Source: Obelidium mucronatum (lineage: Eukaryota; Chytridiomycota; Chytridiomycetes; Chytridiales; Chytriomycetaceae). Taken from it: a stretch of DNA of 64,000 bases. Below the pieces are notes generated by a model. The model saw only the letters and a program-made list of their open reading frames with translations. It searched no databases and was not told the DNA's origin. How positions within the stretch are numbered: position 1 is the stretch's first letter; every line of letters begins with the position of its first letter. Of this stretch, positions 1-64,000 are shown in pieces. The stretch spans positions 1 to 64,000 of the forward strand of contig JAIVFH010000155.1 of assembly GCA_025765595.1 (NCBI GenBank). Reading direction: 5' to 3'. The position numbers and the translations under genes were made by a program.

Positions 1-1414
1 AAGAACGGCATCATAAACAACAATACCATTTCTCAACTCCTGCATGCATTCTGATATAATTTCAGCCATTTCAATTGCTGTGGCATGTTTTGATGTGCAG
101 ATAAAATATATATTTTCCGGCTTTTGAGCTTCTTTGAATGGCATTCCAGCAAGACTAAATAGAAGAGACTCGTATTTGTTCCACTTCTTAGGAAACATTG
201 CCACTTGTGTCATCATTAAATATAGTTATTGGTACATTGAAAACTTGCAGGCCATTCGCTTTCAATCTCCATGGTGAACCACTTGAAACTGACTGCTTAA
301 GACTAATTTCACAGCCTTCAAAAAAGGAATATTTGAGATGGTCACCATGAATTCTTTTGAGAGTTTCTTTGGCACATTTGTATACGTCTGTGTCAGAAAT
401 AAAGATAATGTCTTCAATCAGGTCTGCACCATAGCCATGAATAAAGAATTCTCCATTTGATTTTACAAATGTCTTTGGTACAATGAAGCTGCCGTCCTTT
501 AATTTATACAATTCTCCTTGATATATATCAAAATCCAGTCGAAGCATAATTGATAGGAATACTGTCTGTCCAGCGAGGAGAATGAAAATTCTCATGAACA
601 GTTGGCGTTACAGTTGGAAATAAGTTTAAAATTTTTCTGATTTCTGGATTGGCAAACGCTAGACGTATTGTTGTTCCAATGGGAATGTAATAAACATCCT
701 TCCCTTCAATGTTTTTGCAAACTGGCTGGACACTTAGAAGTTGACGTACTTTCTTCTGTAAGGAGCGAAGCTTCCCATGTGTTACGTTAGAACCTTGAAT
801 GTTGTGGGAATAGATGATGGCTTCCTCTTGTTGTCGAGAGAATGCTGTTGCCCCAACATTTGTAAACATTTCAGTCAGCACAAACTCAAGATCAGGTATC
901 AGAAGGGGCGAATTCAGACTTGGAAAGAACAAAATTCTGTGGTTCGGACCATTTCGACAACTGCTGGCTCAAATAGTTCATCATTATCATCTGTAGACAG
1001 GGGCTCGTCTACATTGCCATCACTACTGTGGGAATTGTCATTCACATAGTCCATTGCATCTTCTGAATCAGTATCCTCAAAGTTCTGAACAAGTTCTATC
1101 AGCCCAATCTGGGCATCAGTATTCTGGGCGTCAGTATTCTGGGGTTGGTCAGTATTCTGTGTGTCAGTATTCTGGGTAACAGAAGTGGCTGCCAAGTCCT
1201 CAATCTGTACAAGACTACATTGAGGACTGTTGTGACTATGTTCAGGACTATCGTGACCGTTAAGTGCCTTTTTTTGTGCAAGCTGATGCTTTTGAGTTGC
1301 AACATGTTTCATGTGGGAAGAAAATGAGTGACTTTTGAAGACTGCCTGGCATACTACGCAAATCCATCCAGAACTATCTGGGACAGGTTCCCACATTCTT
1401 TGCCACAGCTCCAT
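1..1414 (-). pseudogene. Degenerate Plavaka/KDZ-type DDE transposase (5' part)
   Basis: Three overlapping reading frames on the minus strand together look like the N-terminal part of one transposase. The first (1414-914) starts with a zinc-finger-like segment containing C-V-V-C and later H-M-K-H-V, followed by an Asp/Asn/Thr-rich tract with repeated QNTD units. The second (to 528) carries a helical segment ending in HENFHSPRWTDS. The third (to 188) ends in FNDDTSGNVS, after which the next frame reads KKWNKYESLLFSLAG out to the left edge. An acidic DD-SGN-KxWNK block of this kind is what I know from Plavaka/KDZ-type transposases. The element is broken by at least three frame changes and is cut by the window edge, so it is not expected to be active. 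Family call is from remembered motif similarity, not a search. Confidence 0.6.
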
Positions 1415-1902
1415 TGAATATCTATGAATTAATCATATTAGCAAGAATCAGCGAATAACAGTTTGTGGTTGAACAGCAGCAGAATGAAGGAGAAAAAAAG
1501 AGGATCCATAGAAAGAAATGAAAACACCTCCGACTGCAGTTGAATACAGAAAAAAAAATGAACACAGCCATTGGTCACAGACAAAATAAAAAATGAAAAC
1601 ACCGCCTTTGGGGGTTCCCATGAACGAATCCACCGCCTTCGGCGCACGCCTTCGGCGGAAGAGACCCGCCTGCGGCAGCTGCAGAATAAAGAAATAACAG
1701 AATATGCCTTTGCTATTCAATTTACAATAAATATTAATATTTACCTTGATCAATGAGAGCCCTTCAAGGCACTATGTGATTTATTTATGTGTGATTTTTC
1801 CGAAGGAGTTTTAAGATAGATCAGGTGTTTTTTGGTTTTTCTTAAATTCGTGTCACGCGTTTTTTTGTTGTTGTTTTTTGAAAAAATAGTTGCAAGAAAA
1901 AG
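1415..1902. repeat. Non-coding stretch with GC-rich palindromes
   Basis: No convincing gene. AT-rich sequence is interrupted at 1606-1680 by a GC-rich patch with two nested palindromes, CCGCCTTCGGCG (1633-1644) and CGCCTTCGGCGG (1647-1658). The same core occurs at 28328-28338, inside a VAC8 intron. The rest (1700-1900) looks like promoter or leader sequence of the gene starting at 1903, with a T-run just upstream. Confidence 0.5.
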
Positions 1903-2541
1903 ATGGGAACTCGAGGTGGTTTATTAAGTGTCCTTGCTTCTCCCTCTCCTCTACAGCCCTCCCCTCTACAGCCCTCGCTGCTACAGCCCTCTACTCTACA
2001 GCCCTCCCCACCATCTTGTCATTCACAGTTGCAGCCCAATACCCCTTTGCCAGCAGTTGGAGGGGAAGAAAATTTGAGGCTGCGTCATCGCAGCTTCACT
2101 GAGAGCATCAATGAAATCATGAAGCTCACCAAGCAGCCTGAAGCAAAGCGGCAAAAGGTGGAAGACGTCTTCAAGGTATGATTTTCAGTTTTGTTTGTAG
2201 GGTGCTTACTTGTTAATTTAGCTTACCCCAGACGAAAGATCAACAGCAACTGTGCTCCTTCTTCAGGGCATTCTCAATCAATCCAATGACGCATCTGTGC
2301 TCTTGAAGTGGGATGTAAGTGTTTGCTTATTTAATGTTTATCTTATCACCCACCCCTTAAACAAAAACAGTACGAAGACAAGCCAAAAGTGTCCTGCTTC
2401 TTCTTCTCGAAGCTCGGCAGTTCATCCTTAGTTGCTGTCACTAAGAACTTCAAAACCAAAAAAGCGCACCTGTTCAAGTGGTTCAATGAGGAACCTTTCA
2501 ATGTTGCAAATTGTGTCCAAGAGTGCATGGACTATTTGAAG
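1903..2541 (+). pseudogene. Unrecognised protein, exons 1-3 (5' half of a gene split by an inversion)
   Basis: Exon 1 (1903-2175) begins MGTRGG, has a repeated LQPS tract and then a region around FTESINEIMKLTKQ. Exon 2 is 2222-2314 and exon 3 is 2371-2541. Both introns are GT-AG (46 and 56 nt) and keep the frame (phase 0). Exon 3 ends ...CMDYLK exactly at an 8-bp sequence, ATTTGAAG (2534-2541), where a MITE begins. Reading on into the MITE gives HVL and a stop at 2551-2553, which is probably fortuitous. The same 8 bp, inverted, lies at 6036-6043 and there abuts a clean GT donor. The exons from 5986 down to 5194 continue the protein in frame, giving 412 codons in total. I do not recognise the protein family. 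Confidence 0.7.
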
Positions 2542-3072
2542 CACGTACTATAGCGAGCGGCACTCCCGATTCGGACCCCGATTCGGCCTCCTAGTCGGGA
2601 AACGATTCGGAGTCCGACTAGGGTCCTAATAGGGCCCTATTAGGAGCAGTCCCGAATAGGGGCCGAATCGGAATGGCCAATAGGCCAATTGGCGCTCCTA
2701 GCCGCCCCTTAATGTACTCCTAACCTGTTTCCAGTAGGAGATTTCTATTTTTTCCTTTTATTTGAAGGGGTTTTCTTTCTCCTAGTCGGACTTCCAAATA
2801 GGACATAGCATTAAATGAGAAAATGCACATTAACTACTGAAAACCTTTTAAAAGATGGCTATTAGAACTCCTATTAAGAGCTAACAAATGCTATAAGGAC
2901 AGGTCCGATTGGCTCATTTGCAATTAGGAGCGCCACTAGGACCCCTAATAGCGCCCTATTAGGCTCCTAATCGGTCCAGCTCCTAATAGGGTCCGATTCG
3001 GACTCCTAGTCGGACTCCTAGCCGGGCCCTAATTGGACCCCGAATCGCGCGTGCCGCTCGGACCCCGGGCTG
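2542..3072 (+). mobile_element. hAT-like MITE, copy A (531 bp)
   Basis: The left end is CACGTACTATAGCGAGCGGC and the right end, read inward on the other strand, is CAGCCCGGGGTCCGAGCGGC. The two ends share CGAGCGGCAC-C-CGATTCGG as an imperfect terminal inverted repeat. The inside has no coding capacity and is built from near-palindromic runs such as CCTAATAGGGCCCTATTAGG. Copy B (6044-6574) has the same length in opposite orientation and is near-identical. The flanking 8-mers do not match each other (ATTTGAAG on the left, ACTCAAAC on the right), but each matches a flank of copy B. An 8-bp target duplication and a CAG end are typical of hAT elements; the superfamily call is inferred. Confidence 0.85.
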
Positions 3073-3560
3073 ACTCAAACCACGTACTCAAACCCTTGTC
3101 AACGCCATTGCCAGATTTATAAGACTTTCAGGGATACCTATTCAAATATTCCACGACAATTCCATCATTGGCCAATTGACGACACAATGGGGTCTTTCGA
3201 AGTTTAAAGCTGCAAGAGCGGCAGTCGCCATTGTATGCTCAATATTCACGCTGTGCGGATTCTACATCTCGCTTGAAAAATGTCAGCTGACACCAGCGGA
3301 AAAAGTGAATTACCTCAGGCTCCTTGTTCACCTCGCAAATCAATACTTCATGATTACAGCAGAAAAGCAAAAGTCCTTCCTGCTTCTGGCATTGGACATC
3401 AAAAAGGACACCCAGAAGATCAAACCCATTCACATCAAAAAGTTAGAAAAATTAGCAGGGAAATGCGCACATCTATCCTTTTGTGTACAAGGAGGAATGG
3501 CCTTCACGCGAACGTGTTTTCCAGCAGCATTTTGTGCGCATAGGGATTGGAGCAAGCGGC
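3073..3560 (+). pseudogene. DIRS-type reverse transcriptase, 3' fragment
   Basis: The frame through 3101-3574 reads NAIARFIRLSGIPIQIFHDNSI, then LCGFYISLEKCQLTPAEKVNYL, and LAGKCAHLSFCVQGGMAFTR. This matches the palm/thumb layout of DIRS/Ngaro reverse transcriptases as I know them: GI-x(n)-DD/DN-S, then GF-I--EK--L-P---V-YL, then the GKL-hxsfav connection. The catalytic YLDD box is altered to FHDN, so it is probably inactive. The 5' part is missing here and lies inverted at 6575-8930. The coding similarity stops near 3560, where an antisense KDZ fragment begins. Confidence 0.7.
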
Positions 3561-4170
3561 AGGCTCTATTGTAGAAAACAAAGGTAGGTACTTCCCCCAT
3601 TTTTGCGAAACAGTGGCACAGGAAGCGAGAAATGAATGTAGAAGACTCAAAAGAGTACATCTTAGAGATTCCAATGATCATGCCGCAGCTCTGCACAGCC
3701 ATAAAGATTCCAGGTAGAAACCGCTGCTTCAGACTGTAGTTGAACCACTGGTCTGCTACTAACTCCTTTTCCTGTGTATCAATGTGTACTGTAGATGTTC
3801 GCGTTTTCTTGGACTTTTGCGTGGCTTTAAACTCCTTATTCCATTCCTGGACAGTCGCGTTGTGAGAGCTGAGTCCGCAGGTATGCAAAACAGTGTCTGT
3901 CTTTTTTTGCTTGCAGCCAGAGATGATGCGCTCATTCTTCAGCTGGGCTTGTGATGAGCAGAACAATGTGTTCACACCAAGAATAGGCAACACACAGCCA
4001 GGCACAGAACACAAGAGATGTCCCATAACTATCCCATCCATTACACCGCCAGAGATTTCTTTTCCATTGTAAAACTGGTGGCACCTGTTGCCACTTCTTG
4101 CCAAAGTAGACAGTCATGAACGTGACGTATTCCCGCATTGCGGGCCTGATGTCATGAATAGAATCACCTG
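3561..4170 (-). pseudogene. KDZ transposase-associated cysteine-cluster fragment
   Basis: The minus-strand frame shows GVMDGIVMGHLLCSVPGCV, then FCSSQAQLKNERIISGC and TCGLSSHNATVQEWNKEF. This spacing of D-G-H-C-C-C-C-C resembles the CxC6-type cysteine cluster of fungal KDZ transposases. It continues with CGMIIGISKMYSFESST and VFYNRACRLLQSLCAQ, again typical of that family. Both ends are truncated: one abuts the DIRS fragment near 3560, the other stops shortly before the MITE at 4196. The frame stays open antisense to the DIRS fragment down to 3430, but that overlap is treated here as belonging to one element or the other, not both. Confidence 0.6.
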
Positions 4171-4195
4171 TTTTTGGTAAGTACGGACCCAGAAA

Positions 4196-4490
4196 CAGCC
4201 CGGGGTCCGAGCGGCACGCGCGATTCGGGGTCCAATTGGTCCGATTCGGACTCCTAATCGGATCCGAATCGGACTGAGAGCGATTCGGAGCCTATTTGGC
4301 CCCAATTGGAGCTCCAATAGGAATTCTGATTGAAAAAAACGCGTTTTTTCATTGCTCCTAATCGGATTTATTGCTCCTAATAGGAGCGCTACTAGCGTTT
4401 TTCATTCCTAATAGCAAACCAATTGGACCCATTAGGAGCCCTAATGGGGTCATTAGGAGCCCTAATTGGGAGTTTTCACCCTATAATGAC
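4196..4490 (-). mobile_element. hAT-like MITE, copy C (one-ended)
   Basis: Starts with the same terminal sequence CAGCCCGGGGTCCGAGCGGC as copy B, followed by CACGCGCGATTCGGGGTCC, and then has the family's CTCCTAATCGGA / ATTAGGAGCCCTAAT composition. The opposite terminal repeat is not found; similarity fades near 4490. It is more diverged from A and B than they are from each other. Confidence 0.7.
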
Positions 4491-5190
4491 CCTTCGTAAG
4501 AACAAATTATTCCGCTGCATGATGCAGACTATAGCAACTTTACCTTCCATTGCAATATAAACTTTTAACATAATTATCAAATGAAATCTGCACTTGTACA
4601 TATTTCCATCCCCATTAAAATTTCATGGCAAATTTTTTTCCCATCATCAATTTTTCACCCTGCATGTTTATTAACAATTTTAATACGTGCCTGAGAGAGA
4701 AAATTTAAAAATTTATCACACAAGCCTAACTTTGAATACTTGCCTCACCAGATCATCTTCAAAGTCACTGCCATTTCTTAACTGCACTATCTCAACTTAT
4801 ATAAATTCTTGATTGTATGCAAACATAACTACTTATTTTGTAGTAGCAAACATACACTCCTGGGTTAATAAAAGCTTCCAGAATATTTATGAAGATATTT
4901 GAGAATATTTTTTATTTAATATTGGCGAATGTCGTTTGCTGACTGAATCCCCGAAGATTTTTTGGGAATATTCTAGAATATCCCAAGAATTCTCTGGAAG
5001 GAATTAAAAAAAGGTCCGGCAATATTAATGAAAGATATTCCAGAATATTTCTAGAGAATTATTGTGGAAGAACGAAGGAATAAATATGCCTGAAGACTTT
5101 TAGTGGAAATCTACCACAAGACGTTGATAAATAATCTTCGAAAAGACTTGCAAACTTAAGATTTGTAAAGCAAGAGAACAAAAAGATTTC
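4491..5190. other. AT-rich non-coding stretch with GAATATTC palindromes
   Basis: No open frame worth calling. Between about 4870 and 5070 there is a cluster of GAATATTC- and AGAATATTCT-like inverted repeats (for example near 4970-4985 and 5035-5050). They resemble alternating nGAAn/nTTCn units, but in such AT-rich DNA this may be compositional. Confidence 0.4.
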
Positions 5191-5193
5191 TAA

Positions 5194-6043
5194 TTAAAGA
5201 TTCGTAAAGCAACTGAAACTGATTTTATCGTCATCGTCATGTTCAAGTGCAGGTGGGAATAAAGTGCTGCCGCTGCTACTGCCACTGCCGCCGCTGCCGC
5301 CACTGTCGCCGCTGCCACTGCTGCCGCTGCCGCCGCTGCTGCCGCCGCTGCCGCCGCTGCCGCCGCTGCTGCCGCTGCTGCCGCTTCCACTGCCGCTGCC
5401 ACTTCCGCCGCTTCCACTGCCGCTGCCACTGCCACTGCTGGTCCCAGAATTCGTCGACATATTCAGAGACGGGGTGAGCTGGTCCGCAGATCCAGCGGTG
5501 GCTTCTTCAATATCGTACAATGTCTTGAGTCCTTCAAACATCTGCTGTCGATAACCAGAGCCCCTTTCGTTGAGCACCGCAATGAGTGCCAAAATAAACG
5601 GCCAAAAATCCGTGTGTTTGAGGGGAGTTTAGTCTGTTGGTGGTGGTCCGTAAAACCGACGAGTGGCCCAAATCTATTCAGAGTTGAATGAAAAATGCAA
5701 AACAACTCAAGACCACTAACCAACATGCGGACCTGGTCAGCACGCTCCTCTTCTACTGCATTACGGTGAGGGTCCTCCTTAAAGATTACAGCAATCGCTT
5801 CTTTGAGTCGAATTGGAAATGGGGCCAACTCGGCCAACTGGCAACACAAAGTTAAATCAATAAAAATATTAAATTGTTAATTACCGCAGTTTTTAGATTG
5901 TGGCGTAAAGTGGTGAGTACACCAGTCACCTTGACTAGAACACCTTCTTCTTGACTTGGACTCAAACTCAATGATGTTGGATCGCTCTACAATGTCAAAA
6001 ACAATGAATAAAATAGAAAAACAAAAGAAGATCACCTTCAAAT
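5194..6043 (-). pseudogene. Unrecognised protein, exons 4-6 (3' half of the gene split by inversion)
   Basis: Reading leftward from 6043: the 8-mer ATTTGAAG joins a GT-AG intron (6035-5987). Then come exon 4 (5986-5885, SDPTSLSLSPSQEEG...), a 47-nt intron, exon 5 (5837-5721, LAELAPFPIRLKEAIAVIF), another intron, and exon 6 (5673-5194). All junctions are phase 0 and continue the frame of the exon ending at 2541. Exon 6 has one in-frame TAA at 5631-5629, just before TPLKHTDFWPF. After that stop the frame stays open through NERGSGYRQQMFEGLKTLYD, a long Ser-Gly microsatellite tract (about 5440-5270) and an acidic tail. The stop and the separation from exons 1-3 make this a pseudogene. Confidence 0.7.
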
Positions 6044-6574
6044 CAGCCCGGGGTCCGAGCGGCACGCGCGATTCGGGGTCCAATTAGGGCCCGGCTAGGA
6101 GTCCGACTAGGAGTCCGAATCGGACCCTATTAGGAGCTGGACCGATTAGGAGCCTAATAGGGCGCTATTAGGGGTCCTAGTGGCGCTCCTAATTGCAAAT
6201 GAGCCAATCGGACCTGTCCTTATAGCATTTGTTAGCTCTTAATAGGAGTTCTAATAGCCATCTTTTAAAAGGTTTTCAGTAGTTAATGTGCATTTTCTCA
6301 TTTAATGCTATGTCCTATTTGGAAGTCCGACTAGGAGAAAGAAAACCCCTTCAAATAAAAGGAAAAAATAGAAATCTCCTACTGGAAACAGGTTAGGAGT
6401 ACATTAAGGGGCGGCTAGGAGCGCCAATTGGCCTATTGGCCATTCCGATTCGGCCCCTATTCGGGACTGCTCCTAATAGGGCCCTATTAGGACCCTAGTC
6501 GGACTCCGAATCGTTTCCCGACTAGGAGGCCAAATCGGGGTCCGAATCGGGAGTGCCGCTCGCTATAGTACGTG
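6044..6574 (-). mobile_element. hAT-like MITE, copy B (531 bp)
   Basis: Reverse-complement copy of the element at 2542-3072, same length and nearly the same sequence. It starts CAGCCCGGGGTCCGAGCGGC and ends GCCGCTCGCTATAGTACGTG. Its left flank is CTTCAAAT (6036-6043), the complement of ATTTGAAG, and its right flank is GTTTGAGT (6575-6582), the complement of ACTCAAAC. Neither is duplicated at its own other end; both are found at copy A instead. Confidence 0.85.
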
Positions 6575-8930
6575 GTTTGAGTCAGAACAGTTCCATCCAA
6601 ATACTAGAGCTGTGGCAACAAAGTAATAAAGGTTATCATCCTCCGGTAGTCTTCCTTGTCCCGAAGTATTTTTCTGGATTGTGGATGTATTGAGAGGTTC
6701 ATGAAGCACGATTTGAAATCCACCACTGTTGCGTAGCTGTTGATCCCAGTCACTAAATTCCCCAAAGTCAGCAGGTTGAACTCTTTTGGCTTGCGCCACT
6801 GGTTTAAGCAGGTCATCAAATTTTGGCATCTTCTGACGACTCCGGTTGGTGATACAACCGTTGGTATAAGCGATTGTGATGTGGTTTGGATGCTGCGGAA
6901 TAGTATTCTGATGCCGCTGTCAACTTCTTCTTTTCTCTTTTTGCGTGCATAAGCCTCCTGTTTTGGCAATAGGATGTGGTTTTTGAATATTTTTGGTTTT
7001 GGGGCGACAACTGTGTGGTGTTAGGAATTCTTTGATTCAGACTCCTTCCGTAAGCCACAATAAAATTGTCGTTGATTGAGTCCATGTTGACACGTTAGCT
7101 TTTCCCCCAACCTGGCATTTACGCATCCTGCTACAAAGTGGTTTGGGACTTTGAAGATGTTGTGTTCTATTCGCCGACTCGGGATTGCTGAGCATATTGA
7201 CGAGTTGAGCGCATAGCTCTGAGTACGCTGGTGTTGGGTGGCGGTTTCCCTTTGCGTCGCACTACTTGTGTGGTGCTTGGTTGGTGGATGTCTCCCAGAA
7301 TTTTAGCTCGCCGGCAGGGCCTCCACGTACCCCCCTTATACATGTGCTGAGAAACAAAAATTAAGTAAAGAAATAAATTTGGTTATGAATGTGGTGTTGA
7401 AGTTGGTGGCTATCTTCTGTTGTCGCAATGGTTGTTTTGGTTGTTTTGACGATAATAATTGCCGTAGCGGTATTGGTCCCTTCTTTCCTCGTGTTGATGA
7501 TGTCTGAGATGTCCACCCCCGTTGTGTCCGTTTCCGTTTCGGTTGCCATGGTAGGCCTGTGTTGGTGGCCTCCTCCATGAAATCTTTGATGGTCATGTTG
7601 TTGTTTGTGGTGTCTTCCCGCTTCCCCTAAACGCAGTTGAAACGTTCTGCTCTTTGGCTCGCTTCATCATTTGATCGAATGTTTTGCTGTTGGAAGAAGT
7701 CCTGGAATGTTGTTGCAATGTGTGTGTTGTTGAAGGTTGCGTTGAGTGGGTGAGTTATTAATTTGAAAAACTGTTGAAGGTTGTCCTTCCATTTGACGGC
7801 GTCGGTTTTGGCAATGAGCAGCAAGCTGGCTGTGTTGACCTGTTCTTTGTAATCTGCGTCGTTTAAAAGTCCCGCTTTAAGCACGGCATTCTTTATCGCG
7901 TGTTTTGACAATGGTAAGTAGATGAACACATTGGAAATCCACTGCACTATTGCAGACATTGTTTGCATCGTTATTGATTTTTGCCACCGCCTTAAGAAAA
8001 TCCCCTATCTTTTTGTTGTTTTGAATTAAGTCAATGTGATGTTGACGAAGGGGTTGATGGGCAAACAGAGGTTTGGTGTTGGCGTGTTTGGGGTAAGGTC
8101 GAAGTGAGGTCGGATTTTTGCTGGGTCGTATGGTCGTGACGTTGAATTAATTACTGCGTAAGTTCCCATCCTCTTGCATTTGAGCTGTGTCTAAGTTGAC
8201 AATGAATGTCTCCGCAACTGTATTGTGAGGTAGGAGAAGGGGTTGAGTGGATTTTGGTATTTCCAACGTCGGAACGTTGCCTGAATAAATCAGGACCATT
8301 GCTCCGATCAGATTTTTGGAAGGAGCACCTGCTATTGGCGCAGGTCTCCAACCCTGTCTGCCTTTGCTTTGGCGCGCTCAAGTTTGGGGAAATCTATTGT
8401 TTCCCCACTCTTTTGACCCCTTTGTGTGCGTGTTGTGTGTTTACTAACCTTGATGGATCTGAACAGGAGGTGAGCCAATTGAATGCCACAGTCGTACTTG
8501 GACTGTGGTTTTGGTGGCTGCTGCTGGTTGACCGGATGTGGGTTGTGCTGCTGCTGCTGATGCTGTTGCTGTTGCTGTTGCTGCTGTGGTTGCTGTTGTT
8601 GTTGTTTTTTGTTGTTGTTGTTGTTGTGGCTGCTGCTGGTTGGCGTAGTTTTGTCCGAAAAGGTGGTGGGGTAATGGTTGGAATCCTTGAAAGAAGACAA
8701 AGTAGTAGTTGCTGTCTTGTTGGAGCATGTGCGCTGCTATGTTGTTTATGATGTAGTTAGTTAATGATAGCCTCTCACTTTGCCTCAACGCCGTTGTTGT
8801 TGGCCATTAATGCAGGAATCTGGGCTATCCTGAAGAAGACATCGCATTGAGCTGTTGTTACGCCGCTCATCCAAACTTTGTTAATGAACGTGTTTTGAGT
8901 GGTGAGGGGTGGGTTGTACGCAGCAGCCAT
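6575..8930 (-). pseudogene. DIRS-type retrotransposon, 5' part (Gag-like region and start of RT)
   Basis: On the minus strand a start codon at 8930-8928 opens MAAAYNPPLTTQNTFINKVW. A Gln-rich tract follows (8640-8530), then a Gag-like frame (7968-7627) and a basic Arg/Lys/Gln segment (7596-7340). The RT region near 6800-6620 reads SYATVVDFKSCFMNLSIHPQ and SRKILR, the first catalytic-Asp motif of DIRS reverse transcriptases. It stops at the MITE with ALVFGWNCSDSNHVL, the FG motif that precedes the catalytic box. Several frame breaks are present. The continuation, in opposite orientation, is the fragment at 3073-3560. The element was split by the same event as the neighbouring gene. Confidence 0.65.
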
Positions 8931-8994
8931 TGTTTGAGTGAGAGCAAGAGTTTCCTATGAAAATTTGAAAATGCCAATTTTACTTTCCACTTCC

Positions 8995-9796
8995 TGCAAA
9001 AGAACTCAGGAATCCTTCTTTCACAAGAAATCCACAAAGCCCAGAGTACTTTGATGTTGCCTATACTGATTCTGGTATGTTGCCATCTTGTTTAAACAGC
9101 TCTCTAACTATTTTGGTATTCATTTAGGAACCATCTTTGATCCATTTGCATCTTCTCCGTAGGTTAACTCTCCAGTGACATCAATGTATGAAAAGCCAGG
9201 TTCTATCTCTTCCAAGCAACGCCGCCAAGTCCCCACGTCTGTTGCTGAAGTTGTTGCCAAAGCCAAAGGACGCACTGGCACCCAAGACAAGTTCATTAGT
9301 CAAGTGAAAGAAGTTGGTATCCGCTTTTCTTACCTGACACAGGATCGAGAGCCACCAATGACAAAAACTCTTGCTGCTGCAACCCTGTCAAAGGAATTCC
9401 CCAACTTTGGAAATACTGTGGAAATTTTTTGGGCTTATGTTGGAGTCTTCTTTGCTGAATTGAAATTCCAAAGAGTAAGTTTCTATTTTAGTATCAGTTC
9501 AAGCAATTTCTTTTGATAATCCTTTATTTAATTATACTAGCTCTTTCCAAAAACGTACACGAGCTACTTTGACAAAGAAGATTGCATCTTCTCTTACAGC
9601 GATGTTGGGAAGCAAATGTCAAAGTTCAATGCAAGATTGGTCCCTAGGCATCAAATATATAGTTGGAGTACTACAGGTTTTCAAGATGTTGAAAAGTACT
9701 TTCAAGGGTGCCAGGAGGGAGTGTTGGGAAATTCTTGGAAGAGGCAACCTGTTCAGAAGAAAACCCAGTGATATTTTGAGTGTTGTTTTTCTTTGA
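8995..9796 (+). pseudogene. Unrecognised coding region between transposon fragments
   Basis: A three-exon reading is possible. The first piece ends at a donor near 9072 and reads PSFTRNPQSPEYFDVAYTDS. A second piece starts after an acceptor near 9127 and runs to about 9474 through MTSMYEKPGSISSKQRRQ and TLAAATLSKEFPNFGNTVEI. A third, after an acceptor near 9540, reads LFPKTYTSYFDKEDCIFSYS to a stop at about 9752. The second piece has an in-frame TAG (near 9161) upstream of the Met at 9181, so either translation starts at that Met or the locus is decayed. No family recognised; it could be cargo of one of the surrounding elements. Confidence 0.4.
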
Positions 9797-10159
9797 TTTT
9801 TTTTTAAATAACATGAGCTGTATTTTGTAATAAACACTTTGTCGAACTGTTAATCCCCCCCCAATTTCTTAAAACGGTTTAACAAGGCCCGACCCCATTT
9901 ACTCTATTCCCTTGCAGACCTCCCGCCTACCAACACGACGACCCCGACTTGCAATCCCAAACTCTTCCTCCTTTTTGTGTTGTTTTTCTTTGATACTTCT
10001 TTGATTTTTCTTGGTTTTTTGGATTTATCTGGGTTTTTTTTTTGAATTTTTCTTGGATTTTTGGATTTTTCTTTGATTTTTGCATAGTTGTATAAAAAAA
10101 ATCGTGTAAAATTTTATTTACCCTTTAAATGCATTTATTTTAGATGTTTTACATTCAAT
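9797..10159. other. Low-complexity T-rich non-coding stretch
   Basis: Contains a C-run near 9855 and repeated TTGATTTTTCTTGGATTTTT units (about 9990-10080). The same T-rich repeats recur at 12720-12795. Nothing coding seen. Confidence 0.5.
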
Positions 10160-10419
10160 AGTGCTAACAGAGCCCCAATAGGAGTCCTACTAGGAGTTGT
10201 ATTAAAGATTAGGAGTCCTACTAGGAGCAGACAAATGCTACCAGGAGCGGTCCTATTTGCTTGTTTGCAATTAGGAGCGCTACTAGGGCCCCTAATCGGC
10301 CCTGATTAGGCTCCGAATCGGACTAAATCCTAATAGGGTCCGATTAGGAGCCCGATTTGGACCCCGAATAGGGCCCGAATCGGACCTCAAATTGCGCGTG
10401 CCGGTCAGACTCCGCGCTG
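10160..10419 (+). mobile_element. hAT-like MITE family, partial copy D
   Basis: Shares the family interior (units like GCAATTAGGAGCGCTACTAGG and CTAATAGGGTCCGATTAGG). It ends in a diverged terminal repeat, GCGCGTGCCGGTCAGACTCC then GCGCTG at 10419, equivalent to the right end of copy A. The left end is not identifiable. A short fragment of the same interior also sits at about 12800-12830. Confidence 0.65.
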
Positions 10420-10439
10420 AACCCAATGGACATAAGAGG

Positions 10440-11425
10440 TGTTGTCGAGAACCACCATGCATCAGTGGAAGTAAAGGCTACATGTCCTACTTCATGGGAT
10501 TGAAGTTGCACAATTGGCCGAAGCTACAGGTGTCCTTTGGCCAAATCTCCGCTGAAACGGTATACAGGAAGTTTACTCCTGACAAGCAGCAATGGCTTGT
10601 GGTCTTGTATGGCAGTAACCCAACAACACTCTTTTTGGCTGAGGCCAAGTACCGTTTCCAAGTGCACTTCAGCACAGATATCAGCAAGTCAACAATCTGT
10701 ATCATATTGCGCAAAGCCGGCCTCTCATGGAAAGTGATTGAGCATTAGGCAATGCAAGTAAGCAAGGCGGAAGTTGTTTGTTTCAGAAAAAAGCTGCTAG
10801 TGCTCACCTGGACATTGGCTACGCTGGTGTTTCTTGATGAAGTTTCTTTTGACAATCGGGATATGCATTGTTCTCACAGTTACGGTCGCAAAGGCAAGGC
10901 CCTGGTGTATTGAAGAGAGTTTAATCGCAAGCCCCGTGTCTCACTGCTGTGCTTTATTGGTCTCTTTGGTGCCTTGGATACTTTCATGACAGAAAGTACT
11001 TTTGATTGCCACAAGTTTGCAGCCTGCTGTCGAGACTTCGCATTGAACAATGCCAAAGTCCACCAATATCCTGACCCACACTCAATTTGGATTCTTGATG
11101 GCACCAAGATACACTGTGATGCAAACATATTTTCATACCTTCGCGTTTTGGGGATTGTGGTGATTTTCCTGCCTGCGTACTGTCCATTCTTCAACCCTAT
11201 TGAGGTCCTCTTCGGAATGGTAAAGCAAAAGCTGCAGGTATACTACGTGGAGGGCTCCAAGAGACCATTGGAAGTAGTTGTTTCTAAAGTGCTCAATATC
11301 TTTATGAATTACCACCTCTCTGCAATATTCTGAAAGTGTGGCTACACTCCATCTGGATTTGATCCAGCCACAGCTTTCAATCAAGATATAAGTGATTTTG
11401 GTTTCAAATCTGAGTAAATACTTTG
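10440..11425 (+). pseudogene. Tc1/mariner-type (IS630 superfamily) transposase, broken
   Basis: Successive frames contain a helix-turn-helix-like N-terminal part and then FLDEVSFDNRD (first Asp). About 75 codons later comes SIWILDGTKIHCDAN (second Asp), and then LPAYCPFFNPIEVLFGMVKQ, the conserved PxxxxxNPIE catalytic end. The frame is interrupted by stops near 10746, 10918 and 11331, so the copy is dead. It lies directly after the MITE fragment D. The superfamily call rests on the D...D...E motifs and the NPIE signature, which are diagnostic. Confidence 0.75.
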
Positions 11426-11451
11426 TTTATTTGAAATCACAAAGATTAAAG

Positions 11452-12538
11452 TTAATGCCCATTGTTTCCTCCAATTGCATTGTGCCCACCAAAATTTCCG
11501 GAAGTGGCCCCATGGTCAACGTCAGCTTGATTTGTGATTTGGTGAAAGATGCCTCTTGCAGCCTGCGGCTCAACCGGACAGATAGCAGTTTCCGTATCAG
11601 TTAATACTGTGTGTTGCTGCTTGTTTTCTTCTTCAGCAGCAGCCAAACAAATGTCCATGTCCTTGACCAAAGCAAGGATTTGATTCAAGACAACTCTCAT
11701 TCATTCTAGACGTGTACCACTTCTTTGATTCTCTTGAATTGTTGATTCTCTTGAATTGCTACATGATTGGACAACACAATCTGGCAATTTTGGTACTCGT
11801 GTGCAACACCAGCAGTTGCAAATAAATGAATGATTGACGGGTTGGGGCCTTGCAAGAATTGCTCCTCAAGATTCTGAACATTGCATGAATTGCTCCTCAA
11901 GATTCTGAACATTGCATTGAAGCAAGAGTGAAGCCCAGATGCGCCAATTCACGTGAGCAGAAGAGTAGACAGCCTGGTAGTGCTCTCGCAAACGTCGTAT
12001 CATTGAATGTTCTTCAGTATCAGCACCGGCTCTATCAACTGCAGCTCGTGTTCTAAGAGCCTGGATGAACTCTTTTTGGATAGGCCCACTTGCAATGGTA
12101 TGTGAATTTACTGCCACAATGATAACGATGGGATTAGTTGCAGAGAATTTTGTTTGCAATGACTCAAGCTTTGCTGTAGTCACATCTGAGAGAGGGAACT
12201 GTTTCTTGCCAATGGTGTCATGAAACTGAAGGTAGTTTCCAAGCATTGTCAACTCAATATTTTTGCCACGTCCGTTCCAAGAATATGTATAAGGTGTTGA
12301 CAAGGGCTTTCTTCTTGAGATATGGACGGGCAGCTGTGAAGAGTTTGCTTATAAAATCCTCAAGAGAGCTGGAGAAGATTACAATTGGAGCCTTCACTGG
12401 AGGGGAAGTCTGTGTTGTAAATTCCACAACACGGAAGGCAATATGGGTTTCGAAAATGAGCAGGGCAGCTGGCTCTTGTGGTTGTGGTGCCATGGTGCCT
12501 CGCAATCCATCTTGAGTGATGGTTTCCTTGTTAAACAT
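11452..12538 (-). pseudogene. Unrecognised decayed coding region
   Basis: Minus-strand frames chain together. One (from 12538 or the Met at 12493) reads MAPQPQEPAALLIFETHIAF and breaks near 12300 in a Lys-rich stretch. The next (to 11866) reads LSTPYTYSWNGRGKNIELTM and ends HVNWRIWASLLLQ. Two further frames follow with NVQNLEEQF repeated. A ~31-bp tandem duplication (about 11850-11912) containing TTGCTCCTCAAGATTCTGAA duplicates this last motif and shifts the frame. The protein could belong to a transposon or an expanded local family; I do not recognise it. Confidence 0.4.
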
Positions 12539-12559
12539 TTAAATAATAAGAATAAATAG

Positions 12560-13038
12560 CATGATTGTTACGATGTTATATATGTAACTGGCAGCTCATT
12601 ACAGCTGTTGGGTGGTTGCTGCGATGTGATTGATCAACACACTTTTTGATCTCCATTTTTTGCGCATTCTTTTTATGCGCAAAATCCAGTTCAGGACTGC
12701 GTGCGCAATATTTGTGTGTAGTTTTCTTTGATTTTTCTTTGATTTTTCTTCTCTGATTTTTTTTGATTTATCTGGATTTTTTTGGATTTTTTTTGATATG
12801 TGAAGAGCAGACAAATGCTACTAGGAGTGTTCATCAACAGTAGTGATAACCACAGTAGTAAAAGCAGCTACAGCAGCAGTTGCTACAACAGCTGAAATGC
12901 AGAGAATAGTTATTGAGCATGTTTATTTTCCTGCCCTATTGTGCAGGACAGACATTTTCCTCCTGCTTCTGCAAAACACTAGCAACCCCCCTCCCCCCCC
13001 CCCCCCCCCCGATTTTATCTAGGCGTATAAAAGCATAT
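12560..13038. repeat. Low-complexity stretch with long C-run
   Basis: T-rich repeats (12720-12795), a MITE fragment (about 12800-12830), CAG/AGT-type trinucleotide runs (12835-12895) and a homopolymer C-run of about 20 bases near 12988-13010. No gene seen. The C-run could be an assembly weak point. Confidence 0.5.
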
Positions 13039-16000
13039 TTATTTCAATGCAATTGCATTTAAAAGAGCCATGAGATCTCTTTTCAGCCTTTTTAATTTAT
13101 CCTCATCTGATTTTGTCTGGTGAACTGTCTGGGGTAATTTTGCTGCTAAATTTATGATTCTTCTGTCAGCAGCATGCTCTTCAAGAGTTTTGCAAACAAA
13201 TAAAAGTAGCCTGTCATGCTCTAGTTTGGTTTGCCTTTCTTTTTTTGCAATTCTTGAAAGCTTGAGCTGGTCTTTCAAATTTTTCTGAAGATCTGTTTCC
13301 GTGGAATATGTCATTTGAGGTTCACAAACAGGAGCTTCACGTCTGTAGGTTTCCGCCAAATCAGTTTGTTTTTGAAGCGCATCTTCTGTTAAATGAAGCT
13401 TTTGCTGCAATTTTATAAGCTGAATCTGCTGGATTTTGTTTGTGTTAGTCAATTCCATCAGCTGACTTGCATTCACTTCATGGCTTTGTATTGAAACATA
13501 GAGCTGTGATTGAATTTCTTCAATTTTAGTTGTTAATGTATGGATTTCATGCTTTTGCTGTTCAGCCTTATTTGCTGTTTGCAACATGTGGGAAAGCTCT
13601 TGATGTAAGCTGTTATTTTGATGTTCAAGTGAGACAACTTTGGTTGTACTGTGGTCTTTCAACTTTGTTGTTTGGTTCAGGTCATCTTTGAGCTTAGCAT
13701 TGTCAGCTGAGAGATTCTCCAGGATGATTTTCAGCTTAAATACTTCTAATTCAAGATTCTGAGAGCCTTTCAAAAGTTTTTCATTTTCCAAAGCATATTT
13801 TGCTGATTCGTTTTGTTTTTCAGTGATAGTTTTGTTTAAGCCCTTCACAGTTTCTCTTTCTTGCTGTATTTCAGTTGTAAGGAGGGATACTGTGCTTTGA
13901 AGTTCCTTGATAGTTTTGCTTATAGGAGTCAGCCCTCTTGACAAAGATTCAAACTCAGATGATAACATCTTTTTAATGTCTAAATTATGGGAGGAACTAG
14001 TTTTCATGTGGTTTTCAAGACTAGCACTGGAACTATTACTAAAATTAGCAGTATTAGTCAAGCACTGTATACAGTTCTTGACATCTTTCAACAGTTGAGT
14101 AAGCTGATTATCAGTTTGGTTCATGAGGGACACATCAGTCATAGATGTCTAAGCAGCTCATCAGATAAATATATATCAAATGCCATACATACCCCTTTGT
14201 CAAACAACCCAGACTCTTGACACAAGATTTCTCGCTTTAGATGCTTGTTGCTCTGCTCTAACTCACGATTCTGAATCAAATATGTGAGTTTGGATTCCAG
14301 TTAGTATATGTATGTGCCAGACCTTTTCCATCAGATGAGTGATTTCTGCCTTTGTTTCTTCATATTTTTCTTGCACGTAGTGCAATTCTCGCTGATGGGA
14401 ACTTTGCATTCTTGCAGATTCATAAGAGGCCTATCAAGCTTATTAAATATCTGTAATTCATGATACTCTTACATCCTTACATGTGATTTGGCCTTATGGT
14501 TGTCGTTTTCAAGGTTGATGGCTCTGGCTTCTAACTCTTGAGCCCGTTGCTCTGCTTCTTGTTTAATTTGTTGATTCTTTGATGGTATACTATTAATTTT
14601 AGCACCAGCAAACTAAGTCATACCTTTTTCTGCAAGATTAACACTTGAGTTTGTAGATCTGCATTGTTTAAACTCAGGATCTGATTCTTTTCCTGCTGGT
14701 AGGCTAATTCTTGTCGACTTTGCAACAAGTCTTTGTCAGCCTGAGATTTAGCAATCACAAGCTGATTTTTCTGAAAAAATGTTAATTATGATTCTTCCTT
14801 ATTGGGTCTTGCCTCTTGTTTTGCAGTATTTAGCTCATGTTGGCAGTAGATCCTTTCATTCAAGACAGACTCAATTGATATACGCTTTTGCTTGATTTGG
14901 ATTTCCAAGTTTTCTACAGCAGCTTCTGCTGTTGATAAAGCAGAAGCAAGTTGGTTGTTCTTTAACTTCAGGTTTTTAATTTCCTGTGTTTGCTTGCTGT
15001 TTAAGTGTTCAAGAGATTGGATTATTTCAACCAGCTCCTGGTTGAATGAGTTCATGGATTGTTGTACTAGTTTTTTAGCTGTTGCCAACTTTGTTTTTGT
15101 TGCAATGTTCCTTTCATGTTGAGTCCCAAAAACACCATTTATGGCATCTTTCATGCTACTCTCTACTTCATTATCCATATTTATCTCTTTCATTATTGCT
15201 GATATTTTTGATGTATCTTCTTGAATGGAGTCTTCCAGGTGTGAGAGGCGCATCACAACTGTTTTTGCTTCATTGTTTAACATGGATTGCAACCCATTCA
15301 ATGATCCCAAGGATCCAGACAATTGCGATCCTTGTTTTGAAGCATTATACTTTGATGGTGTTTGAAGCTCGTCAGTTAATGTTTCTGTTGATTCAATTGT
15401 ACTGGAATGATTTTGGTGGCCTCCACCCTGCACTTTCTCCAAACAGCTTTCTGAGCTTGTGAGATTTGCGGCTAAAGACAGGGAAGATAAGTGGCTTTGA
15501 AGACTCTGGTATCTTTGTGATTTGGTTTTCTCCTCATCCAGTTGAAGTGTCAACGTTGCCACAGAATGGCGTAGTGCTTCCAAATCTGAAATAGAAATCA
15601 AAGTCATGAATTTTGAAGATTTTAGCTCTTGATTCAATTGTGATTGGTTACAGTCGAAATTTGCCTCTTTGGCAGTATTCCCAACTTTCTTTTCAGCATT
15701 ATCAGGTTGAAGCTTAGTAATAATATTTTCCAGAATATCAATCTTCATTTTATGCTCCCTCAGATCTTGGCTGTAAATAGCAGATTCATTTAGGGCTGCT
15801 GTGAGTTGTTCGTTTATATTTGTATTTTCTTGCTGGAGATTCTCGATGTCATCAATGTCATATAAAGAGCGTGATATTGAGCTTTCTTCAAGCCTGGCGT
15901 TAATTTTGGCATTGGTTGAAGCCATCTCTTCGCAACGCTGTTGGGAAATCCTGAGCTCCTCTTGCAAAGTTTTGTTACATTCAATCAACAACTTAAGGTT

Positions 16001-19000
16001 GAGTTGTTGATCATTGTGTTCACTTGTTTCGGTTCTTTCTGCCACTGCCACATGGAGGTTCTGAATTGTTTCTTCAAGCAAATACACTCGTTTTTTCAAA
16101 GTGTCACATTCGTTTTGCAAGCAAGAGTTATCCACAAGGGCTTCATCCAATTCCTTCTTGGCAAGAAATTTTGCGTCTGGGTCAGATCTCAATTTCTCTG
16201 AATCAGATGAAACAATGCTTGGTTGTGTATAATTGATAAGAGATACTCGACCACTGGGCTTTTGAGCCTGACTGGGCTTTTGAGCCTGAGCTTCCATTGG
16301 ATCCAACATTTGGTTGGTTACATCCAGATCCTTTATGTCATGATAAGAGCTTCTCCCTTCTTGCAAGCAATCATCTTTTTTTTCCCACTCTGAGACTGGA
16401 TTTTTAGAAAATTTCGAAATCAGATGTGGCATCTCGGCATCTCCAATCTGCGTTTGCAAGAACTCAATTTCGACTGTAAGCGTCCCGACTTTTTTGTCCA
16501 GCGCAGCGTTGCTTATTGCTAATTCATTGACCTGTTCCTGCAGATTTGAGCTCAAAACACGAGAGGACTCGACTTCGGCTCTAAGATCAGCCTCAGTAGA
16601 TAGCCAAGCCAGCTGACGCTCCTCAAGAGATCCTTCTCTTAATTTCGACTTTGCAAGCTGCTCTTGGAGAGACTCAGTTTCGACGACGAGGCCCTGGAGT
16701 TTTGTTGTCAGTGCAGCATTATTTGCCTCCATTTCGTCAACGTGCTGCTCCAGGCTTGATACTAGAGCTTTTGCGCTCACGATTTCTTCTCTAAGTGTGG
16801 TTTCCATGGTTTTGGAAGCGCCTTGCATCTCTAAAAGAACCCCTTCGTGGTTTTTAGCATCTGCAAGCTGCGTTTGCAGCAACTTGATTTCTTCAGAAAG
16901 TTCGGCGACTTGTATATCCATCAAATTCTTGTTGCCCTCCAATTCATAGATCTGATCCTGCAGCGCAGAGCTTGAACGATGAGATGACTCTATTTTCTCT
17001 CTCAGTTCGGTTTCTTTGAGTTGAAAGCTCTGCATCGAGTTCTTGCTGTTCTGTAACAGGTTGTCTACATTTTCTTTAGATGCTGAAAGCTGGATTTGCA
17101 GAGAATTGACGGTATCTTGAAGTTGGGTTTTCAAGCCTTCGTTGTGGCTGCGGAATAAATCATATTCCTTTTGAAGCAAGTTAAATTCAGCCTGAATATG
17201 GCTTTCCCTACTCAATGCTTCATCAAGTTTCTGTTTGATGGAATGCTGAGAGAGAACAGATTCTTCATAAAGACTGTTCAATTTCTGGATATTCTTTTCC
17301 AATGCAAGAATTTCATTGGAAAGATTTTCTGAGCCGTATTCCGCAGCCTTCAATCTAGCCTCTAGTGAAGCATTCTGCGTTCTACAATCTGACAGAATCG
17401 TTTCTGTGTCGGTCAATTGAATCAACGCTAATTCTTCCTTTTCGTGATACAATTTGATTTTGGTTTCATATTCTGCCATGACACGTTGAGCGTTTCGATA
17501 GGTTTCATTTAGCTCATTTATCTCTTGTTCCCGTTTTGTGATAACCAATTTATGTTCCTCTTGCGTAGACGTAGATTGGATCTGTAATTTCAAATACGCG
17601 TCTTCAAGCTGGGAGATTTTCGTTCTTTTCATCTCTTCGGCTTGTTGAAGAATGACTAGCTTTGATTCGAAATCTGCTGTAGATATTGCCAACTGCTGCT
17701 TGCTTAGTCTCTGCAAGTCTGAGACTTCTTGATGATGGTGGCCAAGCTTGGCCTTAAATTCTACTTGAGATTCCTCCCACAGTTTCCGCAAATCCAGTTT
17801 TTCCTTGTGTGATGCTGAGAGAGATTTCCTCAGTTCTTGAACTTCTTTTTTGAACGAGGCAATAGATTCTTTCAGACCATTGACTTCATTTATATGAATT
17901 TGAACTTTTGTTTCATGTTTGACTTTGGAGTCTTCCAATTGTTCCTGCAAATACAGTATTCTAGAATCTGCAGCCGCTTTCATTTCATTACTTTCATTTA
18001 ATGTAATTCTTTGAGATTCATATTTCCGCTGAATCAATGAAATATTTTCCTCCAAGAGCGAAATGTTCGATAGAAGCTGGATGTTTTCATTGTGGTGTGT
18101 AGCTTGTAGCTCGTATTCCTGCGAAAGCTTTTGTGTAACATTCGCCAACTCTGCTTCATAGAACTGTACAATATTCGAGCTAATAGGTTTTATCGCAGAG
18201 GCTGAGGCTGAGTTTAATTCGGCATCTCTGACAGTGAGGGCTGTTCCCTGTTGCTCGGCTTTGATTTCTTTCAAATTCTCTCGAAATGCCTCAACCTGAT
18301 TGTCTCGATTATTAATAATCCCTTTGCTGATAGCGAGCTCTGTTTTTAATGCGGCAAATTCTGTCTCGAGCTTTACTGAAAGCCGTTGGAACTTCTCCCT
18401 TTGCTCAATCTCATATTTCAAATTGGCTTCTGCTGAACAAAGCAAAAGAACTTTCTCATCGTATTTGGCCTTCAGAGTTGTAATTTGTAACTGCGAGGAA
18501 GAGTTCTCGACTTGAAAAGCACTGATCTGATTTTCCAAAGTCTTTACTTTCCTGTCCAGTTCCGTCAACTCTCCCTTGCAAGCCAAATACTCTTCAACCG
18601 TTTCACTATTTCGAGTACGGGCCTCATCGAGTTTGCTCTCCAGAACTTGAATGGTTTTGTTGGCCTCGTCAGCTGCCTGAGAGATTCGTAAATTCTCATC
18701 CCTCCAAGAACTTAATTTTTCCGCCAGATCATTCGAAGATGATTTTATTTGCTCTTGGAGCTCTGAGATAATGAATTGTTGGTCTTGTATGCGATTCGAA
18801 AGTTGCTCTGAGTCTTTTGATGACTTCGCCAATTTCTGCATCAGGTCATCATTTTCTTTCTTCAATCCATCAACATCTGCATTAACAGCCAATTGACTGT
18901 TGGCAGCATCGTCTTCCAGTGATTTTACGCTCTTCGATAGATTCAAACTCTTGAGCTCAAGTGCATGATACTTCGTCTCAAATTCTTTCAACTGTTGTTG

Positions 19001-21759
19001 CAGCACGTTTACTTGCGATTCCAAACCCGTTGAGCAAACTTCTAAATCTGTTTTTTTTTGCTCAGATTCGTGGAGCTGTTTCTGGAGTGAGCTGCGAAGA
19101 GCTTCCGCTTTGTCAAGTTTCTCACACAAAGACTGAGCATGAACTATAAAACGTGGTATTACATAAGTTTGTGTGTGGCCACGATAATCAAATCACCTTC
19201 TCCAATTTGGATCGCTGCTTTCAAGCTTGTAATTTCCAACTCTTGGGTGCTAACTTTGGCTTGCAGATGTTCGAGTGATTGATGCAATTCAGTGATGGTA
19301 CAATCTCTCGTTTTTTCAGCCTTTCCAGAATCCAGAAGGAGATCTAACTCTCCCTGAAGTTTATTGAGCCTGTTGTATACTTCGTTTTGTTCCCGATCGT
19401 GCAAAGATTGAGTCTGTTCAAATGACGTTTTTAATTCACTTGTTTCGGCTTCTTTAATTTCCAAAAGTTCCTGCGTTAACTTTAAAGACGAGTCTAATTC
19501 TTTGATTCGAAGCTCGTATTTATCGATAATACTTGAATCCGGGCCCGAAATAATTTTGTCGTCAGGTTCTGATATTTGAGCCAACTCGGCTTCAAGAGCT
19601 GAAATTTTGGCCGCAGAAAATTTCAACTGAGTTTCATAACAATTCTCCAACTCTTTGATTTTGATTTGAAGACTTTGAATTTGATTTCCATCATCGGTTG
19701 CAGCTTGATTCTGCTGTTCAGAAATTTGCGAATTGCAAATAGAGACTGATAGCAGAGGAGTGCCGCTTTCGTGAGGCGAATCAATTTGATTTTCTTGAAG
19801 TTCGGTTGACGTATTTGGTTCTGCCGGCAGAGCATCATTCACTACCACGTTTTCAACCTTTTTCGAAATTCAACAACACATCGGTTCAGAAAAATTCAGT
19901 TATACCTGATCCGAAGAATGCATTACCGTCTCTTCTAACAGCCCTATTTGGAGCTCATGTATGTCAGAGAGAGCTTGATCATCGTCGTCATCCGCTTCAG
20001 ACAGTTCGCTTCCAGTGAATGTCAGTAAAGGACTCTAAGTATTCCACCAGAATATTCAATGCTTTTATGCCAAGATAGATGAATTATCTTACCGTTAGTT
20101 CCCTCTCTGGGATGTTGCAACCTGTAGCTTTGTTGTCGTTCATTGATACATTCTCGACTTGCAGTTCAGGTATTAAAATAATCTCTTCAGCACTTTGGGC
20201 TTCCTCTTTATCTGAAACTGCTTTTGTATCATCATCAACTGCAGTCCCGATCTGTAGTATAATCTCTTCAGTACTTTGGGCTTCCTCTTTATCTGAAACT
20301 GATTTTGTATCGTCATCAACTGCAGTCCCGATCTGTAGTAAATCGGACTGTGACGCCTTGGGCGAAACCAAACTAGCCGCACTCTTGGAAATCAAATTTA
20401 TAACACTCTTTGAAACCTTGCTATTCACTGTATCAGCGAAACTTGTGATGCTCCCAAACATGCTCATTTCGGTCAATGTGAGAAAGTCTACAATCTCCTG
20501 GATGGCATTATCATACTCGGAGTAGTCGATTCTTTCTACTGGCTTCCTTTTTTCACTGTCGAGAGCGACTGGATTGGCCCCTAAATCAATCAACAGATGT
20601 ACGATGGAAGACATGGATTTTTCAACCGCCAGATGAAGAGCAGTGCTATCAATATACTTGTGATAAGTTTCATACTATCTGAATTTTGAAATTAAATACC
20701 TGGAATCTGGTCCATAAGCCGCGTTGAGTGCTTCAACGGACAATCCTTGAATCAACACTTCGGCCATCTTTTCTCGACTACACTTTATGGCATGGTAAAA
20801 CAAGGGAATTCCAGACTACAGTTATGGAAAATAATAATTAAGCGATGTGGAAGTGTCTTGAACTCATGCGAACCTTATCAATCGCTTCAGTTTGTGCACC
20901 TCGATCCATCAAAAGCTTGAAACTACTGATATCACCAAGATAAATAGCATAATGAAGAGCCGTACAGCCAATTACATCTTGTATATTAATGTCGGCATGA
21001 TTCTTAAGGAGTAAATGTACAATGTCGGAATAGCCTCGTATCACAGCCTTGAACAGCAGAATAAGTCCTCCAGAAAGAAAAAAGGCAAATTAAAAAGAAA
21101 GGTATAAATTTACCAGAATCAGAGGCGTTCTTCCTTCGCGATTGACGGCATTAATATTGATTATTTTCAATGCCGATTTTTCAAATAACTCCTTTGTCTT
21201 GACATCTTTTTCAGCCAGCGCCAACACTGGTTCAATCAATATGGTTGCTACATCATACTTGTTTTCGTCGACTGCGAGATGCAGCGCTGAAAACCCGTGG
21301 TATGTGTCTAATTTGTTTATATCACGAGTTTTCTCGGCGACAAGGGATTTGAGCTTTCTCAAATCTCCGGAATGAACAGCGGCATGAAGCGTATTCAACT
21401 TTTTTGATTCCAGGTAAGAAGCTGCCTTAATTTTCGCGACTGTGAGTGTTGTAATGTCTTCAATTGGTTTGATTGACAACGGAGGCAATAGGGTAGATGT
21501 GGATAATGCTGGCGATGGTGGGGCTGTCGAGCAATGAGACGCGTTTGATTCTGCTCTGGATCGAAGTTTGGATCCAAGGTTTTCTGGTGGAATCAGATCG
21601 GTTGTTGGATTGGGTGATCGCTTTGGGTTTGGTTGGCCTTCACAAGGGGAAAAAAGAGGTTAATGAAACCCGACATCAAGAAACGACCCTACTTGGCGAT
21701 GGCGTTTCTGAGGGTCTCCTCTTTCCAAAAAGGGGGCTGCTAAATCCTTTGCCACTCAT
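13039..21759 (-). CDS. Giant ankyrin-repeat / coiled-coil protein
   Basis: I read 13 exons: 21759-21693, 21637-21114, 21047-20874, 20815-20700, 20645-20093, 20034-19906, 19857-19197, 19143-14813, 14770-14624, 14576-14481, 14430-14323, 14270-14193 and 14148-13039. The coding total is a multiple of three and gives about 2,697 residues. The N-terminus is a Ser/Pro-rich leader (MSGKGFSSPLFGKRRPSETP), followed by about five ankyrin repeats (roughly residues 75-350) with motifs such as TLHAAVHSGD, ALHLAVDEN and TALHYAIYLGD. An acidic linker holds a 35-residue tandem repeat (LQIGTAVDDDTK). The remaining ~2,100 residues are almost continuous heptad coiled coil rich in Leu, Gln, Glu and Lys. The intron after exon 8 starts with GC (GC-AG). 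Ankyrin plus long coiled coil suggests a tether or scaffold at membranes or the cytoskeleton; the exact role is unknown. Confidence 0.8.
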
Positions 21760-21819
21760 TTGAGAATCTCCCAATTTCTGACAATTTTATGAAACTCGAA
21801 TTATCACCAAATATTATTT

Positions 21820-23786
21820 TCACTTCTTATAATCATCACAATATTTTGCAATATGTCCTTGCTGGAGCACAATAAAAAGATTCCTCAGTTCAGCGCACTT
21901 CGCAGGAATCAGATAAAATACAAACCTTGCCGCAGCGAAAACAGGCACCTGGCTCAACATTTCGCCTTGATTTGTCAAACGTATAACTCCGGCTTGAACG
22001 AAATGCGTCATAAGAATCTTGAGCTGGAACCCCAAGGTGTGAATTTACGCAAATAGTCGCTCATTTTGGTTTCCAAACTTCAGAACTTACATTGGAAACC
22101 TGAAAATTCCATCTGCGTTGGATGGAACGATGAAGCACCATATCCAGAATCTCTCGACTCCCTACTTCGCCAATGCTGTTCAGGAGACGGGCTTCTCCGA
22201 CGGCGCTTTCTCCTTGAGTCATCAGAATCGCTACCACTACTTGAATCAGAATCAGTGCCAGAATCATCCTCTTCAAACTCGGGATTAGCCGTCCGTTTCG
22301 CTTTCCGATCGGCCAAAAAGGAATCAATCCTGCCACTTTCCCAACCGCTTTGATCAAATCTTTTCGCGATAGCTGCTTTTGAGTCTTCGTTTTCGGTCTC
22401 CTCGAAAGCGGAAAGGTCTGATGAGACAATTTTGACAATTTTCTTTTGATCCGAAAGGCCTTTATAATATTCTTCGAGTACTTGATCGATATTGGGCACA
22501 GTTTGTGGTGAAGGAATGGAGTTGAATGAAGAAACTCTCACAGAGTCATAATATTTGCTTCCCAGCTAATTCCATATTAATTGCTGGGCATAATGAAGAA
22601 GTAATAGGTTGTAATACCGGTACAACAGAAAACAATAGCCCCGCAGGCAATTCATAGTACTTTTTGGGGACAGCAGTTGGCTTTCGCAACTCTGCAGCAA
22701 TCTTCATATTTGCAGCAGATATATCACGCACAGGGTTTTGAGAAAGCGGTGCAACTTCTTGCGGCTCAATATTCTCTGGTTTTGCAGCCGCTTGTGCCAA
22801 AAGTTCGCGAGGGAATATGTTTTTCGTGCCCCAGATCGTGACAATCTTTGAATTTGAGCGTGAGAATTAAATGACTTCAGAATCATAGATATCCAATAAG
22901 TTGGGCCACCTTGTTGATTTTCTCTACATTCGCACTGGCTGCCTGCATTGGAGCTTGCAGAAAAAACCCAAGCAACGGAGCCACAGCATCACGAAACAGG
23001 CACATTTTTTTCTGGGATCTATGATAGCTTGTTTTGATGCGGTGCGCAACAACAAAAGCAAAATGAAATTGTGTACTCACTCATACATGAGTATTTCGTT
23101 GACCAAATATAACACATGCAGTCTCTCTTGAAATATCTCAGACTTCTTAATTGCAGAGACGAAAAGCTCTATTGTGGATTTGATTGACTCTGACGTTTGG
23201 CAGTTCTTGAAAATGAAGTTTTTGGCGTTCTATCAGACCAAATACAAAAACAACAGGTTAAAAAAGTAACGATAGTCACGCATCGAGAGAATTAAACCTG
23301 AATGTTGTTTTTCGTACACTCTTTTGTGACGGAATCAATGAGCGATTGAATTTCGGATGTTTTGGATCCTGTTTGGTTCGAAGGAATAGCAGAGGGAGCC
23401 ATTGAAGCAATTAAGTTTTGCTGGAGCTGCATGAATTCGACTGTAGCGACAAGGGTTTAGGCCATGTTTCTGAGATGTGCACCAATTTCGCAGTACCTGG
23501 ATTTCTATATGACCAGACTTTAAACGAAAAGTACGGATATGACGACGAATTCGGCCAAAGAAAGCGACATTGCGTATTTGGGTTCTTTGACTCCTGGTCC
23601 ATCAACAAATAGAGAAACATGTTGTTGTTTTTGGCCACTTTTTCCGCAATAGTGTGAATCTGATCTCGCTCGGCCGAGTCTGGAAAGATACTGGAAATGA
23701 GCAATGTTAAAGAAACTCATGACCCTTGTACCTGACGGTGGATGAGGAATAGGACCGATTGGTGCAGGAAAAGTTGCCCACTCCAT
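21820..23786 (-). CDS. CHERP-like splicing factor: SURP + CID domains, C-terminal CCHC zinc knuckle
   Basis: The start (23786) gives MEWATFPAPIGPIPHPPS. Exon 2 (23679-23497) encodes a SURP domain (IHTIAEKVAKNNNMFLYLL ... FLWPNSSSYPYFSFKVW). Later exons encode a CID: KKSEIFQERLHVLYLVNEIL, then FRDAVAPLLGFFLQAP and VEKINKVAQLIGYL. Next comes a KKYYELPAGLL motif typical of CHERP and U2-associated SR140-type proteins. A Ser/Asp/Arg-rich segment follows (DSDSSSGSDSDDSRRKRRRR). The last exons read ACFRCGKQGHIAKYCDDYKK, a perfect C-x2-C-x4-H-x4-C zinc knuckle, ending at 21820. Metazoan CHERP ends with a G-patch instead. SURP domains contact splicing factors and CIDs bind the phosphorylated RNA polymerase II tail. 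At least seven small introns. Confidence 0.75.
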
Positions 23787-23835
23787 TTTATTGAAAACTA
23801 AAAAAAAGCGACTTTCATTCAACGACAGTTCATAA

Positions 23836-24792
23836 TCAAAGAGCTCCAAAGACTCTACGTCTAAAGAAAGCAGTGAGAGGATAAAGTTGCTGACTATGAT
23901 GAGGAGCATTAAATGGCCAGAACGGTAGTAACGACGAGGCTCTTGATGACACGGATACCGAACGTTGACTCAGAAGGGATCTGGATTGAGGAGAGCCATT
24001 GATTGCAGTCAAAGCATTCTGAGAAGTAAATAGCGATCCCACAGCATCTGCGCTACCCGTCAGCTCAAGCACGCGTTGCATCAGAGTAGCATTTTGTTTT
24101 TCCAGTAGCCGAACCCGTTGCGTCAACTCTTGATTCGACGATTCCAGTTCTTCTACATGTTTGCGTTTGCGATCTCTACTGACTTGGGCAAATTCCTTGT
24201 TCTTTTCCTTTCTGTGTTGCAATTGGGCGTTCTTCTCCTCTGTCAGATTGGATTGAAGATTAGTTACATCAGTTCAACAACAACGAGCATAGAACATCAG
24301 GACAGGAAAACAAGATGGAAGAAGCAAGGTATCATGAAGGCTGCCGTCAAACGGCAAAACCTCTCGCCGATCAAGAGACAACTGAGGCAAAACAGAAAAA
24401 CAAGAAACCTCACCTTCACTCAAAACTTTCGGTTTCCTTCCCCTCGTACTCTTTCCAGCAGGCTGAGATTTCGATAGCGAAGAGTCCGATTCAGAAGGAG
24501 ACGCCGGAGCAAACGGTTGTGAGGAGGGGGCTGAAGAAGTGGAACCAGAACCAAAAGTGAATAGAAAGTCAAAGGGGCTGTTTCCAAAGAGAGGTGTTGA
24601 TCCTAAGCCAACACCAGAAGTCGGGCTGGTGTTTCCGCTCGACTGGTCCAATTCGGAAGTGGAGGCTTCTAGGAGGAAGCGGTCAATCTCATCCTGTAGT
24701 GACTGGTTGTTGATGGGCAATGGTGGTGAAGATGAGGCGCTTCCAGGGTTTGCGGTATGTAGTATATGGGAGAAGTCAAAGAGTGACGACAT
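23836..24792 (-). CDS. bZIP transcription factor
   Basis: Two exons (24792-24414 and 24239-23836) encode 260 residues. Residues 1-126 are Ser/Pro-rich (activation-type) and end in a basic GKSTRGRKPK patch. The basic region follows immediately after the intron: HRKEKNKEFAQVSRDRKRKH, matching the N-x7-R consensus (N at NKEF, R at SRDR). It runs into a leucine zipper, VEELESSNQELTQRVRLLEK then NATLMQRVLEL. The AQVSRDRKR core resembles the XBP1/HAC1 group of unfolded-protein-response bZIPs, but that assignment is only a guess. The start at 24792 is the first Met of an open frame. The intron is 174 nt, unusually long here. Confidence 0.8.
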
Positions 24793-26522
24793 TTTGTTTC
24801 TGGGTGAGTTTTTATTTGGTGACGTGGGGCAATAAACTAGCTAGAAAACATGTTCAGAAAAGAACGCTTCAAAGGTAGAGTTCATCTTGAGCGCAAACCC
24901 TTACTGTTTCTGTCCTGTATTTCACATAATTGCTACGAAAACTGGCCCGAGGAAGTTGGTGATATCCTCGTCAACTGCCTGTCTTGGCTGCAAGTCCCAA
25001 CAACTGAGTGAAAAATTCTACACTGTAGTAATTAGATCTTTAGCGTAGCGGTTTTTCTGTCCTTTCATGCTTTCTCTTGTGGTGGTATAGGCTGGGTGGA
25101 GTGGCGCAGTAAAGGGTTTTGTTTTCTTTTTGTTAAATATTGCCTGTTTTATGCAAAATTGGATTTCCTCGCAGGTAGAAGAGGACAAAAAATGGAAATT
25201 TCTCGCCAACATCGTTCCTCCGACGAACCAATCCTGTAAAGAGAACAAACAGAATGGACCATCCCCAATCATCTGTTGCCTGAGAACACGCCCTCCAACC
25301 AATGGTTCGGTTGGTTCATTCTAAATGCAAGCGGAAGGCGCTAAGGAACTCATTAGCCCATACCACCTGGTTATAGAGTTACAAACCAAATAAGAGCCAA
25401 TCGAATTGGCAAAACCGGAACTGGAAAGAAAATGCGAGTGAAGCTGAAGTCTACCGCTTTGGCTGGATGCAATCAAACATTAAAAATAGCTCCTTGTTTA
25501 ATAGAAATATCAATAAATGTTTATTAATTCATTATGTACTGAGTCGTTGGTTGGATTCGTCGAAATGTTGTTGGTGTTGTTGAGGTCTTGGTGGCGACCA
25601 CTTCGAACATAGCGGCATTCATCCTTGACTACAGGAGAGCAATAAGGCTTAAACTGGCTGTTCGTGCGTTCAATTAAATATTATAGGGTGGTATCGATTA
25701 AAAGATACTGCATGGTTTGGAGACTTTATGTGTGGGTTTATACCTCACCAGTCCTTCACGCGACAATTTGTCACCAGTCCGATTGACTATCCAAACTCTT
25801 TACTCTTTTCAACTTAAGTATGTAATGGAGATCTGTGAGTGGTTCGTTTTTGCCACAAAGTCTTCCACCTAAATCAATTGTTAAGACTCAGCAGCTTCCG
25901 ATGAATACCGATGAAGTCGCTGACGTATTCTAAAGTATTTGAAGGAGTTCGAGCTCTATTTGGCCAGTAGTGAGGAGCCTGCTCATCAGTGGCGCCTTCG
26001 AACAGAACTCACGACACTAACAATTCAGTCTCCAAGATAGTTTCGAAAATGAAATAAAATGTTTAGGGAAAGGATTAGTTATAACTACTGATCTCTGTAT
26101 TTGGTCGAAGCTGTGGTACAGTTACGCGGCACGACGATAACTGCCGACGGAGACCGTCAGGAAGCATCCCACTGTCCAAACGCTCAGCCATGATCTCTAA
26201 AACATACTAATTCAGTTTTATTATGCCGTAGCCGGTGTGTGCAGCTGCTGAGGGCCTTGAGATGCTGATGGTGTAGTCAGGGCACTTTGCACCAAAATGC
26301 GAGAAATACTTTTCCAACACAAACAACAACAAGAACACAAACCAAGCTGTTTTCAACATTTGAAAAGCGCATTAGAACCGCAGTAACGCGTTTTGATAGT
26401 TTGCAATAATCTCCGACGCGTTCTGAAGTGTGGTTACCCCGTTTTCCGGTGCAAGTTCAGATTTCAAGACCCGCCACCAAAAATTGTCCGAACTGTCAAA
26501 TATCTGAAAAAAAGCTGAAAAA
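24793..26522. other. Intergenic, no gene recognised
   Basis: About 1.7 kb between the bZIP gene and the TATA box at 26525. Short open frames exist (for example 25302-25018 minus) but show no recognisable domain. Small hairpins such as GACGG-aga-CCGTC near 26146 occur. It may hold the bZIP promoter and unseen non-coding RNA genes. Confidence 0.4.
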
Positions 26523-26538
26523 GGTATAAATAGGCAGC
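26523..26538 (+). promoter_or_regulatory. TATA promoter identical in core to the U1 snRNA promoter
   Basis: The 16-bp string GGTATAAATAGGCAGC is identical to the one at 51299-51314, which sits 34 bp upstream of the U1 snRNA 5' end. By analogy transcription would start near 26558. A CT-rich stretch follows (26545-26620), with no convincing open reading frame downstream. Confidence 0.55.
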
Positions 26539-26557
26539 GTATTCCCCTCTTTTTTCA

Positions 26558-27195
26558 TCTCACACTTCTTCTCTCCTTCAAAACTCCTCCCTCCTCTCTC
26601 TCTCTTCAATACTTGGGAACTGGAAGAAAAGCACCTCTATCCGAAACTACTTTCAGTCCGAGACTCTCTTCAACTCACCCAATAACTCAGTCAAAAAAAA
26701 ATTCCTAAAAGGTGTAAAAGGTGTACTTTTGGGTCTCTATTTTTGCATTGGATGGGTTGAGTTGGAGTGTAAAGTGTTGTCTCCTGTCCTTCTCCTCTCC
26801 AAGACTCTCTTCAACTCACCGAGAACATTATCAAAGTGTTTTTGGTTGAGTCGTAGTGTAAAGGTTGTCTTCTTACTCCATACTTGCCTCTACGACTCCA
26901 TCGAGAGCACAATCAAGAAGTAATCAATCCCCGAAAGGTGTAAAAGGTGTACTTTTGGGTTTCGATGATGTTTCTTTTGGTGGAGATGGCATAGTATCAT
27001 TTTTTGCACATTTGAATGATATTTTTATTTTGGAAGGACGCGATCAAAAAGGTAATGGCGGGATTTTGGGTTCAGGGCCTCCTCGTGGCTCCCGCTGGTA
27101 ACAGGGCTTCTCCCTGGCTGACACTGAACCCCCTTCGATTCTTTGTTTTACTTTTCTATGTACTTTGTTTTTATTCTCAATAAAACTCGATTAAT
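26558..27195 (+). ncRNA. Candidate long non-coding transcript
   Basis: The region between the TATA box and VAC8 has a promoter, a CT-rich start, repeated GGTGTAAAAGGTGTACTTTT units (about 26711 and 26938) and complementary CAACTCACC / GGGTTGAGTTG segments. A strong multi-stem element lies at 27068-27131, closed by GGGTTCAG/CTGAACCC. An AATAAAA-type signal follows at about 27179-27185. The only frames are short and unlike any protein I know. It might be a structured RNA or simply an unusual 5' leader of VAC8. Confidence 0.35.
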
Positions 27196-27215
27196 AACTC
27201 ATTTAAATTCCGAAA

Positions 27216-29388
27216 ATGCTTTGCAACTGCTTTACGCTGTGTCTTCCGCTGTTCTCGCGACGTCACAGCAGCAGCAGTAGGGAATATACAGCGCTGGCAA
27301 CAGCCGATGTGGAGGCGTCCGCCGAAGAGCGCGCGGCGTTGGCGACGGTGGAGGCAGCGTTGGCGGGTAAGAAAGAAGAAGAAGTAGGAGAAGAGAAAGA
27401 AGAGTAACTTATTCCTCTATCGCCGCCGCAGACGACGCGGCGGGGCTGCTTGTCGCAGAAACGGGCGGCTTCCGCGCGCTCGACGTGCTCGTGTTTTGCA
27501 ACGACGCCGGCCGCATGCGCGCGGCGGCGGCAGCGCTGGTCGGCGCGTCGGCGCAGTCGGCGGCCAGCGTCGATGCGCGCGTCGTCGACTGGTGCGTGCA
27601 CTTGCTGAACAGCGCCGACGCGGACACGCAGCAGCGCGCGGCGGCGGCGCTCGGCAACCTGGCGGTCAACGGTGATGAGTCAGCGGCGCCGTCGGATTAC
27701 TAATCAACGCATCGCAGAAACAAACAAAGCGGCGATTGTCGACTTTGGCGCGCTGGACGCTCTCGTGGCGCTGCTGTCGGCGGCCGACGTCGAAGTGCAG
27801 TGCAACGCGGTGGGTTGCATCACGAATCTCGCAACTCACGGTATGCCATTGTTTTGTATTCGGATACAGCACACACTCAACACTGAGCACTAGATGCTAA
27901 CAAGGACAAAATCGCTCAATCTGGCGCCCTCGGACCTCTGACGCATTTGGCTAGATCATCGGATCTTCGCGTTCAACGAAATGCTACTGGCGCCCTCTTG
28001 AACATGACGCATACTGTCGACAATCGTCTTCAACTCGTTGCTGTTAATGCGATCCCTACTCTGGTTGATTTATTGACCAACTCTCCAGACTATGATGTTC
28101 AATACTATTGTACCACTTGTCTTTCAAATATTGCTGTTGATTACGTTCATCGGAAATTACTCGCTTCCACTGAACCTCTTTTGGTGCCTAAATTGCTTGT
28201 TTTGACGGATTCTCCTTCATTGAAGGTTCAATGTCAGGCTACCCTTGCATTGCGTAATTTGGCTTCTGATGGTTTGTTGTTTCACCGCCGTAGGCATTGC
28301 TCTCTCCGCCGTAGGCGGTATTTCTTTGCCGAAGGCGGATTTCTTTTTTATTCGGCACTCCTTACGTGGCGAATTCCTTACAATCCAAAACTAACAACTA
28401 CATTAGACTACTTTCAAATACAGATTGTAGAAAAAAAGGGACTCACATCTTTACGGCAACTAATTCAATCCCAAATCCCTGAAATTGTTGTGGCCGCAGT
28501 TGCATGTCTCCGCAACATTTCTATCCACTCATCAAACGAAACACCCATTGTCGACAGCGGATTCTTGCCGCTCCTTCTTGGTCTTTTAATTGTAGACAAC
28601 TCAGAAATTCAATGCCACGCAATGAGTACCATCAGGAATTTGGCTAGCTCTGACGAAAACAAGACGATAATTATTAAAGAAGGCGCAATCTATCGTATTG
28701 GCGAATTACTGCGGTTGGAAGATGGCGTGCTTTCGGAATCTGTCAAGAATGAAATGACTGCCTGTTTGGCGGTTTTGGCTCTTGTTGGTCAGTGTTTTCG
28801 TTATTGCGATTCATTGGAAATAACGTCAGTATTTAGAAGGAGCTAGGGCACAAATATTGAAACTACTCAAGTATCTGATTCGGCTATGTTTGTCATCCCA
28901 AGATGGCGACATAACGAGTAACTCGGCATTTACGATTGGAAACTGCGTCGTTGATTGTAAGCACATCCTTATCTGTTCACGCGACGTGTTTCTAAACATG
29001 TGTAATCACATCATCAGTGAATGAACGGGAAACCCAAATGTTCTTGCATCATTGGCAAAACTTTAGAAAATACATTGCCAAGTTTATTTCAAGCTCAGAT
29101 ACATCACTACGGCATATTGCAGTATGGACGCTGGTACAATGCATCTCCGGAAATGGTAACTTATATACCTATAACAGTTTACTCTTCTATTAACACTGTC
29201 ATGAAGAAAAAGTTCGTGAAAAGCTGAGCGACGACAAGGAGCTGCTACGACTAATTGAGGCAGTATCAAACAAGACACTGCCTAATAGTCGCGAAGTAGC
29301 AGCCACCTCCTCTGGCTTAATAGTGGAGAACTCTGTCGAAGAGTTGTCACAAACGCTCTTGCATGAACTCCAGTCGCCTCGCGAGTAA
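27216..29388 (+). CDS. VAC8: Vac8-like armadillo-repeat protein
   Basis: Armadillo repeats align along the whole gene with Vac8 as known from fungi. Examples are [68 protein letters not shown] and [17 protein letters not shown]. Vac8 anchors on the vacuole membrane and serves vacuole inheritance, nucleus-vacuole junctions and selective autophagy. The N-terminus here is [11 protein letters not shown]; it keeps cysteines that could be palmitoylated but lacks the Gly-2 myristoylation signal of yeast Vac8. At least seven exons: exon 1 splices at about 27366, another intron spans 28272-28406, and the last exon ends TAA at 29386-29388. The first ~600 nt of coding sequence are extremely GC-rich, then composition drops abruptly near 27840. 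Confidence 0.85.
28272..28406 (+). repeat. VAC8 intron carrying GC-rich palindromes
   Basis: This intron joins ASD to [12 protein letters not shown] in frame. At 135 nt it is about twice the local norm. It contains ACCGCCGTAGGC (28284-28295), CCGCCGTAGGCGG (28306-28318) and GCCGAAGGCGG (28328-28338). The last is the complement of the core seen at 1633-1658. Confidence 0.6.
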
Positions 29389-29539
29389 ACTTCACCTCTT
29401 TTTTTTTTGTTAACGCAGTGCAATCTATTATTGTGTGTATTGTTATATATATAAAATATTTGTATATTGTAAAAAACGAGACTATTTGTTTTAAGGTTGT
29501 TCATAATTCTTTTTTCTTTCTTTTTTTTTTTTAAGAAAA

Positions 29540-32381
29540 ATGAGAGAAAGCGAACGTACACCGCTACAAGTACATCGCTGTCGCTTCGTCGATTACGTCC
29601 CATCAGCAATCAACGCTTTAAGTTTCATCTCCAAAGACGTAAAGCGGCCTCTTCTAGCTTGTGCGAGGGCAAATGGAGACATTGAAATCTGGAACCCGAT
29701 TACCTGGCACATTGAACGGGTAACAACGCATATACCCCTGCAAGACTTCCGAAAACCTGACATCTCATACTTTTCCTTCCAAAAAAAACAGACGATCCCT
29801 GGTATCACTGGCGCTGGATCGATTGAAAGTATCGCTTGGATCCCTGTCATTGACAAACCAGAAGATGACGAAGAAGACGACGACGATGATGATGAAGCAG
29901 ACGAAAACAACGATGCAAATGAAAACAAGAAACCTTTGACCTCAAAATCGAAAAGACAACAACAACAACAACAACAGTCAAAGATCCTGCACACACCACG
30001 GTTGTTTACAGCGGGCCTAGATGGATTCATTACGGAATGGGATCTTGTCACTCTGGCCCCCATATCTCGCGTGGAATCTGGTGGTGGCGCGATTTGGTCC
30101 ATGTCTGTGGCTCCCACTGGAACAGAGATTGCGATTGGATGTGAAGACGGGTGTGTTAGAATTTTTGAAGTTGCGCCTGTGGGGGCATCTGATTGTGTTG
30201 TTTATAAGGCTGCTTGTGATCGTCAGGATGGTTTGTTGCGTGTTTTTTTTTGTTGTTGTTTTCGGTTGGCGCTTCATCTCATGTTTCAATCCCAAAAAGG
30301 TCGAATCCTCTCTGTCGCCTATCACCCCTTCAAACCTATTGTCTCAGCCAGCTCCTCCGACTCTTGTATCCGAAGCTACTCAACCGAGAACTTCCGCCTC
30401 CTCAACCGCCTCACCGTCGACACTGGAAAACGCAAAGAAGAGACATTAGTATGGACCTTGACATACCTCTCCAATGGCACGCTTGTTTCCGGAGACTCGA
30501 TCGGAGCCGTCTCGTTTTTCGACGACGAGTCCCACACCTTGATCAAATCAATTAAATCTCACTACGCGGACGTTCTTTGCTTGGCAGGCGGTTCCAACGG
30601 AGACGTTGTCTATTCAAGTGGTGTAGACAGACGCGTGATTCAATACCGCCTTGTGGACAACACGCTTCAGAACCAAGCCACCTATATGACAGCCATGCAA
30701 AAGACACAGACGCGGCGGCAGTTCCAGCAAACGTGGGTTCTCTCTGGAGATCGCCGGTTCCATTCCCATGATGTACGTGCATTGGCGCTATGTGAGACGA
30801 AACCGATTGATTCGCTGGTTTCCGGGGGCATGGATACGACTTTTGTTGTTTCACGGACGGTTTCGTTGTTTCCGGATAGTAAGCAGGAGAGGCAGAGTCC
30901 GTTTCCGCAGCGGGCGTTGGTTTCTTTGGCGGCGGAGGGGAGGTTGTTGTTGGCAAGGTTTGATGATCATGTTAAGGTGTGGGCGTTGGGGCAGAGTGCT
31001 GGGGATGTGGAGGATTTTGGGGGTGTTGATGCGGTTGGGGAGAGAGTTCCGGTTGCTAGAAAGGAGCGGCTTTTGGCGGAATTGAAAATCAAGGTGAAAT
31101 AATTTTTGGGTTGATTAATCTTTTTTTTTGTTTAACTCTTCTTTTTTTTTTTTGCAGTGTGTCACAAATCTGATTTCTTCTGCGATTTCTCCGGATGGAT
31201 CATTCATTGCCGTCTCAGATCTATTTTGTACTCGATTGTTTTCAGTCTCTGTTGAACCAGCCAGAGTGGTTCGCCAGAAGCGATTCCCTTCACCATCCAT
31301 CATTCCAGGATCCACCACCATCGTATTCACACCCGATTCTAAACGTTTAATCCTCGCGGGAACTGATTCCATCGTTCGTGTCGTGGATATCTCGAACCCT
31401 GATTTTGAAACTGTCGCGGAGTTTACTGAGCATCGCGGAACAACCCGAGCGCATCGAAAAAACGCAATGGAAGGTGTTGAAGTGAATGGGGTGGCTGTAT
31501 CGCGGAAGCAGCAATTTACTGGCGCAGAGTTGGTTTCTAGTCTTGCTGTCAGTACGGATTGTCAGTGGTTGGCGACTGGCGATATGGCGAACCGCATCAA
31601 CGTTTATAACCTTGATGGATTGAAAGTGAGTCTGCTTTTTTTTCCTGGGAATTGCGTTTCTAAACATCAACTCTTTTTTTTTCTTTGTAGCATCACGCAA
31701 CGATTCCCCAACTTACATCACAACACACATCACTTACATTCAGTTTCAATTCATCAAACTTGATTGCCACGCTCGACTCGAATGAAGTATTCATCTATGA
31801 TGCCGAACACGCGCGTCTATCTGAATGGTCACGACACAACTCTCATGCATTGCCGTCTCACTTTTTGCAGCGGACAGATACAATTATGGGTGCTGGGTCA
31901 TGTGAATCTGCGCCGCAAAAGGTTGTTGTTTGGGGAGCCAATTATTTGGTTAGCATAGATACGAGCAAGGTAAGAGAAAGAAAATTTTTTGTATGTAGGG
32001 ATAGCCTTAGTTATATTAACGCTTTTTGCTTCTTGAATAATCAAGTCTATACTCCACAAGCAATCATCAAACAAGAGGAAATTGAGTGCCAAGAAATCAA
32101 ACCCCACCGACAAAAAGTCATCCGTTCCAAATGGCCATAGTAAACCAACCAGCAACAACAACACTCATCACTCTTCTGAAGAGGAAGACGCGTCCATGAC
32201 TGCTGCTGCTACAACAAAACACGAAAACAAGGGCGCATTCTCGATTCAATTCAAATACGGACCAACAATGTTTTTCGGATTCCTGGCTGGTGGGGCCGAA
32301 GCCGTTGTTGTGGAACGACCCGTGTTGAGTGTGATGGATGCTTTGCCGACTGGATTCTACAGGAAAACCTTTTCCGCATGA
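29540..32381 (+). CDS. UTP4: U3 snoRNP t-UTP component Utp4 (cirhin)
   Basis: WD40 protein of the small-subunit processome that supports rDNA transcription and early cleavage of pre-rRNA in the nucleolus. The start VHRCRFVDYVPSAINALSF ... ARANGDIEIWNPITWHIERV is the typical Utp4/cirhin opening. Further WD repeats include PRLFTAGLDGFITEWDL, GTEIAIGCEDGCVRIFEV and VAYHPFKPIVSASSSDSCIRSYS. The end MFFGFLAGGAEAVVVERPVL ... LPTGFYRKTFSA matches the family's conserved C-terminus (VVERPW...LP..FYRK). Introns lie at about 30240-30299, 31096-31157, 31627-31690 and 31971-32045, all GT-AG and frame-preserving. An acidic insert (DDEEDDDDDDEADENN) sits after the second WD repeat. About 24 bp of T-rich leader precedes the ATG. 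Confidence 0.9.
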
Positions 32382-32445
32382 GGATGAACACATTCTCTCC
32401 TCTATTTTTTAAAGTTTATATAAAACAAAACCAGATTACATCTCA

Positions 32446-34026
32446 CTACTTTCTCCAATCCAAAAATTGAATCCCGTTGGTAGTCATCCAATCAACAAGC
32501 ACACCCATATCATATCCTTTAGTTCCATGCAAGTACAGAAACTCTAGTTTCGGTAATGATTGAATTACATTCAAATTGAGTCTCAAATTGTTGTCTCCAC
32601 CCCCGCCGCCGCCATGGACACCAATGTGAAGTATTTTCAAAGACAAAAGATGCTCGAGTGGAGACAACAAGCCCTTTCCAATATTTAACGTCTCTGCTCC
32701 AACAGAAATGTGTAATTCCACAAGTCTTGTCATGCCACTTAAAAATTCAAAGTCGGTAATACTTGTCAAATTAGTCAAATGGAGTATTTCCATGTTTCCA
32801 AGAGATTCAAGACAAGAAGAAAGATTCACATCACTTATTTTGGTATGAGAGAGTCGAAGTTGCTTCAAATTCGTAAGCGCAACAAGTGGCGCAACACTAG
32901 AGACATCTGTCGCAACAGCAGACAGAATACAGAGCGATTTCAAATTCAAAAGAGCCGCAAAACTTTTCACTCTTGTTTCATCCAAAGTCAGTTCGACCAA
33001 GTTGTACAGTTTGGAGAGTGGTTGCAAGCAATCGACACCTGTTCCATCGAGGTATATATATCGCAGGTTGTATAGAGTAGAGAGTGGATTCAAATCATCA
33101 ACATAGGTATGTGAAATGTTCAATTCGACCAACTTTGTCAACTGAGAGAGAGCGGTTATGTCGGATACAAATGTGAGAGAAACGTTGAGGTTTTTGAGAG
33201 TAGAAATGTTTCCCAGGGGTGTAATATCGCTTAATGCGGACTCTGAGAGATTCAATGTGTGTAATTTTGGTAAGGCTTTGAGTGGGTGAATATCGCTTAA
33301 TGGACATCTCACGATCCATAACTCTCTCAATTCGGTCAAGACTGTTAAACTGGATACATCTGAAATGTTTGTGTCATTCAGCTGCAAGCATTTTAGTCCT
33401 CGTAAGCCGGAAAAGACTGATGAATCGCGTATTCCGCGGCCAGTAATACATAGTTTTTTGAGTTTTTTCAATTGACTCAAGTCGGCCAAATCAACATCGG
33501 ACGAGTCTCCTGCCGGTGGAACATGGAAACTCAAGTGTTGTAATTGCTGGAGACGCGTGATTGGCGCGAGGCTCGCCAAGCAGGTATTGTTGACAATCAG
33601 AGACTTGAGAAGCACCAGCTCCTCGACCACCGACAGATCCAAGGGATGATCCGCAAGAGAAGAGGCGCTTGTGATCTCCAGATGGCGCAGCTGGTCCAGC
33701 ACGCGCAGGACGTCCAGGTTAGCAGCGGCTGGCAGGGCGAGACTTGTCAGGTGTGCAAACATGGGCAGCAGCAGCGCGTGGTGCGTCTGCGCGGCGTGTC
33801 CGAGCGGCAGCACGACTCGGCGCACGTGGGCGGCCGCACGCGTCCAGCGCGTCTTGAATTCTCCCGCGGCGGCGTGCGGCGGCACGCGGACCACGCAGCG
33901 GCGCAGCGCGGCGGCGCGGGCGGCGCGCGCGAGCAGGCGGCACGCGGAAAACAGCGCGAGCGCGTCGCGCGGCGCAAGCGCGTCGAGCAGCGGCGCGTGC
34001 ACGATCGCGAGTGCGAGCGTGTCCAT
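32446..34026 (-). CDS. Leucine-rich repeat protein with F-box-like N-terminus
   Basis: Single exon. The frame is open from a Met at 34107, but the Met at 34026 (MDTLALAIVHAPLLDALAPR) is the better start because it begins the structured part. An F-box-like helix pair (DALALFSACRLLARAARAAA) is followed by about 15 LRRs of the SDS22/internalin-like 21-22-residue type. Examples are LKCLQLNDTNISDVSSLTVL, LHTLNLSESALSDITPLGNI and LVELNISHTYVDDLNPLSTL. A F-box plus LRR would suggest a substrate adaptor of an SCF ubiquitin ligase, but the F-box match is weak. A Gly-rich loop (GGGGGGDNN) lies near the C-terminus. The first ~330 nt of coding sequence are far more GC-rich than the remainder. Confidence 0.75.
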   Translation of the reverse strand: MDTLALAIVHAPLLDALAPRDALALFSACRLLARAARAAALRRCVVRVPPHAAAGEFKTRWTRAAAHVRRVVLPLGHAAQTHHALLLPMFAHLTSLALPAAANLDVLRVLDQLRHLEITSASSLADHPLDLSVVEELVLLKSLIVNNTCLASLAPITRLQQLQHLSFHVPPAGDSSDVDLADLSQLKKLKKLCITGRGIRDSSVFSGLRGLKCLQLNDTNISDVSSLTVLTELRELWIVRCPLSDIHPLKALPKLHTLNLSESALSDITPLGNISTLKNLNVSLTFVSDITALSQLTKLVELNISHTYVDDLNPLSTLYNLRYIYLDGTGVDCLQPLSKLYNLVELTLDETRVKSFAALLNLKSLCILSAVATDVSSVAPLVALTNLKQLRLSHTKISDVNLSSCLESLGNMEILHLTNLTSITDFEFLSGMTRLVELHISVGAETLNIGKGLLSPLEHLLSLKILHIGVHGGGGGGDNNLRLNLNVIQSLPKLEFLYLHGTKGYDMGVLVDWMTTNGIQFLDWRK

Positions 34027-34363
34027 CGTCGCTTGTTGTTTTTTTGCGAATTTGGTCAAATTTGTGCTGCTGGCCGCAGGCCCCACCAAAATTGATTTTT
34101 TGGTCAAATTTGGTCGAAAACATCCATTTCCTAACCAATCCTTTATTCAATCCCTACCAAAACCAAAATATATACTGACCAAATTATACCTCCCCTCCAA
34201 ATTGGTCCCGACCCCTTCCAGACCCTCTCGACCCAACCTGACCCAACACTTCAAGAGCACCCGACTGACCCTGACCCCTTCCAGACCACAGTCACTGTCT
34301 AAATCCCTTTCCAGCCCGGCTACAGTCCACTAGCATTGAAAAGTTGGATAGCCAGTTGCGGAT

Positions 34364-35268
34364 TTACCTTAAATCAATCAAATTTAGTGATGTCCGAACG
34401 TAAAATACTGAAACGCTAACCTCAGACTGACTTGGAGCAAAGAAGACATTGGGCTCTGCTCCCAAGATGTAGAACTTGTAGCCGGAGCTCCGCCAAACAA
34501 GAACCACTTTGGTGAAGCCGCTGTCGCGAGAGAACCAGTCGACCTTGTAAGCAACTAGTCCGGAAATAGACGCCGTATGTTTCAAGGCAGCCTCCAGCTG
34601 CAGCGATCCGCCTTGGCCCCAGATTCGACTTCCTTAAACACTGCGGCGATGTGGAATTCCTTCAACGCGGCACAGTCCTCGACAAAGTCCTGCTGCTGTT
34701 GGCAAGAGTGGCTTGCCTCGAAAGATTTGAACAGAACCAGCGCAGCGCGCTGCTCAAGGCTTCGCCGCCGCAGCCGTATAACGTAAGGAACTTATCAAGA
34801 GAGGTGCTGCAGCGGAAAGAGTGAGGGGGGTGGGTGTTGGATTTGGGAAGTGAAAAACGAAAAACAGTTCCACGCACCTGCCAACATCGACCATACCGAC
34901 TTCAGCAGAGAAGCAAGAGTGACGTCTTTATGAGAGCCACCCTGTGTGATAAGAGGCAGAATGAATTTATGGAAGGCAAGTGAAACATAATTATTTGGGG
35001 GAGGAGGGAGTGAAACAGAATTTAAAATAAAACAAACCGGAACAAGCGGAAGCGATTTGAGGCCCGTATGGGAACCCATTGGGGCCTTGGGTGGCTCATT
35101 GGTGATGGGTGGCTGGCGAGCGGATGTTGTTTTTTGAATCTTTTTTACTTTTTCCTTTCCACCGTCTTCCGGAAACAGATAAGAAACCACCGAAAAGACT
35201 ACAAAAGAACAAAAGCGTATATTAACCACCAGGGTGATAGCAAAATAGGCCTTTGTTTGTTTTTGCAA
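34364..35268 (-). pseudogene. Unrecognised protein with frame breaks
   Basis: Exon-like pieces run leftward. SYLFPEDGGKEKVKKIQKTT ends at a GT near 35040; GGSHKDVTLASLLKSVWSML follows an acceptor near 34943; FLTLYGCGGEALSSAL begins near 34794. The frame then changes twice, near 34740 and near 34610, each by one missing base. The continuing text VLFKSFEASHSCQQQQDFVE ... EFHIAAVFKEVESGAK and LQLEAALKHTASISGLVAYK looks like a genuine protein. The end (VVLVWRSSGYKFYILGAEP) reaches a possible donor near 34425. I cannot name the family. The breaks may be sequence errors rather than decay. Confidence 0.4.
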
Positions 35269-35339
35269 TCCGCTGTCCTTTGTAAATCCCTTGTCTCATA
35301 TTATCCGAAACCCCAGGGAATACCTGTCTAAAAAACCGT

Positions 35340-35930
35340 TTCCGGCTAAGTTACGCGCTCAAACAGATGATAAGTACTGATAATATTGCAATACTGACCG
35401 TTGCCTTGTTGGGTTGCGATTGCAAGTCACTCAAAAGGGGCACTGAGCCCAACTTGAAGACTATTCTCCCACGTTCTGCTTGAGACGGTGATAATAATTG
35501 TCCAATCCTTACATTAATGACTTATTATAACATATAAAATCACGATCTGGCGTTTTGTTTTCTCACTTTAGTTGTCTCAATACTTCGATGAGAGTCTTGT
35601 TGGTTGACTGTTGAAGTAAGATAGCCAATCAACGGCAACATTAATACAGCTAAAACAAATCTTACCAGTTATTTATATACCATCAAAAGAGTTGACTGCC
35701 GCAGTATTAGCGTTCTGGGACCAATATTTATGGACATGATCAACTGTGTATATCAAACATCACGCTCCTCACACGGAATAGTTAAAGCTACAACTCTCAA
35801 ACTTTCAGCTACTCATTGAAATATATTATCGATTGATTTCTGAAAGTTTCAGGCGTCGATTTTGAGTGGTTAGAAACTTTTTTTATTGGGTTTCTGAGGC
35901 TAATAACACAGTCAACCAGATGAAAATAAA
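35340..35930. other. AT-rich intergenic stretch
   Basis: No open frame or recognisable RNA. Many stop codons in all frames. Confidence 0.5.
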
Positions 35931-35949
35931 ACAATCTCCACCGCAAAGG

Positions 35950-37136
35950 CTATCTTTATTTGTTTTCTAATGACTTTGTAGAATGGCATCAACGTGGACT
36001 CTGCGGAAGCTCCACTGACTCCGCGTTTTTGAACAACACATGCCAGTTGAAGGATACGCCCAACTTCTATTGAACATTTTTCTTTATTTAAACTTGTTTC
36101 GAATACTAGAACTAAAACAAGGAATGGAACTGCCTCTGGGATGAACGAAAGTATGGCCATGATGTTGATTGACAACATTGCCGTCAGCAAAGAACTTTAC
36201 AGTCTTGAACAAACTATGGAAACTATCGCGAAAATGCGCCTTTGGATGGCCAGATCCATTTTTCGGAAGATGGTAACAATGACAGCTTGCTGCCTCCGAT
36301 TGCTTTCCTTTTGGTAGTCTGAATTGCGCTGGAACCGATTTCAAAATGGGAACTGGAACAGCAGACGTAATTTTGGTCACAGATTCGGAAACTTGACCTT
36401 AAGCAACAACGGCAAAAGGATTCAGGTTGAAAAAAGGAACTCAAAGTGGCCTGTCCCTTTGCCTTAATCGCCTTCACCACATTGCTGGGAAGAGTGGAAG
36501 CTGCCGAAGCAATGGTGGACAATGTAGAAGAAATTGGACTTGAGCTGGAAGCGAGATTGGGCTCGCAATGTGGCGTAGAGCGGTGGCATTTTGAACCAGA
36601 ATTCAATGATGTAGCAGGAAGTTGTCGCTTTTTCGACGGTGGTGTTGCCTTGAGCGAATCCGAAACTGGTGTAATAGTCCTGGCTTGAGGTGATTGGCGT
36701 GAAGCGTTTGGGGGCGTTTTTGGAGGAGGAGCTGCAGTTTTTGAAGCTAAAAGTCAACCAAGTTTTCCAAATGGCGCCGGTCAACAAAGCGCAAAGCAGC
36801 TGTTGATTCTTCAAAAGACTTCTTTCCTTGAACAGACCGGCCGTCAGAGGCACAGACAGTGAACACTGTGTTAAAAACAGTCTGGCGCTTATTAACGGTC
36901 AAGCTCTTGGCACTTTTGAACGTTTCATCCAACATCATGTGTTTCGAAAGTACAGTCTTGATTGAGTCCAAAAGTACCATTTCCTTGAGCATCACGGCTT
37001 TCACGAACATCAGCGAGAAGGTATTGCTTGACATCAATTGAGTAGAGTCCACAAATAGCGACTTTGAACCTGTGGGACTATCCAAAGCACAGTTGTTAGA
37101 ATTTGTAAACAAAGACAAATTATAAGGAACACACAT
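35950..37136 (-). CDS. Unrecognised protein with a PCNA-binding-like motif
   Basis: Minus-strand pieces: DSPTGSKSLFVDSTQLMSSN ... HMMLDETFKSAKSLTVNKRQ ... LRFVDRRHLENL (to about 36765). An intron probably follows, then KTAAPPPKTPPNASRQSPQA ... PPSKKRQLPATSLNSGSK and VKAIKAKGQATLSSFFQPES. The string QATLSSFF fits the PIP-box rule Q-x-x-L-x-x-F-F, and the preceding KAIKAKG is basic, as is common. A later piece (VTKITSAVPVPILKSVPAQF ... CHCYHLPKNG) may be a further exon. The protein may act at replication forks, but start, end and family are uncertain. Confidence 0.35.
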
Positions 37137-37389
37137 TCAACCAATCAGATCCAATAAGTGTGGTGCCCTTTCGATTCAAACTTTAAAAGCGCTTTGTTTT
37201 ACCGCTTTACACATGATCTCTTCTTCCTGGAGCTCTGGTGAGCCATGATTTTAAAAAAAAAACTCTAAATAAACGGAAGATACTGCGATAATTGAAAATA
37301 AATGGAAAATACCACGATAGTTGACCTCAATGCTTCGAACGGAACAGAATTTCCAAACTTCATGACAGCATTGTAGAAATCGGTGTCAA

Positions 37390-38343
37390 CGGTTGTTGAA
37401 GCACCTATGAGTCGAAAAGGGAGATCTATCGAAAGTTATAAATGTAAGTACAACATAACACTTGTAGCATACAAGTACCATCTCGTTGATCGGCAGTAAG
37501 ATGCCGGAGTCCCACGGAGCTGGCGGCACTATAGGTAATTGTGACCTGATCCTTTCCGCGGTTTTCTTTGAATTCCTGATAAAATCCACGCAAGTGGCCC
37601 GGTTCTCGCGATTGCTAACAATTTTGTAGCGTTGGGACATCAAATAGTACTTGCTGGACCAATCTTGAACGAGTCTAACCGAGTGGAATTGGTGTTTGAG
37701 TTCTTGGTTGAACAGCAATATTGAACTCACCTCACATCGCCCAGCCCTTGTGTTCGAAAAGGTTTTCCGCAACCGCAGAGAAAAAGCAATGATAAATCGT
37801 AGAGTGAAGCAGGATCATGCACATACACACGAAAACAAGACGTGTATTCGCTGGGTTGAAGCGGAAACCAGTCATGGTTCAGTGTTGGATTTGGAACTGG
37901 CTTTAGCGTAACCAACGCTGCGTAACCAACGCATTAGGTGGCACAAACAGCGGCCCAAGCATGTGCTTCAAGTGTTCATACTCGCCAATCTTGTCAGGGA
38001 CCTGCGTTAATGTGATTAAAACAATGAAACGGCAACAATGCGCAACTCACAAAGTTGGCTCTGAGTATAATAAAGTGCTTGAACAAGCGCATTGAACTTG
38101 TCCTGGGGCAGTTTACAGCCCTTCAGGTACTGTTGGAGTTTTTCGAAGAACAAACCGTTGGCATTGGGAGTTGCAGCAAGCCATACTTCGACGGATGCGA
38201 TGGAAACGGTGGTGGCAGCGGTTTCGAGACTCATTGGTGGCGTTGTGATGGCGCTGGCGGCGGTGGTGGCGAGTTGAGCGTACTTGTGTGCTGTGACTGC
38301 CTTTTTTGGTCGAAAATGAGTCTGTGTGCTGCCTCCAGCACAT
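37390..38343 (-). pseudogene. Unrecognised protein with a frame-shifting 14-bp duplication
   Basis: Reading leftward: an Ala/Thr-rich start, SVEVWLAATPNANGLFFEKL then LPQDKFNALVQALYYTQSQL, an intron (about 38057-38003), and VPDKIGEYEHLKHMLGPLFV followed by PPNALVT. There a tandem duplication of about 14 bp (GCGTTGGTTACGCA / GCGTTGGTTACGCT, near 37907-37934) shifts the frame. Past it the protein resumes as LKPVPNPTLNHDWFPLQPSE, and later LVQDWSSKYYLMSQRYKIVS and RSQLPIVPPAPWDSGILLPI. It may be one gene with the locus at 35950-37136. No family recognised. Confidence 0.35.
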
Positions 38344-38425
38344 TCACTACCGGAAAAATTGTTAGCACATTTGTGAGAACAGTGTGGTTTTTTTTAATCA
38401 ATCAGTTCAAATTAATCAAATTTAT

Positions 38426-39328
38426 TCACTCCTCGGAATCATCGTTCAATCCCATCTTCTCCAACTGCGCATCAATCTGATCAAAGTCTACATTCGACGC
38501 AATCGACATGGCACTTTCAGGACGAAGCGTGAGATCCAAGTCGGGAACCTTGTACGTCTTCCAGTCAATTGTTGCGATATCAATCGGCTCGTAACGCAAC
38601 CCCTCGCGTGCATACTCCTCTTGAATAAACTCTTCCAGATCCGCGCGTGCATCCTCCAAAGAACGAAGCCCACCGAAATCAACTGGGATCTGGGAAACAT
38701 CCATGTAATTGGACAATTCTGATGGTTTGATGAAGTGGGTTGAAAACCCTGAACTCTTGGTCATGCGAATATATGTGTTCCAAAGTTTTGTGGTAAACTT
38801 GCTGGCGTTCAAAATATAGGCTGTCCCAGCAGAAGATGGAATCGGCCGACAGGCAACAGATTCATCAGTCAGTTTGTATTGACTTGGGCGGAAGTGCTTC
38901 AACTTGAATCCTTCAAGGTTGATCAGAGTACAAAAATCGCCGTTTTCATGGCCTGACTGCATCAACCAGAAATGAAACCACATTAGGTAGTTGGCAAAGT
39001 GTTGTTTAGGAATTGCTCTTGTGTCTTTGGTGCCACGGAATAAGTATATGGGTCGGCCTTCAGGGTCTTTGGCGTTTGGTACAATCGCGGAGCTCTCCAT
39101 AAGCAAGAAGGCGTGGACATGGACAATGGATACTCTCTTGCTTTGATGCCCAAAGACTTCCTTATGCCACTTTGCACAGTTTGTCAGAGCTTTAATTGTT
39201 GCATCGACATCGTTCTTGTGGTGGGCGAGAGACTTGGTTACAATGTATGGTTCAAAGTTGGCGTCTCGAAGGAAAGCATCCTGTTTGATGGATTCCTGCA
39301 GGGTAGTGAGAGCTTGATCAAAGGACAT
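38426..39328 (-). CDS. Sec14-like CRAL-TRIO lipid-transfer protein
   Basis: Single exon, 300 residues, about the size of a minimal Sec14 protein. The N-terminal CRAL-TRIO helical part is followed by the lipid-binding core: VPNAKDPEGRPIYLFRGTKD, FCTLINLEGFKLKHFRPSQY, RPIPSSAGTAYILNASKFTT and VDFGGLRSLED. The last corresponds to the conserved L-P-x-x-x-GG gate, here IPVDFGG. Such proteins move phosphatidylinositol and other lipids between membranes. The C-terminal ~70 residues are acidic and less conserved. The start at 39328 (MSFDQALTTLQESIKQDAFL) is the first Met of the frame. Confidence 0.8.
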   Translation of the reverse strand: MSFDQALTTLQESIKQDAFLRDANFEPYIVTKSLAHHKNDVDATIKALTNCAKWHKEVFGHQSKRVSIVHVHAFLLMESSAIVPNAKDPEGRPIYLFRGTKDTRAIPKQHFANYLMWFHFWLMQSGHENGDFCTLINLEGFKLKHFRPSQYKLTDESVACRPIPSSAGTAYILNASKFTTKLWNTYIRMTKSSGFSTHFIKPSELSNYMDVSQIPVDFGGLRSLEDARADLEEFIQEEYAREGLRYEPIDIATIDWKTYKVPDLDLTLRPESAMSIASNVDFDQIDAQLEKMGLNDDSEE

Positions 39329-39598
39329 CTTGGTTTTCGAAATTTGAGCTCTTGAATCCTTTTGGGAATCTGGTTAAATACCAGGGAATTTGAGTTCTAA
39401 AGGCTTGAGCCATGCCAAGGGGGGCAACTTACAATTGCTTTAGCACCTTCTCTTGGTTTTGGAGGACTTTATAGAGAATTTCCATTAATGGCTTAGTGGA
39501 GGTTGGTAGGTTGGTAAGAGCTTGATCGAAGACAGAAAGGACGCATTGTTTATATTTGAGTTGGTAACCCAATAACCAATTTCAGGTGACACACAAGA

Positions 39599-40560
39599 TC
39601 ATAGCGTAATCATCAATCCATCAAACGCAACAGCAGCTTCAATGCCCCTCTCTTTAAACCCGCTCTGCTTCTCCAAATACCCTTCAAACTCATAATGATC
39701 CAGTTCATCATTCAACCCCATGAAAAAGACGCGTTTCGGCGCCAACTCAAAAACAAGAGGAATCGCAGACTCGTATCCCATGTGTGAAGCAAAGTCCTTT
39801 TCACGCAAGCAGTCAAGAACAAGCACGTTGCCATCATTGCGAATAAGGTTCTTGGCTTGCTCGGGAACACGACTCGCATCGCTAATGTAAGTCAATCCAG
39901 GCAGTTGGAACGCGTTGCAGTAGTAAGGCTCGTTTCCCTTCCGTCCGTGTTCTACCAGGAACGGGACGACGGGGACGTGTTCAGAGTCGGAGAGTGGAAT
40001 GCTGAAGGGTGTGTTTTCTTCAAACACGATAAACTCGAGTGCCGGCAAGTGCCCGCCGCCCGTTGCCACAGCGGCATCGACCATGTACGGAAACACTCGC
40101 TTGACAACGTCCAGCGTGCGCTGGCTCAGAAACACGTTGATGGACTGCTGCACTTTCCCGTTGAGCGTCCACGCGCGCAGGTCGTCCACAGGATTGCGTC
40201 AGCGTGGTCGTGCGTGAGCAGCACGGCGTCGATGCGGCGCACGCCGACGCGCGCAAACCAGGCGAGCGCCGCCGCGTAGAACGTCTTGCCGCAGTCGAGC
40301 AGAACGTGGCGCAGGCCGCCGCCGCCGGGCGCGAGCCGCAGCACGCCGCTCGTGTTGCCGCGCCGGTTCTTGTTGAACAGCGGCGCTGCGCCGACGCGTG
40401 CGTGCGCCTGCGAGGCCATGCGGCCGTCGCGCGGCTCCTCGGCCGGCTGCGTGGCCGCTAGGCAGACGGCGCAGGTTGGCGGGTCAGCAGTCAGGCATGT
40501 CACGTCGGGGATGCCATTCGACGGCCCTGTGCCAAGGAATAGAAATGAATGCGGCTTCAT
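39599..40560 (-). CDS. Metallo-beta-lactamase-fold hydrolase (PhnP / RNase Z-like), one frame break
   Basis: The N-terminus SFLFLGTGPSNGIPDVTCLT is the first strand of the fold. HVLLDCGKTF and AVLLTHDHADAI give the metal-binding H-x-H-x-D motif. The second frame, starting at DDLRAWT, holds LPALEFIVFEENTPFSIPLS, GLTYISDASRVP (metal-binding Asp), VLVLDCLREKDFASHMGYES and a C-terminal strand. Between HADAI and DDLRAWT (about 40195) the frame changes. A few bases appear to be missing where the family usually has I-L-G-L-D-D, and no intron fits. Either an indel error or a recent inactivating mutation. Proteins of this shape in fungi are uncharacterised phosphodiesterase-like enzymes. The 5' ~400 nt are strikingly GC-rich. 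Confidence 0.7.
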
Positions 40561-40639
40561 GCAAACCTTTTATCATTCAAGAAAGAGGAATAATTTGATC
40601 TCAATACGGGGCACAACGGAATAGCCTATATGGGACGGC

Positions 40640-41330
40640 CTTCATTTCTCTCACATTGTATTACTGATCTTTGGAACTTGTCTAAATATTCGGAAACAAC
40701 AAACACGCGAGCATAGCGCCAGCGTTCCCAAGTATTGTAGCCATTGTATTTAATTAATAGTTGCTTTGCTTTTGAAGATAAAAATAAAAAGTAAATGTTA
40801 AAAAACACGTCATGTCAAACTTAAGTGGCAAAGCCACCAATTATCCGTAACCCGCCCGGACTTCCGCTGGATTCTCGCTCCATATTCATATGCTCACTGG
40901 AAGGTTCGAAGTGATTAAGATAAGTACCAATACACCATCTTCCTATTTTTGGTTGCCAAAGGATGTTCATCCGCCCGCCCCTCACCTTATTGATGACGAC
41001 TCAATGATGAGGCTCCGGTTCTTTTCAAAAGATGTTTGTACCGATTCTCCCCAAATATTTGAAGTGTATTAGCTTTTGTATTTGCTCTTGGTCAAATTTG
41101 AACTGCGATGTAGTGTCGCCGCCCTCCCCTATTTTAATGGACGCGTTTGATCAAATCTCTCCAAAATATGTGTAACAATACTACCATTTTGCTCTTGGTC
41201 ATGCGACGTTTTTGTCGCTCACGCTCCGCTATTTAAAATAGACCGCGCCTAAAAAAAAATTCCGCCATTCCCTCTATCACCTTGCAGCAGTTGATTTTTT
41301 AACTGCTCGGGATAAACTTTGGTTTAATTC
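40640..41330. other. Intergenic stretch
   Basis: No gene seen. Contains repeated TTGCTCTTGGTCA and AAATATTTG/AAATATGTG segments (about 41050-41200), suggesting a small local duplication. The 40561-40640 part resembles the 3' end of SNX4 at 41590-41665. Confidence 0.4.
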
Positions 41331-41454
41331 AGAGATTCTTCCCTTGATATTTTATATATCAAGCTCTCTCTTGAATAGCGAATTTGCCCTTTTATCCTGC
41401 CGCGTTGTTTATAGTTTATTGTCACCTTTTGCTGATAACTCTTTTCTGAAATAG

Positions 41455-41580
41455 AATCCCCTGTTTTCTGGTGGCCGCAAGGGAGACCGGCCGTTGGCAG
41501 GTCGGCCGTCAGGCATGTCATGATAGGAATGCCATTCGACGGTCCCGTGCCGAGGAATAGAAATGAGCGCTGCTTTATGT
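41455..41580 (-). pseudogene. Duplicated 5' fragment of the metallo-beta-lactamase gene
   Basis: RSFLFLGTGPSNGIPIMTCL then TADLPTAGLPCGHQ parallels residues 4-36 of the full gene at 40560, and the DNA is clearly similar. After about 40 codons the similarity stops and the frame runs into unrelated sequence. It lies ~13 bp downstream of the SNX4 stop codon. Confidence 0.7.
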
Positions 41581-41592
41581 AAAACTCTTTAT

Positions 41593-43501
41593 TCACTCAA
41601 AGTCATCAGCAACTCGTATATTTTCCAGAATTGGAATAATCTGATCCCAGTACTGTGCGCACTGTTCGAAAATAAAAAATAGTTCAGAAAAAAGCTGTTG
41701 AAATTTTTTTTTTTTCGCTATACTGACCTTATCGTAATACTCCACTTGATTGGCTGCATACGCTTTCAAATCCCTTTTTATGTCATCCAACTTTGTCTTT
41801 TGGAAAAACTCCATTTCTCGCAGCATTTCCTTGTTGAATGCCTTTGAAACTTCATCTGATGCTTGTACCGCTTCTTGAAGCTTTTTTTGGTGTGTGTTTG
41901 TTGGAGTGGTTTAATGATAATGTGTTTGATTGAGTCAAAACAAACGAGAAGGAATATACACATTGAGGAAAAAAAAACACACGCACACACCTCTGTAATC
42001 TTGCTAGAAAGCTTCAAAATCTTTTGCTGCCTTGCTCTCTCCTGATCTACACCCTGAATCTCTTGGAACTTGCTCGTCAAAAACGACGCGATTCCACCGC
42101 CTCCTCGTTGAGGATTCAAAGCCTTCTCGCGTTCGGAAACATGATTCGCCAAATAAACTGTCAATTCTTCGAAATCTGTTTGCTTTTGGTCTCTCATGCG
42201 GAGTGTTTCCTAAAAAGTTTGAAAGGTTTTTTAGTATTCCACCAAAAAAAAAATCAACATAAAAAATCAACCTTCGCTGCCATACAGTTCCCGATATACT
42301 CTTGAACGTTTGTCAAATAAACCAAATCCTCATGATTAATCCTCTCGCGGAGGATCGTGCACAAGTTTCTCAATATATTCCCAAAGTCAGTCAAGGGACC
42401 AGTGATTTGTGTTTCCATGAGCCCTAGCGTGCTTATACAGCCTCCAAACTCCAACATGTCAAGTTCATATTCTTTTTTTTTTTTTTTTTCGTTCGTCAAT
42501 GTGTCAGAAATACCGATACCACAGAAACAAACCAGTTTCGGCACGGATCAACTTGGAATGCAGTCTCTCCAAAGAAATTAACGTGTCTTGGAACTTGTCC
42601 AAGTGTTCTTTAAACTCAGTGAATCGAGGATCAGGCTGCTTGACTTTGATGAATGCATTTAAAAGCACGTCGCTAATGTTGTCAAAGACGTGAGTTTGTG
42701 CCGCCTTGGCGACCAATTCTGGGACCTGAAGAAAAGGGGAGGAGAGTCAAAAATCGGATTGACGAACCAAAAAAAAAAAAGGCATTACAATCTCATTTGT
42801 TTCAAGGAATCGACGTAGAACTTGTGATTTGGCAATTAACGGATGAGTTGATAGTCGTTTCAAGTAGTTTTCAAGAGATATTTTCCGCTTTTCGATAAAC
42901 TCTGGGCTGAACCGATCTCCTGTTAGGTATTCTGTGATGTTTCCAAAAATGAAATGTCAAAGGCAGATTGCATAAAAAAAAGAGAAGATATACTCAACCC
43001 ATTCGGTGTTTTCCTGGTAAAGCGGCAAGAATCACATGAGGGTATTCGTCAGAAAGAGCTTTGTGCAGCCATGCAAAGTCTTGGAATCTTCTTCGAACAG
43101 ATACTTCAGGCGATGAGAAAGATTCAAGACTCGTCTTTTTTTTAAAATGTGGTTCGTTTCAGCCTTTTGTAAATCAAGTGACCCCTCATTATAAGCAGAA
43201 AGAGAGTAGTACCTTTGTAGTGACCAAATAGTTCACGAAAGAGGCAGTTCCTTCCCCATGTCTCTGTGGATCTGAAACTGAGATATCGAGATCCGTGCAG
43301 ACTTCGAGTGGCAACAGAGGTGCCTGTGAGATTGATTGGCTGAGGGAGGGTTGGGTCTCGTCTTCGTCCTATAGTTTCAAAAGAGTCAGCTGGATAGAAA
43401 GAAAAGATTAGAGACAATTCCAATACCTGCGCTGACGATGAGTGGTTCCAGTTGTTGTTTGTGGGCGGAGTTGCTGTTCCTTCGGTAGTGCTGGAGTCCA
43501 T
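41593..43501 (-). CDS. SNX4: Sorting nexin of the SNX4/Atg24 type (PX + BAR)
   Basis: Start at 43501 (MDSSTTEGTATPPTNNNWNH). An acidic/Ser-rich leader leads to DISVSDPQRHGEG-TASFVNYLVTTK, the opening of a PX domain. Exons near 43130-42720 continue it (KTLHGCTKLFL, LPGKHRMG, RFLPENTEWVEYIF, EFIEKRKISLENYLKRLSTH, LIAKSQVLRRFLETNE). The C-terminal half is a BAR-type coiled coil: FKEHLDKFQDTLISLERLHS, LTDFGNILRNLCTILRERIN, TDFEELTVYLANHVSEREKA and FFQKTKLDDIKRDLKAYAAN, ending IRVADDFE at 41593. SNX4/Atg24 binds phosphatidylinositol 3-phosphate and drives endosome-to-Golgi recycling and selective autophagy. At least seven introns. Assignment to SNX4 rather than another PX-BAR nexin is from the DP--G---YV-Y motif and domain order. 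Confidence 0.7.
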
Positions 43502-43583
43502 TATTCGTGGAGAGGCTTTTGGATAACTTTTTAAATCATCTTCTAATGTTCTATATACACACTCTTCTTTTTTGTAATATATA

Positions 43584-44357
43584 TTAATTCGCATCGATAA
43601 TTTGAGCTTCTATTATTGCGGTCATGAGCGATTCCGCATTGGGCGACTGGGCAACTGCGTGTACCTCAACACCCACATCAACCAACGCCTTTTTCGTAGT
43701 CTGTCCAATACATGCAATGCAGACTTTATGTTCCCACTCGCTTCTGAATTGGAGAAGGATTGAAACTCCAGAAGGACTGAAAAAGGATATCCAGGTTTGC
43801 TGCGTTGACAGCATATCCGTCAACGACTGTCGAACCACCTCAACGCTCTCAGAAACAGTTTCATACACAACCAGAGACTCGACAGTGATGCTTCGATCCG
43901 TGTGTTGACTCAACCGTTTGGTCAAAGTGTCCAAAGTTTTGTCTCCCCTCAGAAACAGTATCCGCGACGGTCTTGCTTCGTGATGGATGATGAATGACGC
44001 CAAATCGTCTGCGTTTCCAGTTTCGGATCCTTTTGGGTGGAAGCCGAGTTGTTCAAGCAGTTGGTTTGACGATGGTCCGACGACAAAGAACGGTTTCCGA
44101 GTCCAACTCTTTTGGAGTGTGCTGTCAATGTGCGACCACGCGTTTGATAGAGATTCGATGGCTCGCTTGCTGGTTGCGACAATGGCGTCGGTTTGTTGGG
44201 GTTTTGATGGGTTGTTGAGAAGTGATTGCAAGGCGTTACTGGAGAGCTGCGTTCGGAGCAGCGGCAGGTTGAAGCTTTCGAAACCTCTTTTACTGGCTGC
44301 TGTCGCATACGCATCTGGCTTGTCATCGTCGTTGGATCGCAGAAATACAACTAGCAT
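43584..44357 (-). CDS. HEM4: Uroporphyrinogen-III synthase
   Basis: Single exon, 257 residues, the normal size. The enzyme closes hydroxymethylbilane to uroporphyrinogen III in haem synthesis. Family landmarks: VVFLRSNDDDKPDAYATAAS at the start, DAIVATSKRAIESL (the I-x-T-S-x-x-A motif), PFFVVGPSSNQLLEQLGF, ILFLRGDKTLDTL, VVYETVSES (the conserved Y-E/x-T segment), WISFFSPSGVSILL and CIACIGQTTKKALVDVGVEV (the I-G-x-T-T motif). The C-terminal SLMTAI is also typical. No frame breaks, so it is probably functional. Confidence 0.85.
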   Translation of the reverse strand: MLVVFLRSNDDDKPDAYATAASKRGFESFNLPLLRTQLSSNALQSLLNNPSKPQQTDAIVATSKRAIESLSNAWSHIDSTLQKSWTRKPFFVVGPSSNQLLEQLGFHPKGSETGNADDLASFIIHHEARPSRILFLRGDKTLDTLTKRLSQHTDRSITVESLVVYETVSESVEVVRQSLTDMLSTQQTWISFFSPSGVSILLQFRSEWEHKVCIACIGQTTKKALVDVGVEVHAVAQSPNAESLMTAIIEAQIIDAN

Positions 44358-44614
44358 TTTCTATCTCTTCTATAAAAAATCAATATCAACATTCTTCTAC
44401 TGCATGATTTACGCGTTTCAATTATCCATAATTTGAGCATGCGATTGAGTAACGCGTTTATATTTATTTAGTTATTCTTCCTAATTTGAACACGGCACTT
44501 GTAAACTTGGAAGTTTCGACCCTATGGAGATGAGTAGACATTGTAACCAAAACAAATACGAAAACCCACTTATCGGATAGATAACAGTCAGCGCAAACGC
44601 TTAAGAATGAGATC

Positions 44615-45060
44615 ACCCTCCCATAACAACAAAGGCCTGGAATCCACCAGGAGGAGTAGCCGTTTAACCCAACAGCGCGCGCAACAGCGCAGGACCTGGA
44701 ATCCACCAGGAGGAAGAAGTTGTTTAACCCAACAACGAAAGGGCCTGGAATCCACCAGGAGGAGTAGCTGTTTAACCCAACAGCGCGCGCAACAGCGCAG
44801 GGCCTGGAATCCACCAGGAGGAAGAAGTTGTTTAACCCAACAACGTAGGGCCTGGAATCCACCAGGAGGAGTAGCTGTTTAACCCAACAGCGCGCGCAAC
44901 AGCGCAGGGCCTGGAATCCACCAGGAGGAAGAAGCTGTTTAACCCAACAACGAAGGGCCTGGAATCCACCAGGAGGAGTAGCTGTTTAACCCAACAGCGC
45001 GCGCAACAGCGCAGGGCCTGGAGTCCACCAGGAGGAAGTTGTTTAACCGGATGGGAGGGT
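44615..45060. repeat. Minisatellite array bounded by a 10-bp inverted repeat
   Basis: Eight units each begin CCTGGAATCCACCAGGAGG (the last has one change), at about 44636, 44696, 44743, 44803, 44851, 44910, 44958 and 45017. They alternate between a long form (~60 bp, containing CAGCGCGCGCAACAGCGCAG) and a short form (~48 bp, containing GTTGTTTAACCCAACAACG, itself a palindrome). The array is framed by ACCCTCCCAT (44615-44624) and its exact complement ATGGGAGGGT (45051-45060). The minus-strand frame is open across the array, but I read that as a by-product of the repeat. Confidence 0.8.
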
Positions 45061-45417
45061 ATGTCTATAAACAACTTGTGTTATAATCCAATTAAAAAGA
45101 CTTGGATTCTAGCTACCATTTACAATGTAGCGCTAGCTTGTCATTTGGAAGTTATTGCGAAGAAGAGTTTTTGCTGAAGTGGCGAATAGACGGAGGTTTG
45201 TTTAGAGGAGAGGTGGTTTTTTTTGGCTTTTTTTGTCAAGAAAGAAAACGCGTCAAACTCCAGAAGGAAATAAGAAAATAATGGGAAATAGAGCCAAACC
45301 TAAAAACGCCAAGCAGCAATCTGTTTGGCGCAGCAAGCAACGAATAGACGAGAAAAGGGTTAAGGACTTTGAAAAACGAAATCTTTCTTTTTTTCGACAA
45401 ATCCTCTCTTCAGCCAG

Positions 45418-47930
45418 ATGAAGCGCGACAATGCATTCGCAGCGCTGCGGACGCTCAAGAAGCGCAAGACGCCGCCCTCTGAAGCGAAGCGGTCGCCGCA
45501 CAAGACTGCGCTGAAGAGTGTCGAAGTTGTTGAATCGACAGCCGCCGTTGAAGCCGAAGTTCTCGAAGTCGAAGCCGCCAAAGACAAAGAACAAGAAAAA
45601 GAAAAAGAAAAAGACAAAAACAAAACCCGCATCAGCGTCGCCGCGAAAGGCGGCCTCGCGCTGGCGGCGCTGCGGCCGGGCGCGCGGCTCGTCTTCCAGG
45701 GCGCCGTGCTGCTGTGTCCGCTGCAGGGCGCCGTGGCCGTCGGCGGCGCGCCGCTGGCGGCAGACGGCCGCTTCGCCCGGGCGGCGCGGACGCCGCTGCG
45801 CTTCTTTCCGGTCTTTTCGCCAAAGTCAAACAGCTTTCTGGCCATCGAAGCTCTGCATTCGGGATCGCCGTGTGCGTCGATCGATCGCGGCGCGGATGAG
45901 GAGGAGGATGATCAAGACTCTTCGGCAGAACACATTATGGATTCTATCAAGTATCTGTACTCGAGACTGGGGAAAAACTCAGGGAAATCTGATTCTTCTA
46001 CCGTCCTTGTTGCTCTCTTGTCAATTCATCATTCTTCTGGCCTCGATGTTCTTGAAAAAAAGTTTCCAGTCTACAAGGAGCTGTTTAAATTGGTTCGTTG
46101 GATTATGGTTATGCGACCAAAAAAAGGAATGACGACAGAAACAAGTAAGACACTAATTTCATATCCTTTAGGTACCATTAAGCGAGTTAAATCGAGACGA
46201 TACATTCCATGTTGATGGATTCCATCCAGTGATGGAACCAAATCATCCTCACCCAACACTGGAAATTCCTGAATCTTGGTCATCTATTGGGAAAGAAGCT
46301 GTCCAATCTTCTTCAAAACCTGTCGTCTGCATCGTGGGAAGCAAAGGATTGGGAAAGTCGACCCTCTCTCGGTTCATGGTCAACCAGCTCCTGTCAAAGT
46401 ATTGTTTCATTTTTTTCTATTTCATTGTTTTTAAATGCACCAACTTGTTGTTTATTATCTTTTTTCATATCTTTCTTTTCAAAAGATATCCCAAAGTGGC
46501 TTTCCTAGATTGCGATCTGGGACAACCAGAACTGACTGTATCTGGTCAAGTCTCTCTCCACGTTCTTGATTCCCCATTACTTGGTCCCGCATTCACAAAT
46601 ATGAAACCTCCGTTCCATAGCTGTTATCTCGGAGCAACGTCTCCCAAAAACGATCCTGATTGTTACTCTGCTTCGATATCTCAATTGTGGAATATTTATC
46701 AGACCCAAGTTCCATCAAATATACCTTTGGTGATAAACACAGATGGTTGGGTAAAAGGTAAGAAAAATATTATTGATGCCTTCACTTCTTCGCCTCAACT
46801 CCCACCCTTTTTTTTTCTATTCAGGAATGGGATTCGACCTCCTGATTCATTCCCTCAAGGAAATCCGACCTACCCATCTCATCCAACTCAATCTAGATCC
46901 ATCATCAGCACTGGCAGCCTCCAAAAACATTCGCGATGACCTATCCCATCTCCTAAACTCCCCAGAAAACAGCACCACTCAACAGCAACCAATCGTCAAA
47001 GTCCACCTCGCCGCTGGATACGATGAAACGACAACCATGAAACCATCCAAATTCAATGCCTCTGATTTAAGAAACTTGACAATGATTTCGTATTTCGCTC
47101 AATTAAAAGCGAATCCATCGGAACCGATTTGGATTACACACGTGAATCAAGTGTTACCGAAACTGTGGAATTTTGGGATGCCTGTTGCGAGTAAAATTCC
47201 GTTTGGGGTTGCGTGGAGGGATGTTCGGGTGCGGTTTTTGAATGTTGAGGTTTGAGTGTGATTTTTTCATTTTATTTTTGGCCTTTGTACAATATTGTCT
47301 TTGCTGGTGGTATTGGCTTACATTCATTCCCCAAACAAAAAGGTTCCTGCAAGTCAAACTTTGGTTGCTTTGAATGGGAGTCTGGTGGGTCTTGTGGCAG
47401 ACTCACTCAAGTATATCGCTACTTCAGCCGATCCATCGACAGATGGAGACGTGAGTTATTTTTGTTTTCCTTCTTCGAATCTCATCATCATCTTTTTTTT
47501 TTTTTTTAAAAAAAAAAAACTAAACGAACCCCTTTTTTTTGGTTTACAGTACAAGGACCTCAACATTATCCCATCAGACCTCCAAATCCCACTACAAACC
47601 CAAAACTGTATCGGTCTTGGCATAGTTCGAGGAATCGACCCAGTTTCCAAAACTTTTTACATTGTAACGCCGCTTTCGGAATCGGATTTGAGTCTTGTGA
47701 ATCTGATTGTGAGGGGTGCTGGGGTGGAGTATCCTGTTGCGATGCTTATGGATGGGTTTGAAGTAAGTTTGATGGTTTTCTTTTTTGGTATGATTCGTAT
47801 TTTTTAATTCTGTACTTTCTTTTAGAATGTCCGCACAAATGTTCCGTATATAACTTATACTGCGGCGGAAGGAGTTGGTGGGATGGCCAAGAAAGTTCGC
47901 ACGAATTTACAGCGTCGAAAACATGTTTGA
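45418..47930 (+). CDS. GRC3: Grc3/NOL9 polynucleotide 5'-kinase
   Basis: RNA 5'-kinase that, with Las1, processes the ITS2 spacer of pre-rRNA. After a Lys/Glu-rich N-terminus comes a GC-rich-coded beta region (RISVAAKGGLALAALRPGAR ... LLCPLQGAVAVGGAPLAADG). The kinase core follows: VVCIVGSKGLGKSTLSRFMV (Walker A), VAFLDCDLGQPELTVSGQVS (Walker B plus the D-x-G-Q clasp motif), LGATSPKNDP, IPLVINTDGWVKG and MGFDLLIHSLKEI. The end GVGGMAKKVRTNLQRRKHV fits the family tail. Introns lie at about 46092-46172, 46400-46486, 46758-46824, 47249-47341, 47450-47548 and 47763-47825. Start 45418 (MKRDNAFAALRTLKKRK) is chosen; an upstream Met at 45233 opens a different frame. Confidence 0.85.
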
Positions 47931-48168
47931 GCAGAATAAATGTAATTTTCTAAGGGGCAAATATTATATCCTGGAATCAGTCTATTTGAAGGTTCTTCTT
48001 CAACGTCTTCTTCCTTCTTTGACCAACAATGCCTTGTCCTTGGCAGATCGGAGAAAGGCGAAACTTATTATTACAGCATGCATACTTTCTTCATTCATGG
48101 TTTTTATTTTTTATATGACCGAGAATGTACCAAATACCCCCATATTACTAATCACAATCAATTTTTAT

Positions 48169-49322
48169 TTATTTGAGCCAAAGCATTTTATACGCGTTTT
48201 CGCGTAATTCCTTATTAAAAGAAAGCACGATAATCGGATTCGTAGCTTCCACCAACACAGTGAAATAAAACGCCAAGAAATCGTAACCAGGAGATACAGG
48301 CTCTGCTGTAACCAATTCTGTGATCATTACTAATAATAGAAATTTACTACACCATTTGGAAAATGAACTTAATACAAAACTCACAAGTCAAGTAAGGTAA
48401 CCATCCCAACAGAAAAGACAGCACAATAACGAGACTCTGGTGCAACAAAACTCTCTGTTCCTTCTCTGCGCGTTTCGTGGTGATACTCACGCGTGAGGTT
48501 TGCGTCGTGTTTCCAGCAGCGCCAGCAACAGTAGCAGCGGCAGAAACCTCTACTAAACTCTGTTTCGATTCTTTCAGATTCAATCTTGTCTCACTTGCCC
48601 CCGCGGCCCCCACACCACCACCACCACCACCACCGCTACTGCTCAACTCCCTTTTCCCAGACCCTTCTTTACTACAAGACGTATCACTCGTCCGTAACTC
48701 CACCACCGACCGCCTCAGCTTCATATAAATCCTCGTATAAGCAAACCCAATAAAAACCGAGGGACTCAAAACCGTCACGATATTCACAGCAATCAAGCCC
48801 AACGTCTTCAAATCCCAAAGAATACCAGGCAGTTGCGCAGTATAACCGACTCGGCTGAAGTGTATACGTTTCCGCGTAAGAACCAACGAGGAACGGGAGC
48901 GATGCAATCAAGATACATAACGCAAAGCAGGAGAACGTGTATCTCCGGGCGAATGAGGTTGTCAAGTGGGTTTCGGTGATGATGACGGCGTAGCGGAAGT
49001 AAGTGAGGCCGAGGCAGAGGAGGAGGGATGTGGAGCATGGGAAGACTTGGAGGAATGCGTGGATTGGGCAGGGGATGATGGGTTCGCTGGCTGTGCTGCT
49101 GGGGTGTTGAAGGATTGATAATAGACCGATGGTGAATTCTGTAGTGGCGACAATGGAATCGGAGAAGCATAAAAAGTAGGTGAGGAAGGAGGTGGGTGAT
49201 AAGGTTTTGAGTCTTTGTGAGCTGGAGAGGACGATGAGGAGGTTGCAGGTTGACGCGACGCCTGCTGTTAACGTGAATATAACGCGTAGGCTTAGGCTCA
49301 AGGGATCAGGTGCCGAAGCCAT
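48169..49322 (-). CDS. Rhodopsin-like seven-helix receptor 1, one frame break
   Basis: Start MASAPDPLSLSLRVIFTLTA at 49322 aligns with the start of the neighbouring paralogue; an upstream Met at 49391 is less likely. Helices follow: VASTCNLLIVLSS, TSFLTYFLCFSDSIV, TSLLLCLGLTYFRYAVI (end of TM3, FRY in place of DRY), FALCILIASLPFLVGSYAET, LIAVNIVTVLSPSVFIGFAY, VIVLSFLLGWLPYLT and FLAFYFTVLVEATNPIIVLS (TM7 with NPII in place of NPxxY). Between EDVG and LIAVN (near 48790) the frame changes by +1, consistent with one extra base in a GGG run. A short intron splits TM6 from TM7 (about 48384-48330). Fungal class-A-like receptor of unknown ligand. Confidence 0.65.
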
Positions 49323-49418
49323 GGTCCCGAACAGATTGGTGGAAAAACTGCGAAAATTGTCAGAAATCTCTTTGCACCAACACACATTCAAATTTCCTCT
49401 TTTATGAGTATATATCCT

Positions 49419-50535
49419 TCAAGATTTAAAAGAACGCGTTTGTTGAGAATAATTCCCAAAGAAGCAGCACAAGGCTGATAATACACATGACTGAATCTCG
49501 CCATTAAAGATGACGGAAATAATAGGATTCACAGCCTCATTCAAAACCGTGAAATAAATGGCAAGAAAGTCCATCAGGGGCGAAACCAGCTCGCCAGTCC
49601 AAGTCTCATACACCATTACTTTCAAAAAAAAAGAACGAAAATTGAAGAATAAGTGAGATGACAAGCAAGAAATAATCAACAAAAAAAAAGACTCTCACAT
49701 ATCAAGGTACGGCGTCCACCCAACAACAAACGGAAAGACAATCGCAACGCTTTCCTTCAACAGCTTCATCTGATCCTCTTCCGCTCTTTTCTTTACAACA
49801 GTAACAGCTTCACTCGCACGCGAAGCCTTGAATGACGAATCCTCTTCCTCGGCAACACCGTACCCGCTTATCGAGTTGCGCTTGTTACTGCAGACGGCGT
49901 CTGTAAATGCAGTAACGCTTGTACTCATTTCCAAATAAATCCGTAAATACGCGTAACCAATGACAGTCACGGGTGGGATTATCGTGGCAAAGTTGATTCC
50001 AATGACGATCTTGGATCCAAGGTCTCGCTGATTCCATTGCGTGCAGCAGTAGACTTTGGATGGATGGAGTCCGTATGTTTGAGAGTACGAGCCAGTCAGG
50101 AACGGCAGACTTGCAATAAAACTTGAGAGTATGTAGACGATTAAAATGTAAAGAGGGGCAACCATCTTGGACGGGTTATAATGGTGTGTGATGATTGTAT
50201 AGCGGAGGAGCGTGAGTCCGAGACAAAGGAGGAGGCTGGAACTCCCACCAAAAATTTGAAAGAATCCGTGAACGTGGCAAATGGTTACATTTGACAAGGA
50301 GGAGACTGGATACCCTGTCAATTACTTCATTCCTATTCAAAGAAATGGAGTTGATGATAAATCCGACGGTAGCGGTAAGACCGTCGCTGCAGCAGAGAAA
50401 GATCAAGATCAGGGACGTTGGCGCAAGGTTTTGCAGTTTGCGCGCAGTTGAAGCAAAGATGATTAGGTTCAATAGGGAAGCGGCTCCTGTGGTGGCGGTA
50501 AATATTGCCGAATATATCCTTTCTTGGTCGTTCAT
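49419..50535 (-). CDS. Rhodopsin-like seven-helix receptor 2 (tandem paralogue), one frame break
   Basis: MNDQERIYSAIFTATTGAAS is followed by TM segments parallel to receptor 1: LNLIIFAST, TSLILIFLCCSDGLTATVGF, SSLLLCLGLTLLRYTIITHH, SSFIASLPFLTGSYSQTYGL, VIGINFATIIPPVTVIGYAY, VAIVFPFVVGWTPYL and FLAIYFTVLNEAVNPIISVI. The loop before TM3 shows a +1 frame change near 50310-50325, again explained by one extra base in a GGG run. The TM6/TM7 intron (about 49693-49618) is in the same place as in receptor 1, showing recent tandem duplication. A basic, Ser-rich third cytoplasmic loop (VVKKRAEEDQMKLLKE) is kept in both. Confidence 0.65.
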
Positions 50536-50639
50536 TCTGTTTTTGTGATGGGAATCGCGTGGGAATCCCGTCTACAAATTTGTCACGTCTCAATCCAATA
50601 ACAGTGAACACGAAAAAAGTGTGGTTAATTAATCGTGCA

Positions 50640-51290
50640 CGGCGAGGGAGAGCCTTTATTCTGGGATTTGGTTTACCGTTCCATTTTTCTCTTATTGTTT
50701 TGTTTGTTCTTATAAGATAAACCATAATTATTCGATGGCCGAATTATCCGGTTCAATCACACTGCGAAAACATTTTCTGAGATCTCGCTATTGTCAGGCA
50801 GGTACCGGACAGGACAGTGTTCCACAAGAGGGCGTCGAACGAAATGTTTCACCGTTCCGAAGTCTCATTCCGGCTTTTGGATCTGGTATTTTGGAGGGCA
50901 AAGGAGCCGGATCGGCGCTCGTGTAGAAACTTGGTTTTCTCACAACGAATGGATAACCATTCTGAGGAACAGGGTCTACCTTTCAACAGACAGCAGTATT
51001 GTTTCATCATTTAACGTATCAAAGAAACAGACTCAATCTCCAGTTGGAGAGAGTTGTGTTGGGATGTTTCAAAAATTGGCTACACTCTCTTTAGTGGCCC
51101 TACCACACGGCAATCTTTAGTAAAAGGCGAAAGATTGAAGCGTTGTTGCGATAAAACCAGAGAGGACAAGGGACAACGAGAAGTGCAGTGGCTCGCCTTT
51201 TATACTTTTCGCGTCTTCGGATAATTTTCCCGCCAAGTTACACGATTTTCGACTGCGCACGAATCTGATTGGCGCAACACGGTCAACGCG
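50640..51290. other. Intergenic, upstream region of U1 snRNA
   Basis: Short plus-strand frames (for example 50735-50926) have no recognisable domain. The last ~150 bp presumably hold upstream control elements of the U1 gene; no element other than the TATA box is obvious. Confidence 0.4.
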
Positions 51291-51298
51291 AGGAAAAG

Positions 51299-51314
51299 GG
51301 TATAAATAGGCAGC
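51299..51314 (+). promoter_or_regulatory. TATA promoter of U1 snRNA gene
   Basis: GGTATAAATAGGCAGC, with the TATA box beginning at 51301, 34 bp upstream of the U1 5' end. The spacing fits RNA polymerase II initiation. Confidence 0.7.
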
Positions 51315-51334
51315 AACCCGCAGTGCTAAAAGGC

Positions 51335-51498
51335 ATACTTACCTGAGTCGGAGATGCTGGTGATCAAGAAGGCCAGCTCTCCATGGATGGGTTTGGCCAT
51401 TGCACACACGTGCTGGGCCCGTCTGTGCACAACTCCTTCGGGGGTTCGTGGGACTATAATTTTTCTATCGGGAGTCTCGCTTTCGAGCAGACTCCTGG
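51335..51498 (+). ncRNA. U1 spliceosomal snRNA
   Basis: The 5' end ATACTTACCT is the exact 5'-splice-site recognition sequence of U1. Stem-loop I carries GTGATCAAGAAGG, the U1-70K loop (human GAUCACGAAGG). Stem-loop II carries CATTGCACACAC, close to the U1A-binding AUUGCAC loop. The Sm site AATTTTTC lies at 51458-51465 between single-stranded flanks. A final hairpin GGAGTC...GACTCC follows (about 51471-51496). The length is about 164 nt, the usual size for U1. The RNA starts spliceosome assembly by pairing with 5' splice sites. Protein-coding frames across this stretch are accidental. Confidence 0.92.
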
Positions 51499-51587
51499 CC
51501 CTCCTCCTCCTCTTCTTCTCTTTAAACTTGAAAATGATGAAACAAACGAAGTTATAGAAAGCGATAAAACACTGGACAATGTAGAAT

Positions 51588-53198
51588 CTATTTTGGTTCG
51601 CCGTTTGGCAACTTTGGAAAGAAGGCTTCTAATGCCTTTTTGCGTTTTTCATACTCATCGTCTTGGGTGGTTTCATCCTCATCTTCGCCATCCCATTGCT
51701 CGTTTTCCAAAGCAGCCAACAATTCGTCATCTCCACTCTCATTCGTTTGAGACGTGATGCCTGCGACTGGTGCCGCGTTTCCAGAGCCCGCAATCAACGC
51801 TGATGCAATCAATTTGGAATCAATCTTGACTCTTGCGTCGTCATCGTCCTCCTCCCTTTCACTCCAATCATCAAGTTTCGACCCCTCATCCTCATCAACC
51901 TCAGACGCGACAGATGGTGGCGGGACATACCCAACTTCAGTTTCACCTTGTGGCACCAACGCAAAAGTCAATTTCCACAAGACTCGATCTTCCACAGACC
52001 CGCTAGTCAACAGCCAGTGAAGACACAAATAGTCTGGATCCGGCAAGTTGTTCAAGTCATCCCAGACGGACACAGCGAGTGGGGAATCCCATGGATAAGC
52101 AGCGAGTCCAGGATCGGGGTTCCCATAAAAGTCGCGTTTTGTGAACGGAGACGCGTTGTTGATTGTTTTTGGGTACACGTCAATGACTCCGTCTGGAGAT
52201 CCAGTTCCTTTGCAGAGATGAATCGTGTTGATGAGTTCTTGGACTGCTTTTTGACCAATGTCGCTGAGGAGTGGGGTGCCGCTTTGTGAGAATGTATCTT
52301 CGATGGAATATTCGGATATTAAATGCTTCAGCTCGTTTAGGAATGGGGTTGGGGCTGGAATCACGGTTGTGTGAGTGGGGCCACGGTAATGGTGTTGCAG
52401 CAATTCAGACACGAGACCAATAAATTCTGATGGAGGCGAGAGAGAGGACGCAGGTCCCTTGAAACCAGTAATGTCTTTGAGACTGTTAAGCGTGTCTCTG
52501 CTCTTTACAGAAATTGAAGCCCAGAGCGAAGGAAGCCGGATAAGACGAGGATCAGAGAGACCGTTAATGAGTCCAGACATACCATTCAGGTCTCTGTAGA
52601 CATAAAAGAGAATGTATGCTGTTGCAATGACGGATTCAACAGTATTCGCTTGTGTTGCTTGGTCGCTGTCCATCAGCACGCTTGCCACGACAATATTCGC
52701 CAGATACGCATCGAACGCCAGCATCGCGCCACTCGTTGCTTTGAAATTCTCCGGATTCACCGCGCTGAACAGCTGCGCGTCAATGTGCGCAACAGCGTGT
52801 GCGGCAGCCGCAGGACTCCACCGTCGCCAGTCTTTCTGCGTCGCCAGCGCCATCTTCGCCGCCAGCGCGTCTTTTTTCCCCGCAGCGATTTCGCAGTCTT
52901 CGAAGGCGCGGCGCAGCTTTTCCAACCCGTTCTGCTTTGCGCTCGGCTGCCCTGCGGCGACAAAGTCGACCTGCTGCCGCGCGGCGTCGGCGGCGGCGTC
53001 GAGGCGCCGCAGTTCGCGCGGCAGCGGATCGAAGGCGGCGCGGTCGAAGGCGCTGCGAGAGTCTTTGTGGCTGAGAAGAACGCGCTCGGCCGCGGCGACT
53101 TCATTGCGCAGCTGCTCGAACAGAAGCCGCAAATGCGGTTCGCTGCTGCTGTTCGATGCGACGACAATGTCCGCAACAAGCGCTGCCACTTTCTGCAT
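51588..53198 (-). CDS. RasGEF-domain-like protein
   Basis: Single exon, 536 residues. Residues 1-130 are Ala/Arg/Leu-rich helices encoded in very GC-rich DNA. From about residue 138, HIDAQLFSAVNPENFKA resembles the opening of the CDC25/RasGEF catalytic domain. ANIVVASVLMDSDQATQANT, VESVIATAYILFYVYRDLNG and MSGLINGLSDPRLIRLPSLW fit the domain's N--a-------il-GL--p-i-rL--tW helices. A second globular part (YPWDSPLAVSVWDDLNNLPD ... RVLWKLTFALVPQG) is followed by an acidic Asp/Glu tail. No separate REM domain is visible. A role as exchange factor for a Ras-type GTPase is inferred and needs confirmation by profile search. Confidence 0.55.
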   Translation of the reverse strand: MQKVAALVADIVVASNSSSEPHLRLLFEQLRNEVAAAERVLLSHKDSRSAFDRAAFDPLPRELRRLDAAADAARQQVDFVAAGQPSAKQNGLEKLRRAFEDCEIAAGKKDALAAKMALATQKDWRRWSPAAAAHAVAHIDAQLFSAVNPENFKATSGAMLAFDAYLANIVVASVLMDSDQATQANTVESVIATAYILFYVYRDLNGMSGLINGLSDPRLIRLPSLWASISVKSRDTLNSLKDITGFKGPASSLSPPSEFIGLVSELLQHHYRGPTHTTVIPAPTPFLNELKHLISEYSIEDTFSQSGTPLLSDIGQKAVQELINTIHLCKGTGSPDGVIDVYPKTINNASPFTKRDFYGNPDPGLAAYPWDSPLAVSVWDDLNNLPDPDYLCLHWLLTSGSVEDRVLWKLTFALVPQGETEVGYVPPPSVASEVDEDEGSKLDDWSEREEDDDDARVKIDSKLIASALIAGSGNAAPVAGITSQTNESGDDELLAALENEQWDGEDEDETTQDDEYEKRKKALEAFFPKLPNGEPK

Positions 53199-53245
53199 TC
53201 AATCAATTCTGACAAAGAAAAAACAAAGAAAGAACAAAAGGAACA

Positions 53246-55888
53246 ATGGCTGCCAACAAGCAGCGGAGCCGCAGATCATCCAATGTTCTCGACAATCTCG
53301 TGAGAAGACCGTCGCTGAACCCGCTCGAGTTTGCACAGGCAACGGCAAGTCTCAGGCAGAGCACGGCCGACTTTGGAGAAGATGATGTCGAACGCGTTCA
53401 CGTTGATGGTGAAGAAAAGAGCGCGACAACAAGCACGCGTCAGTCAGCTACAAAAGAACGAGTAAATGTTTCTTGTCTCACACAGACGCGTCATTGTCAA
53501 GCAACAGTCACTTGCCAGTCCTTGGATTCAATGCCGGATCAATCACTGCCATCCATTCAGGTATTAAGAAACAAAAAGTTGCTGCTCTCATATTTCACCT
53601 TTTAACTCTTGTTTAAAAGCTGAAAATGAATATCCATCGTCGGAAAAACTGGGTCCCAGCAGTAGAACTTCCATCGTGTCAGGAAAAACGTCAACTCGGC
53701 GGTCAACAACGCATCGTCCAAGCATAGCTCGAAGAGTTTCCCGCAAAATCCCAAACTTAGCTGAAACTGACGAAGGTGGTGCAGGTTCGCAAAACAGTTT
53801 GGACTTTATTTTGAGTGCAACCAAGACTGGCACAGTGAAGCCTGCCAATCATCATCGTACAATGAATGGATCTCGCTCAAAAAGAATGTCAGTTCTTGGC
53901 TCATCTTCGTCGTTTAATAATACGGCAGCGGATTCTGTACCACAAAGCAACACCACAGTAGCAATCTCTGACGAAGAACAAGATTACGTTCCAAAAAGAG
54001 GATCTATATACATGACGGAATGTGAAAATATTGTACATCACGGTCCAAGACGAGCGTCCGTGACTCAACACGGAACTATAACAGCCAGCCGTCGAGTTTC
54101 GCTGTCGATGCATACAACGAGGTCATCTGAAAATCCACCCAATCAAATCGATGAAGCGCATCATGCACCTTCAGAATCCGGAATGACCAAGCCGCCAACA
54201 TCTACATCTGGTGTTCGCTACACAAGACCCATCTCCCGGCATTCAAATCTAACAGACTTTGAAGAGATTGAAGAAATGGAACGGAGGCGAGAAGAAGAAG
54301 CAAAGCAATGGCGCGCCAAAAAACTAAACAACATCAAGGAATCAGGAACAACACCTAGAAATGATGAAACTCACACCACCAACACAACAACCAAAAAATC
54401 AAACAACAATAACAAAAAAACAAACCGGCACGCAAAAAACGGGTTCTCAGAAACCTCTCAAGCCTTTATGGATTTCTCAAACGTTGAACAGTTGCAACTC
54501 GTCAACATGACACAAGACGAAGAGAATGGGAAACGCACAATCCCAGCATGGAAGTCTAAATGGGAAAACGCTCTCTTGGTGAACGAGGCTGCGATGCGGT
54601 TTATCGCGAAAAAGAAACAAATCAACTATGATATGGATGACTCCAAAAGCGCATACGGATATCGGCATAACGTAGTTGACCCAAACAAAGTGTTTAATGA
54701 AGGAGAAACAGAAGTCAAGTCATGGCGGTACAATGGTGAACTGATTCAAGAATCTATCGTGCGGGCAAGCACAACTCGAAGAGAAAGTAGACCGACTTTG
54801 GCGGCTCGATTAATAAGTGGCCGCCCACCAACAGCTGGCGGCGTAGGATCTGATCCAGCGGAAGAAGCCGTCTTGAGTTATTGGGATACAACTCTACGGA
54901 AGAGAAGCAGCACTGTTCCAGCAAACATTAACCTCATGAGCAACATCCTGACTGAAGATACAAATCGCAGAATTGAACGAGATCTTATTGGAATGGTAAA
55001 AATTCTGATCCTTCACACTCCCCCCTTACAAAATTCTTTTCTCATCCATTTTTATTTTTCAAGGGCCAAAAACGGTTAGGAAAATGCCCATTCATAAGCG
55101 ACCCCGATCTATCAAGCCAAAACCTCCCCTCCTTATGGGGAGTCCTCCAGAAATTCCGGTTCCCCACCGAACAAGACAAAAAGCTCCTTGAAACCGTCCA
55201 CAAACTCCACCCAACCTCCGTCGCGAAATACAAGGACCTCCGCAAAGTACTCCAATGGGCGCCCCTCAAATACTCGATTTTCAAAAGCAATATTGCCGAA
55301 ACGAAACGCAAAGACGAAACAACATGGATCCCCATCTCCATGGACGATAACACTAACGAAACAACCTTCCCACCCCCGAAAATCAGCGCTATCGGCCTCG
55401 CAAAACAACGCCAAGATATGACACAAGATGTAACTCGCAACCGCCTCCTAGGCCCCATCATCGCGCAACGAAACAACACAACCCAACAGCAACAACACCC
55501 CATCCCCATCGCGCTGCACCCCAAACTAACCAACCGCATCATCCAAGTCTCCATCGACAAGGAAACCAAAGCCCAAGACGCCCAACAACTCGTTTTCAGC
55601 AACGACTGTAAACACCGGACAGGAATATTGATTCTGGCGACAGCCAAAAGCGAATTTGATATGCTAGAGAGTTTGAAAGTGAAACACAAGCAGATGGCGA
55701 AATCGAGAAGTCTTGTGAAATCAAATGTCGAGGGTGTGAATACGGGTTCTGTGGAGAAGGAGTTGGCGCATTGGTTTATGAAAAAGAAGCATTTGGATTT
55801 TCATGCAGAGAGGTTTGGGTTTTCGCATAAACGGATTACGGGGGCTGTTGGTGGTGCTGTTCCGATTGACATTGATTCTTTATCGTGA
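53246..55888 (+). CDS. Unrecognised basic protein, phosphosite-rich N-terminus
   Basis: Exons 53246-53438, 53486-53560, 53620-54995 and 55064-55888 keep one frame through GT-AG introns of 47, 59 and 68 nt, giving about 822 residues. The N-terminal ~250 residues are rich in R-R-x-S and R-x-x-S sites (RSRRSSNVLDNLVRRPSL, TSTRRSTTHRPS, GPRRASVTQ), which suit AGC-type kinases. The middle is a charged helical stretch (FEEIEEMERRREEEAKQWRA). The C-terminal part is more ordered: WKSKWENALLVNEAAMRFIA, SVAKYKDLRKVLQWAPLKYS, VEKELAHWFMKKKHLDFHAE. It starts 48 bp from the divergent RasGEF-like gene, so the two may share a promoter. No family recognised. Confidence 0.65.
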
Positions 55889-56028
55889 GTTGCTTTGGCT
55901 GTCTTTATTGTAAATATTATTTAAGAGTCTTGCATATATACATGGCGTGCAAAGTAATTTTTTTTTTTTTTTTTTTGGATTCTTTGTTCAAGGGAAATCT
56001 ACAGCTGCAAGGAAATCTGTAGTCAATA

Positions 56029-57529
<1,501 letters not shown>

Positions 57530-57668
57530 TTTATTTTCGGCGCTCGAATCCCTCAAATAAATACCATCGGCAAACCGTGCCTCTTCTAGTATCCTCTCAA
57601 GGCCATTATATCACGTCTTTCTAACCATATTTTTTATTAAACACTTGTAGTTCCTCTTCATGTCCTTT

Positions 57669-59943
57669 TTAACTCTCCTGCTCTTCACCAGCTTTGCCTT
57701 TACTCTCATCGCATTCACTCTTGGATAAGTTCTCACCTTCAACGCTCTCAATTCCGCATTCTTCAACTACTACATCTACTTTCTGCTTCTTTCTGAGTGG
57801 CTTCGTAAAGACATTGCATTCCTCATCCGTTTCCTCGTCATCATCAACTTCCAAATCATCAAACTGCAACTGTGCAACTCCAAACTTGGGCCCCTCAAAC
57901 TTTGCATTCTTTCCCGACATTTGGTGGAATCTGTGAAATTGTCTCTTCTTGCTCTTTCCCTCTTTTTCCTTATTCGCAGTGGAATTGGCGGCTCCCTGTA
58001 CGAAAACCAACCAACTCAGTATATCTTCTATACAATTAATCTCAATTAATTAACTAACCTCAGCCGAGTTCCCATCCAACACAATCTCATCAACAACTTT
58101 CGAATCAAATTCCGCTGTTTTGCCATTCGCCAAGTCAACATCAGTACAACAAGAAGCAGCAGCAACACCATGTTTTCCATCGCAAGGTCGACCTGTAGGT
58201 GTAAACTTGACTCCTGGAACATAGCACGCCTCCCAATGTTGAGACAAAACTGGAATTCGCCGTAGAGGAAATTGAATGTAGATTGGATCAGTTGGCAACA
58301 AAATTGGCTCCGCTGGAGAGTAGCCTCGTTGAGGATGCAACCCCGACCAAGTTGGCGCAACTGGCACATACGGTGTATTCGTTGGAGTGTAGTAGAATGG
58401 AGAGGCTTGCGAAGAATTTCGAGACTCTGAAAAATCTCTTGGAGCCATTGGAAAGTACATTGGCGAGGTTGGCCCGTAGCTTGGAGACGTTGAAGACCAT
58501 ATGAAACGGGAAGGTCCTGGAGGAGGGTCTGGAGAGATCGGCGAACACCTTGTCTTCTCTGGAGAATTTGTTGGAGAGTACCTTGGCGAAGTTGGCCCAT
58601 AGCTTGGAGCCGTTGGAGACCTGGTGGGTGAATCTCCTGGAGGATCGGTTGGAGAAGTCGGCGAATAGCTTGGAGACTGTGGGATGTACATTGGGGAGGT
58701 TGGCCAATAACTTGGAGACGTTGGAGAGTAGTGTGGCGAATTCGACGAATAATCTGGTGAATCTCCCGGCGGATTGTTTGGAGAAGTCGGCGAGTATCTT
58801 GGAGACAGTGGGATGCCCATTGGGGAGGTTGGCCAATAACCTGGAGACGCTGGAGAGTAGTGTTGCGAATTCGACGTACAATTTTTTTCTGGAGAATTTG
58901 TTGGAGAGTACCTTGGCGAGGTTGGCCCATAGCTCGGAGCCGTTGGAGACCAGGTGGGTGAATCGAGTGCATCAGGTGAATCTCCTGGAGGTCTGTTTGG
59001 AGATGTCGGCGAATATCTTGGAGACTGTGGGATGTCCATTGGGGACTCGGAGGTTGGCCAATCACCCGGAGACGCTGGAGAGTAGTGTGGCGAATTAGAC
59101 GTACAATCTGGCTTTGTCGGAGAGTAAACTGGGGAGGAAGTCGGAAAATAGCTTGGAGATTTTGGACTTGGAGAGTCGAAGAATTTCGTAGGACTCGAAG
59201 CCGCTTGAGAGTCCCCTGGATAACTCTGTGGAATGTCATATGTCGGTGATTCATTAAAAAAGAATTTGAAGGGGATTTCAGAGTGGATTTAGAGCTATCA
59301 CAAGACTGACTGCGATCAAGTTGTGATTTCTCCGAGTCGCGTGTTACACGAGAATTACCAAGCTTATCACGAAACGATTGACAGCAAGCCTCTGAACTCG
59401 ATGGCAAGCAAGCTACCTTTGCGAAGTAGGATAGCATGGAGAATAGTCCGAAAGCGCAGGAATTAAAATAGTCTGGGAAGCAGGTGAATAACTATTGGAT
59501 GGTGAATAGCTCGGAGACTGTGGACAATATGCTGGCGAGTCTGGTGTTGCATAGTATTCAGGATCATTGACACAGGCATAAGTTGGAGAAGCATTCATTT
59601 CAGAAGAATATGCATTGTTAAAATTCTCTGAAGGCGTTTGTACCCTAGCATCAAAATTTGTGGCGGGCTCAGGGCGGGAATCTGTGGTTTCAGAGCAAGG
59701 TTGCTCCAACTTGTCCGACGCGATGTAGCAACTCTCGGATGAATTAGAGCATTTAGCCCGTTCAATGCTGCCGTCAATTATAACGCCTGGAATCAGTTTT
59801 GTACCGAGGGTCCTACTACCAGCAGGGGCGACATCCTCAATAACAGTACTGGACGCGTTTCCCATCACTGAATCAGTATGTAGACCATCAAAGGACTGTC
59901 GGCACTGGTTGCTGGATGCTGTTGCATGTCCGAGTAATTCCAT
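57669..59943 (-). CDS. Protein with RNA polymerase II CTD-like heptad repeats but no polymerase domain
   Basis: Three exons (59943-59417, 59223-58059, 57995-57669; introns 193 and 63 nt) give an intact 672-residue frame. Residues 1-150 are an unrecognised Ser/Thr-rich start. From about residue 140 the protein is built of YSPTSPx-type heptads and variants ([32 protein letters not shown]) through about residue 400, interspersed with PPGDSP units. A Cys-containing region follows, and the C-terminus is acidic and Lys-rich ([13 protein letters not shown]). Rpb1 has this repeat only at the end of a ~1,700-residue catalytic subunit; nothing of the catalytic part is present here. The protein could bind or compete for CTD-reading factors (CID proteins, kinases, phosphatases), but that is inference. 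Confidence 0.75.
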
Positions 59944-59949
59944 TTGTGT

Positions 59950-60590
59950 ATGAGTTCGTTCGTTTTTTAGAATTTTTTTTTTAAAACCAAAGTAAGTTTA
60001 ACACGTTACAAAGTGGTTTATTATGTAACAATTCAAAGTTGATTTCAAAGCAAATAACAGAAATCAACAATGACTTAAACTGAAAAAAAGTGGGTAAATG
60101 GAAAGCCCAAAATCTAAAAATGCACTTAAAAAACTATTTTCAAGTCTTTTGCGCGTACAAAAAAAGTCGATTGCATGCACAGGAATTGCACAGGAATTTC
60201 ATGAATCTACAATAAATAACTGCCTTGGTTTTGAAGGGGGAGTAGGAGATCACCAAGAAACCCAAAATGTCGATTTTCAGAGTTGAAAAAGCCGAGGATT
60301 TGACGTATTTGAGAGTAATAATCTGCAGCTATATACCAGCGCAAGATAACGTAGAAGTAACAGAAGATCCAAAATAATGGAGAGAAGCTGTTTCGTTGGA
60401 AACGCAAGGAGACACGAGAAGAACAAAGTAGAAACAGGATTTTGGATCCAGGACATGGTGGGACAGATTAAATTTGAAACGGCAGGAGAGACAGGGAGCA
60501 AGAAGACGCGGCATTTAGACAAAACTATGTTCCAGACTTGGATGGGAATAGTTGAGAACTCATATTATGGATGGAAGATGCGAAGGTGCT
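59950..60590. other. Intergenic stretch
   Basis: Short frames only (for example 60098-60286 plus), without recognisable domains. Probably promoter of the CTD-like gene and 3' region of the zinc-finger gene. Confidence 0.4.
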
Positions 60591-60597
60591 GCAAAAC

Positions 60598-62089
60598 TCA
60601 CGCCTCAACTTCAACAGCAGAACCACGACAGGTACCAGTGGAACTTCGTTCATGTCGCCGAAGAGCATCAATTCGAGCGAAACCCACGGTTGCAACCCCC
60701 ACAAAAATGCCACTTGCTTTGGTCGTGGGCGACAGCATGACGAGCCAAGTCATGAATACGAACGAAAGTCTTCCCACATCCTGGCTCTTCACAGATAAAG
60801 TCACGGGGACGGTCGGAATCGTGCGTTCCTTCATGAGTCTTGAGGTTGAAAGGCTCGAGTGAATTGCTTTCCACACCCTTCAAAAGTACAGGTGTACAAC
60901 TTGGAAGCGCGACGGCGAACTCTATCCCGGTGAGCGTCGATTTGAGCTCTTGATGGACCAGCAGCAGAAGCGGCATTGCCTGGTCCAGCCCCAGCTCCAG
61001 CAACAGCAGCAAGTTGCTTCTGGAGGAGAGCCAAGTTCTGAGCCCCAAGGTTTGCATTATTCCCATTTGCGATGGCCAGCAGCTGGGTCAGATCCTCCAT
61101 AGAGATGGAGACTTTGGCCTGTTCTGGGAACATGGGAACCACGGGCAAGAAAGGAGTATTTTGAAGAGGAATCAATGGGGTACCATTGACTGGAATCAGA
61201 GGCGTGTTGCCTTGCTGAGTCCGCTGGAGCAGAAGCGCTGGTGTTGAAAGACGCCGCAGATGCGTCGTCAAATAAGTTGAAGTCCCCGCCAAGGCCACCA
61301 TCGGTTCCAACATCCATGGAAAAGTCGTCAAACAAAGACGAGCTACTACCAGTGTAGCTTGGGTCCACAGAGCCCATGAACGGAGAAGTGGATGGCGGCA
61401 TTCATTGGCGAAGGAGCCAAGAGACTCTGGATGTGAGGAGTCATGACGGCAGCAAATGCCAGGTCCGCAGCAAAGGTGTTTGGGTCCAAATTGAAGCAGT
61501 CCAGAGGCGCGTCAAAGGGAGAAGGCGAAGGGTACAGCAGACTGTTGAAGTCTCCTGGCGTGAAGTCGCCTGGGGTGCCAGTAGGCCGAAGAGGATCTAT
61601 TTCGTTCGGGCATTGTGTGGGGGTATATAAACCGTCAGCTGAAGAATGGCAAAAACGGGGAGGGTGAATCATTCGAATTTATGGGGAAGCAGTCCGATTG
61701 GACTTGACCACATTGCGACTTGACCACAAAAATTTGAAAGACAAAGAAATGAGGGTTTTGACAAATTTAAATACCTTTGGTTGGCAGCAGGCATCTTGAA
61801 CTCAGAAAAATCAAAGGAGACAGATGGAGCAGATCTGACAGCTGGCGAGTTCAGAAAAGCTGGCAGCGGTGGCGTTTGCAGTGCGTTCGGTAGTCATATT
61901 GCGAATGCGGTTTGAGGCAGAGTCAGAGACAAAGTCAAACAAATCAGAGTGGTCAAAAACGAGTTCCGGTGTGTTTTCTTCAGTGAGGGCTTCTTGGTTA
62001 TCAAATAAAGCGTAAGAGTCGTCGTAGAGCACAGAGTCAAAGTAGAGATGTTCAGATTCGGTATTTGAGACGTGGTTCTTCAATTGCAT
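60598..62089 (-). CDS. C2H2 zinc-finger transcription factor, Crz1-like fingers, frame broken several times
   Basis: The finger block reads YTCTFEGCGKQFTRAF, NLKTHEGTHDSDRPRDFICE, EPGCGKTFVRIHDLARHAVA and HFCGGCNRGF-ARIDALRRHE: three C2H2 fingers with the NLKTH / DLARH / ALRRH helices seen in fungal Crz1-type factors. The N-terminal part is acidic and rich in Ser, Pro and Asn (CPNEIDPLRPTGTPGDFTPG; SLFDDFSMDVGTDGGLGGDF). An upstream exon (62089 to about 61843, MQLKNHVSNTESEHLYFDSV) probably belongs to it through a ~190-nt intron. The frame changes four times (near 61380, 61220, 60860 and 60690), each by +1. Two of these fall on TTT codons of conserved finger phenylalanines. It may be a decayed gene, carry sequence errors, or use frameshifting. 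Confidence 0.6.
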
Positions 62090-62680
62090 ACAATAACGGC
62101 ACTAGAAGAGATGGCTTCGACAAAGGATTGGCGAACGATGGACTAATTTGCTCCAATTTTGATAGCAACGAAAGACTGGACGCTAGCTGTAAGCTGAGGA
62201 GTGGATGAGCTGCTGCAGCTGTGGCAGATCGCTTGATGAGGGATAGACAGCAGCAGGAGAGATGCCTGTGGTCTGAAGGGGAAGCCGTGTTGTTGGGGGA
62301 TTGCAACAACAGTTGGAAGAGGGTGGATTCACAGAGAGAAAAATCTGTTATTTTTAGATCCCTTCGATCTCTTCACTGACACCAGACCATTGCAAACATA
62401 CTCAAACATATATATTTTTCTGAGGGAGCGATCCTGAATACGTCTAGACGCTGTCGTTATTTACGTGTTGAGCGTCTCTTGACCTGACCAGCTGGTCTGA
62501 AACGTCTTGGCTGACCTGATTCCACCTGTTTCACATTTGATTCACCACATTTTATTTAATTAAAGAGTACCGACTTGGTCTCACTGTTGTCCGTTAATGG
62601 AGACACTGTCATGTGACCGCTGTTGCAAAGTCTGTTTAGTTTCATTCCGATAGAACATTACTACCCACCCATTGTATTCA
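62090..62680. other. Intergenic stretch
   Basis: An open frame at 62309-62052 (minus) is Ser/Leu-rich low complexity and overlaps the start of the zinc-finger gene; I do not call it. The rest (62330-62680) has no coding signal and is the likely promoter of the zinc-finger gene ending at 60598. Confidence 0.4.
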
Positions 62681-62686
62681 ATGCCC

Positions 62687-63449
62687 TCAGCTGCTGCTAT
62701 ACATAATTTCGCTTTTGTTTTTGCTTCGAGACATGGAATGCTCCTTCACAATGTGTAATTTCAGTGTTCGGGCTCTCTTGAAACAAGAATCGCAAAAACT
62801 TGCAGGAATAAGGTTTTTCAGTGGAATGCGTTTGACCATGTTGTTTCAGATTCTGAATGCTCTTGAACGCAGCTGGGCAGAGCTGGCATTTGAATGGTTT
62901 GACTTCACTATGAACTGCACCATGTAGATCCAGCTCATTAAGCCGTTTGAATGAAGCGGAGCATATCGGGCATATATGTGGCTTTACATTTGAATGAACC
63001 ACCATATGCTGGCTGAGGTACTGTTTGTTTTAAGAACAGGATTTGTTAATTCAACAATCTGGCGAAATAAGAAGATACTAAATAATACTGTAATCGGGGG
63101 TAAATGAAAGATAGAGGAGTCTAAAGCAGAAAGTTGACAATCCCTCGTGGGCGCGAAACAATATTCTCACCCTTGATTTCGCAAAGCTCTTAGAGCACTC
63201 TTTGCACTTGAATGGTTTCGAGGGCGGGTGCTCAAGCTGATCGACGCGTCTTTCCAAAGGTAAGCCAAGCGCGGTTGGATCCAGCTGGGCAGATTTCAAA
63301 TTTCTTGCAAACGAAGTGGGGTAAAAGGGCTCGACGGCAGTGGCCGTTTGTTGTGGCACGGCAACTTGAAGCTGGGATCCGATACTAGGTCCTGGCTGGT
63401 TGATCAAGGGGGAAGAGCAGAAGTCGTCCACGAGATATTTGAGATCCAT
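62687..63449 (-). CDS. C2H2 zinc-finger protein, four fingers
   Basis: Start MDLKYLVDDFCSSPLINQPG at 63449 (a longer frame opens at 63545). Exon 1 ends at 63171 within finger 1, and exon 2 runs from 63020. Fingers: FKCKECSKSFAKSRYLSQHMVVH, each in C-x2-C-x12-H-x3-H form, then ICPICSASFKRLNELDLHGA, FKCQLCPAAFKSIQNLKQHG and YSCKF-CDSCFKRARTLKLHIVK. The fourth finger is reached only by a +1 change at a run of five T (about 62800), after which the frame ends at 62687. In the unshifted frame it ends at 62697 with a broken fourth finger. Linkers are TGEKP-like (HSEVKPF, HSTEKPY), so it should bind DNA. Confidence 0.7.
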
Positions 63450-63623
63450 TCTTTGTATAACACGAACTCGTGCAGTTCTTCGTTCAGTGGGAAAATTGTC
63501 AGAAAACAGTTTAACACCAACGACAGAAAAATTTGCACGCTCCAATCGGCAAACAAAGAACTCTCATAAATCCTCTTTAAACACCATATTAATCATCTGG
63601 CTTTTCTCAAATCTATATTTCCA

Positions 63624-64000
63624 TTATTGTGGTCTCCTTTTTCCAACCAACGACTTAAACAGAGTGCCGAGATCTTCGTGAACACCGTTGCTACTCAATT
63701 CTAAAAGCCTTTTGTACTTTTCTTCCTTCTGAGCCTGTTGCTTCTGAAGAAGTTCGTATTCCAGCTTTAGCTCCGCTCCCCGAGCCGTCGAAAGTACACA
63801 AAGTGTCTGTAAAATCACAAAGTCTGCTTCGTGCATATCAATTTCAGCAGTTTTCCTTTGCGGAGATGATCGGTGCCTTTTACCGATCTTCACTTTAGAA
63901 ACTCCACTGTCAAGCACGGCAGCACTCCGTAGATTTGGTACAGCCAAGTCGCGACCATCAAATGCAATTGAAGGTTTGAAAAAACGGCCGCCAACTCGAT
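63624..64000 (-). CDS. Unrecognised protein, 3' end (partial)
   Basis: The minus-strand frame is open from the window edge (GGRFFKPSIAFDGRDLAVPN) through a basic patch (SKVKIGKRHRSSPQRK), an acidic helix (AEIDMHEADFVILQTL) and a coiled coil (ELKLEYELLQKQQAQKEEKY), ending LFKSLVGKRRPQ. The start lies outside the window. No family recognised. Confidence 0.5.
   Translation of the reverse strand, partial: RVGGRFFKPSIAFDGRDLAVPNLRSAAVLDSGVSKVKIGKRHRSSPQRKTAEIDMHEADFVILQTLCVLSTARGAELKLEYELLQKQQAQKEEKYKRLLELSSNGVHEDLGTLFKSLVGKRRPQ

Follow-up and report, generated by a model that had tools for sequence, protein, structure and literature searches.

The closest described counterparts of the rearrangement reported here come from Drosophila and maize. 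Inversion 2z3 of Drosophila buzzatii was made by Galileo, and the same report describes the outcome of hybrid element insertion with starting copies at the same chromosomal site as strikingly like that of ectopic recombination, with the resulting copies being identical and not chimeric (PMC2775673). In maize, alternative transposition of Ac/Ds is reported to give rise to inversions (PMC8225341).

In the chytrid Obelidium mucronatum, a short non-autonomous element splits a gene. Two copies of this element, A and B, are found in the window, i.e., the whole stretch of 64,000 nucleotides which was analysed (Table 1); the element is a MITE. A sequence-only reading of the window had described two 531-bp MITEs in opposite orientation, and its coordinates were exact: the alignment it proposed, of 2542-3072 with the complement of 6044-6574, matches at 530 of 531 positions, with the single mismatch at position 43.

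Table 1. Features of the inverted locus (positions in the window; host, interrupted host gene; rc, reverse complement).
Feature	Position	Strand	Remarks
Exon 1	1903-2175	+	Exons 1-3 = residues 1-179 of deposited protein P0001
Exon 2	2222-2314	+	Host gene
Exon 3	2371-2541	+	Ends at MITE A border
Target duplication X, ATTTGAAG	2534-2541	+	Left of A; final 8 bases of exon 3
MITE copy A	2542-3072	+	531 bp; 530/531 = rc(B); copies of family elsewhere in genome
Inverted segment between elements	3073-6043		2971 bp; on scripted re-inversion, the two duplications and the two interrupted units are whole again
Target duplication Y, ACTCAAAC	3073-3080	+	Right of A
CACGT and further ACTCAAAC	3081-3093	+	CACGT = first five MITE letters; read from sequence
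Continuation of DIRS-like reverse transcriptase	3089-3520	+	Inside inversion; tblastn, L079 ORF residues 310-457
Exon 6, deposited model	5194-5541	-	Longer exon 6 from 5673 (412-codon reading) has in-frame TAA
Exon 5	5721-5837	-	Host gene
Exon 4	5885-5986	-	Within inverted segment; exons 4-6 = last 188 residues of deposited P0002
X, second copy, ATTTGAAG on - strand	6036-6043	-	Left of B; then intron donor on - strand
MITE copy B	6044-6574	-	531 bp; orientation opposite to A
Y, second copy, ACTCAAAC on - strand	6575-6582	-	Right of B
DIRS-like reverse transcriptase piece	6584-6996	-	Outside inversion; two tblastn matches, L079 ORF residues 162-278 and 282-305

Copy A is flanked by ATTTGAAG on the left and ACTCAAAC on the right, and the reverse complement of B by ACTCAAAC and ATTTGAAG. 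When 3073-6043 is re-inverted, both 8-mers match (8/8 each), just as had been claimed from the sequence; the probability of two given 8-mers both matching by chance is about 2.3e-10 (equal base frequencies). Non-reciprocal conversion of the flanks was rejected, since both 8-mers are swapped exactly. The right flank of A also holds an extra ACTCAAAC, five bases (CACGT) past the first, a copy on which the sequence-only reading was silent.

Re-inversion rejoins a six-exon host gene, as proposed earlier, with an intron 3 of 49 nt in phase 0; the claim that this gene is intact over 412 codons did not hold, since codon 267 of this reading is an in-frame TAA. The deposited models splice around the TAA, and with their exon borders the rejoined gene comprises 367 codons, open and free of stops. 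The placement of the element exactly at the exon 3/intron 3 border was confirmed: ATTTGAAG forms the last eight bases of exon 3 and the intron donor comes right after its second copy. The rearrangement explains two public gene models, i.e., P0001, which continues past exon 3 for three codons and is truncated by a stop inside the element, and P0002, which represents a retroelement piece fused to host exons. An uninverted relative of the locus was not found: a DNA search of this genome placed the 5' half of the host gene at a single site, and the protein search returned only its own two halves. A further search for the host gene gave four matches outside the window, covering 26 residues only and belonging to a dispersed repeat, and the rejoined host protein, taken as far as the TAA, matched no Pfam family.

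The second unit interrupted by the inversion is a retroelement, called DIRS-like here after the earlier reading. Its reverse transcriptase resembles the long ORFs of one element family; one of these, the L079 ORF, runs colinear with the segment once the latter is re-inverted. In the window, 3 kb separate the two halves, which are on different strands; in 18 of 19 related loci, both halves occupy the same strand with 99-105 nt between them. The proposed rejoining of a DIRS retrotransposon is upheld by protein homology to the L079 ORF, but not as a continuous reading frame, which is broken inside the right-hand piece and also at the MITE. At the DNA level, the 27 other matches to the DIRS-like piece all cover only parts of 3517-3573, a stretch belonging to another repeat, and the DIRS piece of the window had no match in Pfam.

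Overall, there is hardly any doubt that 3073-6043 is inverted relative to the order restoring the duplications, the host gene and the DIRS-like element. The view that the present order is the derived one is well supported, since the duplications are exchanged, the intron and exons rejoin, and the related DIRS-like ORFs show the uninverted order for that element.

The element belongs to a larger family, which was sampled at 29 loci, all independent and full-length and with A and B among them, giving 406 pairwise comparisons. Perfect 8-bp duplications, as in the hAT superfamily, were present at 22 of the 29 loci, so this is evidently the usual duplication length of the family. Among the copies compared, A and B are the only pair with exchanged flanks and the closest of the 406 pairs (99.81% identity); they also share two states absent from the remaining 27 loci. 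The subfamily comprises 21 loci with over 94% identity to A; among its 209 other pairs, the median difference is 3.8% and the highest identity 99.25%. For one locus lacking a duplication (L041), a partner copy sought by its other flank was not found; the two matches obtained had three mismatches each and a different flank.

Target duplications of 8 bp are typical of MITEs of the hAT, P and KDZ superfamilies, which the present element resembles in being short and non-autonomous, with imperfect terminal inverted repeats starting with CA. Pairing of the ends (100 listed of 151 matches and 100 listed of 131) revealed at least 64 end-paired elements, of which at least 21 exceed 3.7 kb. Unlike the situation expected for hAT or KDZ MITEs, the longer elements with ends among the matches listed showed no match to the respective domains: none of 41 matches to the hAT-dimerisation domain PF05699 and none of 16 matches (15 above the cut-off) to the KDZ domain PF18758 starts inside the 64 elements so delimited; the domain may be split or degenerate, or may lie in an element beyond those listed. 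The label "hAT-like" given earlier was therefore dropped as unsupported.

As to the origin of the inversion, the same 531-bp non-autonomous DNA element would have been present twice, its copies facing opposite ways with some 3 kb between them, one at the host exon 3/intron 3 border with the duplication ATTTGAAG, the other within an already decayed DIRS-like retroelement with the duplication ACTCAAAC, and homologous crossing-over between them would have inverted the intervening segment. Long, close and nearly identical inverted arms favour recombination, and we consider a crossover between the two inverted copies the probable route, if by no means a secure one. Against it, differences of independent copies would persist, yet A and B are closer to each other than the best other subfamily pair. 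Since they are now almost identical, one may have arisen from the other by local transposition, or gene conversion may have homogenised them; the crossover thus needs near-identical parents or conversion, or else hybrid element insertion comes into play. Chimerism is of no help here: one difference per 531 bases between A and B leaves nothing to read.

Hybrid element insertion, which takes only one element beforehand, is possible but, in our estimate, not the probable explanation. When its joins are worked out by hand, it leads to the same exchanged flanks in one event, not two, and it predicts identical copies, to which the A/B pair comes nearest of all pairs, with one difference (nearly, not fully, identical), and with its two private shared states. 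Hence, the near-identity of A and B makes the copy comparison lean, if anything, away from a crossover of two independent copies. On the other hand, an active transposase acting on sister ends is required, and nothing at this locus shows such an activity; near-identity could likewise result from local transposition followed by crossing-over, or from conversion between close inverted repeats, and the T at position 43 of B occurs in three other copies of the family and is thus not necessarily a new mutation. Consequently, while the inversion itself, earlier called a clear fossil of ectopic recombination, stands on the swapped duplications, recombination as its cause was overstated, and these duplications do not prove it, since hybrid element insertion leaves similar scars (PMC2775673). 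Other forms of aberrant transposition can scarcely account for the locus, even though Ac/Ds inversions in maize reportedly provide a precedent (PMC8225341): a composite of A, segment and B moving as one was rejected, as its outer duplications would match and the outer 8-mers differ here. Where the reversed ends belong to two separately located elements, copies so placed are stated to yield deletions or duplications (PMC2775673), of which only the extra CACGT and ACTCAAAC on the DIRS side are visible, although a small loss might show up only against an uninverted relative.

A misassembly, with the true order uninverted and the segment flipped by the assembler, is unlikely, and markedly so. Nearly identical inverted repeats are a classic site of such an error, and a literature search did not find the sequencing method (a text search of PMC12115818 returned no mention of the assembly). 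However, no N occurs in the window or in 76 loci of the family, the shortest contig encountered measures 10,039 bp, suggestive of a long-read assembly, and, among the matches listed, paired ends of elements of at least 6 kb lie within single contigs. Random mis-joining at the family was rejected, since 22 of 29 loci carry matching duplications on both sides and the family is not generally mis-joined.

Returning to the crossover, an improbable extension of it is that A and B might form a live invertible cassette, in which recombination would keep the copies identical and keep flipping the 3 kb. Both orientations would then coexist in the species or culture, the host gene being joined or broken accordingly, and the broken state would yield the retroelement-host fusion model via a splice donor at the start of the element.

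Because the two breakpoints and every one of the four duplication copies have survived at the locus, the earlier arrangement is readable from a single genome, and the near-identical element copies make an old question, crossover versus one-step aberrant transposition, testable. Compared with the systems of hybrid element insertion and alternative transposition, no transposase, active element or sister product is seen here, but the flank pattern and the near-identical copies are similar (PMC2775673 and, for Ac/Ds of maize, PMC8225341). In Galileo 2z3, the duplications measure 7 bp, the copies are chimeric, and non-inverted chromosomes can be compared (PMC2775673), whereas the Obelidium mucronatum locus displays 8-bp duplications, near-identical copies, a 3-kb segment and a split gene, known from the order in one genome. 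Both have opposite-facing copies of one DNA element at the breakpoints and swapped target duplications (PMC2775673). The Obelidium mucronatum case is clean and new, but inversions of this kind are already known in other organisms.

The assembly comprises 48.3 Mb in 694 contigs, the window belonging to contig C155, and the two oppositely oriented MITE copies, designated A and B (Table), differ at a single position (position 43) when A is aligned with the complement of B. The 8-bp flanks of A are ATTTGAAG on the left and ACTCAAAC on the right, and those of the complement of B are ACTCAAAC and ATTTGAAG, i.e., exchanged relative to A. Computational re-inversion of the segment 3073–6043 gives both copies a perfect 8-bp duplication, so the swapped duplications described in the sequence-only reading are borne out together with the near-perfect alignment of the copies.

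Table. Features in and around the inverted segment (window coordinates).
Feature	Coordinates	Strand	Extent or match
MITE copy A	2542–3072		531 bases
MITE copy B	6044–6574	complement	531 bases
DIRS-like piece inside the inversion	3089 to 3520	+	residues 310–457 of the L079 ORF
DIRS-like piece outside the inversion	6996 to 6584	-	residues 162–278 and 282–305 of the L079 ORF
ORF with CxC6 cysteine cluster	3430–4104	-	PF18721, E 2.2e-11
Third element fragment	4196–4720		first 42 bases same as B
Dispersed repeat	4853–5573		also at C95, C103, C252, C157

The element family was sampled by scoring 40 of 239 first-look candidates (A, B, and 38 others taken with flanks). Of these, 36 span position 1 to at least 528 (L063, L064, L072, and L075 were left out as truncated), and merging copies with common flanks left 29 independent loci. 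A perfect 8-bp duplication is present in 22 of them, the remaining seven being A, B, L041, L045, L046, L056, and L060. In pairwise flank comparison, A/B is the sole exchanged pair; five further rows represent copies sharing a flank through duplication of one locus. L041 (contig C7) and L045 (C153) are full-length, each having a left and a right 8-bp flank that are unrelated, and are possible further rearrangement breakpoints; a search for a partner copy of L041 found none. The copies L069 and L071, 98.87% identical and the fifth-closest of 406 pairs, both sit on contig C271 at a distance of about 10.8 kb, the arrangement expected from local transposition.

The DIRS-side flank (3073–3093) reads ACTCAAAC, CACGT, ACTCAAAC, where CACGT is the element's start. 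The right flanks of L046 (CACG) and L056 (CACGTAC) likewise open with element-start letters, and all three copies lack the ordinary single duplication at the right end bearing these letters. No CACG begins at the first base, or immediately past the duplication, in any of the 22 perfect loci; in L071 it comes one base later. A tandem or second element may have left these extra letters as its footprint, and the four-letter example may have arisen by chance.

Re-inversion also rejoins the split host gene, exons 1–3 of which lie left of A and exons 4–6 within the segment. Its five introns (46, 56, 49, 47, and 47 nt) are all phase 0 at splice sites matching the count of the sequence-only reading, and the restored intron 3 starts immediately after the duplication. 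The matching phases and the rejoining thus stand, but not the proposed length: the 412-codon reading (final stop counted) crosses an in-frame TAA at codon 267, whereas with the deposited, later exon 6 acceptor (5541) exons 1–6 give 367 codons and no stop. This TAA reflects either decay or merely an intronic position. Exons 1–3 are identical to residues 1–179 of the deposited model P0001, which ends in three residues from MITE sequence; the model P0002 starts with 85 residues of DIRS-like flank and one codon of MITE, followed by exon 4 (junction read from the sequence), and its last 188 residues are identical to exons 4–6. Both predicted structures follow from the inverted arrangement. The 5' half occurs at one genomic place in a DNA search, and only the gene's own two halves were returned among about 5.8 billion proteins, so the search gave no orthologue to confirm the join. 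The dispersed repeat overlapping the 3' part of the gene is about 73–85% identical to its other places in two main blocks.

The element at the other breakpoint is presumably of the DIRS type, a name taken from the sequence-only reading, for which a domain scan gave no confirmation. When the longest ORF of the related locus L079 was used as a query, its three matches became colinear on a single strand once the segment was re-inverted. Among 28 matches to the DIRS-like piece (window included), 19 non-window loci were compared (L078–L096), the other eight having no locus. The halves lie on one strand, 99–105 nt apart, in 18 of the 19, these 18 belonging to a few repeated families and not being independent witnesses; the close comparison is with L078 to L083, L085 to L096 being distant (30–35% identity in the first half). 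In the exception, L084, the second half is matched only poorly (E 0.014 at best, on the opposite strand). These related ORFs of the same genome are independent evidence for the uninverted order. The rejoined element itself is already decayed, with a frame break in the right-hand piece and another at the MITE. The nearby CxC6 ORF matches a family associated with KDZ transposases, and its part at 3517–3573 recurs wholly or partly at 27 other places.

With up to three mismatches allowed, the left end of the element occurs 76 times forward and 75 times in reverse in the genome, and the right end 60 and 71 times, respectively. Left ends were paired to the nearest right end among the 100 places listed for each; 64 pairs resulted among these matches (30 at 519–534 bp, 13 at 1,088–1,303 bp, and 21 at 3.7–8.8 kb, eight of the latter at 6.1–6.35 kb), the counts being approximate since three of the 21 long pairs use one right end in C11. 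The label "hAT-like" found no support: among the ends listed, none of 41 hAT-dimerisation hits and none of 16 KDZ hits begin within the 64 paired elements. Candidates for the autonomous parent of the 531-bp MITE are elements of about 6.2 kb that have both of its ends (in C121, C189, C242, C25, C28, C291, and others); neither hAT-dimerisation nor KDZ hits begin within them. In one long pair (L117), an ORF next to the left end shows a Myb/SANT-like match below threshold. Relatives of the third element fragment elsewhere pair to about 1.1–1.3 kb with the same ends.

No description of the assembly method was found among the literature matches listed, and a misassembly that flipped the segment is highly improbable: the window and 76 loci contain no N, the shortest contig met is 10,039 bp, elements of at least 6 kb appear assembled through inside contigs, and duplications match on both sides in most of the independent loci. 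Six of the 29 loci are present two or three times, with 98.3–100% identity in eight comparisons (alignments of 845–3,535 columns), so some regions of the assembly may be represented by both alleles, or may have been duplicated recently. The inversion may be heterozygous.

The textbook explanation of an inversion is crossing-over between two copies in inverted orientation, and between A and B it would flip 3073–6043. Their identity (99.81%) is the highest of 406 pairs of independent copies (all-pair median 94.4%); in the subfamily, comprising 21 loci that exceed 94% identity to A, the median for the 209 remaining pairs is 96.2% and the maximum 99.25%. A and B share two states absent from all other 27 loci, and their sole difference, a T in B, recurs in three other copies and hence may predate the inversion event. 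Since crossing-over alone removes no differences, such near-identity needs a local mother–daughter pair, gene conversion, or hybrid element insertion. Hybrid element insertion predicts identical copies, in line with A/B being the closest pair, and we regard it as a less likely, though serious, origin of the inversion. A crossover, combined with a mother–daughter pair produced by a local hop or with gene conversion, is the reading we moderately favor. The earlier word "proven" is accordingly weakened for the mechanism, the inversion itself being unaffected.

Transposon-made inversions marked by exchanged target duplications are already known; the literature matches listed (titles and abstract openings) included no chytrid example, and priority is not claimed. 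For Galileo in Drosophila buzzatii, inversion via crossing-over is well documented, and in the same source hybrid element insertion from one site is given a strikingly similar outcome, with the copies identical and not chimeric (PMC2775673).
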